A stretch of 64,000 nucleotides of DNA from a virus (IMGVR_UViG_3300044859_001080:21298-85297), one strand, 5' to 3'; shown: positions 1 to 64,000, numbered from the stretch's first letter. A program made the numbers and translations. The notes: generated from the letters alone by a model not told the origin.

Positions 1-1756
1 AACGGATCAGACTTTAGTTGAATCTTTATTTGGAAATAATAGTGATTTTAAATTTCCAGCATATAATCGTTCACAAACTCCATTAGAATTAAACTATTCT
101 TTTTATAGAAATTTGGTTATAAATTCATTTTACCTTTTCAAATCCAAGGGGACAAGAAAATCCATTGAGTTTATTCTTAAATTATTTGGCATACCAGATG
201 CATTAATAGAATTTAATGAACATATTTATTTGGCTGACCAAAAAATAAATTTAGATAAATTTAATTCTGAATTAGTTAAAATTAATACTGGGTCATATAT
301 TGATAATGATCCAATTGTATTAAGTACAACATATCCACTTTCAGGTAGAACATATAGTGCATTTACAGCAAATACCAGAATTGTAAATACCACTAAAGTT
401 AATTACCCCCTTGATGTGACAACAGGTTATCCACAGATAAAAGAAACAGATGATTTTTTCTTTCAGATGGGGGCAGGTTGGTATCAATTAACTCCTGAAC
501 ATAGAAGTTTACAAGTTAATACCAGAAGGCAAGTTGGGACTGAAATAACTTATGGGGTTGAATTTGAGAAATTAACGTATGGTGAAAAATATTTGGATAG
601 GTTAAGGAAATTTCCATACATTGATGAGGGGTTTAGTTTGGAGAAAGTTATTGATAATAAAAAATCTTGGAATAGTTCTAATTTATTATTAAGAAATTCA
701 TCTGATGGGGATTATAATGCTTATTATACTTTACCAGATGAGAGATTATTGTTAAATGTAAAAAATGTTAGTTTATTTTTAAATCCAGCACAAGGATTGC
801 TTTATGATATATGGGTTCAATCAAGAGAAAAGGATTACCCAATTCCGCAATCTGGATTAACATATCCTTATCCTACAACTGGGGGAACAGATTCAACCAT
901 AATTAATCCACAACCAAAATCAAAATCATTTTTTGAATTTGCTCAAACTTTTGCAAATGATATGATTAATGTTAGGAATAGGTTATACATCACAGATGGT
1001 AAAACCGGGGGATATCCAGTATTACAATCCATATTTTGGAAATATATTGAAGCAAAGATAACTAATAATATTGATACCAATCAATATACTTATGATAAAT
1101 TAATTGAATATGTGAATGGGATTAACCCAAATTGGATTAATCTTGTTGAACAAATGATTCCAGCAACAACATTATGGATGGGGGGTGTTAAATATGAGAA
1201 TTCACCATTTCATAGACAAAAATATGCATATAAAAGATTTAGTATAACTGGAGGAACATCACCACAAGTGATAACAACAGGCAATGGTGTTGTGGTATTT
1301 GGTTTAACATCAATTGCAGATGGAGACGAGTATATCACTTCACCAATATTTAAAGATATATGCGATAAAAATAATATTAATCTTCTAGTTTATCCATCAA
1401 AATCATTTAATGATATTTTGGGTGATAGTATTTCAGAGGCAAAACTTGATTTTAGTGATACATGTTCTAGTGATAATGTATTGACAACTTGGTATGTTGA
1501 AATAATATTAAATAATACAATAGTATCCAAAGTTGAGTTTTATAATGGTTTGGGTAGTGATGATGTTCCTACTAGTTCTGCTTGGAATTCAGCAGTTTTA
1601 ACAGGATTAGAAGGGGTGACCAAATATGATATAAATTATTCTTTACCAAACAATAACAATGTTACTTTTGTTGATTTTGCTTGCAACAATGAAAATACAT
1701 ATGATAGTACATTGGTGATAAACGTTGGTATTGATATAACTTTAATTTGCGAATAA
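1..1756 (+). CDS. Tail/baseplate structural protein, 5' end outside the window
   Basis: The frame is open from the first bases, so the gene begins upstream; the first internal start-like codon (TTG at 113) is not a convincing start. An early segment, roughly residues 35-60 of the visible part, reads FKSKGTRKSIEFILKLFGIP. It resembles the GT-rich helical segment of P2 gpI-type and T4-like baseplate proteins. A later segment around GINPNWINLVEQMIPATTLW is aromatic and looks structural. The stop TAA overlaps the next ATG (TAATG), implying coupled translation with the SprB-repeat gene. Baseplate assignment is inference from the short motif and the neighbours; the C-terminal 200 residues are unassigned. 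Confidence 0.6.
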   Translation, partial: TDQTLVESLFGNNSDFKFPAYNRSQTPLELNYSFYRNLVINSFYLFKSKGTRKSIEFILKLFGIPDALIEFNEHIYLADQKINLDKFNSELVKINTGSYIDNDPIVLSTTYPLSGRTYSAFTANTRIVNTTKVNYPLDVTTGYPQIKETDDFFFQMGAGWYQLTPEHRSLQVNTRRQVGTEITYGVEFEKLTYGEKYLDRLRKFPYIDEGFSLEKVIDNKKSWNSSNLLLRNSSDGDYNAYYTLPDERLLLNVKNVSLFLNPAQGLLYDIWVQSREKDYPIPQSGLTYPYPTTGGTDSTIINPQPKSKSFFEFAQTFANDMINVRNRLYITDGKTGGYPVLQSIFWKYIEAKITNNIDTNQYTYDKLIEYVNGINPNWINLVEQMIPATTLWMGGVKYENSPFHRQKYAYKRFSITGGTSPQVITTGNGVVVFGLTSIADGDEYITSPIFKDICDKNNINLLVYPSKSFNDILGDSISEAKLDFSDTCSSDNVLTTWYVEIILNNTIVSKVEFYNGLGSDDVPTSSAWNSAVLTGLEGVTKYDINYSLPNNNNVTFVDFACNNENTYDSTLVINVGIDITLICE

Positions 1757-3945
1757 TGGCAGCATTTGATTATTTTTTGAGTTTAACAGGCGACTGCACT
1801 AATACAAATTCTGGTGCAATACTTCTTGAATTAAGTGGAGGAACGCCACCTTATAGTATTGAATTTATTAATCCATATATTGATAGTACCCCTTATATAA
1901 CAATAACTGAACCAGTATTAATTACAAGTTTATCAGCAACAACTTATGGGGTTAGAGTGAATGATTCAACTGCTCCAGATAATTTAGAATTTTATTTAAA
2001 TATTCCAATATCTAGTGGAGTTTGTACCTCAATATTGTCAACAATCAATTCAACATGTGGGGATTCAAATGGTTCAGTAACTGGAACAACAACATCTCTA
2101 TTTTCAACAACAGATTGTTATTTATATACTAGTGGAAATACCTTAATATCAAACAATATTTTTAATTCGGAGGAAATTATTTTTGAAAATTTAAGTGCAG
2201 ACACTTATTATATTTATGTTGAAGATATTGGGGGTTGTACAGCAAAAACAGAAAATTTTATAATAAAAAATTCCACATCATTTGATTATGGTTATTTTAT
2301 TGTTAAAAATTCACCTTGCTTTACTGGATCAACAGGTGCAATATACATAACAGGTCAAACAAATCCTGGGCCTTATAGTTATTTTTGGAACAATGGAGCA
2401 ACTGGGAATACAATCACAAATTTACCCACAGATTCTTATTCTGTTAGTGTTACAGATGGTCAAGGCTGTGTTAACACCAAAATAATTATAGTTGAAGAGG
2501 CAGAATCTATGGGATTATTACAGATAATTCCCACACAACCATCATGCTTTACTGCAACAGGTTCTTTAGACGTTACCATTAGTGGAGGTACTGCGCCATA
2601 TTATTTTTCAGCAAGTACAGGATTTTATGATATAACATATAGTAATAACATTGTGATTACTGGATTAACATCTGGTACTTATGACATAAGGGTTATAGAT
2701 GGTGCATTATGTTCACTTGATATTACAACAAGTTTAGTTAGTGAAAATTCTGTTTCAAGCGTTGAATTTATTGGAACAAATTCATTATGTGGCTCATCTA
2801 ATGGGATTATATCAATTAATATATTGGGGGGAACTGGACCATATACTTATGGGTTAATTCAACCAAGTGGGGATACAATAACAAATACCACAACTTCAAC
2901 AAATTATTTATTTACCAATTTAGGAACTGGTACATATACAGTTTATATGCAAGATTCTTCAGGTTGTTACTATGATGAAGAAGTGACAATTATTGCTGAA
3001 GATAAATTTGAATTAAATTATTCATTAACTGGGACAACTTGTAATTCAAACAATGGTACTCTTTTTGCATATATTACAACAGGGGGCACACCCCCATACG
3101 ATTTTTATTTGGATGATGTAAATAGCATTTTAGATACAAATTTAACAGGATATACTTTTACAAATTTAAGAGATGGGAATAAGACTTTAAGAGTTATTGA
3201 TTCAACTGGTTGTGAGCAGATAAAAGTATTAACAATACCCACAAGTAATTATTTGGATTTTTCATTATATCCAACATCATGTGTGAATGGTAATGATGGT
3301 ACAATAACAGCTTTGATAACTGATGGGTTGCCACCTTTTACATACACTTGGTCAAGTAATGTATCTGGTAATCCACAATCAATATCAGCAACTGGGTTAA
3401 CTAGTGGTGATTATTCATTAACAATTGTGGATAATAATGGTTGTTCATTAACCAGAGATGTAAGTATAAGTTGTTTTAGTACAGTAAAGTCGTATCAAAC
3501 ATACATTGTTGATTCAAAAGTATTTGGGATAAATTCAATAAATAAATTTGGATTATTAGATTTCTTGAATGAGGGCTTTAGTGATTTGGTGAATATGGAG
3601 TTTAGTGGATCAACCACTATAATCGATCCAAAATGTAATTTAAACTCAGCAATCTTCACAACAGAATATACGTTAGAACCAAGTGGTATCACAAGTGGAA
3701 ATACATTCTACACAGGATATACAAGAACAGATGTTCCAACAGATTCGGTTTATGCAGAATCCATAGTTGATTTGTTGGCTGGTAATACCCTAAAAGGATT
3801 ACTTGGAATCCCAGGAATACAGAGTGTGTCTTATGACTTAATAACAAATACAATAAACATCATAGCAGAACCAGGAGATAGTATAACCTCACAAGTATTA
3901 ACCATAAAATTGAAAATAGATTATGATATATCTTGTAAATTATGA
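1756..3945 (+). CDS. Virion-type protein with tandem SprB-like repeats
   Basis: About 729 residues; the start is the ATG that overlaps the upstream stop, chosen over an earlier TTG. From about residue 10 to 580 it carries six or more repeats of roughly 75-85 residues. They have the SprB-repeat signature: a Cys near the start, an S/G-rich 'SSNGxI' strand, GG(T)xPYxY, then L-x-(S/T/D)-G-x-Y-x-(V/L)-x-V-x-D-x-x-G-C. SprB repeats belong to the gliding adhesin of Flavobacteriia. The last 150 residues differ and may be an assembly domain. It overlaps the next gene by four bases (ATGA). A role as tail-fibre or surface protein is inferred from repeats and context. Confidence 0.7.
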   Translation: MAAFDYFLSLTGDCTNTNSGAILLELSGGTPPYSIEFINPYIDSTPYITITEPVLITSLSATTYGVRVNDSTAPDNLEFYLNIPISSGVCTSILSTINSTCGDSNGSVTGTTTSLFSTTDCYLYTSGNTLISNNIFNSEEIIFENLSADTYYIYVEDIGGCTAKTENFIIKNSTSFDYGYFIVKNSPCFTGSTGAIYITGQTNPGPYSYFWNNGATGNTITNLPTDSYSVSVTDGQGCVNTKIIIVEEAESMGLLQIIPTQPSCFTATGSLDVTISGGTAPYYFSASTGFYDITYSNNIVITGLTSGTYDIRVIDGALCSLDITTSLVSENSVSSVEFIGTNSLCGSSNGIISINILGGTGPYTYGLIQPSGDTITNTTTSTNYLFTNLGTGTYTVYMQDSSGCYYDEEVTIIAEDKFELNYSLTGTTCNSNNGTLFAYITTGGTPPYDFYLDDVNSILDTNLTGYTFTNLRDGNKTLRVIDSTGCEQIKVLTIPTSNYLDFSLYPTSCVNGNDGTITALITDGLPPFTYTWSSNVSGNPQSISATGLTSGDYSLTIVDNNGCSLTRDVSISCFSTVKSYQTYIVDSKVFGINSINKFGLLDFLNEGFSDLVNMEFSGSTTIIDPKCNLNSAIFTTEYTLEPSGITSGNTFYTGYTRTDVPTDSVYAESIVDLLAGNTLKGLLGIPGIQSVSYDLITNTINIIAEPGDSITSQVLTIKLKIDYDISCKL

Positions 3946-4493
3946 CAAACATTATTATTTCAAGTATAAGTGGGGCAACTCCTTTAAATATATATGTATC
4001 TGATGCATTTGGGGGGAATGAAAACTATCTGGGTCAAGTAACAACATTACCTTTGGTGGTTGATATAACATATGAATTACCTATTATATTTAATTCAGCT
4101 CCCCAAGTTACCATTATTATTGAGGATAGTGAAGGATGCAGAACAACAAAGAAATTAAATTGTTATATTAATTGTGATATTGTTTATAGTATAACTGATA
4201 TTACATCAATTACTCCAACTCCAACTCCAACCCCATCTTCAACTCCAGGGTATATTCCAATTGCCTCATCAAATAATAAAATAACATTAACATCTATAAT
4301 AGGAACTCCACCATTTGGTATTTATATATCAGACATAAATAGGAATTATGAAACTTATATTACAACAATAACAAATACTGGAATATTACCACTTACCATT
4401 GATGTCCCCAATAGATTTTCTGGGTCAAATCAAGTTATTGTTACCATAAAAGATATAAATTCTTGTAGTTATTTTAAAATAATAGATTGTTAA
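3942..4493 (+). CDS. Small virion-type protein with Pro-Thr linker
   Basis: 183 residues. Two copies of a roughly 75-residue beta-rich module (first at 1-75, second at 105-183) are joined by a TPTPTPTPSSTP linker. The module pattern is 'SISGATPLNIYVSD ... VTIIIEDSEGC'. The 75-residue protein at 22930 is a stand-alone version of the same module. Start ATG overlaps the upstream TGA. No enzymatic motif is visible; a structural role as fibre or decoration protein is inferred from the neighbours. Confidence 0.55.
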   Translation: MTNIIISSISGATPLNIYVSDAFGGNENYLGQVTTLPLVVDITYELPIIFNSAPQVTIIIEDSEGCRTTKKLNCYINCDIVYSITDITSITPTPTPTPSSTPGYIPIASSNNKITLTSIIGTPPFGIYISDINRNYETYITTITNTGILPLTIDVPNRFSGSNQVIVTIKDINSCSYFKIIDC

Positions 4494-5939
4494 ATGGCAA
4501 CATATAAATTAATTGTAGTAAATATTGATCCAATATGTGAGAATAGCATAGAGAATGAGATAACAGGGGTTACTGCTTGTTCAAGGTATTTCTTACAATT
4601 AAATCCCTCATCTCACTCAAAAGGTCCATTTAATTTTTATATTGATACAATTGATAGTGAGCCAATATATAGCAATATAACAAGAGAGCAATTTTTGGCT
4701 GGAATAACTCTTGAGATTTTATGCACAACCCCAACTCCAACACCATCTATAACACCAACCCCAAGTATAACACCATCTATAACACAGACGCCAACAAAGA
4801 CGCCAACACAGACGCCAACACCATCTGTAACATCAACAAACACTCCAACACCAACAAATACCCCAACAAAGACAAATACTCCAACACCAACCATAACTCC
4901 AACAGTTACCCCAACAACACCGGAAGAGTATGAGGCTTATTTATTTATTGAGCCAGTTAGTATGAATGTGGAGTTCAATTCTTGGATGTCATCTGGTGGT
5001 AGTTTATTTAGGGGATTTTCAAATGGTATTGCTCCATCAATAAGTGCAGCAACATTTAATGACCAGATTAATAGGTATATATCCTTTTCAGGTTGGGGAG
5101 CAAATGCACCACAAGTAAGAACAACAAAGATACGCCAAAATAGTGGTGGATTTGATGAATATGGTAATTTAATTCAAGCTTATTTATTCAAGACGCATGA
5201 AGTTCCAGCATATTTGACAACAGGTTATTCTTGGTATACTTGGGTTATACCAAATATGGACACAAATAGAAATCTTGTTAGCAACATTGGGGTTAATGAA
5301 TATGGGGATTCAACATCATTAGTCCCGGTTAATACAAATTTATTATATGCAGAATTAACGGTAATATATAGTGGCTTCACAATTCCACAAAATTATTATC
5401 ATATATATACAACATTTAGCAATACAAATTTCAGATTAAATAATGATAACAAAATATATTTTAAGGGAAATTCCTTAATACCAGATTTAAATGGTTGCAA
5501 TTGTTTTGATGTTTATTTGGATCCGTCAACCCCATCAGTATTATCTTGTTATGATGTTTGTAGGGAGGTTGCAAATACCAGAATATGTGGAAAAACAACA
5601 ACATTTAATGGTGCAAATGGTCAGAAATATTATATTGATTTTCAATCATGTATAAACAATGACGATAGCAGTTGGAATGGGGCAAAGAATTTTAGCATAA
5701 ACGGATATTGCTATTCAACTGATTCAGTTGGGGTTATTACTGGTTCAACAATATGCCCATCACCAACTCCAACACCAACAAATACATTAACACCAACACC
5801 AACTATAACTATGACTCAAACTAAAACCCCTACCCCAACAAGGACAATTACTCCTACTAACACAAAGACGCCAACAAATACAGCAACTCCTACACCAACA
5901 AACACATTAACTCCAACACCAACTCCTACACCAATTTAA
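4494..5939 (+). CDS. Virion-type protein with two long Pro/Thr linkers
   Basis: 481 residues, starting directly after the previous stop. It has a short N-terminal domain (1-75), a Pro/Thr/Ser linker of about 65 residues (75-140), a globular middle domain (145-420) with several Cys, and a second Pro/Thr run that reaches the very C-terminus. Linkers of this TPTPT type are extended and flexible, and here probably separate fibre domains. The middle domain is not recognised. A protein ending in a 50-residue disordered Pro/Thr tail is unusual and may signal that another chain attaches there. The gene is followed by a hairpin at 5963-5996. Confidence 0.5.
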   Translation: MATYKLIVVNIDPICENSIENEITGVTACSRYFLQLNPSSHSKGPFNFYIDTIDSEPIYSNITREQFLAGITLEILCTTPTPTPSITPTPSITPSITQTPTKTPTQTPTPSVTSTNTPTPTNTPTKTNTPTPTITPTVTPTTPEEYEAYLFIEPVSMNVEFNSWMSSGGSLFRGFSNGIAPSISAATFNDQINRYISFSGWGANAPQVRTTKIRQNSGGFDEYGNLIQAYLFKTHEVPAYLTTGYSWYTWVIPNMDTNRNLVSNIGVNEYGDSTSLVPVNTNLLYAELTVIYSGFTIPQNYYHIYTTFSNTNFRLNNDNKIYFKGNSLIPDLNGCNCFDVYLDPSTPSVLSCYDVCREVANTRICGKTTTFNGANGQKYYIDFQSCINNDDSSWNGAKNFSINGYCYSTDSVGVITGSTICPSPTPTPTNTLTPTPTITMTQTKTPTPTRTITPTNTKTPTNTATPTPTNTLTPTPTPTPI

Positions 5940-5962
5940 TTTCAACACCAACAAATAGAATA

Positions 5963-5996
5963 ACATTTACAACCATTTAAGTTATGGTTAAAATGT
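5963..5996 (+). terminator. Hairpin with following T-rich stretch
   Basis: AACCAT (5971-5976) pairs with ATGGTT (5984-5989). ACATTT (5963-5968) pairs with AAATGT (5991-5996) across a small bulge. AATTTTAT follows. It lies 24 bases after the stop at 5939, so it could end transcription of the tail block. The stem is AT-rich and may be weak. Confidence 0.4.
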
Positions 5997-6003
5997 AATT
6001 TTA

Positions 6004-6013
6004 TATATTTATA
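6004..6013 (+). promoter_or_regulatory. TATATTTATA box, candidate phage promoter element
   Basis: This AT box sits 19 bases before the ATG at 6033. The same box recurs before several other genes in the window at similar distance. Assignment as a promoter is inference. Confidence 0.3.
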
Positions 6014-6032
6014 AAAAATAATAAATTAGTTA

Positions 6033-8540
6033 ATGAGTTTTAATTATAAAAATCCTAAATCATCAGTTGTACTATCTGGGCCAAATTCAGTTAGGACAGA
6101 TTCAAATACCGGAAGCAATTTTAGTTCATTCCAAGTTGGTGGTTTTTACGAGGTTTTTAAATTAAGTGATTTAAATTTTAACATACCAAGTGGTGCAACA
6201 GGGACAATATTATATTCAGGAAATACCATTCCCATTGATTTTAGTTATAATGCACCAAACAATTTTCCAAATGTAGTCAATTTATATTCAGATGGGATTT
6301 CTTCTGGAAGGAGAAAACTTGGTATGATTGCTTATGTTTATGAGAATAATAAGACATATCAATACCAAATACCAAACTATGAAACATTATTTAATAATGC
6401 TATAAATGTTGGTTCTGTTGTAAATATTGATTTTGGTTATCAGATATATGATAATACAGATGAAGGTAAATTATTGTTAAATGCTTGGACAGGGTCAACC
6501 ATTGAAGGCATAAGTGGAGTAACAAGAGGGGATGCAAGATGGGTTGAGTTCAATCCAGAGATTTATATCACAGGTGGAACATATAGTTCAGGAGATACCA
6601 CATTATATTTATATGATAGTTCAGGGAATACAATACCAATATCAGGGTTTAGCATTAGTATTAGTGGGGGAACAACGGGGACATCTGGAACAAGTGGTAC
6701 ATCTGGTGGTTTAGCAGGAACATCTGGAACAAGTGGCTCATCTGGTGATCCATTAACTGAATTAGAAATAACAGGAGTTCAGAATAATTCTAATAGAACA
6801 TTTACAATATCTGAATCTGTTGATATAAGTAATCATTTATTTTTTTATAATGGGCAATTGCAACAATATGGTGTAGATTATACCATATTATCAGGCACAA
6901 CTTTAGTAATTGATAATGCTAATCCGCCACCAACACCAAATTGTATATTAAAGATATATGGTAGTGTTGTTATTGGTTTTAATGGAACATCTGGAACATC
7001 TGGAACAAGTGGTTCAAGTGGTTCATCTGGAACAAGTGGTTCATCTGGTAATCCATTAACTGAATTAGAAATAACAGGAGTTCAGAATAATTCTAATAGA
7101 ACATTTACAATATCTGAATCTGTTGATATAGGTAATCATTTATTTTTTTATAATGGGCAATTGCAACAATATGATGTAGATTATACCATATTGTCAGGTA
7201 CAACTTTAGTAATCAATAATGCTAATCCACCACCAACACCAAATTGTATATTAAAGATATATGGTGGTGTTGTTATTGGTGTTAATGGTACATCAGGTAC
7301 AAGTGGGAGTAATGGAACATCTGGAACAAGTGGTTCATCTGGCAGTTCAGGAACATCAGGCACAGAGGGAACAAGTGGTTCATCTGGAAGCAGCGGAACA
7401 TCAGGTATAGATGGGACAAGTGGTTCATCTGGAAGCAGCGGAACATCAGGTATAGATGGAACATCAGGCACGTCAGGAACAAGTGGTACGTCAGGTAGTA
7501 GTGGGTTACAAGGTATAAGTGCAGGTCAAGTTTATTATTTCAATGAAAGCCAAAATTCAGATGTTAATGGGTATAAAGCCCTATCAATTACTCCACTTGA
7601 CACACCACAACAAAGTGTTGTTATATTAGTTCCAGGTAATTCAACAGGGACATTAGTTTCAGATTATATAACGCCTGAATTAGGTTTTTCTGTAATACCA
7701 GGTGGGACACAAAAATTTCATTTACATTTCTTAAAAACAAATCAAAATGATTTGATGGATGTTTATGTTGAGATACAATTGGCTAATTTTAGTGGACAAA
7801 CAATTGGACCAATAATAACATCAAATGTTAGTCTTATAAATTGGTTAGATGGGTCAACACCAGTTGAGGCAAATGTTGATATAACTTTACCAACAACAAC
7901 AATCAATCCAACTAATAGGATGATTGTTAGAATATATCTTAATAATCAACAAGGTTCATCAAAAAATGTTACATATTATACAGAAGGGAATAGTAATTAT
8001 TCATTTGTTTTAACATCTACTGGTGCAATAGGAGGAACAAGTGGTATTTCAGGTTCTAGTGGCTCATCAGGGACAAGTGGTTCATCTGGGAGTAGCGGTA
8101 CATCTGGAACAAGTGGTTCATCTGGAACAAGTGTAGCACTTTATTTACTTGAAGCATATGCAGACGTTGTTTATACTTTACCAGGTAGTTTTACTAATGA
8201 TACTTGTAGATATAGTATTGTGAATAATAGTGTAAATGTATCAAGTGCATGGTTTAATACTTCAACTTATACCTTTACACCACTAAAAGCAGGTTATTGG
8301 GAAATTGCGGCTAGTTATGATGTCTATAGAAATGGAGAAGCTAATATGGGAATACAAAAAAATGGCAGTACTATAGGAATAGCGGGTTCAATATCTTCAA
8401 TAATACAACAAGTAAGAAAAATTTTATATCTAAATGGCTCAACTGACTATGTAAATATTATTAATAATGGTTCTAATGCAAATGCAAGAACACAAGAAGT
8501 AACTAGGTCTTGGTTTCAAGCAATATGGTTAGGAGAATAA
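6033..8540 (+). CDS. Tail fibre with collagen-like GTSGSS stretches and C1q-like head
   Basis: 835 residues. An N-terminal beta-rich attachment-like domain (1-210) is followed by short Gly-Thr-Ser-Gly stretches and a duplicated roughly 80-residue module ('NNSNRTFTISESVDI...HLFFYNGQLQQY', near 240-320 and 340-420). Next come a longer Gly/Ser/Thr stretch (420-490), a beta domain (490-670), a short Gly/Ser/Thr stretch, and a C-terminal domain (about 700-835) resembling C1q/TNF-like heads (F/Y..P..GYWEI..SYDVYR; MGIQKNGSTIG). Trimeric fibres with collagen-like shafts and C1q-like heads are known in phages. Receptor binding by the head is inference. Gene stands alone between two intergenic gaps with AT boxes. 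Confidence 0.7.
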   Translation: MSFNYKNPKSSVVLSGPNSVRTDSNTGSNFSSFQVGGFYEVFKLSDLNFNIPSGATGTILYSGNTIPIDFSYNAPNNFPNVVNLYSDGISSGRRKLGMIAYVYENNKTYQYQIPNYETLFNNAINVGSVVNIDFGYQIYDNTDEGKLLLNAWTGSTIEGISGVTRGDARWVEFNPEIYITGGTYSSGDTTLYLYDSSGNTIPISGFSISISGGTTGTSGTSGTSGGLAGTSGTSGSSGDPLTELEITGVQNNSNRTFTISESVDISNHLFFYNGQLQQYGVDYTILSGTTLVIDNANPPPTPNCILKIYGSVVIGFNGTSGTSGTSGSSGSSGTSGSSGNPLTELEITGVQNNSNRTFTISESVDIGNHLFFYNGQLQQYDVDYTILSGTTLVINNANPPPTPNCILKIYGGVVIGVNGTSGTSGSNGTSGTSGSSGSSGTSGTEGTSGSSGSSGTSGIDGTSGSSGSSGTSGIDGTSGTSGTSGTSGSSGLQGISAGQVYYFNESQNSDVNGYKALSITPLDTPQQSVVILVPGNSTGTLVSDYITPELGFSVIPGGTQKFHLHFLKTNQNDLMDVYVEIQLANFSGQTIGPIITSNVSLINWLDGSTPVEANVDITLPTTTINPTNRMIVRIYLNNQQGSSKNVTYYTEGNSNYSFVLTSTGAIGGTSGISGSSGSSGTSGSSGSSGTSGTSGSSGTSVALYLLEAYADVVYTLPGSFTNDTCRYSIVNNSVNVSSAWFNTSTYTFTPLKAGYWEIAASYDVYRNGEANMGIQKNGSTIGIAGSISSIIQQVRKILYLNGSTDYVNIINNGSNANARTQEVTRSWFQAIWLGE
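6749..7288 (+). repeat. Direct repeat of a fibre module, offset 303 bases
   Basis: Bases 6749-6985 and 7052-7288 are nearly identical and encode the two 'TELEITGVQNNSNRTF' modules. The same module type occurs once in the next fibre gene (around 10940-11170). The high DNA identity suggests a recent in-frame duplication. Confidence 0.8.
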
Positions 8541-8562
8541 TATTTAAAGATATAGAATACTA

Positions 8563-8610
8563 TTTTTTATAAAGTAAGTGTTTTAGTATATATGTTTTTT
8601 TTATAAAGTA
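8563..8610 (+). repeat. Duplicated 14-mer in the intergenic region
   Basis: TTTTTTATAAAGTA occurs at 8563-8576 and again at 8597-8610, 34 bases apart, between two fibre genes. It could be a duplicated promoter or operator site. A hairpin AGGTTTT/AAAACCT (8630-8647) follows closely. Function unknown. Confidence 0.4.
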
Positions 8611-8652
8611 TATAATAATTTTATATTTTAGGTTTTTTTTAAAACCTTAAAG

Positions 8653-8660
8653 TATTTATG
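8653..8660 (+). promoter_or_regulatory. TATTTATG box before the long fibre gene
   Basis: One-mismatch copy of the TATTTATA box, 21 bases before the ATG at 8682. Candidate late promoter element; inference from recurrence. Confidence 0.25.
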
Positions 8661-8681
8661 TATAAGTAAAAAAATAATAAT

Positions 8682-11600
8682 ATGCCAACTAGATTAAATA
8701 TTTATGGTCAGGCCATTTCAACAACGAAGAAAAGGCCGTGTATTGTTGCAACAACAGGTCATATAGTACTATCTGGAGCAACAACACCAACATCAATTGA
8801 TGGGATTAATATTGATGTTAATGATAGAATACTGGTGTGGCAACAAAATTCGCCACAAAATAATGGAATATACAAATTAGAAACATCAGAATTATTAAGC
8901 CGTGATTATGATTTTAATATCAGTGACGATGTTTATACTGGTGTTGAGGTTTTGGTATTATCAGGATTAACATATTCTGGTAAAACATTTTATTTAACAA
9001 CAACAGATGAGATAACAATTGGAAGTAGTTTATTAACATTTGATATTCTTGCTGGTCAAAATGGAACAAGCGGAAGTTCAGGAACAAGTGGTTCATCAGG
9101 AACAAGTGGCTCATCTGGAACAAGCGGAAGTTCAGGAACAAGTGGCTCATCTGGAACAAGTGGAAGTTCAGGAACAAGTGGCTCATCAGGAACAAGTGGA
9201 AGTTCAGGAACAAGTGGAAGTTCAGGAACAAGTGGTTCATCTGGAACAAGTGGCTCATCAGGAACAAGTGGAAGTTCAGGAACAAGTGGAAGTTCAGGTA
9301 CAAGTGGTTCATCAGGTACAAGCGGAAGTTCAGGAACAAGTGGCTCATCAGGAACAAGTGGAAGTTCAGGAACAAGTGGAAGTTCAGGAACAAGTGGAAG
9401 TTCAGGTACAAGCGGAAGTTCAGGAACAAGTGGTTCATCAGGAACAAGTGGAAGTTCAGGAACAAGTGGAAGTTCAGGAACAAGTGGAAGTTCAGGAACA
9501 AGTGGTTCATCTGGAACAAGTGGAAGTTCAGGAACAAGTGGTTCATCAGGTACAAGCGGAAGTTCAGGAACAAGTGGTTCATCTGGAACAAGCGGTTCAT
9601 CTGGAACAAGCGGAAGTTCAGGTACAAGTGGAAGTTCTGGAACAAGTGGAAGTTCAGGTACAAGCGGAAGTTCAGGAACAAGTGGTTCATCTGGAACAAG
9701 CGGTTCATCTGGAACAAGCGGAAGTTCAGGTACAAGTGGAAGTTCTGGAACAAGTGGAAGTTCAGGAACAAGTGGTTCATCAGGTACAAGTGGCTCATCT
9801 GGAACAAGCGGTTCATCAGGTACAAGTGGTTCATCTGGAACAAGCGGAAGTTCAGGAACAAGTGGAAGTTCAGGAACAAGTGGAAGTTCAGGAACAAGTG
9901 GAAGTTCAGGAACAAGTGGAAGTTCAGGAACAAGTGGCTCATCAGGTACAAGTGGCTCATCAGGTACAAGTGGCTCATCTGGAACAAGCGGAAGTTCAGG
10001 AACAAGTGGAAGTTCAGGAACAAGTGGAAGTTCAGGAACAAGTGGAAGTTCAGGAACAAGTGGCTCATCAGGTACAAGTGGCTCATCTGGAACAAGCGGA
10101 AGTTCAGGTACAAGTGGAAGTTCAGGAACAAGTGGAAGTTCAGGAACAAGTGGCTCATCAGGTACAAGCGGTTCATCAGGTACAAGCGGAAGTTCAGGAA
10201 CAAGTGGCTCATCAGGAACAAGTGGCTCATCTGGAACAAGCGGAAGTTCAGGAACAAGCGGAAGTTCAGGTACAAGTGGAAGTTCAGGAACAAGTGGCTC
10301 ATCTGGAACAAGTGGCTCATCTGGAACAAGCGGTTCATCAGGTACAAGTGGTTCATCTGGAACAAGCGGAAGTTCAGGAACAAGTGGTTCATCTGGAACA
10401 AGCGGAAGTTCAGGAACAAGTGGTTCATCTGGAACAAGCGGAAGTTCAGGAACAAGTGGTTCATCTGGAACAAGTGGTACTGATGGAACAAGTGGCTCAT
10501 CTGGAACAAGTGGCTCATCTGGAACAAGTGGCTCATCTGGAACAAGCGGTTCATCAGGTACAAGCGGAAGTTCAGGAACAAGTGGTTCATCTGGAACAAG
10601 TGGTACTGATGGAACAAGTGGCTCATCTGGAACAAGTGGAAGTTCAGGAACAAGTGGCTCATCTGGAACAAGTGGCTCATCTGGAACAAGCGGTTCATCA
10701 GGTACAAGTGGTTCATCTGGAACAAGCGGAAGTTCAGGAACAAGTGGTTCATCTGGAACAAGTGGTACTGATGGAACAAGTGGCTCATCTGGAACAAGTG
10801 GAAGTTCAGGAACAAGTGGCTCATCTGGAACAAGCGGAAGTTCAGGAACAAGTGGAAGTTCAGGAACAAGTGGTTCATCTGGAACAAGCGGAAGTTCAGG
10901 TACAAGTGGAACAGCAGGAACAAGTGGAACAAGTCCATCAATAGTAGAATTATCTATTTCAGGTGCAACAAATGGGTCAAATAGAACATTTACCATTTCT
11001 CAAGAAATTGACCAAGAGGCTAGTTTATTCTTTGTTAATGGTCAATTACAACAATATGGTGATGATTATACCATTGCTGGAAATCAATTAACAATTGACT
11101 CAGAAAACCCAGCACCAACATCAACATACATATTAAAATTATTTGGCGGTGGTATTCTTTTTGGTATCAATGGAACAAGTGGAACATCAGCCTTTATTAC
11201 CTCATCAGCATCAACACCATCACCAATAGATGCAAATTCAATGTGTTTTTGGTTTGACACAGTAAATTTAGAGCCAATGGTTTCTTATTGTGGGTATAGT
11301 GGAGCAGCTTCATGGTCAGCAGGGGGTGCATTGATAACAGGAAACCAGCAATTTGCAGGAGCAGGAACACAGAATGAAGGACTTGTATTTGGAGGTACTG
11401 GTCCTGTATCTTGCACTGAAGAATATAATGGCACATCTTGGTCAACAGGTGGTGCATTAGCAACAGCAAGATGTGGTTTAGCAGGAGCAGGAACACAAAA
11501 TGTAGGACTTGCTTTTGGTGGACATAGTTCATATGGTTCTTGCACAGAAGAATATAATGGTACATCTTGGTCAGCAGGAGGTGCATTAGCAACAGCAAGA

Positions 11601-12632
11601 CGATTTTTAGCAGGAGCAGGAACACAGAATGCAGCGCTTGCAGCAGGAGGTACTTATCCAATAACGTCTTGCACAGAAGAATACAATGGTACATCTTGGT
11701 CAGAAGGAGGTGCATTAGCAACAGCAAGATGTGGTTTAGCAGGAGCAGGATCACAGAATGCAGGACTTGCATTTGGAGGTAATGGTCCTTTATCTTGCAC
11801 AGAAGAATATAATGGTACATCTTGGTCAGCAGGTGGTGTATTAATAGTTGCAAGAAGATTATTAGCAGGAGCAGGAACACAAAACGCAGGACTTGCATTT
11901 GGAGGAACTCCATCAGGATCTTGCACAGAAGAATACAATGGCACATTATGGTCAGCAGGAGGTGCACTGATAACAGGAAGACAAAATTTGGCTGGAGCAG
12001 GAATACAGAATGCAGCGCTTGCAGCAGGAGGTGGTTATGGATCATTAACTTGCACCGAAGAATACTCAGCACCAATAGTTTTGATTGATAGTTCAGGTAC
12101 AGGAACACCAGGTGCAAGTGGAAGTTCAGGAACAAGTGGTGCAGCAGGAAGTAGTGGCACATCAGGTGCATCTGGAACAAGTGGTTCGTCTGGAACAAGT
12201 GGTTCTAATGCTGGAATAACATCATATACAAACCCAGTTGATAATAGGGTATTAACCTCAGTATCATCAACGTCAATAAATGCTGAAGCCAACTTAACTT
12301 TTGATGGTAGTGTTTTAACTGTTACAGGAACTATAACAGAAACATCAACAGAAAAAGTAAAAGAAAATATAGAAGAAATTAGTAATCCTTTAGAGATTGT
12401 GAAAAAATTAAGAGGAGTAGAATATAACAAAATAGGTAATTCTATAAAAGAAATTGGTTTAATTGCAGAGGAAGTAGATAAAGTGCTACCACAAGTGGTA
12501 ATAAAAGATTATGAAGGTAAACCAGCATCTGTCTCATATTCAAGAATAACAGCAATATTAATTGAAGCAATAAAAATACAGAATAAACAAATTGAAAATT
12601 TAACAAAAAGGATTGAAGTATTAGAAAAATAA
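8682..12632 (+). CDS. Long tail fibre: GTSGSS shaft, Kelch-like repeats, S74 chaperone end
   Basis: 1316 residues. The N-terminal domain (1-125) resembles fibre attachment domains ('DGINIDVNDRILVWQQ'). Residues about 127-750 are an almost pure Gly-Thr-Ser-Gly-Ser-Ser repeat. Then comes one 'NGSNRTFTISQEID' module (750-835) and seven Kelch-like blades (about 860-1130; G-G-A-L...GAGTQN..LAFGG...C-T-E-E-Y). A short second Gly/Ser/Thr shaft follows, and a C-terminal S74-type intramolecular chaperone (about 1215-1316; 'KVKENI', 'GLIAEEV', 'ITAILIEAIK', leucine-rich coiled coil). In that family the chaperone trimerises the fibre and is often self-cleaved. Host recognition by the propeller-like part is inference. 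Confidence 0.8.
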   Translation: MPTRLNIYGQAISTTKKRPCIVATTGHIVLSGATTPTSIDGINIDVNDRILVWQQNSPQNNGIYKLETSELLSRDYDFNISDDVYTGVEVLVLSGLTYSGKTFYLTTTDEITIGSSLLTFDILAGQNGTSGSSGTSGSSGTSGSSGTSGSSGTSGSSGTSGSSGTSGSSGTSGSSGTSGSSGTSGSSGTSGSSGTSGSSGTSGSSGTSGSSGTSGSSGTSGSSGTSGSSGTSGSSGTSGSSGTSGSSGTSGSSGTSGSSGTSGSSGTSGSSGTSGSSGTSGSSGTSGSSGTSGSSGTSGSSGTSGSSGTSGSSGTSGSSGTSGSSGTSGSSGTSGSSGTSGSSGTSGSSGTSGSSGTSGSSGTSGSSGTSGSSGTSGSSGTSGSSGTSGSSGTSGSSGTSGSSGTSGSSGTSGSSGTSGSSGTSGSSGTSGSSGTSGSSGTSGSSGTSGSSGTSGSSGTSGSSGTSGSSGTSGSSGTSGSSGTSGSSGTSGSSGTSGSSGTSGSSGTSGSSGTSGSSGTSGSSGTSGSSGTSGSSGTSGSSGTSGSSGTSGSSGTSGSSGTSGSSGTSGSSGTSGSSGTSGSSGTSGSSGTSGSSGTSGTDGTSGSSGTSGSSGTSGSSGTSGSSGTSGSSGTSGSSGTSGTDGTSGSSGTSGSSGTSGSSGTSGSSGTSGSSGTSGSSGTSGSSGTSGSSGTSGTDGTSGSSGTSGSSGTSGSSGTSGSSGTSGSSGTSGSSGTSGSSGTSGTAGTSGTSPSIVELSISGATNGSNRTFTISQEIDQEASLFFVNGQLQQYGDDYTIAGNQLTIDSENPAPTSTYILKLFGGGILFGINGTSGTSAFITSSASTPSPIDANSMCFWFDTVNLEPMVSYCGYSGAASWSAGGALITGNQQFAGAGTQNEGLVFGGTGPVSCTEEYNGTSWSTGGALATARCGLAGAGTQNVGLAFGGHSSYGSCTEEYNGTSWSAGGALATARRFLAGAGTQNAALAAGGTYPITSCTEEYNGTSWSEGGALATARCGLAGAGSQNAGLAFGGNGPLSCTEEYNGTSWSAGGVLIVARRLLAGAGTQNAGLAFGGTPSGSCTEEYNGTLWSAGGALITGRQNLAGAGIQNAALAAGGGYGSLTCTEEYSAPIVLIDSSGTGTPGASGSSGTSGAAGSSGTSGASGTSGSSGTSGSNAGITSYTNPVDNRVLTSVSSTSINAEANLTFDGSVLTVTGTITETSTEKVKENIEEISNPLEIVKKLRGVEYNKIGNSIKEIGLIAEEVDKVLPQVVIKDYEGKPASVSYSRITAILIEAIKIQNKQIENLTKRIEVLEK
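9063..10935 (+). repeat. About 104 tandem 18-base units encoding GTSGSS
   Basis: The unit GGAACAAGTGGAAGTTCA is repeated with silent third-position and Ser-codon changes (AGT, TCA, TCT, AGC). Three variant units encode GTSGTD (near 10480, 10597, 10768). All changes keep the frame and mostly keep the amino acids, so the protein repeat appears to be maintained. Confidence 0.95.
9549..9764 (+). repeat. Exact 108-base tandem duplication within the shaft
   Basis: Bases 9549-9656 and 9657-9764 appear identical, including their particular mix of synonymous codons. This marks a recent slippage or unequal-recombination event of six 18-base units. Confidence 0.8.
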
Positions 12633-12635
12633 TAC

Positions 12636-12645
12636 TATATTTATA
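12636..12645 (+). promoter_or_regulatory. TATATTTATA box
   Basis: Identical to the box at 6004-6013 and 15 bases before the ATG at 12661. Candidate phage promoter element; inference from recurrence. Confidence 0.3.
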
Positions 12646-12660
12646 TTAAATCAAAAAAAC

Positions 12661-12903
12661 ATGAAAAAGTATTATCAAGTAGAAAATTATGGACATGGGT
12701 TTATTACCCACCAAGAAAATGAAACTGCACATATTGCTGGTTATCCTGGCAACATTTGGGTTACAGAAAACACAACATGGGCACAAAGAGTGAGTGCTGT
12801 TGAAAAGACAAAAGAGCAGGCTCAAGTAATTGTTGATGCTGCTGTTGCATCTTCATATACACCACCTAATAGCACAACTCCACCACCAATAATTTTACCT
12901 TAA
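12661..12903 (+). CDS. Small protein of unknown function after the fibre gene
   Basis: 80 residues with an aromatic-rich N-terminal half (YYQVENYGHGFITHQ; W at 38 and 46), a helical middle and a Pro-rich end (PPNSTTPPPIILP). No family recognised. Its position directly after the long fibre and before the modification genes suggests a virion or fibre-assembly accessory role, which is inference. The leader is A-rich, with no Shine-Dalgarno sequence. Confidence 0.5.
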   Translation: MKKYYQVENYGHGFITHQENETAHIAGYPGNIWVTENTTWAQRVSAVEKTKEQAQVIVDAAVASSYTPPNSTTPPPIILP

Positions 12904-12914
12904 AAAAAAAGTAC

Positions 12915-13595
12915 ATGAATAAAGAATTGCAAATCACAGAAGATTTAAGAGAAATTATTAGTGTTTTAAATGATGAGGACGCACAAACCATTTTATCATT
13001 AAAAGATGAATTAATGGATAATTGGCAAAAAAAACAAATATTTAGAACTGAAACCGAAATGAGAGTTTCGGTTCTAAATGATGCCAAACATCCAACAAAT
13101 GCTTCAAAGTATTGGCAATCAGTTAGGGAAATGTCAGCACATTTTGATGCCTTAATGAATTTAAGTTTTGATTTAAGAAAAAACACAGTTGATAAATTAA
13201 GACTTGATAAGAAGGTTCAAGATTTGTTAGAGGATGAAGAACTTAATAGATTTGATATTATGGAAGCAAACATTGATTTGGACCGCAACATCTATGATAG
13301 AAATTGTATGTTGCAAGTTTCCAAGGATAGAGTTAGAGAGTTAAGTACGTGGAGTAAGATTAAATCTGAATTAGACAACGAAACTTTTGACACTAAAAAT
13401 GTTAATACTCATCAAGCAGAATCGCTTCACAGGTATTTTGAGAATAGGGTTAAATCATTAAATGATGCATCAGCTCCAGGAGAAATAATGAATGCTATGG
13501 GTCCATATTTATCATTCAATAGAATGAAGAATGAGGAAGGTACATTATTAAATTTTTTAGGAGAAGTTCCAGAAGACAAGAAGAAATTAAATTAA
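12915..13595 (+). CDS. Helical protein of unknown function
   Basis: 226 residues, strongly charged and predicted helical or coiled coil from composition (for example LRLDKKVQDLLEDEELNRFD). No catalytic motif is visible. It is followed after three bases by the first oxygenase gene, so it probably belongs to that operon. The coding sequence contains a 15-base inverted repeat (13040-13079). It might be a scaffold or chaperone for the fibre or enzymes, but nothing in the sequence shows this. Confidence 0.5.
   Translation: MNKELQITEDLREIISVLNDEDAQTILSLKDELMDNWQKKQIFRTETEMRVSVLNDAKHPTNASKYWQSVREMSAHFDALMNLSFDLRKNTVDKLRLDKKVQDLLEDEELNRFDIMEANIDLDRNIYDRNCMLQVSKDRVRELSTWSKIKSELDNETFDTKNVNTHQAESLHRYFENRVKSLNDASAPGEIMNAMGPYLSFNRMKNEEGTLLNFLGEVPEDKKKLN
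13040..13079 (+). other. Strong hairpin inside a coding sequence
   Basis: ATTTAGAACTGAAAC (13040-13054) pairs with GTTTCGGTTCTAAAT (13065-13079), with one G-U pair and a 10-base loop. It lies about 125 bases into the 226-residue gene. It could attenuate translation or be an mRNA processing site; no function is shown. Confidence 0.5.
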
Positions 13596-13598
13596 TTT

Positions 13599-14183
13599 AT
13601 GACTAATTTTATTTACACAAAAAACAATGCACTATCAGGAAATGTTTGCCTTAATTTAATAAAGGCTTTTGAAGAATCTGATTTAAAACAACCAGGTGTT
13701 CTTTATGGCCCAGAGGGTATTTCATCTGATAGTGATAAGAAATCAACCGACATCACATTTGATCCCTCTTTTATGAATAAAGAACCTTGGTCTTTATTAT
13801 TGGAGGATGTTATTGTTTCAGTTAAAACTGGTGTGTTAGATTATTTAAATAGGCATTCAACTGCAATGTCAAAAATGGATCCTATTGATTTATATACATA
13901 TTTTAATATGCAAAAATATGAACCAAATGAAGGGTTTTTTGGTTGGCATTGTGAGAGAGCTGGTATAAAGCATTCTGACAGATTATTGGTTTGGATGGTT
14001 TATTTAAATACTTTGACAGATAGAGGTGAAACTGAATTTTTTTATCAGCAACACTTTGAAAGACCAGAGAGAGGGAAACTTGTCATTTGGCCATCAGATT
14101 GGTCTCATTTGCATAGAGGTGTTCCATCACCTACTGAAACTAAATACATCCTAACTGGGTGGTTCACACATATAAAGAATTAA
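13599..14183 (+). CDS. 2-oxoglutarate/Fe(II)-dependent oxygenase, prolyl-hydroxylase-like
   Basis: 194 residues. The C-terminal half has the double-stranded beta-helix pattern of 2OG-Fe(II) oxygenases. First metal ligands are HCE at about 110-112 (GWHCERAG, with Glu where most have Asp). These are followed by 'VWMVYLN...RGETEFFY', the distal His in 'SDWSHLHRG', and a C-terminal strand ending in 'TGWFTH'. Such enzymes hydroxylate proteins or small molecules. It leads a run with two further oxygenases and a sulfotransferase, downstream of Ser/Thr/Gly-rich fibres, so modification of fibre side chains is a reasonable but unproven guess. Confidence 0.75.
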   Translation: MTNFIYTKNNALSGNVCLNLIKAFEESDLKQPGVLYGPEGISSDSDKKSTDITFDPSFMNKEPWSLLLEDVIVSVKTGVLDYLNRHSTAMSKMDPIDLYTYFNMQKYEPNEGFFGWHCERAGIKHSDRLLVWMVYLNTLTDRGETEFFYQQHFERPERGKLVIWPSDWSHLHRGVPSPTETKYILTGWFTHIKN

Positions 14184-14186
14184 TTT

Positions 14187-14789
14187 ATGGATTTTTCTAT
14201 ACATGAGGAGACATGGTTTTCCACACCTATATGGGAGGCAGAAGTTAAGAACATTGATAATAATGAAATAAAGGATTATTGTTTGTGGTTAAGGGATAAC
14301 ACAAAAGGTGCATTCATCTCAAATAGAGGTGGTTGGCATAGTAGTGAGATTGTTTTACCATTACCAAATGAATTAATGTCATTATTTAATAATCTTGAAT
14401 TATTTGCTAATGAACAATGCTACAAACATCTAGGTGTGGGAAACTTAAAATTGGGTAATTTTTGGGTTAACATAAACACCAATGGGTCATACAATCTTTT
14501 GCATGACCATCAAAATAGTATATTATCTGGTGTATATTATGTTTCTGTTCCATATGATAATATGGGAGACTTGGTATTACATAGAGGTGATACAGCAGAA
14601 TATTTTTTGAAGTCAGATGTTGAGAGGGTTAGCACAAAGACAAATTCTTTTGTTGCAGTAAAGAAGCCCATTGAATCTTTATTTTACATTTTTCCTAGTT
14701 GGGTTAGACATCATGTTGAATCAAACTATTCAGATGGTGAGAGAATATCAATTGCATTTAATTTTATACAAGACAAGAAGAAAATATGA
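14187..14789 (+). CDS. 2OG-Fe(II) oxygenase-like protein (TIGR02466-type)
   Basis: 200 residues. The opening 'WFSTPIWEAEV' and the pattern of a central HDHQNSILSGVYYVSVP, 'GDLVLHRG', and a late 'FPSWVRHHVESN...RISIAFNF' match the putative 2OG-Fe(II) oxygenase family TIGR02466, common in marine phages. HDH would supply the first metal ligands and a His of the RHH segment the distal one. The gene overlaps the next by four bases (ATGA), forming a translationally coupled pair with a paralogue. The substrate is unknown. Confidence 0.75.
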   Translation: MDFSIHEETWFSTPIWEAEVKNIDNNEIKDYCLWLRDNTKGAFISNRGGWHSSEIVLPLPNELMSLFNNLELFANEQCYKHLGVGNLKLGNFWVNINTNGSYNLLHDHQNSILSGVYYVSVPYDNMGDLVLHRGDTAEYFLKSDVERVSTKTNSFVAVKKPIESLFYIFPSWVRHHVESNYSDGERISIAFNFIQDKKKI

Positions 14790-15424
14790 AAGCACAAGTA
14801 TTTGCAATATTCCCAACACCTTTATATGTGGCAAATTATGAGGGTGATTTAAAAGAGGTTATTGAATATTTTGATAGGAATGAAATGCAAGACACCAAAG
14901 CAGGGTATGGTATGATTTCAAACAATAGTTATATATTGGATAATCCAATATGTGATGAGGTGAATAAGTTTTTTATGGAATCCTTTAAAGATTTTGCAAC
15001 AAATGTAATGAGATATAGATATGAGGATTTGCAATTTGCACAATCCTGGTTGACATATAAAGCACCAAAACAATTCCATAAAGCACATACCCATCCAAAC
15101 ACCTTATTGGCTGGTGTTTTTTATTATGATGCACAAGAGGATGATGCTGCCATTTGTTTTTCAAAAGATGTTAAATCATTTAATAGATCATACTTTGAGC
15201 CATCATTACTAGATGATTATCAAAATCATTCATTCTCACAAGAGGAGATATATTATAAACCAAAGAAAAATGATTTTTTAATATTCCCCTCTTGGTTAAC
15301 ACATGGTGTTCCACCAAACAATACAAATAGGGTGAGAAAAGCATTAGGTGTCAATGCTTTAACAAAAGGCACATTAGGTGATAAAGAAACCATTTCAGAA
15401 ATTATATTTGGAAGATACAAATGA
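14786..15424 (+). CDS. Second TIGR02466-type 2OG-Fe(II) oxygenase
   Basis: 212 residues, paralogous to the preceding gene. It opens with 'IFPTPLYVANY', has metal-ligand candidates in 'KAHTHPNTLLAGVFYYDA' (about 108-125), and a distal 'FPSWLTHGVPPN' with a nearby Arg in 'NTNRVRKALG' that would bind 2-oxoglutarate. Start and stop overlap the neighbours by four bases on both sides, so it is co-translated with the upstream oxygenase and the sulfotransferase. The two paralogues have diverged strongly, suggesting different substrates or a heteromeric arrangement. Confidence 0.75.
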   Translation: MKAQVFAIFPTPLYVANYEGDLKEVIEYFDRNEMQDTKAGYGMISNNSYILDNPICDEVNKFFMESFKDFATNVMRYRYEDLQFAQSWLTYKAPKQFHKAHTHPNTLLAGVFYYDAQEDDAAICFSKDVKSFNRSYFEPSLLDDYQNHSFSQEEIYYKPKKNDFLIFPSWLTHGVPPNNTNRVRKALGVNALTKGTLGDKETISEIIFGRYK

Positions 15425-16239
15425 AACAAAAGATATTTTTTAATTCAACGTTACCAAGGAGTGGTAGCACTTTATTACAAAACATAATGGGACAAAATCC
15501 TGAATTTCATGTAACACCAACATCAGGTCTAATTGATTTGATGTTAGGAGCAAGAATAGGATACAATCAAAACCATGAATCAAAGGCTGGTGATACAGAA
15601 ATGTGGAAAGAGGGTTTCTATAATTTCTGTAAAGAAGGTATAAAAGCATATGTTTCATCACAAACATCAAAACCATATTATTTGGATAAGAATAGGGTAT
15701 GGGCGTTTTATTATAACCTATTATCAAATGTGGTAGAAAATCCAAAAGTAATATATATGGTTAGGGATTTACCATCCATATTTGCATCAATGGAGAAGAA
15801 GTTTAGAATGAATCCTGATAAAGATGATGGCACAATGGATAATATCAAAATGAAAGGGACAACAACACATAAGAGAGTTGAACTATGGGCGCAAACAGTT
15901 CCTGTAGGTTATTCATTGGAAAAATTACAACAAACATTATTGGATGGTACAGCAAAGAACTTTCTATTCATTAAATATGAAGACCTATGCAGTAATCCAG
16001 AAATGGTGATGAGAAACATTTATAAATATTTAGAAGTAGATGATTTCAAACATAATTTTCAACATATAAGTCAAGTCACAGTAGAAAATGATGCAATACA
16101 TGGGATATATGGTGATCATATTATAAGGAATAGTTTGAATATGTTACCAAATGATTCAAAAAATGTGCTAGGTCAATATACAGTTGATTCCATAAAGACA
16201 TCCTATAAGTGGTACAATGATTTCTTTGGGTATAAATAA
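15421..16239 (+). CDS. Sulfotransferase
   Basis: 272 residues. The N-terminal TLPRSGSTLL (10-19) is the 5'-phosphosulfate loop of PAPS-dependent sulfotransferases. 'KVIYMVRDLPSIFASMEKKF' near 110-128 is the 3'-phosphate region with the conserved Arg-Asp and Ser, and 'FLFIKYEDLCSNPEMVMRNI' near 180-200 is the typical late helix. It transfers sulfate from PAPS to hydroxyl or amine groups of sugars or proteins. Start overlaps the oxygenase stop (ATGA). In this setting sulfation of glycans or hydroxylated residues on fibres is plausible but not shown. Confidence 0.85.
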   Translation: MKQKIFFNSTLPRSGSTLLQNIMGQNPEFHVTPTSGLIDLMLGARIGYNQNHESKAGDTEMWKEGFYNFCKEGIKAYVSSQTSKPYYLDKNRVWAFYYNLLSNVVENPKVIYMVRDLPSIFASMEKKFRMNPDKDDGTMDNIKMKGTTTHKRVELWAQTVPVGYSLEKLQQTLLDGTAKNFLFIKYEDLCSNPEMVMRNIYKYLEVDDFKHNFQHISQVTVENDAIHGIYGDHIIRNSLNMLPNDSKNVLGQYTVDSIKTSYKWYNDFFGYK

Positions 16240-16252
16240 AGTTAGGAGATGA

Positions 16253-16260
16253 TATTTATA
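16253..16260 (+). promoter_or_regulatory. TATTTATA box before the Kelch-like genes
   Basis: Exact box 13 bases before the ATG at 16274, in a 34-base intergenic gap. Candidate phage promoter element. Confidence 0.3.
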
Positions 16261-16273
16261 ATAAAAAAAGAAT

Positions 16274-17224
16274 ATGGCAAAATTACAAAGTACAGAAATA
16301 ATAGGAGTTGCAAATAGACCTGCAACAATATGTTCAAATACGATGTGCATTTGGTTTGATACAGTTAATTTAAAACCAGTCATTTCATATTGTGGATATA
16401 GTCCTCCTTGGTCAGTAGGTGGCGCAATGATAACAGCAAGATGTGGTTTAGCAGGAGCAGGAACGCAAGATGCAGGTCTTGTGTTTGGAGGCTTTGCTAG
16501 TTTTTCTCCAAAATCTTGTACAGAAGAATACGATGGTGCATCTTGGTCAGCAGGTGGTGCATTATCAATAGCAAGACTTGGTTTAGCAGGAGCAGGAACA
16601 CAGAATGAAGGACTTGCTTTTGGGGGAGGCGCTAGTTATTCTCCAATATCTTGTACAGAAGAATATAATGGCACATCGTGGTCATCAGGCGGTGCATTGA
16701 TAGAAGCAAGGAGTTCTTTAGCAGGAGTAGGAACACAAAATGCAGGACTTGCATTAGGAGGTTATGCTAGTTATTCTCCATCATCTTGCACAGAAGAATA
16801 TGATGGTACAACTTGGGCAACAGGAGGTGCATTGATAGAAGCAAGGAGTTCTTTAGCAGGAGCAGGAACACAGAATGCAGGACTTGCTTTTGGAGGAACT
16901 CCATCAGGATCTTGCACAGAAGAATACAATGGTACATCTTGGTCAGCAGGAGGTGCGTTGATAACAGCAAAATGTGGCTTAGCAGGAGCAGGAACACAGA
17001 ATGCAGGACTTGCTTTTGGTGGTAACTCTTTTGCTGTGCCTGATACACAAGAATATAACGGCAGTTCTTGGGTGGCAGGCGGCAAATTATTATCAGTGAG
17101 ATGTTCTTTAGCAGGAGCAGGGACGCAAAGTGCAGGACTTGCTATGGGTGGGTATAATGGTTCATGTGTTTCTTGTACAGAAGAATACATTAAAACAATC
17201 GCAATAATAGATTCAATACGATAA
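16274..17224 (+). CDS. Kelch-like beta-propeller protein, paralogue 1
   Basis: 316 residues. The N-terminal segment (1-35; MAKLQSTEIIGVANRPATIC) is shared with the two following genes. Seven to eight repeats of about 35-38 residues follow, of the form W-S-x-G-G-A-L-x-x-A-R-x-x-L-A-G-A-G-T-Q-N-A-G-L, then A-F-G-G and S-C-T-E-E-Y. The GG pairs and aromatic spacing are Kelch-like. The same repeats form the receptor-side part of the long fibre at 8682, so these are probably virion spikes or exchangeable tips. No signal peptide is visible. Confidence 0.7.
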   Translation: MAKLQSTEIIGVANRPATICSNTMCIWFDTVNLKPVISYCGYSPPWSVGGAMITARCGLAGAGTQDAGLVFGGFASFSPKSCTEEYDGASWSAGGALSIARLGLAGAGTQNEGLAFGGGASYSPISCTEEYNGTSWSSGGALIEARSSLAGVGTQNAGLALGGYASYSPSSCTEEYDGTTWATGGALIEARSSLAGAGTQNAGLAFGGTPSGSCTEEYNGTSWSAGGALITAKCGLAGAGTQNAGLAFGGNSFAVPDTQEYNGSSWVAGGKLLSVRCSLAGAGTQSAGLAMGGYNGSCVSCTEEYIKTIAIIDSIR

Positions 17225-17225
17225 T

Positions 17226-18173
17226 ATGGCAAAATTACAAAGTACAGAAATAATAGGAGTTGCAAATAGACCAGCAGTAATATGCGCTGATACTGTATGT
17301 TTATGGTTTAATACAACAATTAAACAGTTAGTTTTCTCATATTCCGGTTTTTCAGGATCCTGGTCGGCAGGGAATGCATTGATAACAGCAAGAGGTTATT
17401 TAGCAGGAGCAGGGACGCAGAATGCAGGACTTGCTATAGGCGGGTATAATGGTAGTATTCTTTCTTGCACGGAAGAATACGATGGTACATCATGGTCAGC
17501 AGGCGGAGCATTATCAATAGCAAGATATCGGTTAGGAGGAGCAGGGACACAGAGTGTAGGACTTGTGTTTGGAGGCCGTAATCCGGGCGCTCTTTCTTGT
17601 ACAGAAGAATACGATGGGACATCTTGGTTAGCAGGCGGAGCATTGATAATAGCGAGGTTTGGACCAGCAAGTGCAGGTACACAGGACGCAGGACTTGCAT
17701 TTGGAGGTTTTGTAAATAATAGTAGTACCTGCACTGAAGAGTACAATGGTACATCTTGGTCAACAGGTGGCGCATTGATTAGTTCAAGACATAATTTAGC
17801 AGGAGCAGGAACACAGAATGCAGGACTTGCTTTTGGGGGAACATTTCCAAATGGTGATTGCACTGAAGAATACAACGGCACAACTTGGTTAACAGGTGGT
17901 GCATTGATAATAGGAAGAGAAGGTACAGGGACAGGAACACAGAATGAAGGACTTTTTATAGGAGGCATAGTAACAAATACTGGTGTTTCTTGTACAGAAG
18001 AATATGATGGCGCATCTTGGTCAGTAGGTGGGGCAATGATAGTAGCAAGGCACACACTAGCAGGTGCAGGAACACAAAGCGCAGGACTTGCTATAGGTGG
18101 GTATATGAATAATGGAGTTTCTTGTACAGAAGAGTACACTAAAACAATAACAATAGTAGATTCAATACGATAA
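17226..18173 (+). CDS. Kelch-like beta-propeller protein, paralogue 2
   Basis: 315 residues, starting two bases after the previous stop within the recurrent TAATATGG junction. The first 30 residues nearly match paralogue 1 and the last ten (KTITIVDSIR) also match. The blades differ mainly in the loop between FGG and C-T-E-E-Y, for example GRNPGALS and GFVNNSST. Conserved ends with variable loops suggest a diversified ligand surface. No catalytic residues were noted. Confidence 0.7.
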   Translation: MAKLQSTEIIGVANRPAVICADTVCLWFNTTIKQLVFSYSGFSGSWSAGNALITARGYLAGAGTQNAGLAIGGYNGSILSCTEEYDGTSWSAGGALSIARYRLGGAGTQSVGLVFGGRNPGALSCTEEYDGTSWLAGGALIIARFGPASAGTQDAGLAFGGFVNNSSTCTEEYNGTSWSTGGALISSRHNLAGAGTQNAGLAFGGTFPNGDCTEEYNGTTWLTGGALIIGREGTGTGTQNEGLFIGGIVTNTGVSCTEEYDGASWSVGGAMIVARHTLAGAGTQSAGLAIGGYMNNGVSCTEEYTKTITIVDSIR

Positions 18174-18174
18174 T

Positions 18175-19119
18175 ATGGCAAAATTACAAAGTACAGAAAT
18201 AATAGGAGTTGCAAATAGACCAGCAGTAATATGCACTGATACTGTATGTTTATGGTTTGATACAACAAATTTGAAATCAATGGCATCATATTGCACTTTT
18301 TTAGGATCCTGGTCTGCAGGAGGTGCATTGATAACAGCAAGACTTGGTTTAGCAGGAGCAGGAACACAGAATGAAGGACTTGCTTTTGGAGGATATTGTA
18401 ATGAAGGTTTATCATGTACAGAAGAATATAATGGCACAAGTTGGTCAGCAGGGGGTGCATTAATAACAGCAAGACATTTTTTAGCAGGAGCAGGAACAGA
18501 AAACGCAGGACTTGCTTTTGGTGGTAGTTATTCAGGTTCATGTACCGAAGAATATAATGGTACGGCTTGGTCAGCAGGGGGTGCATTGATAGAAGCAAGG
18601 AGTTCTTTAGCAGGAGTAGGAACACAGAATGCAGGACTTGCTATGGGGGGCGGTGGTTATTCTCCAATATCTTGTACAGAAGAATATGATGGTATATCGT
18701 GGTCATCAGGCGGTGCATTGATAGAAGCAAGGAGTTCTTTAGCAGGAGTAGGAACACAAAATGCAGGACTTGCATTAGGAGGTGGTGGTTATGGACCAAC
18801 ATCTTATACAGAAGAATACAATGGCACAACTTGGACAACAGGAGGTGCATTGATAGAAGGAAGGGGTTCTTTAGCAGGAGCAGGCTCACAGAATGCAGGA
18901 CTTGCTTTTGGTGGTGCTGCTAGTTATTCTCCAAAATCTTGTACAGAAGAATATAATGGCACATCTTGGTCATCACGCGGAGCATTATTAATAGCAAGGT
19001 GTTCTTTAGCAGGAGCAGGAACACAAAGCGTAGGGCTTGCTTTTGGAGGAACTCCATCAGGATCTTGTACAGAAGAATATGATGGAGATATTTTAATAAT
19101 AAGAGACATTATTTTATAA
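18175..19119 (+). CDS. Kelch-like beta-propeller protein, paralogue 3
   Basis: 314 residues. The N-terminus is shared with the two upstream copies, but the C-terminus differs (YDGDILIIRDIIL), so the last segment has been replaced or eroded. The third to fifth blades share long DNA identity with blades of paralogue 1 (for example IEARSSLAGVGTQNAGLALG), pointing to gene conversion between copies. It is the last gene of the propeller trio and is followed by the glycosyltransferase gene after a 71-base gap. Confidence 0.7.
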   Translation: MAKLQSTEIIGVANRPAVICTDTVCLWFDTTNLKSMASYCTFLGSWSAGGALITARLGLAGAGTQNEGLAFGGYCNEGLSCTEEYNGTSWSAGGALITARHFLAGAGTENAGLAFGGSYSGSCTEEYNGTAWSAGGALIEARSSLAGVGTQNAGLAMGGGGYSPISCTEEYDGISWSSGGALIEARSSLAGVGTQNAGLALGGGGYGPTSYTEEYNGTTWTTGGALIEGRGSLAGAGSQNAGLAFGGAASYSPKSCTEEYNGTSWSSRGALLIARCSLAGAGTQSVGLAFGGTPSGSCTEEYDGDILIIRDIIL

Positions 19120-19190
19120 ATGTTTTAAAAATCATCATACACAATAGTAGATTGCGTCTTATAATTATAAAACCTATAAATAAAAAATTA

Positions 19191-20078
19191 ATGGATTTAA
19201 CAACAGAAAAAATTTTAGTATGGCACATTCAAGGTGGATTAGGAAAGAATGTTGCAGCTACATCATTACCAAAGACAATAAAAGAAATTTATCCAGATAG
19301 ACAACTTATAATGGTTGTATCATATCCTGAAGTTTTTCTAAATAATCCTTATGTTGATAGGGTGTATCCATTAGGTAATTGCCCCTACTTTTACCAGGAT
19401 TTTGTAGAGAACAAGGATACTCTTGTTTTTAGACATGAGCCGTATCATCAAACGGGTCATATACATAAGGAGAAGCATCTGGTAAGTAACTGGTGTGATT
19501 TGCTTAATATAGAGTATAGCAATCAGATACCCCAACTTTTCCCAAATTACGCAGAGAAGGTTAATGCAAAGAAATGGTTTAGGGATAAACCAGTGGTGGT
19601 ATTACAAACATCTGGTGGTGATTTAGAATCAAAGAATATATATTCTTGGTGTAGGGATATGCCACAAGATATTGCACAATTGATTGTTGACAAGTACAAG
19701 GACAGCCACCATATATTCCATATAACAAGGAAAGGTGGTTATGTTTTGAATGATACAGAGAGGCTTGATGTTAAGTTATCTAATATGGAGTTGTTTAGTA
19801 TATTGACAGTTTCGTCCAAGAGATTTTTAATAGATTCTTCTTTGCAACATGCGGCAGTTGCTATTAATTTGCGGTCAACTGTGTTTTGGATTGGAACATC
19901 ACCCAAGGTTTTTGGGTATGACTTGCACAATAATATTGTTGCAAATCAGCCCAAAAACAAGAACCAATTAATTGGTTCATACTTGTTTGACTATCAGTTT
20001 GATTTTAATGTACATGAGTGTCCGTATAGCACATTGGATGAAATGTTTGATATGGATTTTGTTATATCAAATATTTAA
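19191..20078 (+). CDS. GT9/heptosyltransferase-like glycosyltransferase
   Basis: 295 residues from the ATG at 19191; an in-frame TTG further upstream is less likely. 'ILVWHIQGGLGKNVAATSLP' opens a Rossmann-like domain, followed by 'RQLIMVVSYPEVFLNNPYVDRVYPLG' (quoted discontinuously across the second strand) and a C-terminal domain with 'FLIDSSLQHAAVAINLRSTV'. This layout is that of GT9 ADP-heptose transferases. It is convergent with, and overlaps by 12 bases, the large minus-strand transferase. It likely modifies a glycan or glycoprotein; donor and acceptor are unknown. Confidence 0.65.
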   Translation: MDLTTEKILVWHIQGGLGKNVAATSLPKTIKEIYPDRQLIMVVSYPEVFLNNPYVDRVYPLGNCPYFYQDFVENKDTLVFRHEPYHQTGHIHKEKHLVSNWCDLLNIEYSNQIPQLFPNYAEKVNAKKWFRDKPVVVLQTSGGDLESKNIYSWCRDMPQDIAQLIVDKYKDSHHIFHITRKGGYVLNDTERLDVKLSNMELFSILTVSSKRFLIDSSLQHAAVAINLRSTVFWIGTSPKVFGYDLHNNIVANQPKNKNQLIGSYLFDYQFDFNVHECPYSTLDEMFDMDFVISNI

Positions 20079-22790
20079 ATTTGTATGCTGTTTCAAATTA
20101 AGTATAACATCTTCGGGTGTTATACTTTTTTGGCATTCGTGTTGTCTGGATGTTCCTTTATGTATTGGGCACCAGTTCCAATCTCCTTTATCAAATTTGA
20201 AGTTTGGGTTTGTCCAACAAGAGTTGCATACATTATGATTATATATTCTTGTTGTATTTGTTGTGAATTCATGATTTAAATCAGTGAAATTGTTAATCAT
20301 AACCACATGTTTATTAATTGCCCAACTTAACCAACTCAAGCCACTTCCCAGACCAATGAATATTTCAGAATGGTGAATATAATTCATAATGTTATTTATG
20401 TCATAATTGTTTGGAGTTATGGCATTTTTGATATTATTTCCTTCTTTTGAAATGTTTATAACGGTATATCCTTTGCTATTTAAAAATTCTGTTAGTTCAT
20501 CCCATCCATTTGGGTATAGCCAGAATTTTAAGGCTGATGTGGAGTGGGTTGCAATTGTTATGTATTTTTCTTTTATGGGTCTTTTCTTTGGTATGAAATC
20601 AATGGTTGGTTTTATTTCGGTATAATCTAGGCCAAGGATATTTGTTGCTGTCATTTGTAATGGTATTATATTTGGTAATATTGGTTCCATTTGATTATTA
20701 TAGAACCAACCAAGGGTATATTTTGCATGTATATTTTGGGCAACTTGACCAGGTATAATGAACTCAATGTTTGGATATGTTTTTTCAAAGAAGTTATTCC
20801 AGAAGGTTGATGCAACAACCTTGCAATTATGTTTTTTTGAGAATTCATCAATGTAAGGCATCCATGCAACGGAATCACCAAGAGATTTTGAATCAATGGC
20901 AATATAAACCCTTTTATTGGTTAAATCCATATTAAAGACATGTTTCCCTTTTTGGTTGCTAACAGTGATTTCCCAATCAACAAAATATTTTATGGATGAT
21001 TTTGTCCAATTGTTTCTCCCAATATTTGATTTGTATTCAATTTTGTTTGTTTTTTTATTTTTGAATGTAATATCATATCTTATGTTTGGACCACCAGTTA
21101 TTTCAACAAATGGACCATCAATAAAATTAATATTAATATTTGGTTCAATATCAGTTGTTTTTAATTCATATATGTCAAAACTTGAAAATTGGTTATGAAC
21201 ACCTTCCAAGTCTGTTGTTACTTTATCAGTTAAGCATTTTTCAACAACATTAAACTTATAATCTTTGATTAAATCATACATTTTTTCCTCAAACTTCTTG
21301 AAGTTGATATAAAATATTAATTTTGTTTTGTAATAGTTAAATAACTCCAATAATGGGGTTATGTTGCCAGAAAAGAAATTGGTTTTATATCCATCATTTT
21401 TATCTATGTTATTATTGTAATATAAAATTAAATCCTTTGAATTAAGCTGTTTATAATTATCATTTAATGTGTCAGAATATATTAATGTATCATAATTTAC
21501 AATATGTATTTTCTTTTTGTTTAATTTATCTGCAAAGTTGACACCCTGCTTTATTAAGTTATAAACTCCAAAACTATGTTCAAAAGGCATTGAAGTACTT
21601 GTTTTTTCCCCTTTTGCATTTATCTTCCAATATTCAAATATAACATTATGTTCTTCATATTCATCTTTATCCAATAATTGATTATCTTTTGAATATAATA
21701 CATAATCACATAATGATTGGGTTTCTTCATCAACTGGTTTATTGCATGATAATATGATTTCTGTATTGATGGTTGACAAACATCTTTTTAGCATATTTTT
21801 TCTAAATAAGTTATTTGTGTGAGCCAATACAATGGTTACTTCATCTTCATTTCTTTTTTTATCTTCATTCAATAGATTGATTAATAATTTCTTATTCTCT
21901 TCTGGGTTATCTGTGGAATATACTGCCTTATTATCATAATAATTTTCATATGTATGTAAGTTTTTTGTTATAATTTTAAGACCAAAGGATGATGCTTCTT
22001 TTAATGATAAGGGATTCAATTCATATATTGATGGGAAATAGAATAAATCAGACGCTTCATAATAATTCAATGGGTTTTCTTGTTCCCCGTGTATAACGCA
22101 ATTCTTTGGTAAATCATCCAATATTGGTTTCCAATATTCATAGAAGTTTCCAGCCATATTTCCAACAAAATGAAATATTATTTTCTCATCTTGGCACAAT
22201 CTAGCGACTTCAATTATTTCCTTTTGGTTTTTACCTTGTGTAAATAATCCAACATGTAGGACATGTTTATAAGAGGGGTCAAATCCAAGGAGTTCTTGTT
22301 TTTGCTTTTTCTTTGGTATTTTCTTTGGAATGTGGTATTCCCATATGGTTAATGGAACTCCTGTTTTTACAAATTGCTTCTTGCTCCATTCTGATACTAA
22401 GATATATTTATCTGGATGAAATTTTATATCATTTGGATTTGTCCATGATCCATGTGTGGTGACAAATATCTTATAACCTTGGTCACGTTGAAATATCTTG
22501 AAAAGGATATCATCTGACAAATTGAATTCAGGTACTTCTTGAAAATGAATAATGTCAGGACTAATGTTATTTATGTGTGTTAATATTTCAGATTTATCAT
22601 CCCCAAGTGTAATAACATTTACAAGTTCTTTAATCTTATTCTTTTGTACAACATAATCACCGCTTACATTTGCTATTTCAATGACATAAATATTATATAC
22701 AGGAAGAAATTCTTCAATTTGTTTGAGAAGATATTGCGGTAAACCCCCAGTTGATAAATGCGGTGTTACAAATAATAATTTTTCTTTCAT
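20067..22790 (-). CDS. Two-domain glycosyltransferase: GT4 plus TibC-like heptosyltransferase
   Basis: 907 residues. Residues 1-310 look like a GT-B GT4 enzyme: 'THLSTGGLPQYL'-like glycine-rich start (PHLSTGGLPQYLLKQ), 'HVGLFTQGKNQKE', and 'FPSIYELNPLSLKEASSFGL' with the E-x7-E pattern. Residues 310-600 are a less clear middle. Residues about 625-905 match autotransporter heptosyltransferases (TibC/Aah type): 'SLGDSVAWMPYIDEF', 'FIGLGSGLSWLSWA', then a Cys cluster CNSCW...WCP...HEC that in TibC binds a metal. TibC glycosylates Ser in repetitive surface proteins, so the Ser/Thr-rich fibre repeats are attractive targets; that is inference. It is the only minus-strand gene in the first 45 kb. 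Confidence 0.75.
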   Translation of the reverse strand: MKEKLLFVTPHLSTGGLPQYLLKQIEEFLPVYNIYVIEIANVSGDYVVQKNKIKELVNVITLGDDKSEILTHINNISPDIIHFQEVPEFNLSDDILFKIFQRDQGYKIFVTTHGSWTNPNDIKFHPDKYILVSEWSKKQFVKTGVPLTIWEYHIPKKIPKKKQKQELLGFDPSYKHVLHVGLFTQGKNQKEIIEVARLCQDEKIIFHFVGNMAGNFYEYWKPILDDLPKNCVIHGEQENPLNYYEASDLFYFPSIYELNPLSLKEASSFGLKIITKNLHTYENYYDNKAVYSTDNPEENKKLLINLLNEDKKRNEDEVTIVLAHTNNLFRKNMLKRCLSTINTEIILSCNKPVDEETQSLCDYVLYSKDNQLLDKDEYEEHNVIFEYWKINAKGEKTSTSMPFEHSFGVYNLIKQGVNFADKLNKKKIHIVNYDTLIYSDTLNDNYKQLNSKDLILYYNNNIDKNDGYKTNFFSGNITPLLELFNYYKTKLIFYINFKKFEEKMYDLIKDYKFNVVEKCLTDKVTTDLEGVHNQFSSFDIYELKTTDIEPNININFIDGPFVEITGGPNIRYDITFKNKKTNKIEYKSNIGRNNWTKSSIKYFVDWEITVSNQKGKHVFNMDLTNKRVYIAIDSKSLGDSVAWMPYIDEFSKKHNCKVVASTFWNNFFEKTYPNIEFIIPGQVAQNIHAKYTLGWFYNNQMEPILPNIIPLQMTATNILGLDYTEIKPTIDFIPKKRPIKEKYITIATHSTSALKFWLYPNGWDELTEFLNSKGYTVINISKEGNNIKNAITPNNYDINNIMNYIHHSEIFIGLGSGLSWLSWAINKHVVMINNFTDLNHEFTTNTTRIYNHNVCNSCWTNPNFKFDKGDWNWCPIHKGTSRQHECQKSITPEDVILNLKQHTNLNI

Positions 22791-22903
22791 TTTTTTATTT
22801 TTTTATTTTTAAAATAATATAATTTTCATACAAATCAATATTTTAATATGTAAAATTATTAATTTTAATTTATATTTTTATATGGATATTATACATTACT
22901 TAA

Positions 22904-22911
22904 TATTTATA
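22904..22911 (+). promoter_or_regulatory. TATTTATA box
   Basis: Exact box 18 bases before the ATG at 22930, in the 139-base gap between divergent genes. Nothing else was recognised in this gap except A/T runs. Confidence 0.3.
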
Positions 22912-22929
22912 TCTTAAATACTATTTTAC

Positions 22930-23157
22930 ATGACAAATATAAGTGTTAACATTTTTGGTATAACTGGGCAAAGCCCTTATGATATTTATATTTGTCAACC
23001 ATCTATAAATGATTGTATTTATATAAATACCATTTCTGGAACCACATATTCTTTTGATTTACCAAAACCAATAGATAATAATATCCAATACCTTGTTAAG
23101 ATTATTGATAATAATAATAGATTAATAACAAGTGTGGTAAATGTTTCAAACAACTAA
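22930..23157 (+). CDS. Small beta-rich virion-type protein
   Basis: 75 residues, MTNISVNIFGITGQSPYDIY and onward. It matches the repeated module of the 183-residue protein at 3942 (MTNI...I.SG.(S/T)P..IY(V/I)...). It opens the second structural block (22.9-29.2 kb) and is six bases from the next gene. A decoration or fibre role is inferred from similarity to the other block. Confidence 0.5.
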   Translation: MTNISVNIFGITGQSPYDIYICQPSINDCIYINTISGTTYSFDLPKPIDNNIQYLVKIIDNNNRLITSVVNVSNN

Positions 23158-23163
23158 TTTAAT

Positions 23164-24810
23164 ATGGGGGTAACTTTATTCAAAGATTGTGCGGGGGATT
23201 ATAAGTTTAGATTTAATTTGAAGGCTGTAAATCCAAATGTAGGGGATGTTTTTAGTATAGATGGCATTTATTTTAGTGGATTTGCAAGTGTTATTGAATA
23301 TGCTGAAATTGGTGATTTGTTTGATTCAGATGGTACATTATTTGTTCAACAGAGGCAGTGTCCAGAAGTGATTGAGGAAATTCAAGAGGTTTTTGTGCAT
23401 AAAATAATTGAGGAGGTTGAAGAGATTATTGAACCAGAAGTGGTTGAGGAAGTTCAAGAGGTTGTTGAGCCAGAAGTGATTGAGGAAGTTCAAGAGATTT
23501 TTGTGTATAAAATAATTGAGGAAGTTGAAGAGATTGTTGAACCTGAAGTAATTGAGGAAATTCAAGAGGTTTTTGTGCATGAAATAATTGAGGAAGTTGA
23601 AGAGGTTGTTGAGCCAGAAGTGGTTGAGGTATTCCAAGTGCCTTTTAACCCCGGTGTATCCCCAGGTGATGCCATACAAGATTTTTGTGTATCGCCAACT
23701 TATTCTATTTTGGGTACAAATGTTGGTAATTTTTCTGTTGCTGATGTTTTATATGATGATTATGTTTATTATACTGGTGAAACAAGTGGTGTCATTTATT
23801 TTAATACAGATTTGGAACAATGGTGTTTAAGTGGTTCTTTGGGTGGTTCTTGTTTATTAACTGGTAAATCACCTTGTTATGGGGAACTTAATCCTGATTT
23901 ATATGAGGGTATTGTGTTTAGTGGAAATTGTCCAACACCAACCCCAAGCCCAGCATCTTGTGATATTGTTGATTTTTCTGCATATTTTAATTGTGAGTTA
24001 TCTGCTTCAACAACTCCAACCCCAACTATTACCCCAACTCCAACTATAACCCCAACAATGACAATAACACCATCTTCAACTGGGGGATTGGCAGTTAATG
24101 TGGGGATGTCAGCATATACTTATGCATATCCAAGTTCTACCCCATCAATGACCCCTTCTGTAACAGCAACAAATGATAGATTGATTGGTGGAAGTTTGAA
24201 TTATGAGATGATGAGTAGAGTGTTTAGTTTTAAAGGTGTTAGGGTATTGGTTGATTGTAATACAAATGAGGAAGTGTATACAACACAAGATTTGATTTTA
24301 AGTGGGGTTCCAATTAAAGTGGGGGACATTATCAGAACATCAAACAATGGTGTCCAGAGGTGCTTCACATATGATAGGAATGAATCTACTGGTAGTTCAA
24401 ATATTAGCATTCAAACAATATTGAATGTTTATACTGGAACAACGTGTTCAAGTTGTGCAATAACACCAACACCAACACCAACTATGACAATGACCCCAAG
24501 CGTAACAATTACACCAAGTATTACATTAACACCATCTCCAACATCAAATCTTTTACATGTATTTGAGAGTTGCATTCCTTTGGATGGAAATACAATTAAT
24601 TCACAATTAATTCAGAATATTGGAATTGGTATTCCTATTGGTTTTGTTATTAAGGATTCTGATAATAATTGTTGGACATATTTGGGTGCATTTGATAAAT
24701 CATATACTCCAGTTGGTAATATAAATTATTTCACATATACGGGAAATTATTTTGATACAAATGGGGGAACATTCATTGATTGTGTGAATTGTTTAAATAA
24801 TTTGAGTTAA
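23164..24810 (+). CDS. Virion-type protein with Glu/Val coiled repeats and Pro-Thr linkers
   Basis: 548 residues. N-terminal domain (1-65), then about 100 residues of repeated V-E-E-(V/I)-Q-E-(V/I) and E-P-E-V-(V/I) units (65-165) that are likely an extended or coiled rod. A beta domain (165-255), a Pro/Thr linker (255-310), another domain (320-430), a second Pro/Thr linker and a final domain follow. Its mosaic design mirrors the gene at 4494. The 'VEPEV' repeat also resembles the Val/Glu repeats of the gene at 33580. No catalytic motif seen. Confidence 0.55.
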   Translation: MGVTLFKDCAGDYKFRFNLKAVNPNVGDVFSIDGIYFSGFASVIEYAEIGDLFDSDGTLFVQQRQCPEVIEEIQEVFVHKIIEEVEEIIEPEVVEEVQEVVEPEVIEEVQEIFVYKIIEEVEEIVEPEVIEEIQEVFVHEIIEEVEEVVEPEVVEVFQVPFNPGVSPGDAIQDFCVSPTYSILGTNVGNFSVADVLYDDYVYYTGETSGVIYFNTDLEQWCLSGSLGGSCLLTGKSPCYGELNPDLYEGIVFSGNCPTPTPSPASCDIVDFSAYFNCELSASTTPTPTITPTPTITPTMTITPSSTGGLAVNVGMSAYTYAYPSSTPSMTPSVTATNDRLIGGSLNYEMMSRVFSFKGVRVLVDCNTNEEVYTTQDLILSGVPIKVGDIIRTSNNGVQRCFTYDRNESTGSSNISIQTILNVYTGTTCSSCAITPTPTPTMTMTPSVTITPSITLTPSPTSNLLHVFESCIPLDGNTINSQLIQNIGIGIPIGFVIKDSDNNCWTYLGAFDKSYTPVGNINYFTYTGNYFDTNGGTFIDCVNCLNNLS

Positions 24811-24821
24811 ATATATTATAT

Positions 24822-25952
24822 ATGGCAGAAGATATTATTACAATATACCCATTAAGCGTTGATGTGAATGTTAAAAAAACATCTGGTATTGGTAGAAAGG
24901 ATGGGTCGCTTGAAATATTAGTATCAGGTGGGTTAGGTGGGTATATTATAAATGTTAATGGTAAATTAAATACAGGAAATATATTAACAGGTCTGGCATC
25001 TGGAGATTATATTATATTGGTTAATAATCCAGATTCTGGTCAGAGCATTAGTTTAACAAAAATTATTGAGGATCCAGTTGAACCAACTTATTGTACAAGA
25101 TTTTTCCCGTTTCGTAATTTTTTAAATGATACTGGTAACACAACTTGTGATTATATATGTTCATCAAGCACATTAAGTCTTACCTTTTTTGTATATGCAA
25201 GAGGTAATACATTTGGTGAATTAAATAGTACATTATATAGGGGGTCAAGTAGTGCAGATTCAAAATCAAAATGTGAGGCTGGAATTAATATTTGGCCATC
25301 AGGGGATACAAGTTATAGGAAATTAAAATATAATAATTTTTGCCATTCAATTAGTGATTTAGGTGTTGTTACAGGGAGAACAAAATGTTTAGATATTGTT
25401 ACAGCATCTGGTGGTACTTGGGCAATAGAAAATTTGAAAGTAACAACATTTAGAGATGGGACAGATATACCATTTGTTGCATCAACAACAGACTTAAATA
25501 ATATTTCAGGACCAGCATATACCTATTATAATTTCAATTCAGGGCTTGGGGATATTTATGGTTATCTATATAATTATGCTGCTATTACAGATGCAAGAAA
25601 TTTGGCACCAAATGGATACCATATACCAACAAAAACTGAGTGGGATAATATATTTTTGGCATCAGAAATTAATGGTGTGAGTGGTGGTGGTAAATTAAAA
25701 GAACGCAATTTATGGTTTGAACCAAATTTGGGTGCAGAAGACTTATATAATTTCTCATTGGTTGGTGGTGGTGGTTTGATAAATAATAATTTCATAAATA
25801 ATAAAATTAATGGATATTATTGGACAACTACCAATACTGGTTTTGCAAATAAAAATTATATTGGATTGTTTTCATATAATGAATTATCAATGAGTTATAT
25901 TGAAAATGTTGGGTTGAATTCATTTTATTCTGTTAGATTAAAAAAAGATTAA
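24822..25952 (+). CDS. Virion-type protein with SprB-like start and FISUMP C-terminus
   Basis: 376 residues. Residues 20-75 resemble one SprB repeat (GGYIINVNGK...LASGDYIILV). From about 200 to 376 it matches the Fibrobacter succinogenes major paralogous domain (TIGR02145). The visible signs are W-A-I-E-N-L-K-V-T-x-F-R-D-G, 'YGYLYNYAAI', 'LAPNGYHIPTKTEWDNI', 'GGKLKE', a G-G-G turn and 'GYYWTTTN...SVRLKKD'. FISUMP domains are typical of secreted Bacteroidota and Fibrobacter proteins and related to C-type-lectin-like phage tip folds. A receptor-binding role is inference. Confidence 0.7.
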   Translation: MAEDIITIYPLSVDVNVKKTSGIGRKDGSLEILVSGGLGGYIINVNGKLNTGNILTGLASGDYIILVNNPDSGQSISLTKIIEDPVEPTYCTRFFPFRNFLNDTGNTTCDYICSSSTLSLTFFVYARGNTFGELNSTLYRGSSSADSKSKCEAGINIWPSGDTSYRKLKYNNFCHSISDLGVVTGRTKCLDIVTASGGTWAIENLKVTTFRDGTDIPFVASTTDLNNISGPAYTYYNFNSGLGDIYGYLYNYAAITDARNLAPNGYHIPTKTEWDNIFLASEINGVSGGGKLKERNLWFEPNLGAEDLYNFSLVGGGGLINNNFINNKINGYYWTTTNTGFANKNYIGLFSYNELSMSYIENVGLNSFYSVRLKKD

Positions 25953-25955
25953 TAT

Positions 25956-27011
25956 ATGGCAATTAATGATTTGTGTTTGAATGTTTATTTTGAGAATGAT
26001 ATTATAGGTCCATATAATTTTCAATATAGTGGAATAACAAATGGCAAAAATTATTGGCATTCAACAGGAAGTTCAATGACAATAATTTGGAATTTAAGTA
26101 ATAAATATTGGGAAGTTTTAAATTGGACAGGAGTTACAAATACAGCATTAAGAAGTGTAAATTCAAGTGATATACCAACAAGTGATTGGAAAATAAGGGG
26201 TGTTGCACCAAAGAATGATGTTTTGGTTACATATGGTGAATGTGATGGATATTCACCCATTTTATTAAGGTCAAAAATAACAAACAATAGTTGTGTTGGA
26301 AATTGTGATGGTGTTATTGTGGCATCATCTTTAGGGGGCATTAAGCCTTATGTATATTCAATAAATAATGGTCAAACATATTCAAGTTCACCAATTTTTA
26401 AGGGTATTTGTGAAGGCCAATATAATTTATATGTTTCAGGTCAAACAGGTGGTGTAGCTTCAATTGTTTCAAATGTTTCTTCAGAAAATGAATTATCAAG
26501 ATATGAAATTAATTTATCAAATATTTCAGAGCAATTTATATCAGATGATACAATTCAAACAACATGGAAATTAAATATTAATCCAGAGTTAAAGGCTGGA
26601 CATGTATTAACATTAACAATGAATGCAAATCTTGAAACTTCATTATACCAACCAGGTTCAGCAAGTACAAACAATATTATTTCAGTTTATAAAAATAATT
26701 CTTTGTTAACTCCAAACATAATATCAAATTCATTGGCAACAAACAGACCATATTGTTCGCCAAATTTGATTAATACCACATATTCAGCATTAACTTATTC
26801 AACAACAATAATTAGTGGAGATACATTAACAGGGACAACAACATCCATTATAAATAATAATGGTTATCAAGTGGATTCAAATGGTTGCTCAACAAAGGTG
26901 GAACAAAAAAATACAATAAGAATTGATTCAGCCAAGATAAATACTTGCAGATGTTGTGAGATAATATTTAATTCTCAAAATTATGTTGGAATAAATTCAC
27001 ATATTAAATAA
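25956..27011 (+). CDS. Virion-type protein with one SprB-like repeat
   Basis: 351 residues. Residues 105-160 carry one SprB-like unit (NNSCVGNCDGVIVASSLGG, then 'KPYVYSINNGQTYSSSPIF'). Flanking domains are beta-rich with several Cys near the end (CRCC at about 337-340). It sits three bases after the FISUMP gene and before a tail-collar-like gene, so it is probably part of the same virion assembly. No enzyme motif. Confidence 0.5.
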   Translation: MAINDLCLNVYFENDIIGPYNFQYSGITNGKNYWHSTGSSMTIIWNLSNKYWEVLNWTGVTNTALRSVNSSDIPTSDWKIRGVAPKNDVLVTYGECDGYSPILLRSKITNNSCVGNCDGVIVASSLGGIKPYVYSINNGQTYSSSPIFKGICEGQYNLYVSGQTGGVASIVSNVSSENELSRYEINLSNISEQFISDDTIQTTWKLNINPELKAGHVLTLTMNANLETSLYQPGSASTNNIISVYKNNSLLTPNIISNSLATNRPYCSPNLINTTYSALTYSTTIISGDTLTGTTTSIINNNGYQVDSNGCSTKVEQKNTIRIDSAKINTCRCCEIIFNSQNYVGINSHIK

Positions 27012-27027
27012 TTATATATAAAAGATA

Positions 27028-29217
27028 ATGAGTTATATTTTAAAAAATACATCTGGAAAAATAATTACAAGAATAACTGATGTTGGTAGGAAGGCAATAT
27101 CAAAGGGGTTGTTCAATATTTCTTATTTCCAAGTTGGAGATAGTGAGATTGATTATATTGGAGATAATATTACAAATAATAATGTATTAATGCCAGCTTT
27201 TTGCGAGCATAATGATAATGCTGGTGGGTATAATGTTAACAAACAAAATGTAAAATATCCCTACTTTCTAAATGGTGCAATTGGTACAACATATGGAATT
27301 CCATTTAATGAGTCAACAATAAAGGAATTTTATAATTTGGCAACAGATAAGGGATTTTTTGTTAGTGGAGTTACAACATATTCAGCCCAGACAACATCAG
27401 CATATACGGTTTCATCAAATTATATTGCAAGTATGCCAACAATAACTGGTCAAACAAGTTTATTGTTATCAGCAAATACATGTTCAGCAACAACTGGTGT
27501 TCCAAAAGTTGGTGATTTTCTTACCATTATTTTAGATGGTGTTGGGGATTGTGGTAGCATAAGAAATTCTTTTCCAATATTGACTTATAAGATTAGTGCA
27601 TCAACAATAAGTGGTAGTAATTATATTGTTGGATTGGATAGAAACCTACCAATATATTCAGCAAAGACAAGTGGAGGTGAGATAGCAAGATGTTTAATTT
27701 ATCCATCAGGGATGACTGCGTTATATGATAGTGTTACACCAATGCCAAATTGGTCAAATGATGTTTTTAATTATGAAACGATTTGTGATACATCAGCAAC
27801 AGTAGATACAAGAGTTTGGAATATGAATATTCCTTGGTCGCAAACTGTGGCAGGAATAACAGGGGATACTTATGAGGATTATACAAAATATGGATCACAA
27901 TCATATTTGGGAACAAAAGAATATTTGTATTCAAATTCTGGGCAAACATTATCAAGTGATAATGGTGCAGTTTATTATTATGATTCAAGATTGAATAAAA
28001 TTATTGTTGAATCAAAAAATCAAAAAGCAGTTGCAGTAATTCATTATACAAATCAATCTATTGATAATGTTTATGGGGAAAAATTTGCAACAATGCCATT
28101 TGATGTTGCTGACCCAAAGGATACTAATGATTTGGCAAGAAAATTTAAATTAACAATTCCAACATTGATGTGGCATAAGTCTGATGGTTCAAGTATTGGG
28201 CAAAGTTTTTATATTGATCCCCCAAATGAACCAGGTAAATCTATTCCATATTATATCAAATCAACAAAGAATTCTGATATGAATCAGCCGGGCATTCGTT
28301 TCTTTAATTTATGGGATACAAATGAAAATTCAAAAAATGAGTTAAATAGAGTAGGAAGGGTTTTTCCTGATAGTAAAATTGTGGTTATTGATGATGATGA
28401 ATTGGTTGCGGCATTGTCATATAAATCAAATAGGAATTGGACATTACCTGCACCAGAAGTTAGTTTAATAACACCAAATTTATTTGATACAGATACATCA
28501 AATGATATTGGTGTTTTGACTGGGGATGGAAAAACTTTATGGGTTACATATCGTTTGGATTCAACAGGGTTTACAAATTCATTACATTGCAATTATTATC
28601 AAAATATTGTTGGTCCTGATACTGGTTGTACAATAACAGCTCAGAATGTTGCGGTTAAATTTGGGGAAGAATTTCCATTTTTATATACAAATAATAGTTT
28701 GTCAGGTTTTTCAGCAAATGAAATTAAAATTTTGGCACAAAGAACAAATACAAATAGTTTGCCAGAACCAAACCAATGGAGAATAATTGATTTTACAAGC
28801 CAGATTGCTTCAACAAAAATAAATGGATATATCCCAGAATCAGGTTTAACTAAAACAACATTTGTTATTACAGAATCAAATTACACAGCTGCAACAATAT
28901 ATGATTTGGCAAAATTCATTGATGTTCCTTTAAATAGTCAACCAACAAAGTTAAATTTTGGGGATGAATATTATTTTTATGGAAACATTCAAACTGGAAT
29001 TGTGGCAACAATATATGAAATGAAATATGCTGTTAATCTTGTTATAACACAATTTTCAACAACAACAAATCCAACTTATGTAACTGGTAAGAATAAGTAT
29101 ATTACTGAAATTGGACTTTACAATTCCAACAAAGAACTTATGGTTATATCAAAATTAAGTTCACCTATTGAGAGAGTTTTGGGGGATCAACAATTTAACA
29201 TAAGTTTAGATTTTTAA
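27028..29217 (+). CDS. Tail/baseplate protein with tail-collar-like end
   Basis: 729 residues. The N-terminus 'ITRITDVGRKAISKGLFNIS...VGDSEIDY' is the start typical of T4-like virion proteins in marine phages. The C-terminus 'YITEIGLYNSNKELMVISKL' resembles the phage tail-collar fibre family, in which IGLYD-x-(D/N)-x-(E/G)-L is conserved. The large central part is beta-rich. Its stop overlaps the start of the RuvC-fold gene (TAATG), which links the structural block to the replication block. Confidence 0.6.
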   Translation: MSYILKNTSGKIITRITDVGRKAISKGLFNISYFQVGDSEIDYIGDNITNNNVLMPAFCEHNDNAGGYNVNKQNVKYPYFLNGAIGTTYGIPFNESTIKEFYNLATDKGFFVSGVTTYSAQTTSAYTVSSNYIASMPTITGQTSLLLSANTCSATTGVPKVGDFLTIILDGVGDCGSIRNSFPILTYKISASTISGSNYIVGLDRNLPIYSAKTSGGEIARCLIYPSGMTALYDSVTPMPNWSNDVFNYETICDTSATVDTRVWNMNIPWSQTVAGITGDTYEDYTKYGSQSYLGTKEYLYSNSGQTLSSDNGAVYYYDSRLNKIIVESKNQKAVAVIHYTNQSIDNVYGEKFATMPFDVADPKDTNDLARKFKLTIPTLMWHKSDGSSIGQSFYIDPPNEPGKSIPYYIKSTKNSDMNQPGIRFFNLWDTNENSKNELNRVGRVFPDSKIVVIDDDELVAALSYKSNRNWTLPAPEVSLITPNLFDTDTSNDIGVLTGDGKTLWVTYRLDSTGFTNSLHCNYYQNIVGPDTGCTITAQNVAVKFGEEFPFLYTNNSLSGFSANEIKILAQRTNTNSLPEPNQWRIIDFTSQIASTKINGYIPESGLTKTTFVITESNYTAATIYDLAKFIDVPLNSQPTKLNFGDEYYFYGNIQTGIVATIYEMKYAVNLVITQFSTTTNPTYVTGKNKYITEIGLYNSNKELMVISKLSSPIERVLGDQQFNISLDF

Positions 29218-29819
29218 TGGTAAATAAAATAGATATTAATTCGCCCAAAGTATTGGGACTTGATGTGTCAACAAAGACAATTGGAATTGCTTTGTTTGAT
29301 ACTAATTCTGAAAAATTATTGGAATTAACACATTTGTCGCCAATTCCAAAATCAGAAATGAATTCAAAGATAGAAGAACTTATTGTTAAGTCAACTTTAT
29401 TCAAATTAAAATTGGAAGATTATAAAAATCTTGGAATAACAAAAGTAATTATAGAAGAACCATTATTAACTTCAAACAATGTAAATACTGTTGGTATATT
29501 AATGAGGTTTAATACATTAGTTTGTAAAGAAGTTTTTGATGTATTGAATATTATGCCAGAATTTATTTCAACATACAATGCAAGAAAGTTTGCTTATCCA
29601 GAATTAACTCAAAAGAATAAAAACGGTAAAGAAGTTTTGTTTGGGGGGTTGGACAAATCAATGGATAAGAAAAAATTAATATTGGATTTGGTTGCAGTGA
29701 AAGAACCCCAAATCACTTGGCATTACGACAAGAAGGGAAATTTGAAAAAAGAAAATTTTGACCAAACTGATGCTTATACAGCAGTCCTTGGATATATGAA
29801 GATGAAAAACATTTGGTAA
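29217..29819 (+). CDS. RuvC-fold nuclease, probable Holliday-junction resolvase
   Basis: 200 residues with the RNase H/RuvC pattern. Strand 1 has 'VLGLDVSTKTIGIALFD' with Asp16, a second acidic centre is 'KVIIEEP' (Glu80/81), and the last helix has 'FDQTDAYTAVLGY' with Asp182 and Asp185. These would bind the two metal ions. It would resolve branched recombination or replication intermediates before packaging. It precedes a primase and a Cas4-like nuclease. Other RuvC-like phage nucleases cannot be excluded. Confidence 0.75.
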   Translation: MVNKIDINSPKVLGLDVSTKTIGIALFDTNSEKLLELTHLSPIPKSEMNSKIEELIVKSTLFKLKLEDYKNLGITKVIIEEPLLTSNNVNTVGILMRFNTLVCKEVFDVLNIMPEFISTYNARKFAYPELTQKNKNGKEVLFGGLDKSMDKKKLILDLVAVKEPQITWHYDKKGNLKKENFDQTDAYTAVLGYMKMKNIW

Positions 29820-29847
29820 TTCGCAAATTCTTACATATATTTGCGAA
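29820..29847 (+). promoter_or_regulatory. Perfect 9-base inverted repeat abutting the primase start codon
   Basis: TTCGCAAAT (29820-29828) and ATTTGCGAA (29839-29847) flank a 10-base spacer. The right arm ends at the base before ATG 29848, and the gap between genes is exactly this element. It could be a protein-binding operator on DNA or an mRNA hairpin that hides the start. It is not followed by a T-tract, so it is unlikely to be a terminator. Confidence 0.55.
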
Positions 29848-30756
29848 ATGGAGAATCAAGATAAAGAAATAGAAGTTATATTGGGTTTGATAAGTGATGT
29901 GATTGGTGAACCAGTCAAATCATTTACCACAAAACACCAATACACATATAATTGCCCCCTTTGCGATGAAGGGGAGAATAAAGGCAATCTTGAAGTATCA
30001 CTATTAAAACATTTATATCATTGTTGGAGCTGTGGTGATGATTCTGAAAAGACACATGGTCCACTTGGCAAGTTATTTGATGTATTTGGCACAAAGAAGC
30101 AAAAGAGATTATATGATTTGGTTAAACCTGAGAACTTAAAGGTTAATGATATTTTTTATCCAAAATTAAGATTACCAGAGGGGTTTGTTACCTTTGAAGA
30201 TTCTCATCCATTGCATATCCCTAGGAAAGAAGCATACAATTATTTGCTTGATAGGGGAATAACAGATGATATGATAAAAAAATATAACATTGGTTATACT
30301 GTAAAAGGGGATTTTGCTTATAGAATAATAATTCCATCGTATGATAAGGGTGGGGTATTAAATTATTTCTTGGGGAGATCATGGGTTAAGAGAAAGATTA
30401 AATATAAGAATGCCAATGCCCCAAAAGATGAGATTATATTTAATGAACATTTAATTAATTGGTCAGAAGATATATATTTGACTGAAGGGGTTTTTGATAG
30501 TATATTTCTACCCAATCCAATTCCATTATTGGGCAAGCATCTTAGTAATAAGTTATTTACTTTATTGTATGAAAAGGCAGAGAAGGATATTATTCTTTGT
30601 CTGGATGGGGATGCTTATAAGGATTCATTAAGATTATATAATGAGTTAAATGGGGGAAATTTATATGATAGAATAAAGATGGTTAAATTACCTTATGACA
30701 AAGATGTTTGTGAGTTAAGGGGGGATATTGATAAATATTATATTAAAATTAAGTAA
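29848..30756 (+). CDS. DNA primase, CHC2 zinc finger plus TOPRIM
   Basis: 302 residues. The N-terminal zinc ribbon has Cys36-Pro-Leu-Cys39 and HCWSC (Cys59, Cys62), as in CHC2 primases. A TOPRIM domain follows with 'YLTEGVFDSIF' (about 211-221, the Glu) and 'LCLDGDAYKDS' (about 249-259, the DxD). It would synthesise RNA primers at the replication fork. It is short compared with DnaG and closer in size to T4 gp61-type primases, with no helicase domain. It starts right after the inverted repeat. Confidence 0.85.
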   Translation: MENQDKEIEVILGLISDVIGEPVKSFTTKHQYTYNCPLCDEGENKGNLEVSLLKHLYHCWSCGDDSEKTHGPLGKLFDVFGTKKQKRLYDLVKPENLKVNDIFYPKLRLPEGFVTFEDSHPLHIPRKEAYNYLLDRGITDDMIKKYNIGYTVKGDFAYRIIIPSYDKGGVLNYFLGRSWVKRKIKYKNANAPKDEIIFNEHLINWSEDIYLTEGVFDSIFLPNPIPLLGKHLSNKLFTLLYEKAEKDIILCLDGDAYKDSLRLYNELNGGNLYDRIKMVKLPYDKDVCELRGDIDKYYIKIK

Positions 30757-30757
30757 A

Positions 30758-31582
30758 ATGAATTTACATGAGGTTGCAAAAGATATTAGAGATATTATTG
30801 CTAAAAGACAAGAAGAATTAAATTTGACATTTATTGAGGAGGATCACATATATCATATGAATGGTAAAAGTGATTATCCTTCTGTATCAAAAATAATTAA
30901 AAAATATTACAAGGAATTTCCAGGAGAAGAAATTGCTCACAGAAAAGCAAAGGGGGATGAGGTTAAAGCACAAAAGTATTTGACTGAATGGGCAGAAAGT
31001 GCAAACTATGCAGCAAACCTTGGTTCTAGTGTCCATTTCTTTTTGGAGCAAAGACTAATTCATATGTATGGTGATTATAAGAAAATTAGGCAACCTGTTT
31101 TTGAGTGTGATTTAACACAAGAGATTATGTCTGATAGAATGATATCAGCTGGTTTTGCTTATCTTAATCTTATGCATGATAGAGGTGCTGTTCTTATTGA
31201 CACAGAAATGGTATTGGGGGATCCCGACCTTGGGTATGTTGGCCAGCCAGATAAGGTATGGTTAATCCCAAATAAGGAAAAGACAGATTATGGAATTGTT
31301 ATTACAGACTGGAAGACAAACAAGGAGAAAAGTTTCCAGGTTTCCACCTTCACAGAGAATATGTTTAAACCCTTTGAGAAGTATTCCAGCACAGCCCTAG
31401 CGCATTATTATATACAATTACCACTCTATGGTAGGCTGCTACTTAAAATGCTCTCACAATCAAAATATGAGGGAATTAACTTTTATGGTTCAGTTATTTG
31501 TCATCTAAAATCAGAGGGGGGTTATGCAGAATATAAAGTTCCAAAAGAGGTGAATGAGATTGTTTTTAATCTAAAAATATAG
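30758..31582 (+). CDS. PD-(D/E)XK nuclease, Cas4/RecB-like
   Basis: 274 residues from the ATG at 30758; a TTG 30 bases upstream overlaps the primase and is less likely. 'YPSVSKIIKKYY' and 'NLGSSVHFFLEQ' (His motif) are followed by the catalytic series 'LGYVGQPDKVWLI' (Asp) and 'GIVITDWKTNKEK' (Asp-x-Lys). This is the order seen in RecB/Cas4-type phage exonucleases. It probably processes DNA ends together with the gp46/47-like pair downstream. No Cys cluster for a 4Fe-4S centre was seen. Confidence 0.7.
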   Translation: MNLHEVAKDIRDIIAKRQEELNLTFIEEDHIYHMNGKSDYPSVSKIIKKYYKEFPGEEIAHRKAKGDEVKAQKYLTEWAESANYAANLGSSVHFFLEQRLIHMYGDYKKIRQPVFECDLTQEIMSDRMISAGFAYLNLMHDRGAVLIDTEMVLGDPDLGYVGQPDKVWLIPNKEKTDYGIVITDWKTNKEKSFQVSTFTENMFKPFEKYSSTALAHYYIQLPLYGRLLLKMLSQSKYEGINFYGSVICHLKSEGGYAEYKVPKEVNEIVFNLKI

Positions 31583-31603
31583 TTAGAAATATTTTCACAG
31601 AAG

Positions 31604-31635
31604 TTTGGTTTGTTTGAATATTGTTCTTATCTTTG
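31604..31635 (+). promoter_or_regulatory. Bacteroidota-type promoter TTTG-N20-TATCTTTG
   Basis: TTTG at 31604-31607 and TATCTTTG at 31628-31635, spaced by 20 bases. This is the host consensus (-33 TTTG, -7 TAnnTTTG). It lies 23 bases before the ATG at 31659, with an A/C-rich leader. Likely read by host RNA polymerase. Confidence 0.7.
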
Positions 31636-31658
31636 CAACCTAATCAAAACAAAACAAC

Positions 31659-32453
31659 ATGACAACCAACCAATTCAAGTATGTGGGACAAGGAATTAAG
31701 CCAGAAAACTTTATATATGTTGGCTATTACACCTCATTTACAGTACCAAATGGTGAGGATGGGTATGACACCGAGACCGAGTTTGAGGTTGATTTTGATA
31801 AGATTGGCGTGGATGACCCAAAAGGTTGGATGGGTAATTTTGACCCAAAGGGCAACAAATGTTCTTGTTGCAACCATGCCATAAAGAGGGGGTCATTCTT
31901 CTTGAATCAAGAAACCTCTGATTTAATTTATGTTGGGTTTGATTGTACCAACAACATTATGAAATATACCTTTGATGTTGAAGGTATTACCAAGCAAACT
32001 ATGGCTCAACGCAAGAGAAGGTTGAAGCAGATTGAAATAGCCAAGATATTAACATCTAATGAAGGTTTGGAGGAAACATTATCTGTTAATGATGTTAAAA
32101 TTAGAGAGATTGCAAGCAAGTTCTTCAGTTCAGGCAAGATTTCAGAGAAACAAATAGAATTTATTAAAGTTTTAGCAGAGAGAAGAAGGCAGTTGGAATT
32201 AGTTGCAAATGAGGTTGTTGTGGGAAGGTATAAAAGTTTATTCAGAGTTATTTCCTGCAAAGGTATTGTTGACTCCTACACTGGTTCAGTTAAATACAAG
32301 TTGTTGATTGAGAATATTGAAGGTAAATGGAAGGCCTATGGTAATGTAGGTAGCCTTATTGGGCTTGGTGAGGAAATTACTGCTACTGCAACATTCAAAA
32401 AATCAGATAATGACCCATTATTTGGTTATTTCAGCAGAATTAAAGTTTGGTAG
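31659..32453 (+). CDS. Zinc-ribbon and OB-like protein of unknown function
   Basis: 264 residues. A Cys motif 'KCSCCNHAIKRGSFFL' (about 68-83) and a later Cys near 'VGFDCTNNI' suggest a zinc-binding module. Residues 120-185 are helical and basic. The C-terminus ('SLFRVISCKGIV...KYKLLIEN...GEEITATATFKK') has OB-fold-like strands. It has its own host-type promoter, so it is probably an early gene. A nucleic-acid-binding role is plausible; no family is recognised. Confidence 0.55.
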   Translation: MTTNQFKYVGQGIKPENFIYVGYYTSFTVPNGEDGYDTETEFEVDFDKIGVDDPKGWMGNFDPKGNKCSCCNHAIKRGSFFLNQETSDLIYVGFDCTNNIMKYTFDVEGITKQTMAQRKRRLKQIEIAKILTSNEGLEETLSVNDVKIREIASKFFSSGKISEKQIEFIKVLAERRRQLELVANEVVVGRYKSLFRVISCKGIVDSYTGSVKYKLLIENIEGKWKAYGNVGSLIGLGEEITATATFKKSDNDPLFGYFSRIKVW

Positions 32454-32511
32454 ATTCACCCCTTATTATTTATTATATACATTTCATTAACAAATTAAAA
32501 TATAAAATAAT

Positions 32512-32742
32512 ATGGACTTTACATTAGGCGTGCTTTTAAAATCAAAATCATTTGGTTTGTTTGCAAATGCAATAGGTGAATATTGTACAGTTAGCACTTT
32601 TTATGTAAAAAATACAAAAAAAATTCAAGTAATTTTTGCAAAACCAGGAGAAATAGCAAAAAGACCTGCAATTAATACAATTTCTGAAAATAAAGTAAAA
32701 AAATTACTTATAAATGAAGGTTTCCAATTAGTGGAAAAATAA
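32512..32742 (+). CDS. Small basic protein of unknown function
   Basis: 76 residues, rich in Lys, beginning MDFTLGVLLKSKSFGLFANA. It has one likely alpha/beta fold with the end 'ENKVKKLLINEGFQLVEK'. It stands between two DNA-metabolism genes and has an AT-rich leader without a clear promoter. No family recognised; it could bind nucleic acid. Confidence 0.45.
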   Translation: MDFTLGVLLKSKSFGLFANAIGEYCTVSTFYVKNTKKIQVIFAKPGEIAKRPAINTISENKVKKLLINEGFQLVEK

Positions 32743-32798
32743 TATTGGCAATATATTGATAGAATGATTTTATTTATCTATGTTTACAAAAAAACAAT

Positions 32799-33578
32799 AT
32801 GATAAATAAAATCATTCATTTTTCTGATTTACATATTAGGTTATATAAGGATCATAATTTGTTTAGGGAAATATTATCTGAAGCATTTAGCCAATGGGTA
32901 GAACTAAAACCAGACAGAATTGTTTTTACAGGAGATTTGGTACATAGCAAGAACCAGATGACTCCTGAACTTGTAGAGTTTATTGTCTGGGTTCTTGAGG
33001 AGTGTGCAAAGATTAGTAAGACCATTATCATAATTGGCAATCATGATTTCCTAGAAACAAATATGGATAGATTAGATGCTATTACTCCAATTGTAGATTC
33101 AATAAAAAATCCAAAAATTAGTTATCTTAAAGATCGGGGGGTTTATGTTGATGAGAACATTAACTGGTGTGTATATTCGTTAATGCAACATAATATCCCC
33201 CCAGACATCCCAAGTTCCGAATCATTTAATATTGGCTTATTTCATGGTCCAGTTAATGGATTGAAAACTGATTTAGGTTTTAGTATTGAAGATGGTTATG
33301 AAACTGATATATTTAAGGGTTGTGATATTGTTTTTTGTGGTGATATTCACAAACGTGCAATATTTGATATTCCTGGGGGTAAAAAAGCAATAATGGTTGG
33401 TAGCACAATTCAACATAATATGGGGGAAACCATATCAAATCATGGATATGGAATATATACAATTGATGATGATAAATATGAATTTGTTGATTTGGATAAC
33501 CCCCAGCCATATTTAAGTTTTAAGATAACTTCATATGATGATATAAAAAATAATAATGAAATTTTAACAAACAAATAA
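32799..33578 (+). CDS. Recombination endonuclease subunit, gp47/SbcD-like
   Basis: 259 residues with the calcineurin-like metallophosphoesterase series: 'HFSDLHIR' (7-14), 'VFTGDLVHSK' (about 42-51), 'IIGNHDFLE' (about 79-87), 'GLFHGPV' and 'FCGDIHKRA'. These are the Mre11/SbcD motifs. It would form the nuclease half of the complex with the ATPase encoded at 34512, needed for recombination-dependent replication. It is shorter than T4 gp47 and ends soon after the last metal motif, with only a small capping region. Confidence 0.85.
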   Translation: MINKIIHFSDLHIRLYKDHNLFREILSEAFSQWVELKPDRIVFTGDLVHSKNQMTPELVEFIVWVLEECAKISKTIIIIGNHDFLETNMDRLDAITPIVDSIKNPKISYLKDRGVYVDENINWCVYSLMQHNIPPDIPSSESFNIGLFHGPVNGLKTDLGFSIEDGYETDIFKGCDIVFCGDIHKRAIFDIPGGKKAIMVGSTIQHNMGETISNHGYGIYTIDDDKYEFVDLDNPQPYLSFKITSYDDIKNNNEILTNK

Positions 33579-33579
33579 T

Positions 33580-34170
33580 ATGAAAACACAGATTATAACA
33601 AATGATGCTTTCTTTATTGATATCATCAGATATTGTGAGGTAAATAATATTCCAGATATTGATGATTTCGTATCACAATGTTTGAAGTCAGGATTTTATA
33701 TTGAGAAGTATGGGGTATTAGGTCATAATGTTGAAAGCCAACCCAAAGAAATTATCAGAGAGGTTGAAAAGATTGTTGAAGTCACAGTTGATAGAATTGT
33801 TGAAAAGATTGTGGAGGTTGATAGGATTGTTGAAGTCCCAGTTGATAGGATTGTTGAGATAACAAAAGAAGTCCCCATATATAAAGAAATAATTAAGGAA
33901 GTGCAGACTGGGGGTGTTAGGGTTGAAATCAAAGAGATTGAGGTAATTAAGGAAGTTCCAGTTATCCAAGAAGTTTTTGTTATCAAGGAGGTTCAGATGG
34001 AGAATACAGAATGTGAAAATGAATTAAGTGATTTCAAGATGAAAGTTAATTCAATGACTGAAGAATTAATAAATAAGAATAGAATTATAGAAGATTATAG
34101 AAGATTATTTTCTGATATGACAAATCAGTCAGCAAGATATCATAAATCATCAAACATAAAAATTAGATAA
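33580..34170 (+). CDS. Val/Glu/Ile-repeat protein of unknown function
   Basis: 196 residues. The N-terminal 50 residues look like a small helical DNA-binding-type domain (NDAFFIDIIRYCEV...FVSQCLKSGF). Residues 55-135 are a degenerate repeat of 'VEKIVEV.VDRIVE(V/I)', an extended beta or coiled rod, and the C-terminus is a coiled coil (FKMKVNSMTEELINKNRIIEDY). It lies between the gp47-like and gp46-like genes, one base after the former. Function not recognised. Confidence 0.5.
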   Translation: MKTQIITNDAFFIDIIRYCEVNNIPDIDDFVSQCLKSGFYIEKYGVLGHNVESQPKEIIREVEKIVEVTVDRIVEKIVEVDRIVEVPVDRIVEITKEVPIYKEIIKEVQTGGVRVEIKEIEVIKEVPVIQEVFVIKEVQMENTECENELSDFKMKVNSMTEELINKNRIIEDYRRLFSDMTNQSARYHKSSNIKIR

Positions 34171-34171
34171 T

Positions 34172-34510
34172 ATGGACATTTTAATTTGGGTTTTCACAAG
34201 CTACGGTCTTATGAACATAATGGTTTATGGATCAATATTTTCAGGGTTAAGAGATTTTTTTAACAATACAGGAAAGAGGGATATTTTAATTATATCCCCC
34301 ATTTTTAGATTTATTTATGGGATTATATCTTGTCCAATGTGTTTCAGCACTTGGGGTGGATTTTTCTTGGGGGCATTCATTTATTCCCCAACAATGCAAT
34401 ATCTTGGAAGTTGTTATGAGATGTCTTGGTTTTTTGATGGGATATTTTCATCAGGAGTTGTTTGGGCATTAAATTCAATTATTGAATGGTATGAAAATAA
34501 ATCAAACTAA
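34172..34510 (+). CDS. Small membrane protein with CPMC motif
   Basis: 112 residues with hydrophobic stretches near 3-25, 40-75 and 85-105. The segment 'YGIISCPMCFSTWGGFFLGA' has the CPxC-x3-W-x-G signature of DUF1360-like phage/bacterial membrane proteins. It starts one base after the previous stop and ends one base before the gp46-like start. Its place inside a recombination operon is odd for a membrane protein. Role unknown. Confidence 0.55.
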   Translation: MDILIWVFTSYGLMNIMVYGSIFSGLRDFFNNTGKRDILIISPIFRFIYGIISCPMCFSTWGGFFLGAFIYSPTMQYLGSCYEMSWFFDGIFSSGVVWALNSIIEWYENKSN

Positions 34511-34511
34511 T

Positions 34512-36833
34512 ATGGAAGAAAACAAAACATGGGTTAACCCCAATATTAGGGTTATCTGGGAGGATCATCCAGAGAATATTACCCAAGATAAGATTAAAGA
34601 TGTTAGGCAATATTTTGCAAGAAAATATGGGACAACAAATGTTAATGTTATTACCAAAGTAAAATATGAAGATAAGGTGTTGCAATCAATTGATGTATCA
34701 TCAAATATCTTGGATATTAATTATCAAAATAATTTGATTAGGAATTTGCTTGAAACAAATAGCAATTTGGATTATTATGATAAAATTATGGAAATCAATA
34801 ATATTGTTGAAAACAAATTGGTGCTGGAAAATCAAGAGCCAACACAATTCAATAAATGGTATATTAAGAGAATTAGATTTAGCAATTTCTTATCTTTTGG
34901 TGAAAACCAAGAACTTGATTTTGATAAATTAAATGGGATAACCATTGTTGAATCAACCCCCCAGAACACAGGTGGTAAAACCACTTTGACCATTGACTTA
35001 TTATTATTTTTATTTTTTAATACCACAACAAAGAGCAGCAAGGCAGAAGATATTTTTAATAAATTCACAAACAAAGATACAGTTCAGGTTGTTGGGGATA
35101 TTGTTATTGATGGTGAGGAATATATGATATCCAGAAGAATGGATAGGAAAAAGAATAAGACAGAAGAATGGAAAGTAAAAAGTGAATTATCATTTGATAA
35201 GAAATTAAAAAATGGTGAAATTCAGAATTTGAAGGGGGAGCAAAGAAGGGAAACCGAATTATTTATTAAGAACACAATTGGCAATATGGATGATTTCTTG
35301 GCCACCATATTAACAACTGGGAACAATCTTGAAGATTTATTGGAATCAAAACCCACAGCCAGGGGTCAATTGTTGGGGAGATTTTTGGGGTTGGAACATT
35401 TAAAGAAAAAGGAGGATTTTGGCAAAGAAGTTTATCAAGAATTTTCAAAACGAATGTTCTCAAACGTTTACAATGTGGAGAAATTAAAGACAGAGAATCT
35501 GGATTTGGTTGAAGAAGTTAAGGAGTTGGAAATAAATTTGGAAAAATTAAGTAAAGATTTAAAAGATTATGAAGAAAGACTGGAAAAAGGTAATCAGTAT
35601 AAAAATGAATTATATACTTCAAAGTATTCTGATATTGATAAGGAATTATTAATTGTAAATGTGCAATCATTGGAAACTGAAATAGCAACAATCAATGCAA
35701 ATAATTTCAGAATAAATGATATGATTAAAGCAATTAATTCTGATAAGCCAGAAAATTTCTATGATGAAGATGAACATGATATCTTGAAGGAAAATATTAT
35801 GGACACCAAATTGAATAAACAATTATTGAAAGCAAAGATTGATGAAATAACAAAATTAATTAAAACTTATGGTAATGGTATTCAATGTGAACATTGCGGA
35901 TTAAATCTTATTGATGCAGAATTTACAAAGGCAAAAGTGGATTCCTTGGATATTCACAAGAATGAATATGAAGTTATTTCAAATTTGGTTATTGAATTGG
36001 AAGCAAAACATGAACAACTCAATAAATTAAAAAAAGATTTTGATGCTTATGAAAAAAATAAGTTAATAATTAAAAAACATAACTTATCTTTGGAGGCAAA
36101 TGTTATCAAAATAGAAAATTTAGAGAGAACCATTAAAAGATATTTGGAAGTTCAAGAGAAGATTAAAAAGAATAATCAAATAGATACATTAATAATTAAA
36201 GCAAATAGTAAGATAGATGAATTAACTTTTGAAAAAAATAAAATAACAAAAGATATTAGTGGTATTGAGATAAAAATATCAAATTATAAAGAAAAGACTG
36301 AAAAGAATTTAACAATTATTGAAAAAATATACAAAGAACAAGAAGAGGAAAAACAATATAAGATTTATTTGGATTTGTTTGGCAAGAATGGAATTTCTAA
36401 AATGATAATGAAAACTATGTTGCCAGTTATTAATTCAGAATTGCAAAGATTATTATTAGATGTTTGTTATTTCACATTAGATGTCAAAGTTAATGACAAG
36501 AATGAGGTTGAATTTGTTATGATTGATAATAACACTGGTGTTGAGAAATTAATGACAACAGGATCTGGATATGAGAAAACAATAGCATCATTGGCATTAA
36601 GAGCAGTATTAAGCAAAGTTTGTTCATTACCAAAACCAAATATCTGGGTTGCAGATGAAGTATTTGGTAAGGTGTCAAATGAAAATTTAGATATGATGGG
36701 TGAATTTTTTATTCGATTAAAGAGTTATTTTGAAAAAATATTGTTAATTTCGCATAACCCTTTAATCAGCAACTGGGGGGAATCAAAAATAGTTGTTGAA
36801 AAGAAAAATAATGTTTCAAAAGTTTTGATTTAG
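34512..36833 (+). CDS. Recombination ATPase subunit, gp46/SbcC-like
   Basis: 773 residues from ATG 34512. Rad50/SbcC layout: Walker A 'NTGGKTTL' (about 150), coiled coil, a zinc hook 'CEHCG' near 458, second coiled coil, ABC signature 'TTGSGYEKTIASLALR' (about 680) and Walker B 'PNIWVADEVFGKV' (about 710). It pairs with the gp47-like nuclease to resect DNA ends. Unusually, about 125 residues precede the usual start ('WYIKRIRFSNFLSFGENQEL'). This extension begins 'WVNPNIRVIWEDHPENIT' and looks like a separate small domain. Confidence 0.85.
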   Translation: MEENKTWVNPNIRVIWEDHPENITQDKIKDVRQYFARKYGTTNVNVITKVKYEDKVLQSIDVSSNILDINYQNNLIRNLLETNSNLDYYDKIMEINNIVENKLVLENQEPTQFNKWYIKRIRFSNFLSFGENQELDFDKLNGITIVESTPQNTGGKTTLTIDLLLFLFFNTTTKSSKAEDIFNKFTNKDTVQVVGDIVIDGEEYMISRRMDRKKNKTEEWKVKSELSFDKKLKNGEIQNLKGEQRRETELFIKNTIGNMDDFLATILTTGNNLEDLLESKPTARGQLLGRFLGLEHLKKKEDFGKEVYQEFSKRMFSNVYNVEKLKTENLDLVEEVKELEINLEKLSKDLKDYEERLEKGNQYKNELYTSKYSDIDKELLIVNVQSLETEIATINANNFRINDMIKAINSDKPENFYDEDEHDILKENIMDTKLNKQLLKAKIDEITKLIKTYGNGIQCEHCGLNLIDAEFTKAKVDSLDIHKNEYEVISNLVIELEAKHEQLNKLKKDFDAYEKNKLIIKKHNLSLEANVIKIENLERTIKRYLEVQEKIKKNNQIDTLIIKANSKIDELTFEKNKITKDISGIEIKISNYKEKTEKNLTIIEKIYKEQEEEKQYKIYLDLFGKNGISKMIMKTMLPVINSELQRLLLDVCYFTLDVKVNDKNEVEFVMIDNNTGVEKLMTTGSGYEKTIASLALRAVLSKVCSLPKPNIWVADEVFGKVSNENLDMMGEFFIRLKSYFEKILLISHNPLISNWGESKIVVEKKNNVSKVLI

Positions 36834-36853
36834 AAAAATAATTGTTAACTTTG
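36824..36853 (+). promoter_or_regulatory. Bacteroidota-type promoter TTTG-N18-TAACTTTG
   Basis: TTTG at 36824-36827 and TAACTTTG at 36846-36853, 13 bases before the ATG at 36866. Spacing of 18 is slightly short. The -33 box lies within the end of the gp46-like gene. Confidence 0.5.
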
Positions 36854-36865
36854 CAAAAAAATAAA

Positions 36866-37351
36866 ATGAAGAATTACAACTTGACAATTTACAAACCAAA
36901 GAAAAATTTTGTATTAGATTCTTTTATTGATGAGTTTTCTAATATATCTGACACAGAACCATTAATGACAGAGGTTGGTGATTCTATCATTATGATTTTT
37001 GGTTCAGATGTTGACTTGGTTGATTTAGCCACAGTACTATCAAGTATTTTATTTGATACTTGTTATGGTTATACATTAGTTGAGATAGTGAATGATTATG
37101 CTGCATTCTTTCCAATGGAAAACTTTGTAAGTCTGGGACTAAATGATGCACCAAATGAATTTAGCAAAGGGAATAAACCATTCCTTGGTATTTTAAAAAG
37201 TGATAATTTAACCAAAGTCTACTCAGTTATTAATGAAGGTGAATCAGAAACAGATTTGGATTTAATCCTTGAAAAGATTTCCAGCAAGGGTATTAGTTCA
37301 TTGACATCAATTGAAAAAGAATTATTACAGAATTTCTCTAAACAAAATTAA
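36866..37351 (+). CDS. Unknown protein with C-terminal helical SLT-type motif
   Basis: 161 residues from ATG 36866; the in-frame TTG at 36842 lies within the promoter. The N-terminal 125 residues are alpha/beta and acidic. The C-terminus 'LDLILEKISSKGISSLTSIE' followed by 'KELLQNFSK' is the short helical motif found at the ends of many Bacteroidota proteins (for example after rhomboid domains, DUF6576-like). It sits three bases before the sigma factor and shares its promoter, so it could modulate transcription; inference only. Confidence 0.5.
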   Translation: MKNYNLTIYKPKKNFVLDSFIDEFSNISDTEPLMTEVGDSIIMIFGSDVDLVDLATVLSSILFDTCYGYTLVEIVNDYAAFFPMENFVSLGLNDAPNEFSKGNKPFLGILKSDNLTKVYSVINEGESETDLDLILEKISSKGISSLTSIEKELLQNFSKQN

Positions 37352-37354
37352 AAA

Positions 37355-38152
37355 ATGAAAGAAAAAAAGTTTCTAATGATTAACCAGTCTGAAATATCAT
37401 CTTACTTAAAAGATGTTAGAAAACACAAAGTTATGAACGCTGAAAGAGAGCGTGAATTGGCTAAAATTATGTTAAATCCCAACACAACTGATGCACAGAA
37501 GTCATTAGTTAAGAAGGAATTAGTTGAAGGCAATTTAAGGTTTGTTATTAGTGTGTGTAAGCAGTATCAAAACCAGGGGTTGGATTTGTCTGATTTGATT
37601 GCAGAAGGTAATTATGGGTTATTGAAAGCAATTGATAAGTTTGATTGGACCAAGAATTTAAGATTTATTTCTTATGGTGTGTGGTGGATTAAGCAAGCTA
37701 TTATTGAATCCTTAAATGATAATGCTAGAACAATAAGACTGCCTGTTAATATTGTTCAAGAATATCATAAGATTAAAAAGTTCTTAAATGAATTTGATAA
37801 TAGTACACCAAGTAAATTGACAAATCTGGCACACACAATTGACTTAGATTCAACTTTAAATGAAGATGGGGATACATTACTTAATGTGATTAAGAATGAG
37901 AATGCTGACAACCCAGAGGATGTATTTAGCACCAAGCAAATTTTAAGGGAAAAACTTTTGAATATTTTATGCTTGCTCGATTGTAGAGAAAAGGTTATCA
38001 TTGAGGATTACTTTGGATTAAATGGCTCAGTTAGGACATTAGAAGAAATTGGTGGCGAGTTTAACCTAACAAAAGAAAGAGTTCGCCAAATAAAAGAAAA
38101 AGCACTAAAAAAACTCAGAAATGAGTCAAAAGTGTTATTTGAATATATTTAA
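37355..38152 (+). CDS. Sigma-70 family RNA polymerase sigma factor
   Basis: 265 residues. Region 1.2-like 'SSYLKDVRKHKVMNAERERE', region 2 'LVEGNLRFVISVCKQYQNQG' with 'GNYGLLKAIDKFDW' and 'RFISYGVWWIKQAI', a short region 3, and region 4 'REKVIIEDYFGLNG...RTLEEIGGEFNLTKERVRQIK'. It is a primary-type sigma lacking the long region 1.1 and non-conserved insert. It probably redirects host RNA polymerase to phage promoters, the role played by gp55 in T4, perhaps to the TATTTATA boxes seen before virion genes. The promoter specificity is inference. Confidence 0.85.
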   Translation: MKEKKFLMINQSEISSYLKDVRKHKVMNAERERELAKIMLNPNTTDAQKSLVKKELVEGNLRFVISVCKQYQNQGLDLSDLIAEGNYGLLKAIDKFDWTKNLRFISYGVWWIKQAIIESLNDNARTIRLPVNIVQEYHKIKKFLNEFDNSTPSKLTNLAHTIDLDSTLNEDGDTLLNVIKNENADNPEDVFSTKQILREKLLNILCLLDCREKVIIEDYFGLNGSVRTLEEIGGEFNLTKERVRQIKEKALKKLRNESKVLFEYI

Positions 38153-38172
38153 TAATAATAAAAAACAACAAC

Positions 38173-38457
38173 ATGGAAAATTTTAGAAAATTTTTAGCAA
38201 AGAATTTTACATTAATTGTATTTATTTTTTTGGTTATTGGCTGGTTTAAAGGATGTGGTGACACAAAAGAAATTGGTAAAATTAACGATGAAATTAAAGC
38301 AATTAAAGATTCAACTTACACCAAAATGGAATTGGATAAACAATTAAAAATCATGAGTCTTGAAACTGAAAAAAGGTTTATTCAATCTACTGATAGAAAA
38401 ATACTTGATGTAAACAGGCAAGCACAAATAGATTTAGAATTAGAAAAACTTAAATAA
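38173..38457 (+). CDS. Membrane-anchored small helical protein
   Basis: 94 residues: a transmembrane segment at about 12-28 (FTLIVFIFLVIGWFKGCG) followed by a charged helical domain (30-94). Topology suggests an N-in anchor with an external or periplasmic coiled coil. It opens a group of membrane and lysis-type genes. A holin accessory or spanin-like function is possible but nothing specific supports it. Confidence 0.5.
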   Translation: MENFRKFLAKNFTLIVFIFLVIGWFKGCGDTKEIGKINDEIKAIKDSTYTKMELDKQLKIMSLETEKRFIQSTDRKILDVNRQAQIDLELEKLK

Positions 38458-39291
38458 ATGAATATTGTTAGTAAGAATTTAGAAAAAATAGTATATTTTG
38501 CATTTCTAGTGCCGATTATAACTGTAGCGGTTGTTTCAATATCACACGTTACTAGTTGGTATGGTTTAACTAATAATTCTACTTGGGCAATTTATTTATC
38601 TGTTGGTGTGGAGATTGCTGCTTTGTCAGCCTTGGCAGCAATCTCTGTTCATATGGGAAAGACTGTATATATACCTTTTGGTATAGTTACATTAATTCAA
38701 TTGGTTGGAAACGTATTTTATTCCTACCAATACATTGATGAGTCATCAGAAGAATTTAAAGATTGGGTTGAGTTGTCAACTGTTTTCTTTCAATATATTA
38801 TTGATGAAAATGATATTGTTGGGCATAAAAGACTTCTTGCTATTTTCTCTGGTGGACTATTACCAGTTATATCCCTTTCTTTCTTACATATGTTGGTTAA
38901 GTTAAGAGATAAGGAAAAACTTCAAGATGAAGCTACTACACCAATATTAAATGATATTGAGTTAGAAGCGTTAAGTAGAGAGGCAGGTAAAATAGAGGCA
39001 AAAGAGGTTGAAGAAAAATATACCCCAACCAAGGAAGAATTAGGTTTGCTAGAAGTATATCTGGATAATCTAACAAAGGATAAGTCAGACCCAATACAAC
39101 CCAAACCAAGAAAGAAAGGCAATAAGCCGGGGGTCACCCCAACTTTATTGGAAGATACATTATTGAGTGATGATTCTGAAATAGAAGTGCCTAAACCTGA
39201 TACAAGTAGAAAGAAGAAATTAGAATTAAATAATAATTCTGAAGATATAAGTAGATTAACATATAGAAAAAGAAATGCTGGAGATAATTAA
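38458..39291 (+). CDS. Multi-pass membrane protein with charged tail
   Basis: 277 residues. Four hydrophobic segments (about 10-30, 40-60, 68-85, 125-150) form an N-terminal membrane domain. The last 125 residues are charged and probably cytoplasmic (KEKLQDEATT...KPRKKGNKPG). It overlaps the amidase gene by 17 bases. Position before an amidase fits a holin-like role, but holins are usually smaller, so this is uncertain. Confidence 0.5.
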   Translation: MNIVSKNLEKIVYFAFLVPIITVAVVSISHVTSWYGLTNNSTWAIYLSVGVEIAALSALAAISVHMGKTVYIPFGIVTLIQLVGNVFYSYQYIDESSEEFKDWVELSTVFFQYIIDENDIVGHKRLLAIFSGGLLPVISLSFLHMLVKLRDKEKLQDEATTPILNDIELEALSREAGKIEAKEVEEKYTPTKEELGLLEVYLDNLTKDKSDPIQPKPRKKGNKPGVTPTLLEDTLLSDDSEIEVPKPDTSRKKKLELNNNSEDISRLTYRKRNAGDN

Positions 39292-39877
39292 ATATGGTGA
39301 ATTTAAACCAATAGGTAAGCAAAAGAATAAAAATAAGATAATATTAATTAATACATTTAGGGATGCCAAGAACTACTTGGTGTCCCTAAAATATAGGCAT
39401 AATGGTGAGTATGATAAAATTCCTAATTATATTATATCTAAAAAAGGTGAGGTTATTAAATTAATGGATGATGGGGGGTATTCTAATTTATTTGATGATA
39501 AGTTAATTAATTTTAATTCAGTTGTTATTGCTATTGAGAATTTGGGTTGGTTGGAAAAAAATCAAACCACAGGATTAAATAATAATTGGATTGGTGATAT
39601 TTATAATGGTCAACCCTATTATAAAAAGTGGAGGGATTATGATTTTTGGGATAATTATACAAATGCTCAAATTAATAGTTTGGCTATGTTGTGTTCTGAA
39701 CTTTGTGATAAAATGGGGATTAATAAAAAATTTATAGGTCACAACACTAAAACTGAAATTGGGGTAAAATTTAATGGAATATTGAGTAGGAGTAATATAT
39801 ATAAAACTTATACAGATATATCACCATCTTTTGATATAAAACTTTTTGAAAAAATTTTAGAAAATGGTAGAAAATAG
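39275..39877 (+). CDS. N-acetylmuramoyl-L-alanine amidase-like protein, first His ligand apparently replaced
   Basis: 200 residues with the layout of phage Amidase_2 proteins: 'NYLVSLKYRHNGEYDKIPNY', 'VVIAIENLGWLEKN', 'WRDYDFWDNYTNAQINSLA', 'FIGHNTK' and 'YTDISPSFDIKLF'. The enzyme cleaves the amide bond between muramic acid and peptide using zinc. In relatives I know, the early strand carries a His before N-T (LHNT). Here it reads 'IILINTFRD' with Ile25 in that place. The later His (GHN) and Asp (TDISP) are kept. It may be inactive, cell-wall-binding only, or use another ligand. It overlaps both neighbours. Confidence 0.65.
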   Translation: MLEIIKYGEFKPIGKQKNKNKIILINTFRDAKNYLVSLKYRHNGEYDKIPNYIISKKGEVIKLMDDGGYSNLFDDKLINFNSVVIAIENLGWLEKNQTTGLNNNWIGDIYNGQPYYKKWRDYDFWDNYTNAQINSLAMLCSELCDKMGINKKFIGHNTKTEIGVKFNGILSRSNIYKTYTDISPSFDIKLFEKILENGRK

Positions 39878-40460
39878 TTATGATGAGATGAAATCTCTTT
39901 TAAAGAAATCTAAAATGTTGTTTGAGCAATTCTCAGATTCCGGAAGACTTAATACAGCAGATAGTATATCAAATAAAATACGTAGTAGTGTGGCTATGAG
40001 TTCTGATGATGGGAATCAAGATAATAGAACTATGGGGGGTATGAATAATGGTGAAGAAGAAACTCAAAAGAGTTCAGATCGTCAACAAAAATATAAAATA
40101 TCTGGGGGTATATTTGTTTTACATGGAGATTCAAAAGCAGAGGTTGATAATATAACAACTGATGACAAATCATCATTCCAAGAAACAATGGATGAGTTTG
40201 TTGAAGAGGTTTCTGATTTGGTTGATTTTGATGAATTGCATTTGTATAAAAATAGTGTAGAGTGGGGTGGTAAATTGATAGATGATAATATTACTTTCCT
40301 ATATACAATTGGTGAGAATGGTGGTGTTTATATAAGCGCAGATATTGTAAAAATAGATGAGGATTTTTTAAGTATCATAACAAAATTAGAGCAGTATTAT
40401 CAAAAATTTAAATCAAAATGGTCAAAAATGTTAGCAATAAGGAAGAAAACACCCAATTAA
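39864..40460 (+). CDS. Protein of unknown function, possibly virion-associated
   Basis: 198 residues. The N-terminal 75 residues are low-complexity and Ser/Gly/Asn/Asp-rich. The C-terminal 110 residues form an alpha/beta domain (GGIFVLHGDSKAEVDN...TFLYTIGENGGVYISADIVK). It overlaps the amidase start-to-stop by 14 bases and the next gene by 43 bases, so it is tightly embedded in this operon. No family recognised. Confidence 0.45.
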   Translation: MVENSYDEMKSLLKKSKMLFEQFSDSGRLNTADSISNKIRSSVAMSSDDGNQDNRTMGGMNNGEEETQKSSDRQQKYKISGGIFVLHGDSKAEVDNITTDDKSSFQETMDEFVEEVSDLVDFDELHLYKNSVEWGGKLIDDNITFLYTIGENGGVYISADIVKIDEDFLSIITKLEQYYQKFKSKWSKMLAIRKKTPN

Positions 40461-40828
40461 CAGGTAATTTCAATAGTATTCTGGATGGGGTATTGAAATT
40501 AATTTTAATATTAGGTTTGATATTTTTTGGTATTTGGATGTATAGGAAGACAGAACCCAAAGTTAAGTTAGACGATAAAACAAATCAAAAAATTGTTGAA
40601 TTGGATCAATCAAATAAAAGAATTGAGAATAATCAAAAAATTCTGGAAGAAAAGATTGACAAGTACATTTTAGAGATAAATGAAATTGATAGAAATATCA
40701 AAGACATAAACAATAAAAAAGAAATAGTTAGAAGATTTTATTATGAGAAAGTTATATCTATTGACACTTTCAATATGGTTGCCTTGGATAGTTTTTTCAC
40801 AAACAGATACAGTTTCTATTCAAACTAA
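40418..40828 (+). CDS. Inner-membrane coiled-coil protein, i-spanin-like
   Basis: 136 residues: one transmembrane segment at about 24-43 (VLKLILILGLIFFGIWMYRK) and then a long coiled coil (55-105). This is the N-in/C-out topology of Rz-type i-spanins. The last 86 bases overlap the next gene in another frame, as in many Rz/Rz1 pairs. It starts within the previous gene. Assignment rests on topology and on the amidase two genes upstream, so it is tentative. Confidence 0.5.
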   Translation: MVKNVSNKEENTQLTGNFNSILDGVLKLILILGLIFFGIWMYRKTEPKVKLDDKTNQKIVELDQSNKRIENNQKILEEKIDKYILEINEIDRNIKDINNKKEIVRRFYYEKVISIDTFNMVALDSFFTNRYSFYSN

Positions 40829-41156
40829 ATCATTCCCAATAACAATTGTTAAGGAAATAGCAAAAGATTTGATTAGATATGATTCAGTTAAGAATGAATT
40901 ATTACATGTTAACAACCTAATTCTGGAAACAGAAAAGAAAATATATTTAAAAGATTCTTTATTATTCTCATATATTGAAAAAGAACAAAAGTATAAAGAT
41001 ATTATAAAAATAAATAATGAAAAGTATCAAGTACTTGAAAGTAATTTTGTGAGTAATCAAAATTTATTAAAGAAAGAAAAAATGAAAAACACAATAAATC
41101 AAATCCTAATAGGTTTATCCATATTTGGATTCACATATTCTATAATTTTTAAATAA
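40743..41156 (+). CDS. Exported coiled-coil protein with C-terminal membrane segment
   Basis: 137 residues. A signal peptide (1-19; MRKLYLLTLSIWLPWIVFSQ) is followed by a coiled coil (35-110) and a hydrophobic C-terminus (116-135; QILIGLSIFGFTYSIIF). It begins inside the i-spanin-like gene. Outer spanins are normally lipoproteins, but no lipobox Cys is present, so if it is a spanin partner it is of unusual type. It ends in a TAATG overlap with the next gene. Confidence 0.5.
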   Translation: MRKLYLLTLSIWLPWIVFSQTDTVSIQTKSFPITIVKEIAKDLIRYDSVKNELLHVNNLILETEKKIYLKDSLLFSYIEKEQKYKDIIKINNEKYQVLESNFVSNQNLLKKEKMKNTINQILIGLSIFGFTYSIIFK

Positions 41157-41401
41157 TGGCATTAACACAATCTGAAAAAAAAGAAATTGAAGTTGTTGTT
41201 AGAAAAGAGATTAAAGATTTCTTTGAAAGTAGCACTTTATCCCAATATGAAAATAAGTTAATTGATAAATTACAAAAAGAATTCAGAAGGGGCAAATTTG
41301 AAGGTGAAGTTAAAGACATTACTGTAAAAATGTTTAGAGAGTTTTACCAATTTATGTGGATGAACAGAAGTTATTGGGAGCCTAAATTAAAAAATGCATA
41401 A
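41156..41401 (+). CDS. Small conserved-type phage protein
   Basis: 81 residues, helical and charged, beginning MALTQSEKKEIEVVVRKEIK and ending with an aromatic patch 'FYQFMWMNRSYWEP'. The last third looks like a protein-binding helix. It is translationally coupled to the preceding gene by TAATG. Its placement before the HD-domain gene suggests a virion or assembly function; not recognised. Confidence 0.45.
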   Translation: MALTQSEKKEIEVVVRKEIKDFFESSTLSQYENKLIDKLQKEFRRGKFEGEVKDITVKMFREFYQFMWMNRSYWEPKLKNA

Positions 41402-41402
41402 T

Positions 41403-42755
41403 ATGGAAGAACCAAATAAAGTATTTTCAAGTGCAATTGCTAGTGAGTTTGCAAAGAATCCTAGCGCTTATTCATCACAATATGATTATATTAGGATGGT
41501 AAATAATGAGAATAGTTCAAAGGATAGAACAATTATAAACTTAGTAGATATTGAACGTAAACACAATAAAACAAAAGACTCTACAGAATATATTAATTTC
41601 TTGAAAAAAGAATTGCGTAAAGGCGCTGCTGTTGAGAAAGAACATACAGATAGTGTCAAAATGGCAAGAAAAATAGCCAAAGACCACCTATGGGAAGATC
41701 CCCACTATTACAATAAATTAAAAAAGATGGAAACAAAAGAGGCCACTGGTTCAGGATCTGCTGGTGGGTATGTTGAGCCATTGTTTCCCAATCTTGAGAG
41801 TATGAGTGAGGCTTGCTGGAAAGGATATAGGAGAGTAGGGGGTAAAATGAAAAATGGAAAGATGGTTCCAAATTGCGTTCCAATAAAGGAGAGTATATGG
41901 ACAGAAGTTAATTTTAAGCCTATATTTAATGAAAGCAAGGTGGAAGCCAAGGAAGCAACATCAACTGCATCTACAGGGTCATATGAGGTTCCTGGAGCAT
42001 GGGCTAAATCTACAAAAAAGAAAGATTGGAGAGGTAAATCAAAAACGCAAATACCTGGGGGTAAATTTGTGCAAGTAAGAAAGAAATGTTTAAAATTCCC
42101 TTACTGTAACCAAGGCGATATAAAGGCATTAAAATTAACAGAACAAAATATGAACAAGAGAGAAATTCCAAACACAGCCCAAGAATTAATTAGGTTGATG
42201 CCTACTGATTTAAAGAAATTATTTTTTGACCAATGGGGTGCAAAACAATCAACCAAATGGCATCCAGAGGGTAATTCATTAAAGCATATCATTTTGGTAT
42301 TAAGGAGGGCATATAACAAATATGGGGATGATCCTAATATGATTATGGCAGCATTATTCCACGATTTAGGTAAAATGGATACTTATGCTATTAACCCAAA
42401 AACAGGTGAACCAACTGCATATGGACATGATGCAAAATCTGGTGATTATGTAAAGCAATATGCTGATTGGATTTTATCATTTGAGGGAACAAATATTGAT
42501 GTTATTGAATATTTGGTTGTCAATCATATGAAGATGAAGCCATCAACTTGGAGTGTGATGAAACAAGCCAAGAAAGACCCCATAGAGCAGAATCCAGCAT
42601 TTAAAAGTTTGCAAGATTTTGAAACAATTGATATTGGGGGGATTAGTGAGGCTTTAATAAACACTCCAAGATATCATATGATTATTAAAAAAGTTGCTAA
42701 CAAGTGGAATATCAGCGAAAATAAAGTTAGGGAAATAATATCAAATAAAAAATAA
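41403..42755 (+). CDS. HD-domain phosphohydrolase with N-terminal phage-head-type motifs
   Basis: 450 residues from the ATG in the TAATATGG junction; an ATG nine bases upstream overlaps the preceding gene. Residues 125-165 contain 'EACWKGYRRVGGKMKNGK...PNCVP', a motif I associate with marine-phage head and core proteins, and residues 195-235 contain 'RKKCLKFPYCNQGDI'. From about 270 the HD domain has 'LKHIILVLRRA', 'MAALFHDLGKMDTY' (His-Asp near 315), 'GHDAKSGDYVKQYADW' and a later 'VNHMKM'. HD enzymes hydrolyse phosphate esters, often nucleotides. The combination of head-type peptides and an HD enzyme is unusual. Confidence 0.65.
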   Translation: MEEPNKVFSSAIASEFAKNPSAYSSQYDYIRMVNNENSSKDRTIINLVDIERKHNKTKDSTEYINFLKKELRKGAAVEKEHTDSVKMARKIAKDHLWEDPHYYNKLKKMETKEATGSGSAGGYVEPLFPNLESMSEACWKGYRRVGGKMKNGKMVPNCVPIKESIWTEVNFKPIFNESKVEAKEATSTASTGSYEVPGAWAKSTKKKDWRGKSKTQIPGGKFVQVRKKCLKFPYCNQGDIKALKLTEQNMNKREIPNTAQELIRLMPTDLKKLFFDQWGAKQSTKWHPEGNSLKHIILVLRRAYNKYGDDPNMIMAALFHDLGKMDTYAINPKTGEPTAYGHDAKSGDYVKQYADWILSFEGTNIDVIEYLVVNHMKMKPSTWSVMKQAKKDPIEQNPAFKSLQDFETIDIGGISEALINTPRYHMIIKKVANKWNISENKVREIISNKK

Positions 42756-42784
42756 TTAACTTTGAATAAAGTAATAATTAAATA

Positions 42785-42792
42785 TATTTATA
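42785..42792 (+). promoter_or_regulatory. TATTTATA box
   Basis: Exact box 17 bases before ATG 42810. A TAACTTTG (42757-42764) lies just upstream but no TTTG at proper distance was seen, so the box may be the working element. Confidence 0.3.
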
Positions 42793-42809
42793 TATAAATA
42801 AAAAATGTT

Positions 42810-43784
42810 ATGAAAAGAAATGATATTGACTCAATAATTAATAGTGTGTTAAATGAAGAATTTAACAAGAGGTCTAATTTATTGTTTGAGAAGAAAGTTA
42901 AGAAGAATGTTGATGAAAAATTAGTTGGAAAACAATCCAAAATTGACAAGAATAAGAACGGCAAAATTGATGCTGAAGATTTCAAGCTATTAAATAAGGG
43001 TAAAAAAGGTAAAGAAGAAGTTAAAGAGAAATTAGTTGGAAAACAATCTAAAATTGATAAGAACAAGAATGGTAAAATTGACTCTGAAGATTTTAAGTTA
43101 TTAAAGAAAGGTAAGAAGAGTGTTAAAATGACCGAAGAAGGTTTGATTTCATTTATTGAAAGTATTATATCTGAGGCAGATAATGATTTTGATTATAAAA
43201 AACCAAAGACATTAAATAATGTTGAAGCATTGTTAAAAAAGTCAAAAAAAGAAAATGAATCAAATTTGGCTAATGTTGGTAAAAAAATGAAAGAATATCT
43301 TAAATATGGATCGAATGGAAAGTATATTGAGAATCCAGATTCTTTTCCAAAGACAAATGGCCAATTAAAGAAGTCAGATATTATGGGATATCGCATGGAT
43401 AGTAATGAAGAAGAATACATTGAAGAATTGGGCAGGGGACCAGGTATGGAAAATTTGGTTTATGATGAAATAGATCCAGATGAGGATAAAATGAAAGAAT
43501 ATATTGAAGGTAGTTCAAAAACTGGGAATAACCCAAAATGGGCAAATTCGGTTGAAACTGATGTTAATGCTAAAGTTAATAAAAGAAGAAAGAATAATTA
43601 CTATGGTGCAGAGAAAAAAAGAGCTTATGAAAAATCATTAGATGTCCATGTAGTTAAAGACAATAATGGGAGACCAGATTTTATTAAAAAAATGCAAGGC
43701 GAATCAGTAGAGAACAATGAATTTTTAAGTGAAGAATTCACTAAAATGAAGAAATTAATAAATTATAATAAAATAACTCAATAA
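42810..43784 (+). CDS. EF-hand-like calcium-binding protein, probably head-associated
   Basis: 324 residues. Two EF-hand/dockerin-type loops: D46-K-N-K-N-G-K-I-D-A-E-D57 and D83-K-N-K-N-G-K-I-D-S-E-D94. Each sits in a near-identical block 'KLVGKQSKIDKNKNGKID'. The start 'MKRNDIDSIINSVLNEEF' is typical of T4-like phage proteins of unknown role. The rest is charged and probably flexible (for example 'GRGPGMENLVYDEIDPDEDK'). Calcium binding is inferred from the loops. It is followed by a strong hairpin. Confidence 0.55.
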   Translation: MKRNDIDSIINSVLNEEFNKRSNLLFEKKVKKNVDEKLVGKQSKIDKNKNGKIDAEDFKLLNKGKKGKEEVKEKLVGKQSKIDKNKNGKIDSEDFKLLKKGKKSVKMTEEGLISFIESIISEADNDFDYKKPKTLNNVEALLKKSKKENESNLANVGKKMKEYLKYGSNGKYIENPDSFPKTNGQLKKSDIMGYRMDSNEEEYIEELGRGPGMENLVYDEIDPDEDKMKEYIEGSSKTGNNPKWANSVETDVNAKVNKRRKNNYYGAEKKRAYEKSLDVHVVKDNNGRPDFIKKMQGESVENNEFLSEEFTKMKKLINYNKITQ

Positions 43785-43823
43785 TTTATAACATAATATC
43801 TACAATTATATTTTTTTTATATT

Positions 43824-43859
43824 AAAATTCTCCATAGACAATGCACTATGGAGAATTTT
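43824..43859 (+). terminator. 14-base perfect stem-loop, terminator-like, containing a start codon
   Basis: AAAATTCTCCATAG (43824-43837) pairs with CTATGGAGAATTTT (43846-43859), loop of eight, followed by further T. It lies 39 bases after the stop at 43784 and looks like a rho-independent terminator. The ATG of the next gene (43848) is inside the right arm, so the structure may also control translation. Confidence 0.65.
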
Positions 43860-44315
43860 TTTAAGTGGCTATCTGTGCCAATACCAAAAGATGAACTTGA
43901 AACTTATTTTAATATGAATAATATTAATAGGGAAAAGGTTGATTTGTTTTTTGATATTTTAATGTCATTAAATAATACAATAAGTAAAACTTATCTTGGT
44001 GATACTAATGACCAGATAATTTCTGTTGACTATACTGATGATGATAAAGAAAAACATTTTAATTGGTGTTGGGTAAAAACTATTGATTCTTTCAAAAAAG
44101 AAAATATCATTTTAAGTAAAGATGGTGATCATTACAAGTATTTGAAGATTTTCTATTTTGATATTTTTTATAATAAGATTGATGGTGTTAATCAAAATGC
44201 AATAAAAATATTCATAGAGGAATTATTCAATATTGAGGGGTTATATAGTAAAGCTGATTTGCAAATATTAACTGAAATATATAAATTACTTGATAAAAAT
44301 TTAGTAAAAAAATAA
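43848..44315 (+). CDS. Unknown protein whose start lies in a hairpin
   Basis: 155 residues, MENFFKWLSVPIPKDELETY and onward, with Asp/Phe/Tyr-rich alpha/beta composition and no known motif. If the hairpin at 43824-43859 ends transcription, a later start such as the Met at residue 22 (MNNINREKVDLF) might be used from a different RNA. It is followed 12 bases later by the histone-like gene. Confidence 0.5.
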   Translation: MENFFKWLSVPIPKDELETYFNMNNINREKVDLFFDILMSLNNTISKTYLGDTNDQIISVDYTDDDKEKHFNWCWVKTIDSFKKENIILSKDGDHYKYLKIFYFDIFYNKIDGVNQNAIKIFIEELFNIEGLYSKADLQILTEIYKLLDKNLVKK

Positions 44316-44327
44316 AATTTAAATAAA

Positions 44328-44516
44328 ATGGAAACGATTCAACAAATCAAACAACTATTAGAATTATTTTATTCTGATGCAGATAGATTCTATCGCAAGG
44401 GGAATAAAAGTGCGGGGACAAGGGCGAGAAAGACAGCACAAGAAATAAAGGCGCTTTTACAAGAAAGCAGACTTGATATAGTTAAACAAAGAAAAACAAC
44501 AACTGAAGGTGAATAA
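44328..44516 (+). CDS. Histone H1-like protein (Bacteroidota Hc1 type)
   Basis: 62 residues. 'DADRFYRKGNKSAGTRARK' followed by 'TAQEIKALLQESR' closely matches the Bacteroidota Hc1/H1-like histone family (PF07432), whose hallmark is GNKxAGTRARK...IKxLLxExR. Such proteins bind DNA through Lys/Arg-rich helices. The length is normal for the family. In a phage it might condense phage DNA or compete with host nucleoid proteins. The next gene starts within its last codons (GTG at 44509). Likely acquired from the host group. Confidence 0.8.
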   Translation: METIQQIKQLLELFYSDADRFYRKGNKSAGTRARKTAQEIKALLQESRLDIVKQRKTTTEGE

Positions 44517-44703
44517 TTACTTGCCAATATTTTACTTTTTGTTTATATTTTCTATTCTGGTGGTGAGTAATATTACTACTAGAATAGTATTTTCTCTTTT
44601 TGGTGACTCAGATTATATTGAAAGAAATAAAATAACAAAACAAGATAAATTATATTTTGGGTTGGCATTTAGTTTTATAATAACATTTATTAAATTTTCA
44701 TAA
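44509..44703 (+). CDS. Small two-span membrane protein
   Basis: 64 residues from a GTG that overlaps the histone gene by eight bases. Hydrophobic segments lie at about 5-25 (LPIFYFLFIFSILVVSNITT) and 47-62 (LYFGLAFSFIITFIKF), with a charged loop between. No family recognised. The GTG start and overlap make expression likely but unproven. Confidence 0.4.
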   Translation: MNNYLPIFYFLFIFSILVVSNITTRIVFSLFGDSDYIERNKITKQDKLYFGLAFSFIITFIKFS

Positions 44704-44705
44704 GA

Positions 44706-45134
44706 ATGAATTTATATAGTAATTTAAAAGATTTTGAAGGTTATCTATCATCTATAAGAGTGGCGGATAATTTTATATTTATTGATTTAGTTTTACCCAA
44801 AACCTGGTTAATCCCCCAATCATATATGGTAGATAAATTTGTTGTAACATTTGGTATTATGAGTGATGCAGGGAAGACTGGGATAACTTTTGTTATTGAG
44901 AATATTGAGGAAAAATTTAATGCTAGTCTGGAAAAGATATTTAAGATAATTAAGGATAACCAAGAGATTGAACAAAAAAGTCTTTTATTAAATAAGAATA
45001 TTGATATATTAAAAGCATTATTTAATAAGAATAAACTTGATGATTTAAGTAAATTAGAATTTATTATCCCTAAAAATGAATTAAAAGATGGACAAACAGA
45101 AAATGTGGAAAACCCTAGAAGCAGAAAGAAATAA
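44706..45134 (+). CDS. Unknown protein
   Basis: 142 residues. A beta-rich N-terminus (NFIFIDLVLPKTWLIPQSYM) is followed by alpha/beta and a charged helical end. It resembles the style of small T4-like phage proteins but no family is recognised. It overlaps the next small gene by 32 bases. Probably part of the 44.3-45.5 kb group of small co-transcribed genes. Confidence 0.45.
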   Translation: MNLYSNLKDFEGYLSSIRVADNFIFIDLVLPKTWLIPQSYMVDKFVVTFGIMSDAGKTGITFVIENIEEKFNASLEKIFKIIKDNQEIEQKSLLLNKNIDILKALFNKNKLDDLSKLEFIIPKNELKDGQTENVENPRSRKK

Positions 45135-45273
45135 GGATAAAGCTGATTTAGAAAGGGAAAAGATTAAATTAATTAATGAATTAAAAAAATATAAAAAAGA
45201 GGATATTGTTAAGCCTAAAAACAATAAATTAAGTTTCTTGAAAAAATTAAAGATATTATTATGGGGGAATTAG
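45103..45273 (+). CDS. Small coiled-coil protein
   Basis: 56 residues from ATG 45103 (MWKTLEAERNKDKADLEREK). An ATG 15 bases earlier is possible. It is a single amphipathic charged helix with a short hydrophobic end (FLKKLKILLWGN). It overlaps the genes on both sides in other frames. The 'MWKT.E.ERNK' start is one I have seen in T4-like phage small proteins, so I regard it as a real gene of unknown role. Confidence 0.45.
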   Translation: MWKTLEAERNKDKADLEREKIKLINELKKYKKEDIVKPKNNKLSFLKKLKILLWGN

Positions 45274-45473
45274 AAAAGTTGGCTATGATTTCTGATGCGT
45301 TGCAACAAGTTTTACCACAAGCAAAGGCAACAATTATCTTTGAATTTAATAAAGAAGTTTTTGATTCTATTAATAAGAAATTAAATACAAAGGGTGGGGT
45401 TGATGATAAGAAATTCAAAATAGATATATCAGATATTACTTTTTATTTTGTTTCTGATGAGGCTAACCTGTAA
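45261..45473 (+). CDS. Small unknown protein
   Basis: 70 residues, MGELEKLAMISDALQQVLPQ and onward, with an alpha-helix then a beta pair (KFKIDISDITFYFVSDE). It overlaps the preceding small gene by 13 bases and runs convergently 11 bases into the minus-strand gene at 45463. No family recognised. Confidence 0.45.
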   Translation: MGELEKLAMISDALQQVLPQAKATIIFEFNKEVFDSINKKLNTKGGVDDKKFKIDISDITFYFVSDEANL

Positions 45474-46092
45474 CTTGTCTATATAGTACAGATGCTTCAA
45501 ACCCATTTTTAATTAACAAATCATATAGATATTTTTTTTGGGTATTGCTTCTACTCTTCAATATCATACAAGATGAATTGTTTGTATTATTCAAATAAAT
45601 TGTCAAACTATCTAAAAATCGTAATGCTTCATCTTCATCTTTTAGGGAAAACAAATAAAATTTAGTATCATTTTGGAGAACAATTTTATGATTTAGAATG
45701 CATATTATTTTTAATCCAGTTACTGACAAATATTTCTTATCAAATTCCTTTATAGTTATTTTTTTGTTTTTTGCAATATCAAATAATTTTTCTTCAACCC
45801 GGTAAGGTTTTATATCAACAAAAAACATATTTGTTTCATTATCAATATAAACTCTTTGGTTTCTACCTAATTCATCTTTTAGATAGGTTGGGCTATCTAA
45901 TTCTCTTATGCTGGAAATTAGCCCCAGTTCAAAAGTACATTCTTCTGTATTTTGAATTCTCTTTTCAAAGAAAACTTCATCAGACTGTTTCATCAATTTA
46001 TTATAAGCAATTACTGCTTTTTTCTTGGTGATGAATTTGTTGATAATTCTCTTTTTCTTCTTATCCTTAAATAAAACAATAAAATAATTCAT
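45463..46092 (-). CDS. Unknown minus-strand protein
   Basis: 209 residues, Lys-rich alpha/beta (MNYFIVLFKDKKKKRIINKF). No recognised motif. It starts one base from the divergent DnaJ gene and ends overlapping the convergent gene upstream, so there is no intergenic space for its own regulation; its promoter would have to lie within dnaJ. Confidence 0.5.
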   Translation of the reverse strand: MNYFIVLFKDKKKKRIINKFITKKKAVIAYNKLMKQSDEVFFEKRIQNTEECTFELGLISSIRELDSPTYLKDELGRNQRVYIDNETNMFFVDIKPYRVEEKLFDIAKNKKITIKEFDKKYLSVTGLKIICILNHKIVLQNDTKFYLFSLKDEDEALRFLDSLTIYLNNTNNSSCMILKSRSNTQKKYLYDLLIKNGFEASVLYRQVTG

Positions 46093-46093
46093 A

Positions 46094-47005
46094 ATGATAA
46101 AAGATTATTATAAAATTTTAGAAATTGAAGAGAATTTCACAGAAGATTTATTAAAAAAAAAATATAGAGACCTTTCCAAGAAATATCATCCAGATATTAA
46201 CCCATCTGGCGCTGATAAATTTAAAGAAATTAGTGAGGCATATGATGTATTATCTGATCCACAGAAGAGGCAATCATATGATTTTGAAAGAAAGGGGGGT
46301 GGGAGATTTTCTGGTCAAGATGATTTATTTTCCCAATTTTTTAATCAAGGGCAAAGAAGAAATGTTCATGTTCCATTAGAGAAGATAATAACATTAAAAT
46401 TAACCCCAATTGAAATATATTTGGGAAAGGTTAAAGAAATTGTATATAACCGAAACATCCCTTGTGATGAATGTAATGGTACTAGAGGTAGTAAGAGGCG
46501 TTGTGGTGAGTGTAATGGTAGTGGGCAAGTGGTTAGAAGGTTTGGTTCTGGTTTTTTTGTGCAACAGATGGTAACAAATTGTCCATCTTGTAGTGGTCTT
46601 GGTGAAATTATTGAACAAAAATGTTTTAAATGTTCTGGAAGTGGGATTAAAGGTGAGGTAAAAACAGTTACCATAGAGTTGCCAAATAATATTGATAATG
46701 GCCAATTCTTGAAATTAAGTAAATTGGGTGATTATGATAAAGTTGATTTTGGTGATTTGGTCATAAAGATTGAAGTTATTAATACTGATGGGTTTAGTAA
46801 AATGGGTAATGATTTAATTTACACATTATTTTTGGATTTTAATGAGGTTGATTTGGGAAAATATATTATACCCCATCCATCAGGATCATTATCAATAACT
46901 GCACCAAATGTTTTTGATACTAGTGTGCCTTTAAGAGTTCCAGGCAAGGGGTATAATGGGGGTGATTTTTATATAAAGAGAGAAGTTAAATTTACAAGAG
47001 GTTAA
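46094..47005 (+). CDS. dnaJ: DnaJ-type co-chaperone
   Basis: 303 residues. J domain 1-65 with His32-Pro-Asp34 and 'FKEISEAYDVLSD'. A short Gly-rich linker follows, then a zinc-binding region with four CxxC motifs (CDECNGTR, CGECNGSG, CPSCSGLG, CFKCSGSG; about 120-185), and a shortened C-terminal substrate domain. It stimulates DnaK ATPase. It is about 70 residues shorter than bacterial DnaJ, with a reduced Gly/Phe region. In a phage it likely recruits host DnaK for virion assembly or replication. Its stop overlaps a small ORF by TAATG. Confidence 0.85.
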   Translation: MIKDYYKILEIEENFTEDLLKKKYRDLSKKYHPDINPSGADKFKEISEAYDVLSDPQKRQSYDFERKGGGRFSGQDDLFSQFFNQGQRRNVHVPLEKIITLKLTPIEIYLGKVKEIVYNRNIPCDECNGTRGSKRRCGECNGSGQVVRRFGSGFFVQQMVTNCPSCSGLGEIIEQKCFKCSGSGIKGEVKTVTIELPNNIDNGQFLKLSKLGDYDKVDFGDLVIKIEVINTDGFSKMGNDLIYTLFLDFNEVDLGKYIIPHPSGSLSITAPNVFDTSVPLRVPGKGYNGGDFYIKREVKFTRG

Positions 47006-47184
47006 TGATGTATTTTATTAATTTAACACCAACATATATTCCAGATATCAATAGATATATACTAACCAATGTTATTGGCAATTCATATCCAAATTTTTTT
47101 GATTTACAATTGTCACATTTTTTTAAATCTATCATAATATATTTTTTATATAAAAATATGTATTATTATAACTTTGTGAATTAA
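47005..47184 (+). CDS. Possible small protein coupled to dnaJ
   Basis: 59 residues, MMYFINLTPTYIPDINRYIL and onward, aromatic- and Asn-rich with a hydrophobic end. The start is in a TAATG overlap with dnaJ, the coupling used widely here. The 3' half is AT-rich and contains TAACTTTG (47169-47176), a promoter-like box for the next gene. It may therefore be chance reading of a non-coding stretch. Confidence 0.35.
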   Translation: MMYFINLTPTYIPDINRYILTNVIGNSYPNFFDLQLSHFFKSIIIYFLYKNMYYYNFVN

Positions 47185-47194
47185 AAATTATTAT

Positions 47195-47470
47195 ATGAGT
47201 AATGTTAATGTTGAAATTTATTTAACTGAATTCTTTTCTTTCTTTGAAAAGAATACCAATGAATTAATAAAATTGGTTAAACTTGAACAAAAATCTTTAT
47301 TCTTTGAAAGAATACGCAAAGCAAGTTATTTTAATTTTGGTCTGGGGGAAGATTTTGTATTAACAAAACAACAAATTGTGGATATATGTGTTCTGGTAAA
47401 TAGGGGTAAAGACCCTTATAGTAATGTAAGATATTTTGATGGACCTTTTGGAAAAATAAATTTGAATTAG
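47195..47470 (+). CDS. Small unknown protein
   Basis: 91 residues, beginning MSNVNVEIYLTEFFSFFEKN. Mostly helical, with a later 'LGEDFVLTKQQIVDICVLVN' that may be a helix-turn-helix-like pair. TAACTTTG lies 18 bases before the start, but without a clear TTTG upstream. No family recognised. Confidence 0.45.
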   Translation: MSNVNVEIYLTEFFSFFEKNTNELIKLVKLEQKSLFFERIRKASYFNFGLGEDFVLTKQQIVDICVLVNRGKDPYSNVRYFDGPFGKINLN

Positions 47471-47471
47471 A

Positions 47472-47503
47472 TTTGGAAAATTGATTTGGATAATATATCT
47501 TTG
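47472..47503 (+). promoter_or_regulatory. Bacteroidota-type promoter TTTG-N20-TATCTTTG
   Basis: TTTG at 47472-47475 and TATCTTTG at 47496-47503, 36 bases before the ATG at 47540, followed by an A-rich leader. Same form as at 31604 and 62039. Confidence 0.7.
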
Positions 47504-47539
47504 CAACATCAAATTAATCAAAAACAAAAAAACAAAAAT

Positions 47540-48292
47540 ATGAACACATCACTAAACCTTGAAGTACTAAAGACATCAGTTCCTGCAATCTTTGCTGAAA
47601 GACCAGACCCAAGAATGTCTAACAGATATAATTTTGCCAACTCAAGAGTAATCTTGGAAAAATTGGTAGATAGCGGCTGGCAGATAAATTCTGCAAAACA
47701 AGTTGGAGATTCAGATTATTCTGCTCACCAAGTTATTTTAAGACATAATGATTTTCATAATGTTGGTGATGTTCTTCCACAGATTATGTTCAATAATTCC
47801 CACAATGGGACATCAAAAATGGACATCTCAATGGGAATTTATAGATTGGTGTGTTCGAATGGGTTGGTAGTTCCAGCATCAGTTGCTAATAGCATTTCTG
47901 TTAAACATGTGGATTTAAGCACAGACTTTACAGAAGTGATGACAAATGACTTCTTTTCAAAAATCCCAACAATATTCAATAGAATGGGAGAAATGCAAGA
48001 AAGAATGTTGGGGCAAAGAGAAATTGAGGAGTTTGCACAGAGAGCAATTGACATTCGTTTTGACAAGTCAGCCAAAAATGTGGATTTTGAGCAAGTTCTA
48101 AGACCTTACAGAGAGGAGGATCAATCAAATGACCTCTGGACAGTATTTAATCTTGTGCAAGAGAAGGTCATCAAAGGCGGGGTTAAATTCAAGAACACAA
48201 ATAGAAGGTCAAAACCAATTGTCAATTTCATTAATGACAACAAGTTAAACACCCAACTTTGGGAGATTGCTGAAGAGTATTTAGTGGTATAA
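47540..48292 (+). CDS. DUF932-family protein
   Basis: 250 residues from ATG 47540; the region before it is leader. The signature 'HQVILRHND...VLPQIMFNNSHNGTSKMDISMGIYR' (given discontinuously) and 'LVCSNGLVVP' are those of DUF932, a phage and plasmid family of unknown function often expressed early. It has its own host-type promoter and its own terminator, so it is a single-gene transcription unit. It may act in DNA metabolism or anti-restriction; not established. Confidence 0.8.
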   Translation: MNTSLNLEVLKTSVPAIFAERPDPRMSNRYNFANSRVILEKLVDSGWQINSAKQVGDSDYSAHQVILRHNDFHNVGDVLPQIMFNNSHNGTSKMDISMGIYRLVCSNGLVVPASVANSISVKHVDLSTDFTEVMTNDFFSKIPTIFNRMGEMQERMLGQREIEEFAQRAIDIRFDKSAKNVDFEQVLRPYREEDQSNDLWTVFNLVQEKVIKGGVKFKNTNRRSKPIVNFINDNKLNTQLWEIAEEYLVV

Positions 48293-48298
48293 CTATAA

Positions 48299-48329
48299 AC
48301 CCCCATCTGGATAAGGTGGGGGTATTTTT
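48299..48329 (+). terminator. Rho-independent terminator after the DUF932 gene
   Basis: ACCCCCATC (48299-48307) pairs with GGTGGGGGT (48315-48323), one G-U, loop of seven, then ATTTTT. It starts seven bases after the stop. A clear intrinsic terminator. Confidence 0.85.
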
Positions 48330-48347
48330 AATTAAAAAAAAATACAT

Positions 48348-48635
48348 ATGGAATTTTTAACAAAAATAAAAAATAAATTAAGTTATGATTTAAGTAAAAT
48401 AACTCTTTTCCATAGATTTAAATTGGATTTATTTACAGGAGAAATAGTTTATATTGATATGTATGATAATGATAAAATAAGAGAAATAGTATATTTATCA
48501 AAAGCAGGGTTTTTTATCCATTTAAAAGAAGGTCCGTCAGTTATTGATGGGTATATTGTTACAATTTATTTTAACCCAGTTAATTTAGATGAGATTAAGT
48601 TCTACATAAATAATTTAAATAAAAGAAAAATATGA
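48348..48635 (+). CDS. Small unknown protein
   Basis: 95 residues, MEFLTKIKNKLSYDLSKITL and onward, with a beta-rich middle (FKLDLFTGEIVYIDMYD...FFIHLKEGPSVIDGYIV). It overlaps the glutaredoxin-like gene by four bases (ATGA-type). No family recognised. Confidence 0.45.
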   Translation: MEFLTKIKNKLSYDLSKITLFHRFKLDLFTGEIVYIDMYDNDKIREIVYLSKAGFFIHLKEGPSVIDGYIVTIYFNPVNLDEIKFYINNLNKRKI

Positions 48636-48916
48636 AATATGAATTAGTTGTTTATACAATGGACTCTTGTGGGTATTGTACAGACTTTAAAAAATTATTG
48701 GAAGAAGCCAATATTCCTTTTCATGATAGAGACATCTATGAATTTGAAAAAGAATTTGATATGTATACAAAGATAACCAAAACAGAGTTTGTCCCTTCTG
48801 TTATGCTTATAAAGAATCCTGGCGATGCAAATGAGGAAACAGTATTCTTATCCCCCACCAAAGAATATAATACAGTAGAAGAAGCGTGTGAGCTAATTAA
48901 GGGTATTGTTCTATAA
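48632..48916 (+). CDS. Glutaredoxin/thioredoxin-like protein
   Basis: 94 residues. 'ELVVYTMDSCGYCTDFKKLL' has the redox site Cys13-Gly-Tyr-Cys16, and 'TEFVPSVMLI' supplies the conserved cis-Pro. It would reduce disulfides, for example to support a ribonucleotide reductase. It is slightly long for a phage glutaredoxin because of a loop after the cis-Pro (KNPGDANEE). It is followed directly by a bidirectional terminator. Confidence 0.8.
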   Translation: MKYELVVYTMDSCGYCTDFKKLLEEANIPFHDRDIYEFEKEFDMYTKITKTEFVPSVMLIKNPGDANEETVFLSPTKEYNTVEEACELIKGIVL

Positions 48917-48946
48917 AAATGGGGGACTAAATTAGTCCCCCATTTT
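48916..48946. terminator. Bidirectional intrinsic terminator
   Basis: AAAATGGGGGACTA (48916-48929) and TAGTCCCCCATTTT (48933-48946) form a 14-base perfect stem with a three-base loop between convergent genes. A-runs and T-runs on either side let it work in both directions. Confidence 0.85.
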
Positions 48947-48948
48947 AA

Positions 48949-49632
48949 TTATATTACAATAAAATCTTTATCTATTTTATATATTTTTGGCCTTTCTTTC
49001 TGGTATCTTATTGATTCCTTAAATATGTCATACTTATTGATATACACATTATTGTTTTTAACATCAAACACATCCAATATTGCTGATTGAATAAAATCAT
49101 ATTTTATTGGAGATAAATTATGTTTTATGCTAACCATATCATCTTCTGAAGTATTCAAATTTATCTCCATTTCAATCCATTTGATATACCCCAGATTAAA
49201 GACATTATAAGCAATGTTTTTCATTTTATATATCAAACTCCTACCCATAGTAAAAGAGTGTCCGTGGGGGAACGTGGAGGTGTAAATATAAGATTCTATT
49301 GGGGGTTCAATATCTTCTTTTGGGTACAAACAATTCTCTGAATTGTATAATTTATATTTTAATTTAGATACTGGGATTAATTTTGTGGAGTAATTAATTA
49401 AATCAATTGTTCTTAAAATTCTATCATCCCCAACAACATTAGCAAATTGGATATTAAATTCATCAATCAAATCATTCATATTTAAGATTATGCTTGAATT
49501 TGTTTCTCCATTGATTACATAAAAGTTATTGCAATCTGTTACTTGTATTTTGGTATTTGAATCCAGACCAATTTTTGATAAGATAAAATCAGAGAAGAGA
49601 TTACAGATTATAGTTTTCTTATTAATGTTCAT
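48949..49632 (-). CDS. Unknown minus-strand protein
   Basis: 227 residues beginning MNINKKTIICNLFSDFILSK. Alpha/beta, with 'YIYTSTFPHGHSFTMGRSLI' as a His-rich segment in the middle. No family recognised. On its own strand a TATTTATA-like stretch and TATGTTTA precede the start (about 49640-49656), similar to the leader of the gp47-like gene at 32799. Confidence 0.45.
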   Translation of the reverse strand: MNINKKTIICNLFSDFILSKIGLDSNTKIQVTDCNNFYVINGETNSSIILNMNDLIDEFNIQFANVVGDDRILRTIDLINYSTKLIPVSKLKYKLYNSENCLYPKEDIEPPIESYIYTSTFPHGHSFTMGRSLIYKMKNIAYNVFNLGYIKWIEMEINLNTSEDDMVSIKHNLSPIKYDFIQSAILDVFDVKNNNVYINKYDIFKESIRYQKERPKIYKIDKDFIVI

Positions 49633-49681
49633 ATTATTTTTTTGTTAAACATATAAATATTATTTTACATTATAAATAAAA

Positions 49682-49706
49682 AAAGGGGTTTAAATTAAAC
49701 CCCTTT
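49682..49706 (-). terminator. Intrinsic terminator for the small minus-strand gene
   Basis: AAAGGGGTTT (49682-49691) and AAACCCCTTT (49697-49706) form a 10-base stem. On the minus strand it is followed by a run of T. It lies seven bases downstream of the stop at 49713. Confidence 0.75.
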
Positions 49707-49712
49707 GATTTC

Positions 49713-49850
49713 TTAACCTTTTGTTTTCTGCGTGGTGTAGTATTTTTCAACAGTTTTTTTAATTTTGTCCTTCAAGTTTTCTTGTATTTTTGAAGTAGAT
49801 TCGGCAGATTGAACATTTTGGTTTGAATTAGATTTACATCCACATCCCAT
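49713..49850 (-). CDS. 45-residue Cys-start protein (MGCGCK)
   Basis: 45 residues on the minus strand beginning MGCGCKSNSNQNVQSAESTS, then a charged helix ending in QKTKG. The GCGC start is a small metal- or lipid-like motif that I associate with tiny proteins in T4-like environmental phages. A TATTTATA box on the same strand (49874-49867) lies 16 bases before the start and a terminator follows the stop, so it appears to be a complete transcription unit. Confidence 0.6.
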   Translation of the reverse strand: MGCGCKSNSNQNVQSAESTSKIQENLKDKIKKTVEKYYTTQKTKG

Positions 49851-49866
49851 AGTTTTATTATTTATA

Positions 49867-49874
49867 TATAAATA
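49867..49874 (-). promoter_or_regulatory. TATTTATA box on the minus strand
   Basis: Reads TATTTATA on the minus strand, 16 bases before the start of the 45-residue gene. Spacing matches the plus-strand boxes. Confidence 0.3.
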
Positions 49875-49950
49875 TATTGATATTTATAAAAAAAATAAAT
49901 CTTATTTTGATTTTTGATTTTTTAAAATTATATTGAATAAAAAAAAGAAG

Positions 49951-50676
49951 ATGATGATGAAGGAAAAACTTAATTCGGATTGGTTATTTAGATCCCCTAT
50001 TGATTTTGAATATAATAAATACATTGCTTTAAATTATATAAAAAATTCTGAAAACAGATTAAATGATTTGAAGATATACCCAGATTTGCATGAAATTACA
50101 ATTAATTTAATTAATATAGCATCAATTGGTAAGGAGAGTAAGACCATATCTTTGAGTAGAATATTAAATGAATTTGACGATGATATTGAGATTGGTGATT
50201 TCAATTACAATGAAATACCTGAATTGATTAGCAAGGATAAGATTGAGGTTAATAAAACAATTAATTTCACATATCCAAAACTTCTTGATTTATTTAATTT
50301 TGCAAAATCAATATGGACATTAGCTTTTGAGAATATTGATGTTAAACTTAAAAAAAATGCCAAAGCCCCAACCAATAGTGGATACTTTTATTATTTTGAC
50401 AAAGTTGATAATATTGTGTATATTTATTCGTTTGATATTATTTTGAAAAATGAGAAATATGAATCAAGCAGTTCATTTAAAGAAATTTATATTGGTGATT
50501 ATGGGGGGAAGGTTTCAATTAGTACAATAATGGATAAATTAAAAGAAAATAATTGTGATATTAATAAACCTATATTTGAGATAACAACAAAACAATATTT
50601 TCCAGTAAGGGAAACACTATTACCTATGGCAAAACGTAAATTAATTTTAAAAAATATTCAAACAAAAAACTTATGA
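49951..50676 (+). CDS. Unknown protein
   Basis: 241 residues from the first of three consecutive ATG codons (49951); an in-frame TTG at 49933 is less likely. Alpha/beta, Lys/Asn-rich, with 'IWTLAFENIDVKLKKNAKAP' in the middle. No family recognised. It overlaps the DUF3310 gene by four bases. Confidence 0.45.
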   Translation: MMMKEKLNSDWLFRSPIDFEYNKYIALNYIKNSENRLNDLKIYPDLHEITINLINIASIGKESKTISLSRILNEFDDDIEIGDFNYNEIPELISKDKIEVNKTINFTYPKLLDLFNFAKSIWTLAFENIDVKLKKNAKAPTNSGYFYYFDKVDNIVYIYSFDIILKNEKYESSSSFKEIYIGDYGGKVSISTIMDKLKENNCDINKPIFEITTKQYFPVRETLLPMAKRKLILKNIQTKNL

Positions 50677-50918
50677 AAAACGAGCAAAAAGAAATGGTTT
50701 CTCACCCAGATCACTATCAATTTGGAAGTGATAACACTTATGAAGTTTATAAAGTATGTGAGGCTTGGGGTTTAGACAAAGATGCATATTTATTTAATGT
50801 TGTTAAATATGTTGCAAGGTCTGGCAGAAAAAATCCAGAAAAAGAGATTGAAGACTTAAAAAAAGCAATAGAGTATCTTGAATTTAAGATAAATAAATTG
50901 AGTTCATTAGATATTTAA
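50673..50918 (+). CDS. DUF3310 protein
   Basis: 81 residues. 'VSHPDHYQFG...YEVYKVCEAWGL' and 'FNVVKYVARSGRKNPEKEIE' followed by DLKKAIEYL are the DUF3310 signature (HPxHY ... KYxxRxGxK...EDLxKAxxYL). The family is common in phages, small and helical, and has been described as nucleotide-kinase-like in some annotations, without firm function. Start overlaps the previous stop. Confidence 0.85.
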   Translation: MKNEQKEMVSHPDHYQFGSDNTYEVYKVCEAWGLDKDAYLFNVVKYVARSGRKNPEKEIEDLKKAIEYLEFKINKLSSLDI

Positions 50919-50937
50919 TATTAAAAATATAATTATT

Positions 50938-51540
50938 ATGATAGAAATTATAGAAAAAAATGCAATAATCTATGAAACTAGATTATCAAGAATATGGAAA
51001 CACATTGAGAATGACTCATCGTCTTTTGGAGTTATTTCGCCATTTAGAAAATATTTATCTATGGATGAAAATTTGGAAAGGTATAAAGAGTTAAAATCTT
51101 TCATCAAAGATAAACTTAAAATTGGCTACATTGAAATGGATGGTGGCTTCAAAGAAGAGGGTGATTGGGTAAATGAAAAATCACTTTTTATTCCAAACAT
51201 AAGAAAAGAAGATTTAATTTTTTTGGGAGAATATTATGACCAGTATTCTGTCATCTATAAAAGTAAAAACGAGTTTATTGAAATTGGCACAAATGATATG
51301 TCAGATATGGGTGAAGTTTTAAACAATTTCAAAAAAAGTGGCTGGGATAAAAATATGCAAATAGATAGTGATACAACAGAGGAATTTTTCTCTAAATTAG
51401 CACGTGGCAGTCATAGAGACCAAAAGTTTTTATTTAATATGGAAGAAAGTTTTCTATATGAATTGGATAGTAAAACATTTAATGATAATTATAGAGAAAG
51501 AAACGGTCGTGGAAAAAAACGGTTGATAAAACTACTTTAA
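50938..51540 (+). CDS. Unknown protein, DUF3293-like layout
   Basis: 200 residues. 'SPFRKYLSMDENLERYKELK' then 'EEGDWVNEKSLFIPNI...LGEYYDQYSVIYKSKNEFIEIG' resembles the order of DUF3293 proteins (N-terminal 'EN..R...L', 'W.E.S..v', 'G..fgQ.sv'). The C-terminus is basic (RERNGRGKKRLIKLL). Similarity is weak and judged by eye. It lies between DUF3310 and the Dps-like gene. Confidence 0.45.
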   Translation: MIEIIEKNAIIYETRLSRIWKHIENDSSSFGVISPFRKYLSMDENLERYKELKSFIKDKLKIGYIEMDGGFKEEGDWVNEKSLFIPNIRKEDLIFLGEYYDQYSVIYKSKNEFIEIGTNDMSDMGEVLNNFKKSGWDKNMQIDSDTTEEFFSKLARGSHRDQKFLFNMEESFLYELDSKTFNDNYRERNGRGKKRLIKLL

Positions 51541-51558
51541 TGCAAAAAAAATAATAAT

Positions 51559-51927
51559 ATGAATGATGAGATTATATTAGAGTTAGTCAATACACAAGTA
51601 CAATTTAGATTCTTGCATTGGCAAACAAAATCATATGCAAAACATAAAGCATATGGTAAATTTTATGATAATTTAGATGATTTGATTGATAAGTATGTTG
51701 AGGTTTGTATGGGTAAACATGGACGTCCTGAATATGATGGGGGTTTTACAATGGAGTTTGAAGATATAAAGGGTTTCTCAATGCAAGAATATCTGGATGA
51801 TTTCACAGAGTTCTTAATGGGTTTGTCAGAAAAATTAACACAAGGAGAAGATACTGATTTGTTAAATATCAGAGATGAGATTTTGGCAGAAGTAAATAAA
51901 ATGAAATATTTATTAACATTAGAATAA
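51559..51927 (+). CDS. DUF5856/Dps-like four-helix protein
   Basis: 122 residues. 'VQFRFLHWQTKSYAKHKAYG' and 'YDNLDDLIDKYVEVCMGKHG' have the HWQT...H...Y..L....D...E pattern of the DUF5856 family, which resembles Dps/ferritin four-helix bundles with His/Asp/Glu metal ligands. Iron binding or oxidative protection is inferred. Its TAA overlaps an ATG (51927) that opens only a 14-codon frame, unlike the productive TAATG couplings elsewhere in the window. Confidence 0.7.
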   Translation: MNDEIILELVNTQVQFRFLHWQTKSYAKHKAYGKFYDNLDDLIDKYVEVCMGKHGRPEYDGGFTMEFEDIKGFSMQEYLDDFTEFLMGLSEKLTQGEDTDLLNIRDEILAEVNKMKYLLTLE

Positions 51928-51971
51928 TGAGAAGAAATTTAATTAATGAGGGGCTATTGAAAAATGATTAA
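51927..51971 (+). pseudogene. Possible relict 5' end of the DHH gene
   Basis: From the TAATG junction a frame reads MRRNLINEGLLKND and then stops, overlapping the endonuclease start. The intact DHH gene at 52906 begins MRKNNQVLVESGIRDID. The two line up as MR(R/K)N, a gap of three, then L-(I/V)-x-x-G-(L/I)...D. This could be the original 5' end, cut off when the endonuclease gene inserted. Very short, so tentative. Confidence 0.3.
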
Positions 51972-52878
51972 ATCTATTTGGAAGCCAGTTTATTTTAAAT
52001 CTAAAATAATTTATTATGATATGGTTGAAGTTGAAGACTTAACAAATAAAAAAGGGACTACTGCTTATAAAGTAATCTGGGTTTGCGATAATCCAAAATG
52101 TAAAACCCCAAGTAAAATTCATTCAATAAGTGCTCATCATTTAACTAAAGTAAAAAATAATTTTAATATACAAATATGCAGACCTTGCCAGTGTTCTGGT
52201 GAAGGTAATGGTAGATTTGGTGATAATAGAAAATGGAGTGATTTTCATAGTGAAGAAAGAGTTAAAGAATTAAAATTAATCTATTCTGAAAAATGGAAAG
52301 GTATTAAAAACCCCTCTTTAATTGATGATGTCAAAATAAAAAAGAATCAAAGTATAATAAATGAAGTTTTTTTAAAAAAAATAGTAAATAAAAATGGCTT
52401 TAAATTGTTATCATTAGTAGAATTAGATGGTAAAAATAGTAAATTAGTTGTTGAGTGTAAAAATGGGCATATTTCTAATAAAAGATATGTTAATTTTGTT
52501 GCTAAACATAAAAAATTTATATGCAGTAAATGTTTTTATAATTCAATTGCACTTAATTTATCAAAGGAAGATATGTTAATTATTAAAAATTATTATAGGA
52601 TAGTTAGGTCTATGACTAAAAAAACCTATAAACAATATAAAAATATAATTAATCCTAATAATCTTAAAATAAGTTTCAATACTTATCATATTGACCATAA
52701 ATTTAGTGTAGCAGAAGGGTTTAGAAATAATTTACCACCTGAAATTTTGAGTGCCAAGGAAAACTTACAAATACTAACACAACATAACAATTTATCAAAA
52801 CAAGATAAATGTTCAATTACTTTAGATGAATTAATTGAAAAAACAAAGTATATAAATGTGTTAAAAACGCATAACTAA
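51964..52878 (+). CDS. HNH homing endonuclease, free-standing
   Basis: 304 residues. N-terminal zinc-type Cys pairs (WVCDNPKCKTP; ICRPCQC), a NUMOD3-like 'GEGNGRFGDNRKW' segment, a second zinc module (VVECKNGH...FICSKCF) and a C-terminal HNH nuclease 'YHIDHKFSVAEGF' with 'ENLQILTQHNNLSKQDK' (about 238-280). Such genes spread by cutting alleles without the insertion, usually near their own position. This gene is very AT-rich (8 of 60 G+C in 52621-52680 by hand count). It lies 27 bases upstream of the interrupted DHH gene, as mobA lies next to T4 gene 60. Confidence 0.8.
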   Translation: MIKSIWKPVYFKSKIIYYDMVEVEDLTNKKGTTAYKVIWVCDNPKCKTPSKIHSISAHHLTKVKNNFNIQICRPCQCSGEGNGRFGDNRKWSDFHSEERVKELKLIYSEKWKGIKNPSLIDDVKIKKNQSIINEVFLKKIVNKNGFKLLSLVELDGKNSKLVVECKNGHISNKRYVNFVAKHKKFICSKCFYNSIALNLSKEDMLIIKNYYRIVRSMTKKTYKQYKNIINPNNLKISFNTYHIDHKFSVAEGFRNNLPPEILSAKENLQILTQHNNLSKQDKCSITLDELIEKTKYINVLKTHN

Positions 52879-52880
52879 TC

Positions 52881-52888
52881 TATTTATA
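52881..52888 (+). promoter_or_regulatory. TATTTATA box between endonuclease and DHH gene
   Basis: Exact box starting just after the endonuclease stop and 17 bases before the DHH start at 52906. It may have come with the endonuclease cassette and replaced the lost coupling to the upstream gene. Confidence 0.35.
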
Positions 52889-52905
52889 ATAAAAAATAAA
52901 CGACT

Positions 52906-54384
52906 ATGAGAAAAAACAATCAGGTCCTGGTAGAAAGTGGAATTAGAGATATTGATGCTCTTGCGAACCGTTATAATAAAGCGGAGATCTACTTTCACCA
53001 GGACCTCTAAGGGCTTGATGGAGTTGCCTCGGCTTTGGCCATGAAGAAATACTTGGAAGATAATGGCATCAAAGTTGTTGATGCACATATTATCCAATAC
53101 GGAGATACAGAATTTGCTGTAAAGAAGAATGATGCCTTAGGAGACACTATGCCTGTTCTAGTGGATTTTGCTCATGGAAAACCTATGTTTAAAATACACA
53201 CAGACCACCATGATAGTCAGATTGGGGTTGATACCAAGAAAACATCTGGGCAATTTAAAAAAGCCAGATCGAATGCAGAAACAATTTCACAAGTTATTTC
53301 AAAAAATGATTTGTTTAGTGATACTGATATTTTAATTATAAATACAGTTGACTCTGCTGACTTTGTTAGACAAGGTTTAACTACAGATGATGTTATTAAT
53401 TATTTATTCAAATTTGACAAATCAAAAAGTGTTAGAGAGAATAAATTATTAATGGGTTTAGTTGCAAATAAATTACTATTGGCTTTTAAAAACAAGAAAG
53501 GATTTCTTGAAAATTTGGTTATGAATTCAAAACCTTCCATTTTATCAATATTGAATAATATAAAGAAATGGATGAAAGAAAATACTACTGAACTCCCAGA
53601 AGATTTACAAGCAAATGCTGAAAAGTATATTGAAAGTATGAAGGGTCATAAGAATGTTGAATTTAAAGATGGTATTATTTACCAATATGGTATGGGTTCT
53701 TTAAAGGGAACAGGTTCATACGATAGATATACATCATTTAAAAACCAACCTGATGCTGATTTCTTAATTATATACTGGCCACTAGGATTAATTCAAGTTT
53801 CAAAAAATCCATTTAAACCAAACCCCAAGTATAGCAAATTACATTTAGGTGAATTGGCACAAAAAGTTATGGGGCAATTTAAACCTATGTTAGAAGATAA
53901 ATTAATTTTATTATCAACAATTAAATGGGTTAGTGAATCAAAAGCAACAGAAGAAAGTGTTGGTTTTACCTTTAATGATTTTTATGCCACTTATGGTGAT
54001 AAATATTATACAAAAGAAGGTGCTCCAAAAACAAATGAGGAATTAAAGGGAATTATGGATAAGTTGTTTGGTGAATTAACTGAAGAGGAGAAAAAGAAAT
54101 TAGATAGTATTGCACTAAATGCTTGGGATTTAATTCAAGCAAATAGTGGGGGTCATCCAAGTATTACAAATATTTCTGGACTTAACTTTATTGGTAGGGG
54201 TAGCAGACCACCATCAAAAGAACCAAGAACGTATGCACCAAAATCAACTGAACCAAGAACATATGCACCAAAAACAAGCACCTACAAATCAGAGCCAAGA
54301 ACTGAAACTCAATATCTGACATTAATGAAAGATATTGCAAGTAAAATAAAAACCAAATTAGAGAAGGAGATTTCTAGTTATTAA
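52906..54384 (+). CDS. DHH-family phosphoesterase requiring translational recoding across an in-frame TAA
   Basis: Frame opens at ATG 52906 (MRKNNQVLVESG...NKAEIYFHQDL), meets TAA at 53008, and continues in the same frame as GGG CTT GAT GGA (GLDGVASALAMKKYLEDNGI). DHH enzymes need motif I H-x-D-x-D-G, a motif II Asp (VLVDFA), motif III DHH (HTDHHDSQIG) and a motif IV Asp (NTVDSADF). Motifs II-IV are intact after the stop; motif I is split. Skipping 53008-53016, from Leu codon CTC to Leu codon CTT, gives HQDLDGVASA and a 489-residue protein. Readthrough would give HQDL-x-GLDG, with three extra residues in the active site. Starting after the stop loses motif I. A C-terminal tail has two PRTYAPK repeats. 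Substrate probably a nucleotide or DNA/RNA end. Confidence 0.8.
52922..53006 (+). promoter_or_regulatory. Inverted repeat ending at the putative take-off codon
   Basis: AGGTCCTGGTAGAAAGT (52922-52938) pairs with ACTTTCACCAGGACCT (52991-53006) with one bulged A. The right arm ends at the second base of the CTC codon that precedes the TAA. The apical part is 52 bases. An mRNA structure at this place could pause or reposition the ribosome. Confidence 0.6.
53008..53016 (+). other. Nine-base coding gap (TAA GGG CTT), candidate bypass site
   Basis: The codons read CTC TAA GGG CTT GAT. Take-off CTC (53005-53007) and landing CTT (53014-53016) could both pair with the same tRNA-Leu. Removal of the nine bases exactly restores the DHH motif I. 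Purine-rich AAGGG directly before the landing codon may help placement. Confidence 0.6.
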
Positions 54385-54721
54385 GATTTATAACATCACC
54401 TTCGTTAATATTATGTTTATCACAAGTGCCCCCAACTACCTCCAGAACCAAATTACCATCACCACAATATCTTTTACATTTTTCTGTTGAGCAAGGGGGG
54501 CAATTGTGGTGAATTTTTGTTATAACATTATCTTGAATCATTATAATATCAAGTGAGATAATGCAATTTTTCATCCAGAAACATGACCTGGGTGTGTCCA
54601 TTATGAATAGCATTGCATCAAATGTGTCATCAAATCTTTTATTCATCATCCCCTTTTCTTTCTCTTCTCTGGATATTGCTAATTTAGCATTTAATGTTAA
54701 ATCATTTATATTAATTTTCAT
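54374..54721 (-). CDS. DUF192-family protein with extra Cys cluster
   Basis: 115 residues. 'ISREEKEKGMMNKR', 'AMLFIMDTPRSCFWMKNCII' followed by SLDIIMI, and 'LVLEVVGGTCDKHNINEGD' are the DUF192 pattern, a small beta-barrel family of unknown role. A Cys-rich insert HNCPPCSTEKCKRYC is not part of the usual short DUF192 loop as I know it and could bind zinc. It has no signal peptide, unlike many bacterial members. It converges on the DHH gene and overlaps its end by 11 bases. Confidence 0.75.
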   Translation of the reverse strand: MKININDLTLNAKLAISREEKEKGMMNKRFDDTFDAMLFIMDTPRSCFWMKNCIISLDIIMIQDNVITKIHHNCPPCSTEKCKRYCGDGNLVLEVVGGTCDKHNINEGDVINLNN

Positions 54722-54794
54722 AGAATTATTTATTTAATAATAAATAGGTTTTAATTATTTTTTTTGTATATTTACAGAAACAAAAAAGGAAACT

Positions 54795-55496
54795 ATGCTA
54801 GTGATTGGAGATATACATGGAAGTAAATTCTGGAAAAATATTGTAAATCAACATCTTGATGAAGATTATATTGTCTTTGTTGGGGATTATGTTGATACAC
54901 ATAATGCTATGAGTAATACTAAAATGTTAAAGAACTTATTGGATATTATTAAGTTCAAAGAGAAATACCCAGATAAGGTAAAATTATTGTTAGGAAATCA
55001 TGATATTCATTATTATTTTCTAAATAGTTCATATAGGGGTAGTGGGTTCAACTTTGATATGATGTTTGAGTTCAATACAATCTTCAAGAATAAAAAACAT
55101 TTATTCCAAGTTGCCTTTATGTATAATAATACAATTGTTTCCCATGCTGGAATTACAAATAGATTATACCAATCTGTTGAGTCTGATTATAAAGATGCGC
55201 TTGATTTGGGTTGGGGTGATGGGAATGAGCATAATACTATTGCTGATAAGTTTAATTTCTTGTTTAACATTAGCAGTAAATACCTTTTCTATATTGGTGA
55301 TGAGAGGGGTGGTTTGGATCCTTTCTCTGGGATTTTCTGGGCTGGTATGAAAGAATTATGTGAGGATTATTTGGTCGGATATAACCAAGTTATTGGTCAT
55401 ACGCATTTGGCTGAAAAAACAATCAAAAATTATGATGATATTACCTTAACCTTTATTGACACAGGTAATGAAAATGCTTATCATTTAATTAAGTAA
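54795..55496 (+). CDS. Calcineurin-like metallophosphoesterase
   Basis: 233 residues: 'VIGDIHGSKFW' (3-13), 'VFVGDYVDTHN' (about 31-41), 'LLLGNHDIHY' (about 64-73), 'TIVSHAGIT', and 'QVIGHTHLAEK' near the end. This is the PPP/ApaH-like series, with the early GDIHG typical of serine/threonine-type or diadenosine-type phosphatases. It leads an apparent operon with the Nudix gene after 18 bases. A TATATTTA (54767-54774) precedes it but no good -33 box was seen. Confidence 0.8.
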   Translation: MLVIGDIHGSKFWKNIVNQHLDEDYIVFVGDYVDTHNAMSNTKMLKNLLDIIKFKEKYPDKVKLLLGNHDIHYYFLNSSYRGSGFNFDMMFEFNTIFKNKKHLFQVAFMYNNTIVSHAGITNRLYQSVESDYKDALDLGWGDGNEHNTIADKFNFLFNISSKYLFYIGDERGGLDPFSGIFWAGMKELCEDYLVGYNQVIGHTHLAEKTIKNYDDITLTFIDTGNENAYHLIK

Positions 55497-55514
55497 CTAA
55501 ATAAAAAAAAAGAT

Positions 55515-55928
55515 ATGAGAAAGTATGTTGGCGTTTTAGTAAAGCATAAAGAAGAATTCCTATTATGTAAAAGAAGCCCTAAGACTAAAAGTCTTCCGGG
55601 AATGTGGTCAATACCTGCTGGCAAATTGGAGGCTGGGGAAACAACCCATGAGGCAGCAAAAAGGGAATTTCATGAAGAAACAAATGTTAGTATTCTTAAT
55701 AAGAAAATAAGATTACTGAATGTTATTGAAAGATATTCAAGAGATGGCAGCAGGGTGAATGGTGAATTTTGGGTTTATTTATTGGAAAGTCCAGACAGAT
55801 TAGTCCCAGATTTGGTAAATGCTATTGATGGTGATGAACATACTGAATGTGGGTATTTCATAGTAGAAGAATTAGATGGATTGAATATTGATGACAAACT
55901 AAAAAATATGATTAAAAGTTTGGTTTAA
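55515..55928 (+). CDS. Nudix hydrolase
   Basis: 137 residues. The Nudix box is complete in the key acids: Gly36-x5-Glu42-x7-Arg50-Glu51-x2-Glu54-Glu55, in 'GKLEAGETTHEAAKREFHEE'; the usual Gly after EE is Asn57. It hydrolyses a nucleoside diphosphate linked to another group, for example modified nucleotides, NAD-type caps or NDP-sugars. It is located between a phosphatase and an Ntn-hydrolase-like gene. Substrate not predictable from sequence. Confidence 0.85.
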   Translation: MRKYVGVLVKHKEEFLLCKRSPKTKSLPGMWSIPAGKLEAGETTHEAAKREFHEETNVSILNKKIRLLNVIERYSRDGSRVNGEFWVYLLESPDRLVPDLVNAIDGDEHTECGYFIVEELDGLNIDDKLKNMIKSLV

Positions 55929-55950
55929 GATATTTATCTAAAAAATAAAA

Positions 55951-56883
55951 GTGAAACGAATTTTAATCACAGAAAGTCAATTAAGCCTATTAGTAAAAAG
56001 TGATAATACTGCACATGATACTGCACATGATACTGCACATGATACCATACAAGAATGCACGATAGCCGCTGTTAGACTAGACAATGGTAATGTCATTGCC
56101 AAGAATAGAGACAGAGGCTATCTTGCTAAAATGGAGGTTGTTCACGAGATTGTGGAGGGGGTTGAAATGGTGTATTGGAGGGATGTTGAGACAGACTGGT
56201 CTGAAGGTATGAACGAATACGGTATTGGAATTGTTAATTCAAGTCTGTTGGTTAGACAAGATGAGAAAGAGAGCAACAAAGTATTCAAATCCAAAAAAGT
56301 AAAAAATTCAAATGATGGAAAAAAGATTAGGCATGCTTTAAAATGTAAGAACATAAAGGATGCTATTAAATCTGTTATTTCCTATGATGCTGATGATCCA
56401 AAAAATGTTGGAATTAAAGGTCAGACAATTGTTGGTAGTCCAAAGAATATATATATTGTTGAATTAACAAGCAAAGATACTCCTGTTATTACAAAAATGG
56501 GAGATGAGAAAGTTGAGGTTAGAACCAATCATGGTATTGCTCACAAAAAAACTGGATACATTTACGGAATTAAAAAGAAATCGTCCCACTCTAGGTTAGA
56601 GTTGGCAAAAAAGCATTTACAAGATGCTGAAGAAGATATTGATGTTATTGATAAGATGAAGGAGCAATATAAGAAAAACAAATTCTTAAATCCTTATCGA
56701 ATGAAGAATATGTATAACATGCAAACTGTTGGACAAATAATGATGAATTTGGACAAAAAAGAAATTTTAATAAGAATGGATAATGAGATGGGGGAATTTG
56801 TTGGCATAGATAATAAGTTGCCAGATGATTATTCGCCCAAAATAAAAATAAGAATTGAGAGTGAGAAAACAAAGGGTAAATAA
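55951..56883 (+). CDS. Ntn-hydrolase-like protein (C45/linear amide hydrolase type)
   Basis: 310 residues from GTG. The start 'MKRILITESQLSLLV' is a common T4-like phage lead. It is followed by three exact AHDT repeats and then 'CTIAAVRLDNGNVIAKNRDR' with Cys36 as the potential nucleophile exposed after self-cleavage. 'WSEGMNEYGIGIVNSSLL' and 'RTNHGIAH' (a likely Asn/His pair) fit C45-type amidohydrolases. Residues 215-310 are a helical extension. Autocleavage before Cys36 would remove the repeat leader. Substrate unknown; an acyl-homoserine or peptidyl amide is only a guess. Confidence 0.6.
   Translation: MKRILITESQLSLLVKSDNTAHDTAHDTAHDTIQECTIAAVRLDNGNVIAKNRDRGYLAKMEVVHEIVEGVEMVYWRDVETDWSEGMNEYGIGIVNSSLLVRQDEKESNKVFKSKKVKNSNDGKKIRHALKCKNIKDAIKSVISYDADDPKNVGIKGQTIVGSPKNIYIVELTSKDTPVITKMGDEKVEVRTNHGIAHKKTGYIYGIKKKSSHSRLELAKKHLQDAEEDIDVIDKMKEQYKKNKFLNPYRMKNMYNMQTVGQIMMNLDKKEILIRMDNEMGEFVGIDNKLPDDYSPKIKIRIESEKTKGK
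56008..56043 (+). repeat. Three exact tandem copies of a 12-base unit
   Basis: ACTGCACATGAT occurs at 56008-56019, 56020-56031 and 56032-56043, then decays. It encodes T-A-H-D repeats in the leader of the Ntn-hydrolase-like protein. It preserves frame and could vary in copy number. Confidence 0.85.
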
Positions 56884-57353
56884 TGGAAAAAGACACAATA
56901 AGAAGCATATTCAAATTCCTTGAAAATGAGGATAATAGAAGCACACCAATTGTCTGGAAATTAATTAATAATGAACCATTAACAGATGATGAATTAAATA
57001 TTGAAGGCAATTTGAATTTGACTGATTCAAAAATAACACAATTACCAAAAGGTTTGAAAGTTGGAGATAATTTGAATTTATTAGGAACAATAATAACCTC
57101 CTTACCAGAAGGTTTGGAAGTTGGGGCTACTTTGGATTTATCATATTCAGATATAAGAACATTACCAGAAGGTTTGGAAGTTGGGGGTAGTTTATGGTTA
57201 ATTGGGTGTTGGCTTATAACCTCATTACCAAAAGGATTACATGTTGGTGGTGATTTATATATTTTCAGAACTAATTTTAGAAACTTATCAAATGATGAAA
57301 TAAGAGATATGATTAAACCTGGATTTATAGGGGGAGGAATATATAGAACATGA
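56883..57353 (+). CDS. Leucine-rich-repeat protein, array member 1
   Basis: 156 residues. An N-terminal helical cap (1-40; FKFLENEDNR...VWKLINNEPLTDDEL) precedes about five 20-22-residue LRR-like units of the form L-P-x-G-L-x-V-G-x-x-L-x-L-x-x-(T/S)-x-I-x-(S/T). A C-terminal tag 'DEIRDMIKPGFIGG' follows. It starts in TAATG overlap with the hydrolase gene, opening a seven-gene array. LRR solenoids bind proteins; the target is unknown. Confidence 0.7.
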   Translation: MEKDTIRSIFKFLENEDNRSTPIVWKLINNEPLTDDELNIEGNLNLTDSKITQLPKGLKVGDNLNLLGTIITSLPEGLEVGATLDLSYSDIRTLPEGLEVGGSLWLIGCWLITSLPKGLHVGGDLYIFRTNFRNLSNDEIRDMIKPGFIGGGIYRT

Positions 57354-57823
57354 TAAAAGAAACAATAAGAAACATATTCAAATTCCTTGAAAATGAGGAG
57401 AATAGAAAGACACCAATTGTCTGGAAGATAGTGAATAATGAGCCTATTGAACAAGATGATTTAATTGTTAATGGTGATATAAATATGGAATATTCAGACG
57501 TAGAATCATTGCCAGAAGGACTGTATGTTAATGGTGATTTGAGTTTATTTGGGTCTGAAATAAAATCATTACCAAAAGATTTATATGTTAGCGAAAACTT
57601 ATATTTAGGTTATTGTGATAATATAACTTCCTTGCCAGAAGGATTGGAAGTTGGGGGTAGTTTATGGTTAATTGAGAGTTGGGGTTTAAAATCATTACCA
57701 AAAGGATTACATGTTGGTGGTAATTTATATATTTTCAAAACTAATTTTACAAAATTTTCAGATGATGAAATAAGAGATATGATTAAACCTGGATTTATAG
57801 GGGGAAAAATATATAGAACATGA
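57350..57823 (+). CDS. Leucine-rich-repeat protein, array member 2
   Basis: 157 residues. Same cap and C-terminal tag as member 1. The central block from 'YSDVESLPEGLYVNGDLSLF' to 'SENLYLGYCDNITSLPEGL' is nearly identical in DNA to member 3 (offset 470 bases), while its last repeats match member 1. This patchwork indicates recent duplication and conversion. It overlaps both neighbours by four bases (ATGA). Confidence 0.7.
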   Translation: MIKETIRNIFKFLENEENRKTPIVWKIVNNEPIEQDDLIVNGDINMEYSDVESLPEGLYVNGDLSLFGSEIKSLPKDLYVSENLYLGYCDNITSLPEGLEVGGSLWLIESWGLKSLPKGLHVGGNLYIFKTNFTKFSDDEIRDMIKPGFIGGKIYRT

Positions 57824-58305
57824 TAAAAGACACATTAAGAAGCATATTCAAATTCCTTGAAAAGGAGGAAAATAGAAGCACACCAATTTTCTGGAAGATA
57901 TTGAATAATGAACCTATTGAACAAGATGATTTAATTGTTAATGGTGATATAAATATGGAATATTCAGACGTAGAATCATTGCCAGAAGGACTGTATGTTA
58001 ATGGTGATTTGAGTTTATTTGGGTCTGAAATAAAATCATTACCAAAAGATTTATATGTTAGCGAAAACTTATATTTAGGTTATTGTGATAATATAACTTC
58101 CTTGCCAGAAGGATTATATGTTGGGGGAAACTTATCCATAGCAAAAACAAATATAAGTTCCTTACCAAAAGGATTAAAAGTTGAGGGTTTTTTGTTTATT
58201 CGTTATACGCCTTTAGTTAATTTCTCTTATGAAGAATTGATAAAAATGATTAAACCAACAGATGATGTTGATGGGTATATTGGTAGAAAAATAATAATAG
58301 ACTAA
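57820..58305 (+). CDS. Leucine-rich-repeat protein, array member 3
   Basis: 161 residues. The first 90 residues are nearly the same as member 2; the C-terminal part differs (NISSLPKGLKVEGFLFI; then FSYEELIKMIKPTDD) and ends in a non-standard tag. The stop overlaps the next start (TAATG). Confidence 0.7.
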   Translation: MIKDTLRSIFKFLEKEENRSTPIFWKILNNEPIEQDDLIVNGDINMEYSDVESLPEGLYVNGDLSLFGSEIKSLPKDLYVSENLYLGYCDNITSLPEGLYVGGNLSIAKTNISSLPKGLKVEGFLFIRYTPLVNFSYEELIKMIKPTDDVDGYIGRKIIID

Positions 58306-58892
58306 TGAAAAAAGAAACACTTAAAAAGATATTTGAATTTCTTAAAGAAAATGAAAATCATAATGTGCCATTTTTGTGGAAACATGCTATTGGAGAGCCC
58401 TTAACAGAAGATGATTTAACAATTGATGGGCATTTGCTTTTAGAATACTCAAGGTTTAAATCATTGCCTAATAATTTGAAAGTTAAAGGTGATTTATCGT
58501 TGTATCATTCAGCAATAGAATCAATACCAGAAGGTTTGGAAGTTGGTGGAACTTTGAACATATCAGGTTCTAAAATAACCTCATTACCAGAAGGATTAAA
58601 AGTTGGTGAAAATTTGTTTATTGATGAAACAAATATAGCTTCATTACCAGAAGGATTGGAAGTTGGTGGTAGTTTGGATTTAACTAAAACAAATATAACT
58701 TCATTACCAAAAGGTTTAAAAGTTGGCATAAATTTATATATTTATACTACAAAAATAGAATCATTACCAAAAGGCTTGGAAGTTGGTTGGGATTTATATA
58801 TAGGCTGGACAAAATTAGAAAAATACACAGACAAACAAATAAAAGATATGATTGAGCCTGGCTTTATAAAAGGAACAATACGTAGATCATGA
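58305..58892 (+). CDS. Leucine-rich-repeat protein, array member 4
   Basis: 195 residues with seven LRR-like units. The cap has the variant 'NENHNVPFLWKHAIGEPLTE' and the tag is 'QIKDMIEPGFIKG'. Overlaps member 5 by four bases. Repeats are more regular than in members 1-3, with T-x-I-x-S-L-P recurring five times. Confidence 0.7.
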   Translation: MKKETLKKIFEFLKENENHNVPFLWKHAIGEPLTEDDLTIDGHLLLEYSRFKSLPNNLKVKGDLSLYHSAIESIPEGLEVGGTLNISGSKITSLPEGLKVGENLFIDETNIASLPEGLEVGGSLDLTKTNITSLPKGLKVGINLYIYTTKIESLPKGLEVGWDLYIGWTKLEKYTDKQIKDMIEPGFIKGTIRRS

Positions 58893-59497
58893 AAAAAGAA
58901 ACAATAAAAAAGATATTAAATTTTCTTTCAGAAAATGAAGGAAAAAATGCTGCAACTTATGGTAGTATTGTATGGAAAATATTATTTAATGAACCAATAA
59001 AAAAAGAGGAGGCAAATATTGAAGGTGGTTTATATTTAAACTATTTAGACGTAACTTCTTTACCAGAAGGATTAAAAGTTGAGGGGGATTTATTGTTACT
59101 TGGAACACCAATAACTTCTTTACCAGAGGGTTTAACTGTTGGGGGGGATTTGGATTTAGAAAATTGCAAAAATTTAACCTCATTACCAGAAGGATTGGAG
59201 GTTGGAGGTCATTTGTGGTTAATGGAATGCAATAATTTAAAATCATTACCAAAATTATTAAAAGTTGGGGGGGGGTTATATTTAGAAGGTACAAATATAA
59301 CTTCATTACCAGAAGGTTTAAAAGTTGGGGGTGATTTACGATTAGATGGATTAGAAATAAACTTGCTACCAAAAGGGTTAGAAGTTGGTGATGATTTATT
59401 TATAAATAGTACGCCATTAACAAAATACAAACATAATAAATTAAAAGAAATGATTTATCCTGGCTTTATAAAAGGTCAAATAACAATAGATATATAA
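58889..59497 (+). CDS. Leucine-rich-repeat protein, array member 5
   Basis: 202 residues, with a longer cap (NEGKNAATYGSIVWKILFNE) and about seven repeats, two with an extra residue (LENCKNLTSLPEGL; MECNNLKSLPKLL). The tag is 'LKEMIYPGFIKGQ'. A run of eight G at 59269-59276 within the gene is a possible slippage site. Stop overlaps the next start. Confidence 0.7.
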   Translation: MKKETIKKILNFLSENEGKNAATYGSIVWKILFNEPIKKEEANIEGGLYLNYLDVTSLPEGLKVEGDLLLLGTPITSLPEGLTVGGDLDLENCKNLTSLPEGLEVGGHLWLMECNNLKSLPKLLKVGGGLYLEGTNITSLPEGLKVGGDLRLDGLEINLLPKGLEVGDDLFINSTPLTKYKHNKLKEMIYPGFIKGQITIDI

Positions 59498-60105
59498 TGG
59501 AAAAAGAAACATTAAAAAAGATATTTGATTTCCTTGAAGAAAAGGAAAACAAAAAACATAAAGAAAGTGGAAGCCTAAAGTGGAAATTGTTTTTTAATAA
59601 ATCCATTACAAAGGAAGAATTAAATGTGAATGGTGATTTAAATTTAAAAGGCTTAAAAATAAAATCATTACCAGAAGGATTAAAAGTTGGAGGTGATTTA
59701 ATTTTAATAGACTCAAAACTAAAATCATTACCAGAAGGATTAAAAGTTGGAGGTGAATTGGATTTATATTGGTCCAGAGAATTAACTTCATTACCAAAAA
59801 CCTTGAAAGCTGAAGGTGATTTGAATTTAGGCACATGCACAAGTTTAACATCATTACCAAAGGGATTTAAAGTTGGTGGTAGGTTAAATTTATCTCATTG
59901 CGAAAATTTAACATCTTTACCAGAAGGTTTGGAAGTTGGGGGTAGTTTATGGTTAATTGAGAGTTGGGGTTTAACCTCATTACCAAAAGGATTATATGTT
60001 GGTGGTAGTTTACATATTCAAAGAACTAATTTTACAAACTTATCAGATGATGAAATAAGAGATATGATTAAACCTGGATTTATAGAAGGAAAAATATATA
60101 AATAA
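59497..60105 (+). CDS. Leucine-rich-repeat protein, array member 6
   Basis: 202 residues. The cap (EEKENKKHKESGSLKWKLFF) resembles member 5, while the last two repeats and tag (IESWGLTSLPKGLYVGGSLH; DEIRDMIKPGFIEG) resemble members 1 and 2. It is therefore a chimera of two subtypes. TAATG overlap with member 7. Confidence 0.7.
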   Translation: MEKETLKKIFDFLEEKENKKHKESGSLKWKLFFNKSITKEELNVNGDLNLKGLKIKSLPEGLKVGGDLILIDSKLKSLPEGLKVGGELDLYWSRELTSLPKTLKAEGDLNLGTCTSLTSLPKGFKVGGRLNLSHCENLTSLPEGLEVGGSLWLIESWGLTSLPKGLYVGGSLHIQRTNFTNLSDDEIRDMIKPGFIEGKIYK

Positions 60106-60518
60106 TGAAACATAATATACTAAAAAATATATTTGATTTCCTTGAAGAAAAGGGTGAGCATAGAACCCCATTTTTGTGGAAATGGTTAAATAATGAACCA
60201 TTAACAGAAGATGATTTACATATTAATGGTAATTTGGATTTAACATTCTCAAAAATAGAATCATTACCAGAAGGGCTTAATGTTAGTGGTGACTTGAATT
60301 TAACTTTTTGTGAAAACATAAGTTCATTACCAGAAGGATTAATAGTTAGATTTAATTTGATTGTAGAAGATTGTAGTCAATTATATTCATTACCTAAAGG
60401 ATTGAAAGTTGGTGGCACTTTATATATTGGTACATCACCATTAGGTGAATATAGTGAAGGTGAATTAAGAAATATGGTTGGAGATGATGGGTATTTAAAG
60501 AGAATTCATTACCTTTAA
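60105..60518 (+). CDS. Leucine-rich-repeat protein, array member 7
   Basis: 137 residues and the shortest of the array, with about four repeats, the cap 'EEKGEHRTPFLWKWLNNEPL' and a diverged end (EGELRNMVGDDGYLKRIHYL). It closes the operon and is followed by a 12-base-stem hairpin at 60554. Confidence 0.7.
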   Translation: MKHNILKNIFDFLEEKGEHRTPFLWKWLNNEPLTEDDLHINGNLDLTFSKIESLPEGLNVSGDLNLTFCENISSLPEGLIVRFNLIVEDCSQLYSLPKGLKVGGTLYIGTSPLGEYSEGELRNMVGDDGYLKRIHYL

Positions 60519-60553
60519 GCCCCCTAACTGCATAACAATCAGTATTTTATGCC

Positions 60554-60581
60554 CACAGAGGGAAATTGATTTCCCTCTGTG
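60554..60581. terminator. 12-base perfect stem-loop between convergent genes
   Basis: CACAGAGGGAAA (60554-60565), loop TTGA, TTTCCCTCTGTG (60570-60581). It lies between the end of the LRR array and a minus-strand gene. There is no long T-tract on either side, so termination may be weak or factor-dependent. Confidence 0.6.
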
Positions 60582-60591
60582 AAAAGCCAAT

Positions 60592-60840
60592 CTAAAGGAG
60601 TTGTCTTTTGTTTGCTGGGGGAAAGATTTTATCTTTTAGTAAAAAGAATATGCCCCATATATGGATTATGATGACACTTAAATTCACAATGATTACTGGG
60701 TGGTCTTTTGTGTAAAAGCCATACACAAGCCAAACAAATGACCCTAATACATTAACTATCCTAATAGTTAGAATGTTTTTGAAAGTGAAAGATACAATGG
60801 TTAGTATTGTGGCGATGAAGCCAATAATTTCAATGTTCAT
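60592..60840 (-). CDS. Small three-span membrane protein, SemiSWEET/YgjV-like
   Basis: 82 residues with three hydrophobic spans (about 3-20, 25-43, 48-68). 'IGFIATILTIVSFTFKNILT', 'GSFVWLVYGFYTKDHPVII' followed by VNLSVIII, resemble the three-helix units of SemiSWEET or YgjV-type proteins, including W-x-x-Y-G and P...N. If so it would form a dimeric small-molecule transporter. The similarity is judged by eye. It is the last gene of a minus-strand group transcribed from about 62 kb. Confidence 0.5.
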   Translation of the reverse strand: MNIEIIGFIATILTIVSFTFKNILTIRIVNVLGSFVWLVYGFYTKDHPVIIVNLSVIIIHIWGIFFLLKDKIFPPANKRQLL

Positions 60841-60841
60841 A

Positions 60842-61138
60842 TTAGAATTTTAAAAAGTTAATTATATTAATTATTTTCCTCAATTTGCTATTTAGTTCAT
60901 CAAGTTTTTCAGTGGATGAGGCCATATCATTTATAAGTTCTGTAAGTGCTGGTGTTGATGCAGATAACTTTGATAACATATTAGTATTTGTTTCATTGAT
61001 AATGGTTCGTTCCATATTGGTTAAGGTCATTAAAGTTTCTTCTAATTTGGCTTTTTCAATTTTTGACAAATTATTATCAGTTCTATTGGTTTCTACCAGA
61101 GAAATTGAATCATGTATTTCTTTTAATAAACTTTGCAT
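60842..61138 (-). CDS. Helical coiled-coil protein
   Basis: 98 residues, almost fully helical and charged (MQSLLKEIHDSISLVETNRT), no signal peptide. It is separated by one base from both neighbours and so is co-translated with the lipoprotein upstream and the membrane protein downstream. It may form a complex with the lipoprotein. No family recognised. Confidence 0.5.
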   Translation of the reverse strand: MQSLLKEIHDSISLVETNRTDNNLSKIEKAKLEETLMTLTNMERTIINETNTNMLSKLSASTPALTELINDMASSTEKLDELNSKLRKIINIINFLKF

Positions 61139-61139
61139 A

Positions 61140-62018
61140 TCATTTAATTTGTTTTGAAATAATGTTTATTTCTGTGAATGTTTTCATCAAATCTTTTATT
61201 TGATTGATATTATCCATATTTGAGTTCTTGCTGTTCATTTGTTTTGCTAAAATGGTATGAGCTTCTTTTAAATTTGTTATGCCCCCAATTAAACTACGTC
61301 TTAAAAGATTAATATTATCTAAATTTCTTTTTAGCTGGATATATTCGAGATCATTAATTGTTGTGGCATTTGGTTTTTGTTGTAAATAACTTAGGTAATT
61401 TCTTTTTACCATATTATTTTCATTTTCAATAATAGTTTTTAATGATTCAGATTCCAAATATTCTATCATATTGTTTGATAATATTGTTATTAAGGTATCT
61501 GATGTATTTATTATGTTGGTTAATTCTTTGTTCTGGTTATAACTAATATAATATTTACCAATAAGTAATCCAATTTTTTCAGATATCCTAATAATTTTAG
61601 AAGAATTTTCAAAATTATTTGTTAAAGATGTAAAGTACTGGATATCATCGCTTAATTGTTTGACATTTGAATCATAATCATTTACATAATTATTTGATGA
61701 TATAATCATTAGTAGATTGGCGTAGGATCCTAATACTCTGAATGATGCATTAAATAATTTTTTATTTTTGACATCTATATTTTCTTGTGCATATATTCTA
61801 TCTAGTTCATTTATATGGATATCTGGGGTTGATAAGGTGTTAGCAAAATATACGCTTCTTTTAAGTCTTACATCTGATATGCCTTGTGAGAACTTTTCAC
61901 CATATATGGGTAAGTCTTTTGTTGTCATACTAAATTCTTTTACCGCCATTTTTTTGGATGGGGTTAATGTTGCGCAGCCTTGTAATAGAACTGATAGGAT
62001 TAAAAGATATTTTATCAT
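61140..62018 (-). CDS. Predicted lipoprotein, mostly helical
   Basis: 292 residues. Residues 1-15 are a lipoprotein signal (MIKYLLILSVLLQGC) with lipobox LLQGC, Cys15 as the lipidated residue. The mature part is long and helical with Asn/Lys/Ile-rich composition. A phage lipoprotein on the cell surface could act in superinfection exclusion or receptor masking; inference only. On its own strand an ATATTTATT stretch lies before the start, sharing the divergent region with the RNA ligase promoter. Confidence 0.6.
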   Translation of the reverse strand: MIKYLLILSVLLQGCATLTPSKKMAVKEFSMTTKDLPIYGEKFSQGISDVRLKRSVYFANTLSTPDIHINELDRIYAQENIDVKNKKLFNASFRVLGSYANLLMIISSNNYVNDYDSNVKQLSDDIQYFTSLTNNFENSSKIIRISEKIGLLIGKYYISYNQNKELTNIINTSDTLITILSNNMIEYLESESLKTIIENENNMVKRNYLSYLQQKPNATTINDLEYIQLKRNLDNINLLRRSLIGGITNLKEAHTILAKQMNSKNSNMDNINQIKDLMKTFTEINIISKQIK

Positions 62019-62038
62019 TATTTTTTTTTAAATAAATA

Positions 62039-62069
62039 TTTGTGGGTGTGATAAAATAGATTATCTTTG
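62039..62069 (+). promoter_or_regulatory. Bacteroidota-type promoter TTTG-N19-TATCTTTG
   Basis: TTTG at 62039-62042 and TATCTTTG at 62062-62069, 18 bases before the ATG at 62088. Good match to the host consensus. Confidence 0.7.
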
Positions 62070-62087
62070 CAGAAAGAAATAACGAAT

Positions 62088-63149
62088 ATGAAAATGGATT
62101 TGGCTTTGTTGGATAGATATGTTGCTGATGGGTTGTTGGTTAAGAACGAACACCCAGAATTGCCTTTGGTGATATGGAATTATTCCAGGGAAGCACAATA
62201 TGGTGGAGTATGGGATGAGATAACTATGGCTTGCAGGGGTCTTGTTACTGACAATTCCGGGGAGGTTGTTGCAAGGCCATTTTCAAAGTTCAAAAATTAT
62301 GAGGAATATTCTGCTGATGAAATACCAAATGAACCTTTTGATGTTTTTGAGAAAATGGATGGATCTTGTGGTATAGTATTTTTCTATGCTGGGGAGTGGC
62401 ACATAGCAACTAGGGGGTCTTTCACATCTGACCAAGCAAAAATGGGAAAGGATATGTTTGTTAAATATCCAATGGAAAAATTGGATGTTAGAAACACTTA
62501 CGTATTTGAGATAATAGACAAACGGAATGTGATAGTTGTAAGTTATGGGGATTATGAGGGGTTAGTTTTATTGGGGGCATTTAATACTGCTAATAATGTT
62601 GAGGTTGATAGAACTGAATTGGAGGCTCTTCAAGGGTTTGATTTGGTTAATAAATATGATGGAGTTAATGATTTTGCTAAATTAAAATCCATCATACCTA
62701 ATGATGCTGAAGGATTTGTCATAAGGTTCAAATCTGGTATGAGAATGAAAATAAAGGGAGAGGAGTATGTTAGATTACATAGAATATTAACCAACATATC
62801 CACCACCTCTATTTGGGACGTATTGAGGTCTGGGGGCAACTTCTCTGAATTATTGGATAGAGTGCCAGATGAGTTTGATGGATGGGTTAGAGAGACTATA
62901 AAGGGGTTAAATGAGGATTTTTCCAGGATAAAAGAGGATCACTTAAAAATCTTTGCAAGGCTTGAAGAAGAATCTTTATCCAGAAAAGATTTTGCAATAA
63001 TGACAAAAGAATATGCTTATCCTTCCATATTATTTTCTATGCTTGATGGGAGGGATTATGAAAAATACATATGGGATTTGGTGAAGCCAGATTTTGCAAA
63101 GGCTTTAAATAATAATTCACTTTTTTTGAAAAGATATTTGGAAATGTGA
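62088..63149 (+). CDS. RNA ligase, T4 Rnl1-like
   Basis: 353 residues from ATG 62088; the TTG at 62067 is part of the promoter. Nucleotidyltransferase motifs: 'FEKMDGSCGIV' with Lys89 as the adenylated residue, 'RGLVTDNSGEVVARPFSKF' upstream, 'YVFEIIDKRNVIVV' (motif IIIa-like), 'EGFVIRFKSGMRMKIKGEEY' (motifs IV and V). The C-terminal 110 residues are helical as in Rnl1-type enzymes. It seals 5'-phosphate to 3'-hydroxyl RNA ends, typically repairing tRNA cut by host anticodon nucleases. It has its own promoter; no end-healing kinase gene is seen in the window. Confidence 0.85.
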   Translation: MKMDLALLDRYVADGLLVKNEHPELPLVIWNYSREAQYGGVWDEITMACRGLVTDNSGEVVARPFSKFKNYEEYSADEIPNEPFDVFEKMDGSCGIVFFYAGEWHIATRGSFTSDQAKMGKDMFVKYPMEKLDVRNTYVFEIIDKRNVIVVSYGDYEGLVLLGAFNTANNVEVDRTELEALQGFDLVNKYDGVNDFAKLKSIIPNDAEGFVIRFKSGMRMKIKGEEYVRLHRILTNISTTSIWDVLRSGGNFSELLDRVPDEFDGWVRETIKGLNEDFSRIKEDHLKIFARLEEESLSRKDFAIMTKEYAYPSILFSMLDGRDYEKYIWDLVKPDFAKALNNNSLFLKRYLEM

Positions 63150-63168
63150 TTGGGGTAGATTAACTTTA
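63137..63168 (+). promoter_or_regulatory. Bacteroidota-type promoter TTTG-N20-TAACTTTA
   Basis: TTTG at 63137-63140 within the end of the ligase gene and TAACTTTA at 63161-63168, 29 bases before the ATG at 63198. One mismatch in the -7 box. Confidence 0.55.
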
Positions 63169-63197
63169 CATCATCAAATTAACAAAAACCAAACAAC

Positions 63198-63533
63198 ATG
63201 AAAATCATAACAGCCATCAAACCTTTGCTTGAAAACAAATTAGAATTTAATCCAACCGAAACTATGGGTTGGCTCACTTATAACCAACCAGTATTCTGGT
63301 CCTTTGGTGTGTCAAAAATGTTGAATTTGGGTAATAAAGGTCTCTTGTTAAGAGTATCTGCCAGACGACATAAGGGTTGGGTTTTGATTACCTTGAATGG
63401 TAGCGATTTATATGATGTTTATTTGGTGAATACTTTGGGTAAGGTCAAAAAAGAAATCAAAGATGTATATTGTGATGGTTTGTTGGATACAATAGACGAT
63501 TCGATTGAAAGAATCCCTGAGTATGTAATTTAG
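63198..63533 (+). CDS. Small unknown protein, early-type
   Basis: 111 residues, MKIITAIKPLLENKLEFNPT and onward, with beta-rich 'GLLLRVSARRHKGWVLITLN' and an acidic C-terminus. It has a host-type promoter and an A/C-rich leader ending AACAACATG, the same leader type as the zinc-ribbon gene at 31659 and the gene at 63709. No family recognised. Confidence 0.5.
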   Translation: MKIITAIKPLLENKLEFNPTETMGWLTYNQPVFWSFGVSKMLNLGNKGLLLRVSARRHKGWVLITLNGSDLYDVYLVNTLGKVKKEIKDVYCDGLLDTIDDSIERIPEYVI

Positions 63534-63549
63534 TGTTTAAAAGAATCAA

Positions 63550-63635
63550 TGGGTGAACCACACTTCCACAAGTTGCTGATAACCAGGCTTGTGATAAGAA
63601 TGGCTTATGTGTGGCTTTGACAATAGCCTAACCCA
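63550..63635 (+). ncRNA. Candidate structured RNA with a three-way junction
   Basis: Nested pairings cover the whole interval. P1 is TGGGT (63550-63554) with ACCCA (63631-63635). P2 is CCACAC (63558-63563) with GTGTGG (63609-63614). Inside P2, P3 is CACAAG (63567-63572) with CTTGTG (63588-63593), directly abutting P4, ATAAG (63594-63598) with CTTAT (63604-63608). P3, P4 and P2 meet with only three unpaired bases. The segment is richer in G+C than its surroundings, has no coding frame, and sits between a stop (63533) and the next promoter. It lacks tRNA T-loop and D-loop bases. Could be an ncRNA, a processed 3' UTR or a cis-element. Confidence 0.5.
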
Positions 63636-63654
63636 AAAAATAATGGAAAAAAGA

Positions 63655-63686
63655 TTTGGATAATTCATTCCTTTGCTTTAAATTTG
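63655..63686 (+). promoter_or_regulatory. Bacteroidota-type promoter TTTG-N20-TAAATTTG
   Basis: TTTG at 63655-63658 and TAAATTTG at 63679-63686, 22 bases before the ATG at 63709. Full match to TTTG/TAnnTTTG. Confidence 0.7.
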
Positions 63687-63708
63687 CATCAACAAAAAAA
63701 CAAACAAC

Positions 63709-63975
63709 ATGGCACATAACATTAGAGTAATTTACAAGAACGAAAATTTAATCAATGAGAACTTTGCGGATAAAATCCAGTTCAAGTTGTTTTTGAAAGC
63801 AATCCACGGATCCTTGCAGTTGAAGAATACTCTTCAATTTTTTAATGGGAATGACTTCCTAGTCAATGTCCCTTATAAGATTTTATCCAAATGTGTCATC
63901 TTGACAAAAGTAGAAGAATATACAATCACAGACCATTTAATTAACAAATCAAAGATGGAAAGTTTAGTGGATTAG
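63709..63975 (+). CDS. Small unknown protein, early-type
   Basis: 88 residues, MAHNIRVIYKNENLINENFA and onward, a mix of helix and strand with no known motif. It has a host-type promoter and the AACAACATG leader. Probably an early host-takeover gene, judged only from promoter type and size. Confidence 0.5.
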   Translation: MAHNIRVIYKNENLINENFADKIQFKLFLKAIHGSLQLKNTLQFFNGNDFLVNVPYKILSKCVILTKVEEYTITDHLINKSKMESLVD

Positions 63976-63977
63976 TT

Positions 63978-64000
63978 ATGAAATGCCCCTGCCCAAATTT
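63978..64000 (+). CDS. Possible start of a further gene, cut by the window end
   Basis: ATG two bases after the previous stop opens a frame MKCPCPN that runs off the window. A CxC start and close spacing suggest a co-transcribed gene, but only seven codons are visible. Confidence 0.3.

Follow-up and report, generated by a model that had tools for sequence, protein, structure and literature searches.

The window analyzed here, a 64,000-nucleotide stretch of DNA, comes from a virus record of 85,297 bases. It holds a gene for a DHH phosphoesterase whose reading frame is interrupted by a stop codon and, directly upstream, a gene for a probable HNH endonuclease. The features of the locus, in window coordinates, are as follows.

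51559–51927, + strand: upstream neighbor, 122 aa, DUF5856 (Pfam PF19174, E = 9e-21), the left flank of the insertion; 82–100% identical to the empty-site allele L002
51927–51953, + strand: leftover of the original DHH 5′ end (ATGAGAAGAAATTTAATTAATGAGGGG), upstream of the inserted HNH gene; 27 of 27 nt equal the first nine codons of the uninterrupted L002 DHH gene (2887–2913)
51964–52878, + strand: HNH-motif endonuclease gene, 304 aa with CxxC zinc-finger-like pairs, a probable free-standing homing endonuclease (motif; PHROG 5104, E = 3e-11)
52891–53220, + strand: imported (co-converted) tract beside the HNH gene, L004-like in an L002-like backbone (sliding identity)
52906–53007, + strand: DHH ORF1, the first 34 codons, ending in HQDL, with a new start from the cassette; 1 synonymous difference in 18.5 sites relative to L004
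52922–52941, + strand: 5′ arm of a 19-bp closing stem with a bulged A at 52932; 20 of 21 distinct carrier stems retain it, as do L210, L215 and L282 with a larger number of mismatches
52945–52961, + strand: inner hairpin 1 of a predicted three-way junction (fold); position differs among alleles
52968–52984, + strand: inner hairpin 2 of the predicted three-way junction (fold); position differs among alleles
52988–53006, + strand: 3′ arm of the closing stem (fold, alignment)
53005–53007, + strand: putative take-off codon CTC (Leu) (sequence)
53008–53013, + strand: coding gap TAA GGG (stop plus 3 nt); 3, 5, 6 or 8 nt in other alleles
53014–53016, + strand: putative landing codon CTT (Leu), immediately 5′ of the Asp-Gly of motif I (sequence)
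53017–54384, + strand: remainder of the DHH phosphoesterase gene (ORF2), motifs II–IV intact; dN/dS 0.085–0.10; fold matches RecJ, DhhP and PAP phosphatase

ORF1 reads MRKNNQVLVESGIRDIDALANRYNKAEIYFHQDL and is closed by the TAA at 53008, which falls inside motif I of the DHH gene; the local codons are CTC (53005) TAA (53008) GGG CTT (53014) GAT. After this TAA the frame is unchanged and continues as G-LDGVASALAMKKYL... to a stop at 54384. An earlier reading of this DNA from the sequence alone had described an ATG at 52906, the TAA in motif I and a same-frame continuation with motifs II–IV, all of which were present, and had proposed that CTC TAA GGG CTT GAT allows a hop from Leu to Leu that restores HQDLDG, for which the sequence is as claimed. 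Without TAA GGG CTT (or CTC TAA GGG), the encoded peptide is YFHQDLDGVASA.

The motifs HxDxDG, VDxxHG, DHH and VDSA are all found in the DHH protein of the window. The protein had no Pfam match; Foldseek searches with a model of modest confidence (pLDDT 62) returned RecJ, DhhP, PAP phosphatase and RecJ/Cdc45, and these matches agree with one another. The motifs and the modeled fold indicate that the gene product is a DHH phosphoesterase. No DHH relatives were found in the bacterial genomes searched. One homologue, from a huge phage (L051, LR745206.1, DHH gene at 2968–4959), gave a similarity match in two pieces; it was rejected as an interrupted DHH gene, since its ORF runs without a break and contains an inserted domain, very roughly 100 aa long.

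The HNH gene ends 27 nt before the ATG of the DHH gene, as the sequence-only reading had stated. Its motif, YHIDHK...N...N..K, is invariant across 17 relatives, and the protein weakly resembles proteins of T-even phages, one of which is annotated as an HNH endonuclease. There was no match in Pfam or NCBIfam, and searches against solved structures and by fold (Foldseek) were empty or returned no significant match. We consider the HNH label of the 304-aa protein probable on two grounds, the motif and the match to PHROG 5104.

Gapped and gap-free alleles in related viruses

A search with the downstream part of the DHH gene recovered 36 viral loci. The sequence of L001, from another sample, is identical to the window, gap included; in L004–L006, from three samples and with 84% protein identity, CTC TGA GGG CTT is the gap of the window with TGA instead of TAA. 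These independent contigs and the TAA/TGA swap rule out an assembly error. An uninterrupted HxDLDG without extra bases was present in 109 of 109 readable gap-free homologues from the first and second homologue searches, bearing out the earlier expectation that relatives would lack the nine bases.

When IYFHQDL with a stop (or TGG) immediately behind it was used as a scan pattern, 45 loci matched, and 43 of these, L001 and L004–L006 included, were the DHH gene. By design the pattern scans catch only a stop directly after Leu; their criteria made no use of the hairpin, the HNH gene or the landing site. The scan carriers and the window together make 44 carriers with 24 distinct 5′ alleles. Three divergent carriers were obtained by other routes, L210 and L215 by an HNH search and hairpin scan and L282 by a second pattern. 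In total, 46 viral contigs besides the window have the gap arrangement, with about 27 distinct alleles; many carriers are near-copies, so contig counts do not equal event counts. A tree built from the DHH body requires 8 changes of the gap label, at least 5 of them on well-supported branches. A heuristic scan of the collected loci for other sites combining hairpin, stop and hop returned only the DHH family, plus three chance-looking matches.

The scans required a stop at the gap, and TAA, TGA and TAG are all used by carriers. The 3-nt gaps take the forms CTT TGA CTT, CTG TGA CTT, CTT TGA CTG, CTT TAG CTT and CTT TAA CTT, the 5-nt gaps CTT TGACG CTA/CTG, the 6-nt gaps CTC TAAGGG/TGAGGG CTT, and the 8-nt gaps CTT TGAGGGAA CTT and CTT TGACGGGT CTT. 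The divergent carriers read CTT TGACGATG CTT (L210, HIDL), CTT TAA CTT (L215, HMDL) and CTT TGA CTT (L282, HMDL). Gaps of 3 and 6 nt keep the downstream part in phase, whereas those of 5 and 8 nt (L152–L156, L164, L177, L180 and L210) shift it out of frame. In every allele the landing site is the Leu codon before Asp-Gly, restoring HxDLDG (HxDxDG motif), and both take-off and landing are CUN Leu codons. The two codons are identical in 15 of 24 alleles and differ at the third base in the others, some of which have CUC/CUU, CUG/CUU, CUU/CUG or CUU/CUA.

The stop stands in the context UGAC in 15 of 24 alleles, mostly as CUU UGA C. UGAC is a weak terminator context, and CUU UGA C is the +1 frameshift site of prfB (RF2), which these alleles resemble in having a Leu codon followed by UGA C. 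Unlike in prfB, a +1 shift restores the motif in no DHH gap class; the same holds for a −1 shift, and a single frameshift was rejected. An intron or intein was also rejected, the gap being too small.

If the stop were instead decoded by readthrough, motif I would gain two or three residues (HQDL-X-LDG or HQDL-X-G-LDG). The 3- and 6-nt classes, which continue in phase, would permit this, but the 5- and 8-nt alleles are out of phase and yet have the same hairpin at the same position; in these alleles readthrough is excluded because the gaps are out of frame. The extra residues would also break the HxDxDG spacing, which is strict in the gap-free homologues, and one suppressor tRNA would not account for the use of three stop codons. 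We therefore regard readthrough as highly improbable. An alternative genetic code or suppressor tRNA was rejected as well, since all three stops occur at the site and the genes nearby terminate as expected under the standard code. The virus record of the window yielded no tRNA; the records of relatives contain tRNA-Leu(UAG) and other tRNAs, and no tRNA-Leu(GAG) was seen in them.

Another reading is that ORF2 is translated separately, by reinitiation or from an internal start, and that two fragments form the enzyme like gp39/gp60 in T4. T4 provides the precedent of a gene split by mobA, and most alleles have an in-frame Met about 10 codons past the landing site. This candidate Met, however, is Ile or Val in L157, L174, L178 and L183, and internal initiation was rejected because the residue is not conserved. 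A fragment starting there would lack the second Asp of motif I, and a split gene would not require a gap fixed at the motif-restoring codon. It is very unlikely that the gene is split in this way.

The sequence after the gap was examined for selection. The dN/dS ratio was 0.10 between the window and L004 and 0.085 between the window and L002. Among diverged out-of-frame alleles with 8-nt gaps, all without a close HNH gene directly upstream, it was 0.13–0.22, and for a 5-nt pair 0.074, in both cases at dS above 1.1; the values for L158/L168 and L151/L157 were 0.04–0.06. Overall, most carrier pairs fell between 0.04 and 0.22 with dS around or above 1, and the most diverged reached 0.42. These ratios indicate purifying selection on the DHH gene beyond the gap, out-of-frame alleles included.

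The hairpin upstream of the gap

The inverted repeat noted earlier, 52922–52938 with 52991–53006, is real but slightly longer, with 52922–52941 pairing with 52988–53006 in 19 pairs. The predicted structure, with one bulged A and two inner hairpins, has a dG of −35 kcal/mol (z = −5.4), and none of 200 shuffles was as stable. Its 3′ arm terminates inside the take-off codon in the window and in carriers always ends within a few nt of that codon. The RNA 3′ of the stop folds weakly (z = −2.35).

The 28 codons up to the take-off codon are equal in length across carriers, which gives a gap-free alignment. The aligned carriers share 17 common pairs in the closing stem, and 99.1% of cells are paired. 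Ten cells are double changes, at columns 13/81 (GC to AU in 7 alleles, a Val to Ile codon together with CAC to CAT) and 7/87 (GC to AU in 3); once L210, L215 and L282 are included, double changes occur at four pairs. All 500 shuffles fell short of the observed pairing percentage, number of double changes and covariation score, and in slid versions pairing was only 33–47%. Of the 17 pairs, 15–17 form in 20 of 21 distinct carriers, compared with 6–12 (mode 8) in 62 distinct gap-free alleles; a single gap-free allele folds not clearly better than shuffles. The sequence and exact position of the inner hairpins vary among alleles.

Between the window and L004, the single synonymous difference in ORF1 stands against 0.35–0.56 synonymous differences per site after the gap. 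Nucleotide differences number 4 of 129 over the ORF1 segment compared with 17 of 132 in the following stretch (p = 0.005). The low divergence before the gap fits an extra constraint on the RNA, and recombination could contribute.

The inverted repeat could conceivably belong to the homing site, so that the hairpin would be a DNA element for endonuclease recognition, or it could be a regulatory leader (an attenuator or an mRNA stability element), in either case unrelated to the gap. Carriers without a close upstream HNH gene (L152, L153, L159 and L164) nevertheless retain the stem through compensatory changes. The stem is moreover confined to gapped alleles, with its 3′ arm always near the take-off codon, and we regard this explanation as very unlikely.

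The hairpin measures 17–19 bp in every carrier except L161 and its four copies (L169, L179, L188 and L190). In these five contigs, which have a TGA gap, the stem is lost (12 of 17 pairs, about −10 kcal/mol) and a second in-frame nonsense codon lies downstream (SHSR*NVKT). Their DHH gene is probably a dead allele, and the group is a natural negative control. They also lend some substance to the view that the cassette inactivated the DHH gene in general and that decay is still to come. Against that view stand the low dN/dS of most carrier pairs at high dS, the maintenance of the hairpin through compensatory changes and the survival of exactly placed gaps in lineages without the endonuclease; as an account of the family it has very little probability. 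The sequence-only reading had kept assembly error, a truncated allele and readthrough as alternatives, and the independent alleles, the dN/dS values and the out-of-frame gaps of 5 and 8 nt contradict them.

The HNH gene and the mobile cassette

In L002, where the site is empty, the DHH gene starts straight after the 122-aa gene. The order in the window is 27 nt of the old DHH start, the HNH gene and the new DHH start. The two sequences are about 92–100% identical in most flanking bins and differ by the whole cassette of HNH gene, hairpin and gap. By sliding identity, 52891–53220 is about 88–98% identical to L004 and 66–85% to L002, which marks it as a co-conversion tract. Likewise, L182 (HNH gene and gap) and L129 (neither) are about 92–94% identical on both sides, and the break extends only across the HNH gene and the DHH start. 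These comparisons, with the repeated changes of the gap label on the tree, show that the cassette is mobile, entering the DHH gene at its 5′ end and supplying a new start.

Of 44 carriers, 18 have a close HNH gene no more than 50 nt upstream, as do half of the distinct carrier alleles (12/24) but none of 62 distinct gap-free alleles (p = 2e-8). Together with the two near-identical occupied/empty pairs and the purifying selection after the stop, this association makes the proposed link between a bypass and an HNH gene largely right. Remnants of the HNH 3′ end persist in the HNH-less carriers L168 and L170, and several lineages have lost the HNH gene and kept the gap. In L012–L015, an HNH gene of about 31% identity sits at the same place beside a DHH gene without a gap. 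Because these HNH relatives sit there without a gap, the gap would not be the sole route to immunity.

More distant HNH relatives lie near gap-free DHH genes in L012–L015, L204, L205, L208, L220, L224, L225, L228 and L230. Motif I is altered in some of the gap-free DHH genes near distant HNH genes (HQDSDG, HKDGDG, VTHQDLDG), perhaps as another escape from cutting. In L203 (270–420), a close HNH relative is followed by a DHH gene with VLVESGIRDINS that lacks an in-frame motif I and the gap and jumps to TAIAMKEYLE, either a natural deletion or an assembly collapse across the hairpin. L170 and L162, in which the HNH gene is absent, have LAGLIDADG-like homing endonuclease ORFs within 3 kb upstream of the gapped DHH gene, which suggests an endonuclease hotspot.

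A proposed stop-hop and its relation to known systems

We consider it very likely that the HNH gene, the RNA hairpin and the short coding gap form a homing cassette and that the DHH product is made by programmed ribosomal bypassing, here called a stop-hop. The comparison of alleles establishes the position of the gap, the stop, the matched Leu codons, the hairpin, the selection and the mobility; we infer the ribosomal hop itself from these sequences. We further propose, with good though somewhat lower confidence, that the alleles make up a natural stop-hop family, the first such, which works in and out of frame with a portable three-way-junction hairpin. It would have arisen in active-site codons as the component of an HNH homing cassette that confers immunity, and would become a fixed recoding element after endonuclease loss.

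In the proposed mechanism, the ribosome would translate to HxDL and stall at the stop, mostly in the weak UGAC context. The inner hairpins would fold behind the ribosome and the closing stem would zip after them, drawing the mRNA backwards. Peptidyl-tRNA-Leu would release its codon and, 6, 8, 9 or 11 nt further on, re-pair with the landing Leu codon; this forward movement of 6–11 nt would give the stem room to close behind the ribosome. Translation would then resume, giving an intact DHH active site. The bypass efficiency could be low because a gap of 3–8 nt leaves no room for an A-site hairpin and there is no clear nascent-peptide signal. No clear signal of the kind seen in T4 (KKYK) was identified in carriers; in most, K/R/N-rich basic residues stand about 30 aa ahead of take-off, and gap-free homologues also begin basic. 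At the DNA level, the gap would disrupt the recognition site of the endonuclease and render carriers immune, with the bypass canceling the cost of the interruption; such immunity would be expected by analogy with T4 and from the association of HNH gene and gap. The gap and hairpin would persist after endonuclease loss because exact removal is rare.

To our knowledge, mobA/gene 60 of T4 is the sole known case of a linked endonuclease and bypass, and our literature search found no other such case and no report of a DHH stop-hop system. The T4 gene 60 bypass spans a 50-nt gap between Gly (GGA) codons in a topoisomerase target (PMC5009743, PMC3014915; kinetics in PMC11194080). The DHH system shares with it an HNH-type endonuclease gene upstream of the bypassed gene, a stop immediately after the take-off codon that opens the gap, codon-matched landing, a 5′ stem-loop upstream of take-off, described as a 'motor' (PMC5009743, PMC11194080), and related phages lacking both gap and endonuclease. 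It differs from T4 in that the gap has 3–8 nt and no in-gap hairpin, the codons are Leu (CUN), the interrupted site is a DHH phosphoesterase active site, there are many divergent alleles and not one, and the target gets a new start and remains one gene, not split in two polypeptides. The sequence-only reading had contrasted its HNH enzyme with MobA; this contrast falls, since T4 MobA is itself an HNH enzyme, apparently defective. The HNH protein of the window has no detectable similarity to the T4 mobA remnant or 60.1. The DHH system appears to resemble gene 60 in its working yet is not the same element.

Synthetic stop-hops in E. coli have matched codons around a stop, with 9 nt giving one amino acid (PMC5009743). 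The 3-nt class (CTT TGA CTT etc.) has exactly that layout, at Leu codons; the DHH version differs in being natural, conserved and provided with a dedicated hairpin. For natural in-frame stop hopping, a 2016 review stated that 'no occurences are known' (PMC5009743). The passage of that review on the mitochondrial byps of Magnusiomyces capitatus gives 81 sites in many genes, apparently context-independent. As described there, byps resemble the DHH gaps in being short inserts over which the ribosome skips, a gene thereby tolerating insertions that would otherwise inactivate it; in contrast, they use mitochondrial ribosomes, and that passage describes no linked endonuclease.

The evidence for efficient bypassing in phages has so far come mainly from one gene, T4 gene 60, and the tie between bypass and homing endonuclease previously only from phage T4; the carriers are a group of large uncultured phages. 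If the proposal is true, about 27 natural alleles with gaps of 3, 5, 6 and 8 nt, varied stops and matched or mismatched codons would make the rules of bypassing comparable, and a covarying hairpin with a naturally broken version would add to comparative tests. The coupling of a homing endonuclease to a coding gap would then be a recurrent strategy, and gene callers and pseudogene filters would likely misread such genes.

Two further regions of the window lie on either side of the locus. Upstream, 50938–51540 encodes a 200-aa DUF3293 protein with a sub-threshold match to an S-adenosylmethionine lyase family (PF23780, E = 2.7e-5), possibly an anti-restriction enzyme. Downstream, three paralogues of about 160 aa lie in tandem at 56883–58305 and have LPxGL leucine-rich-like repeats.
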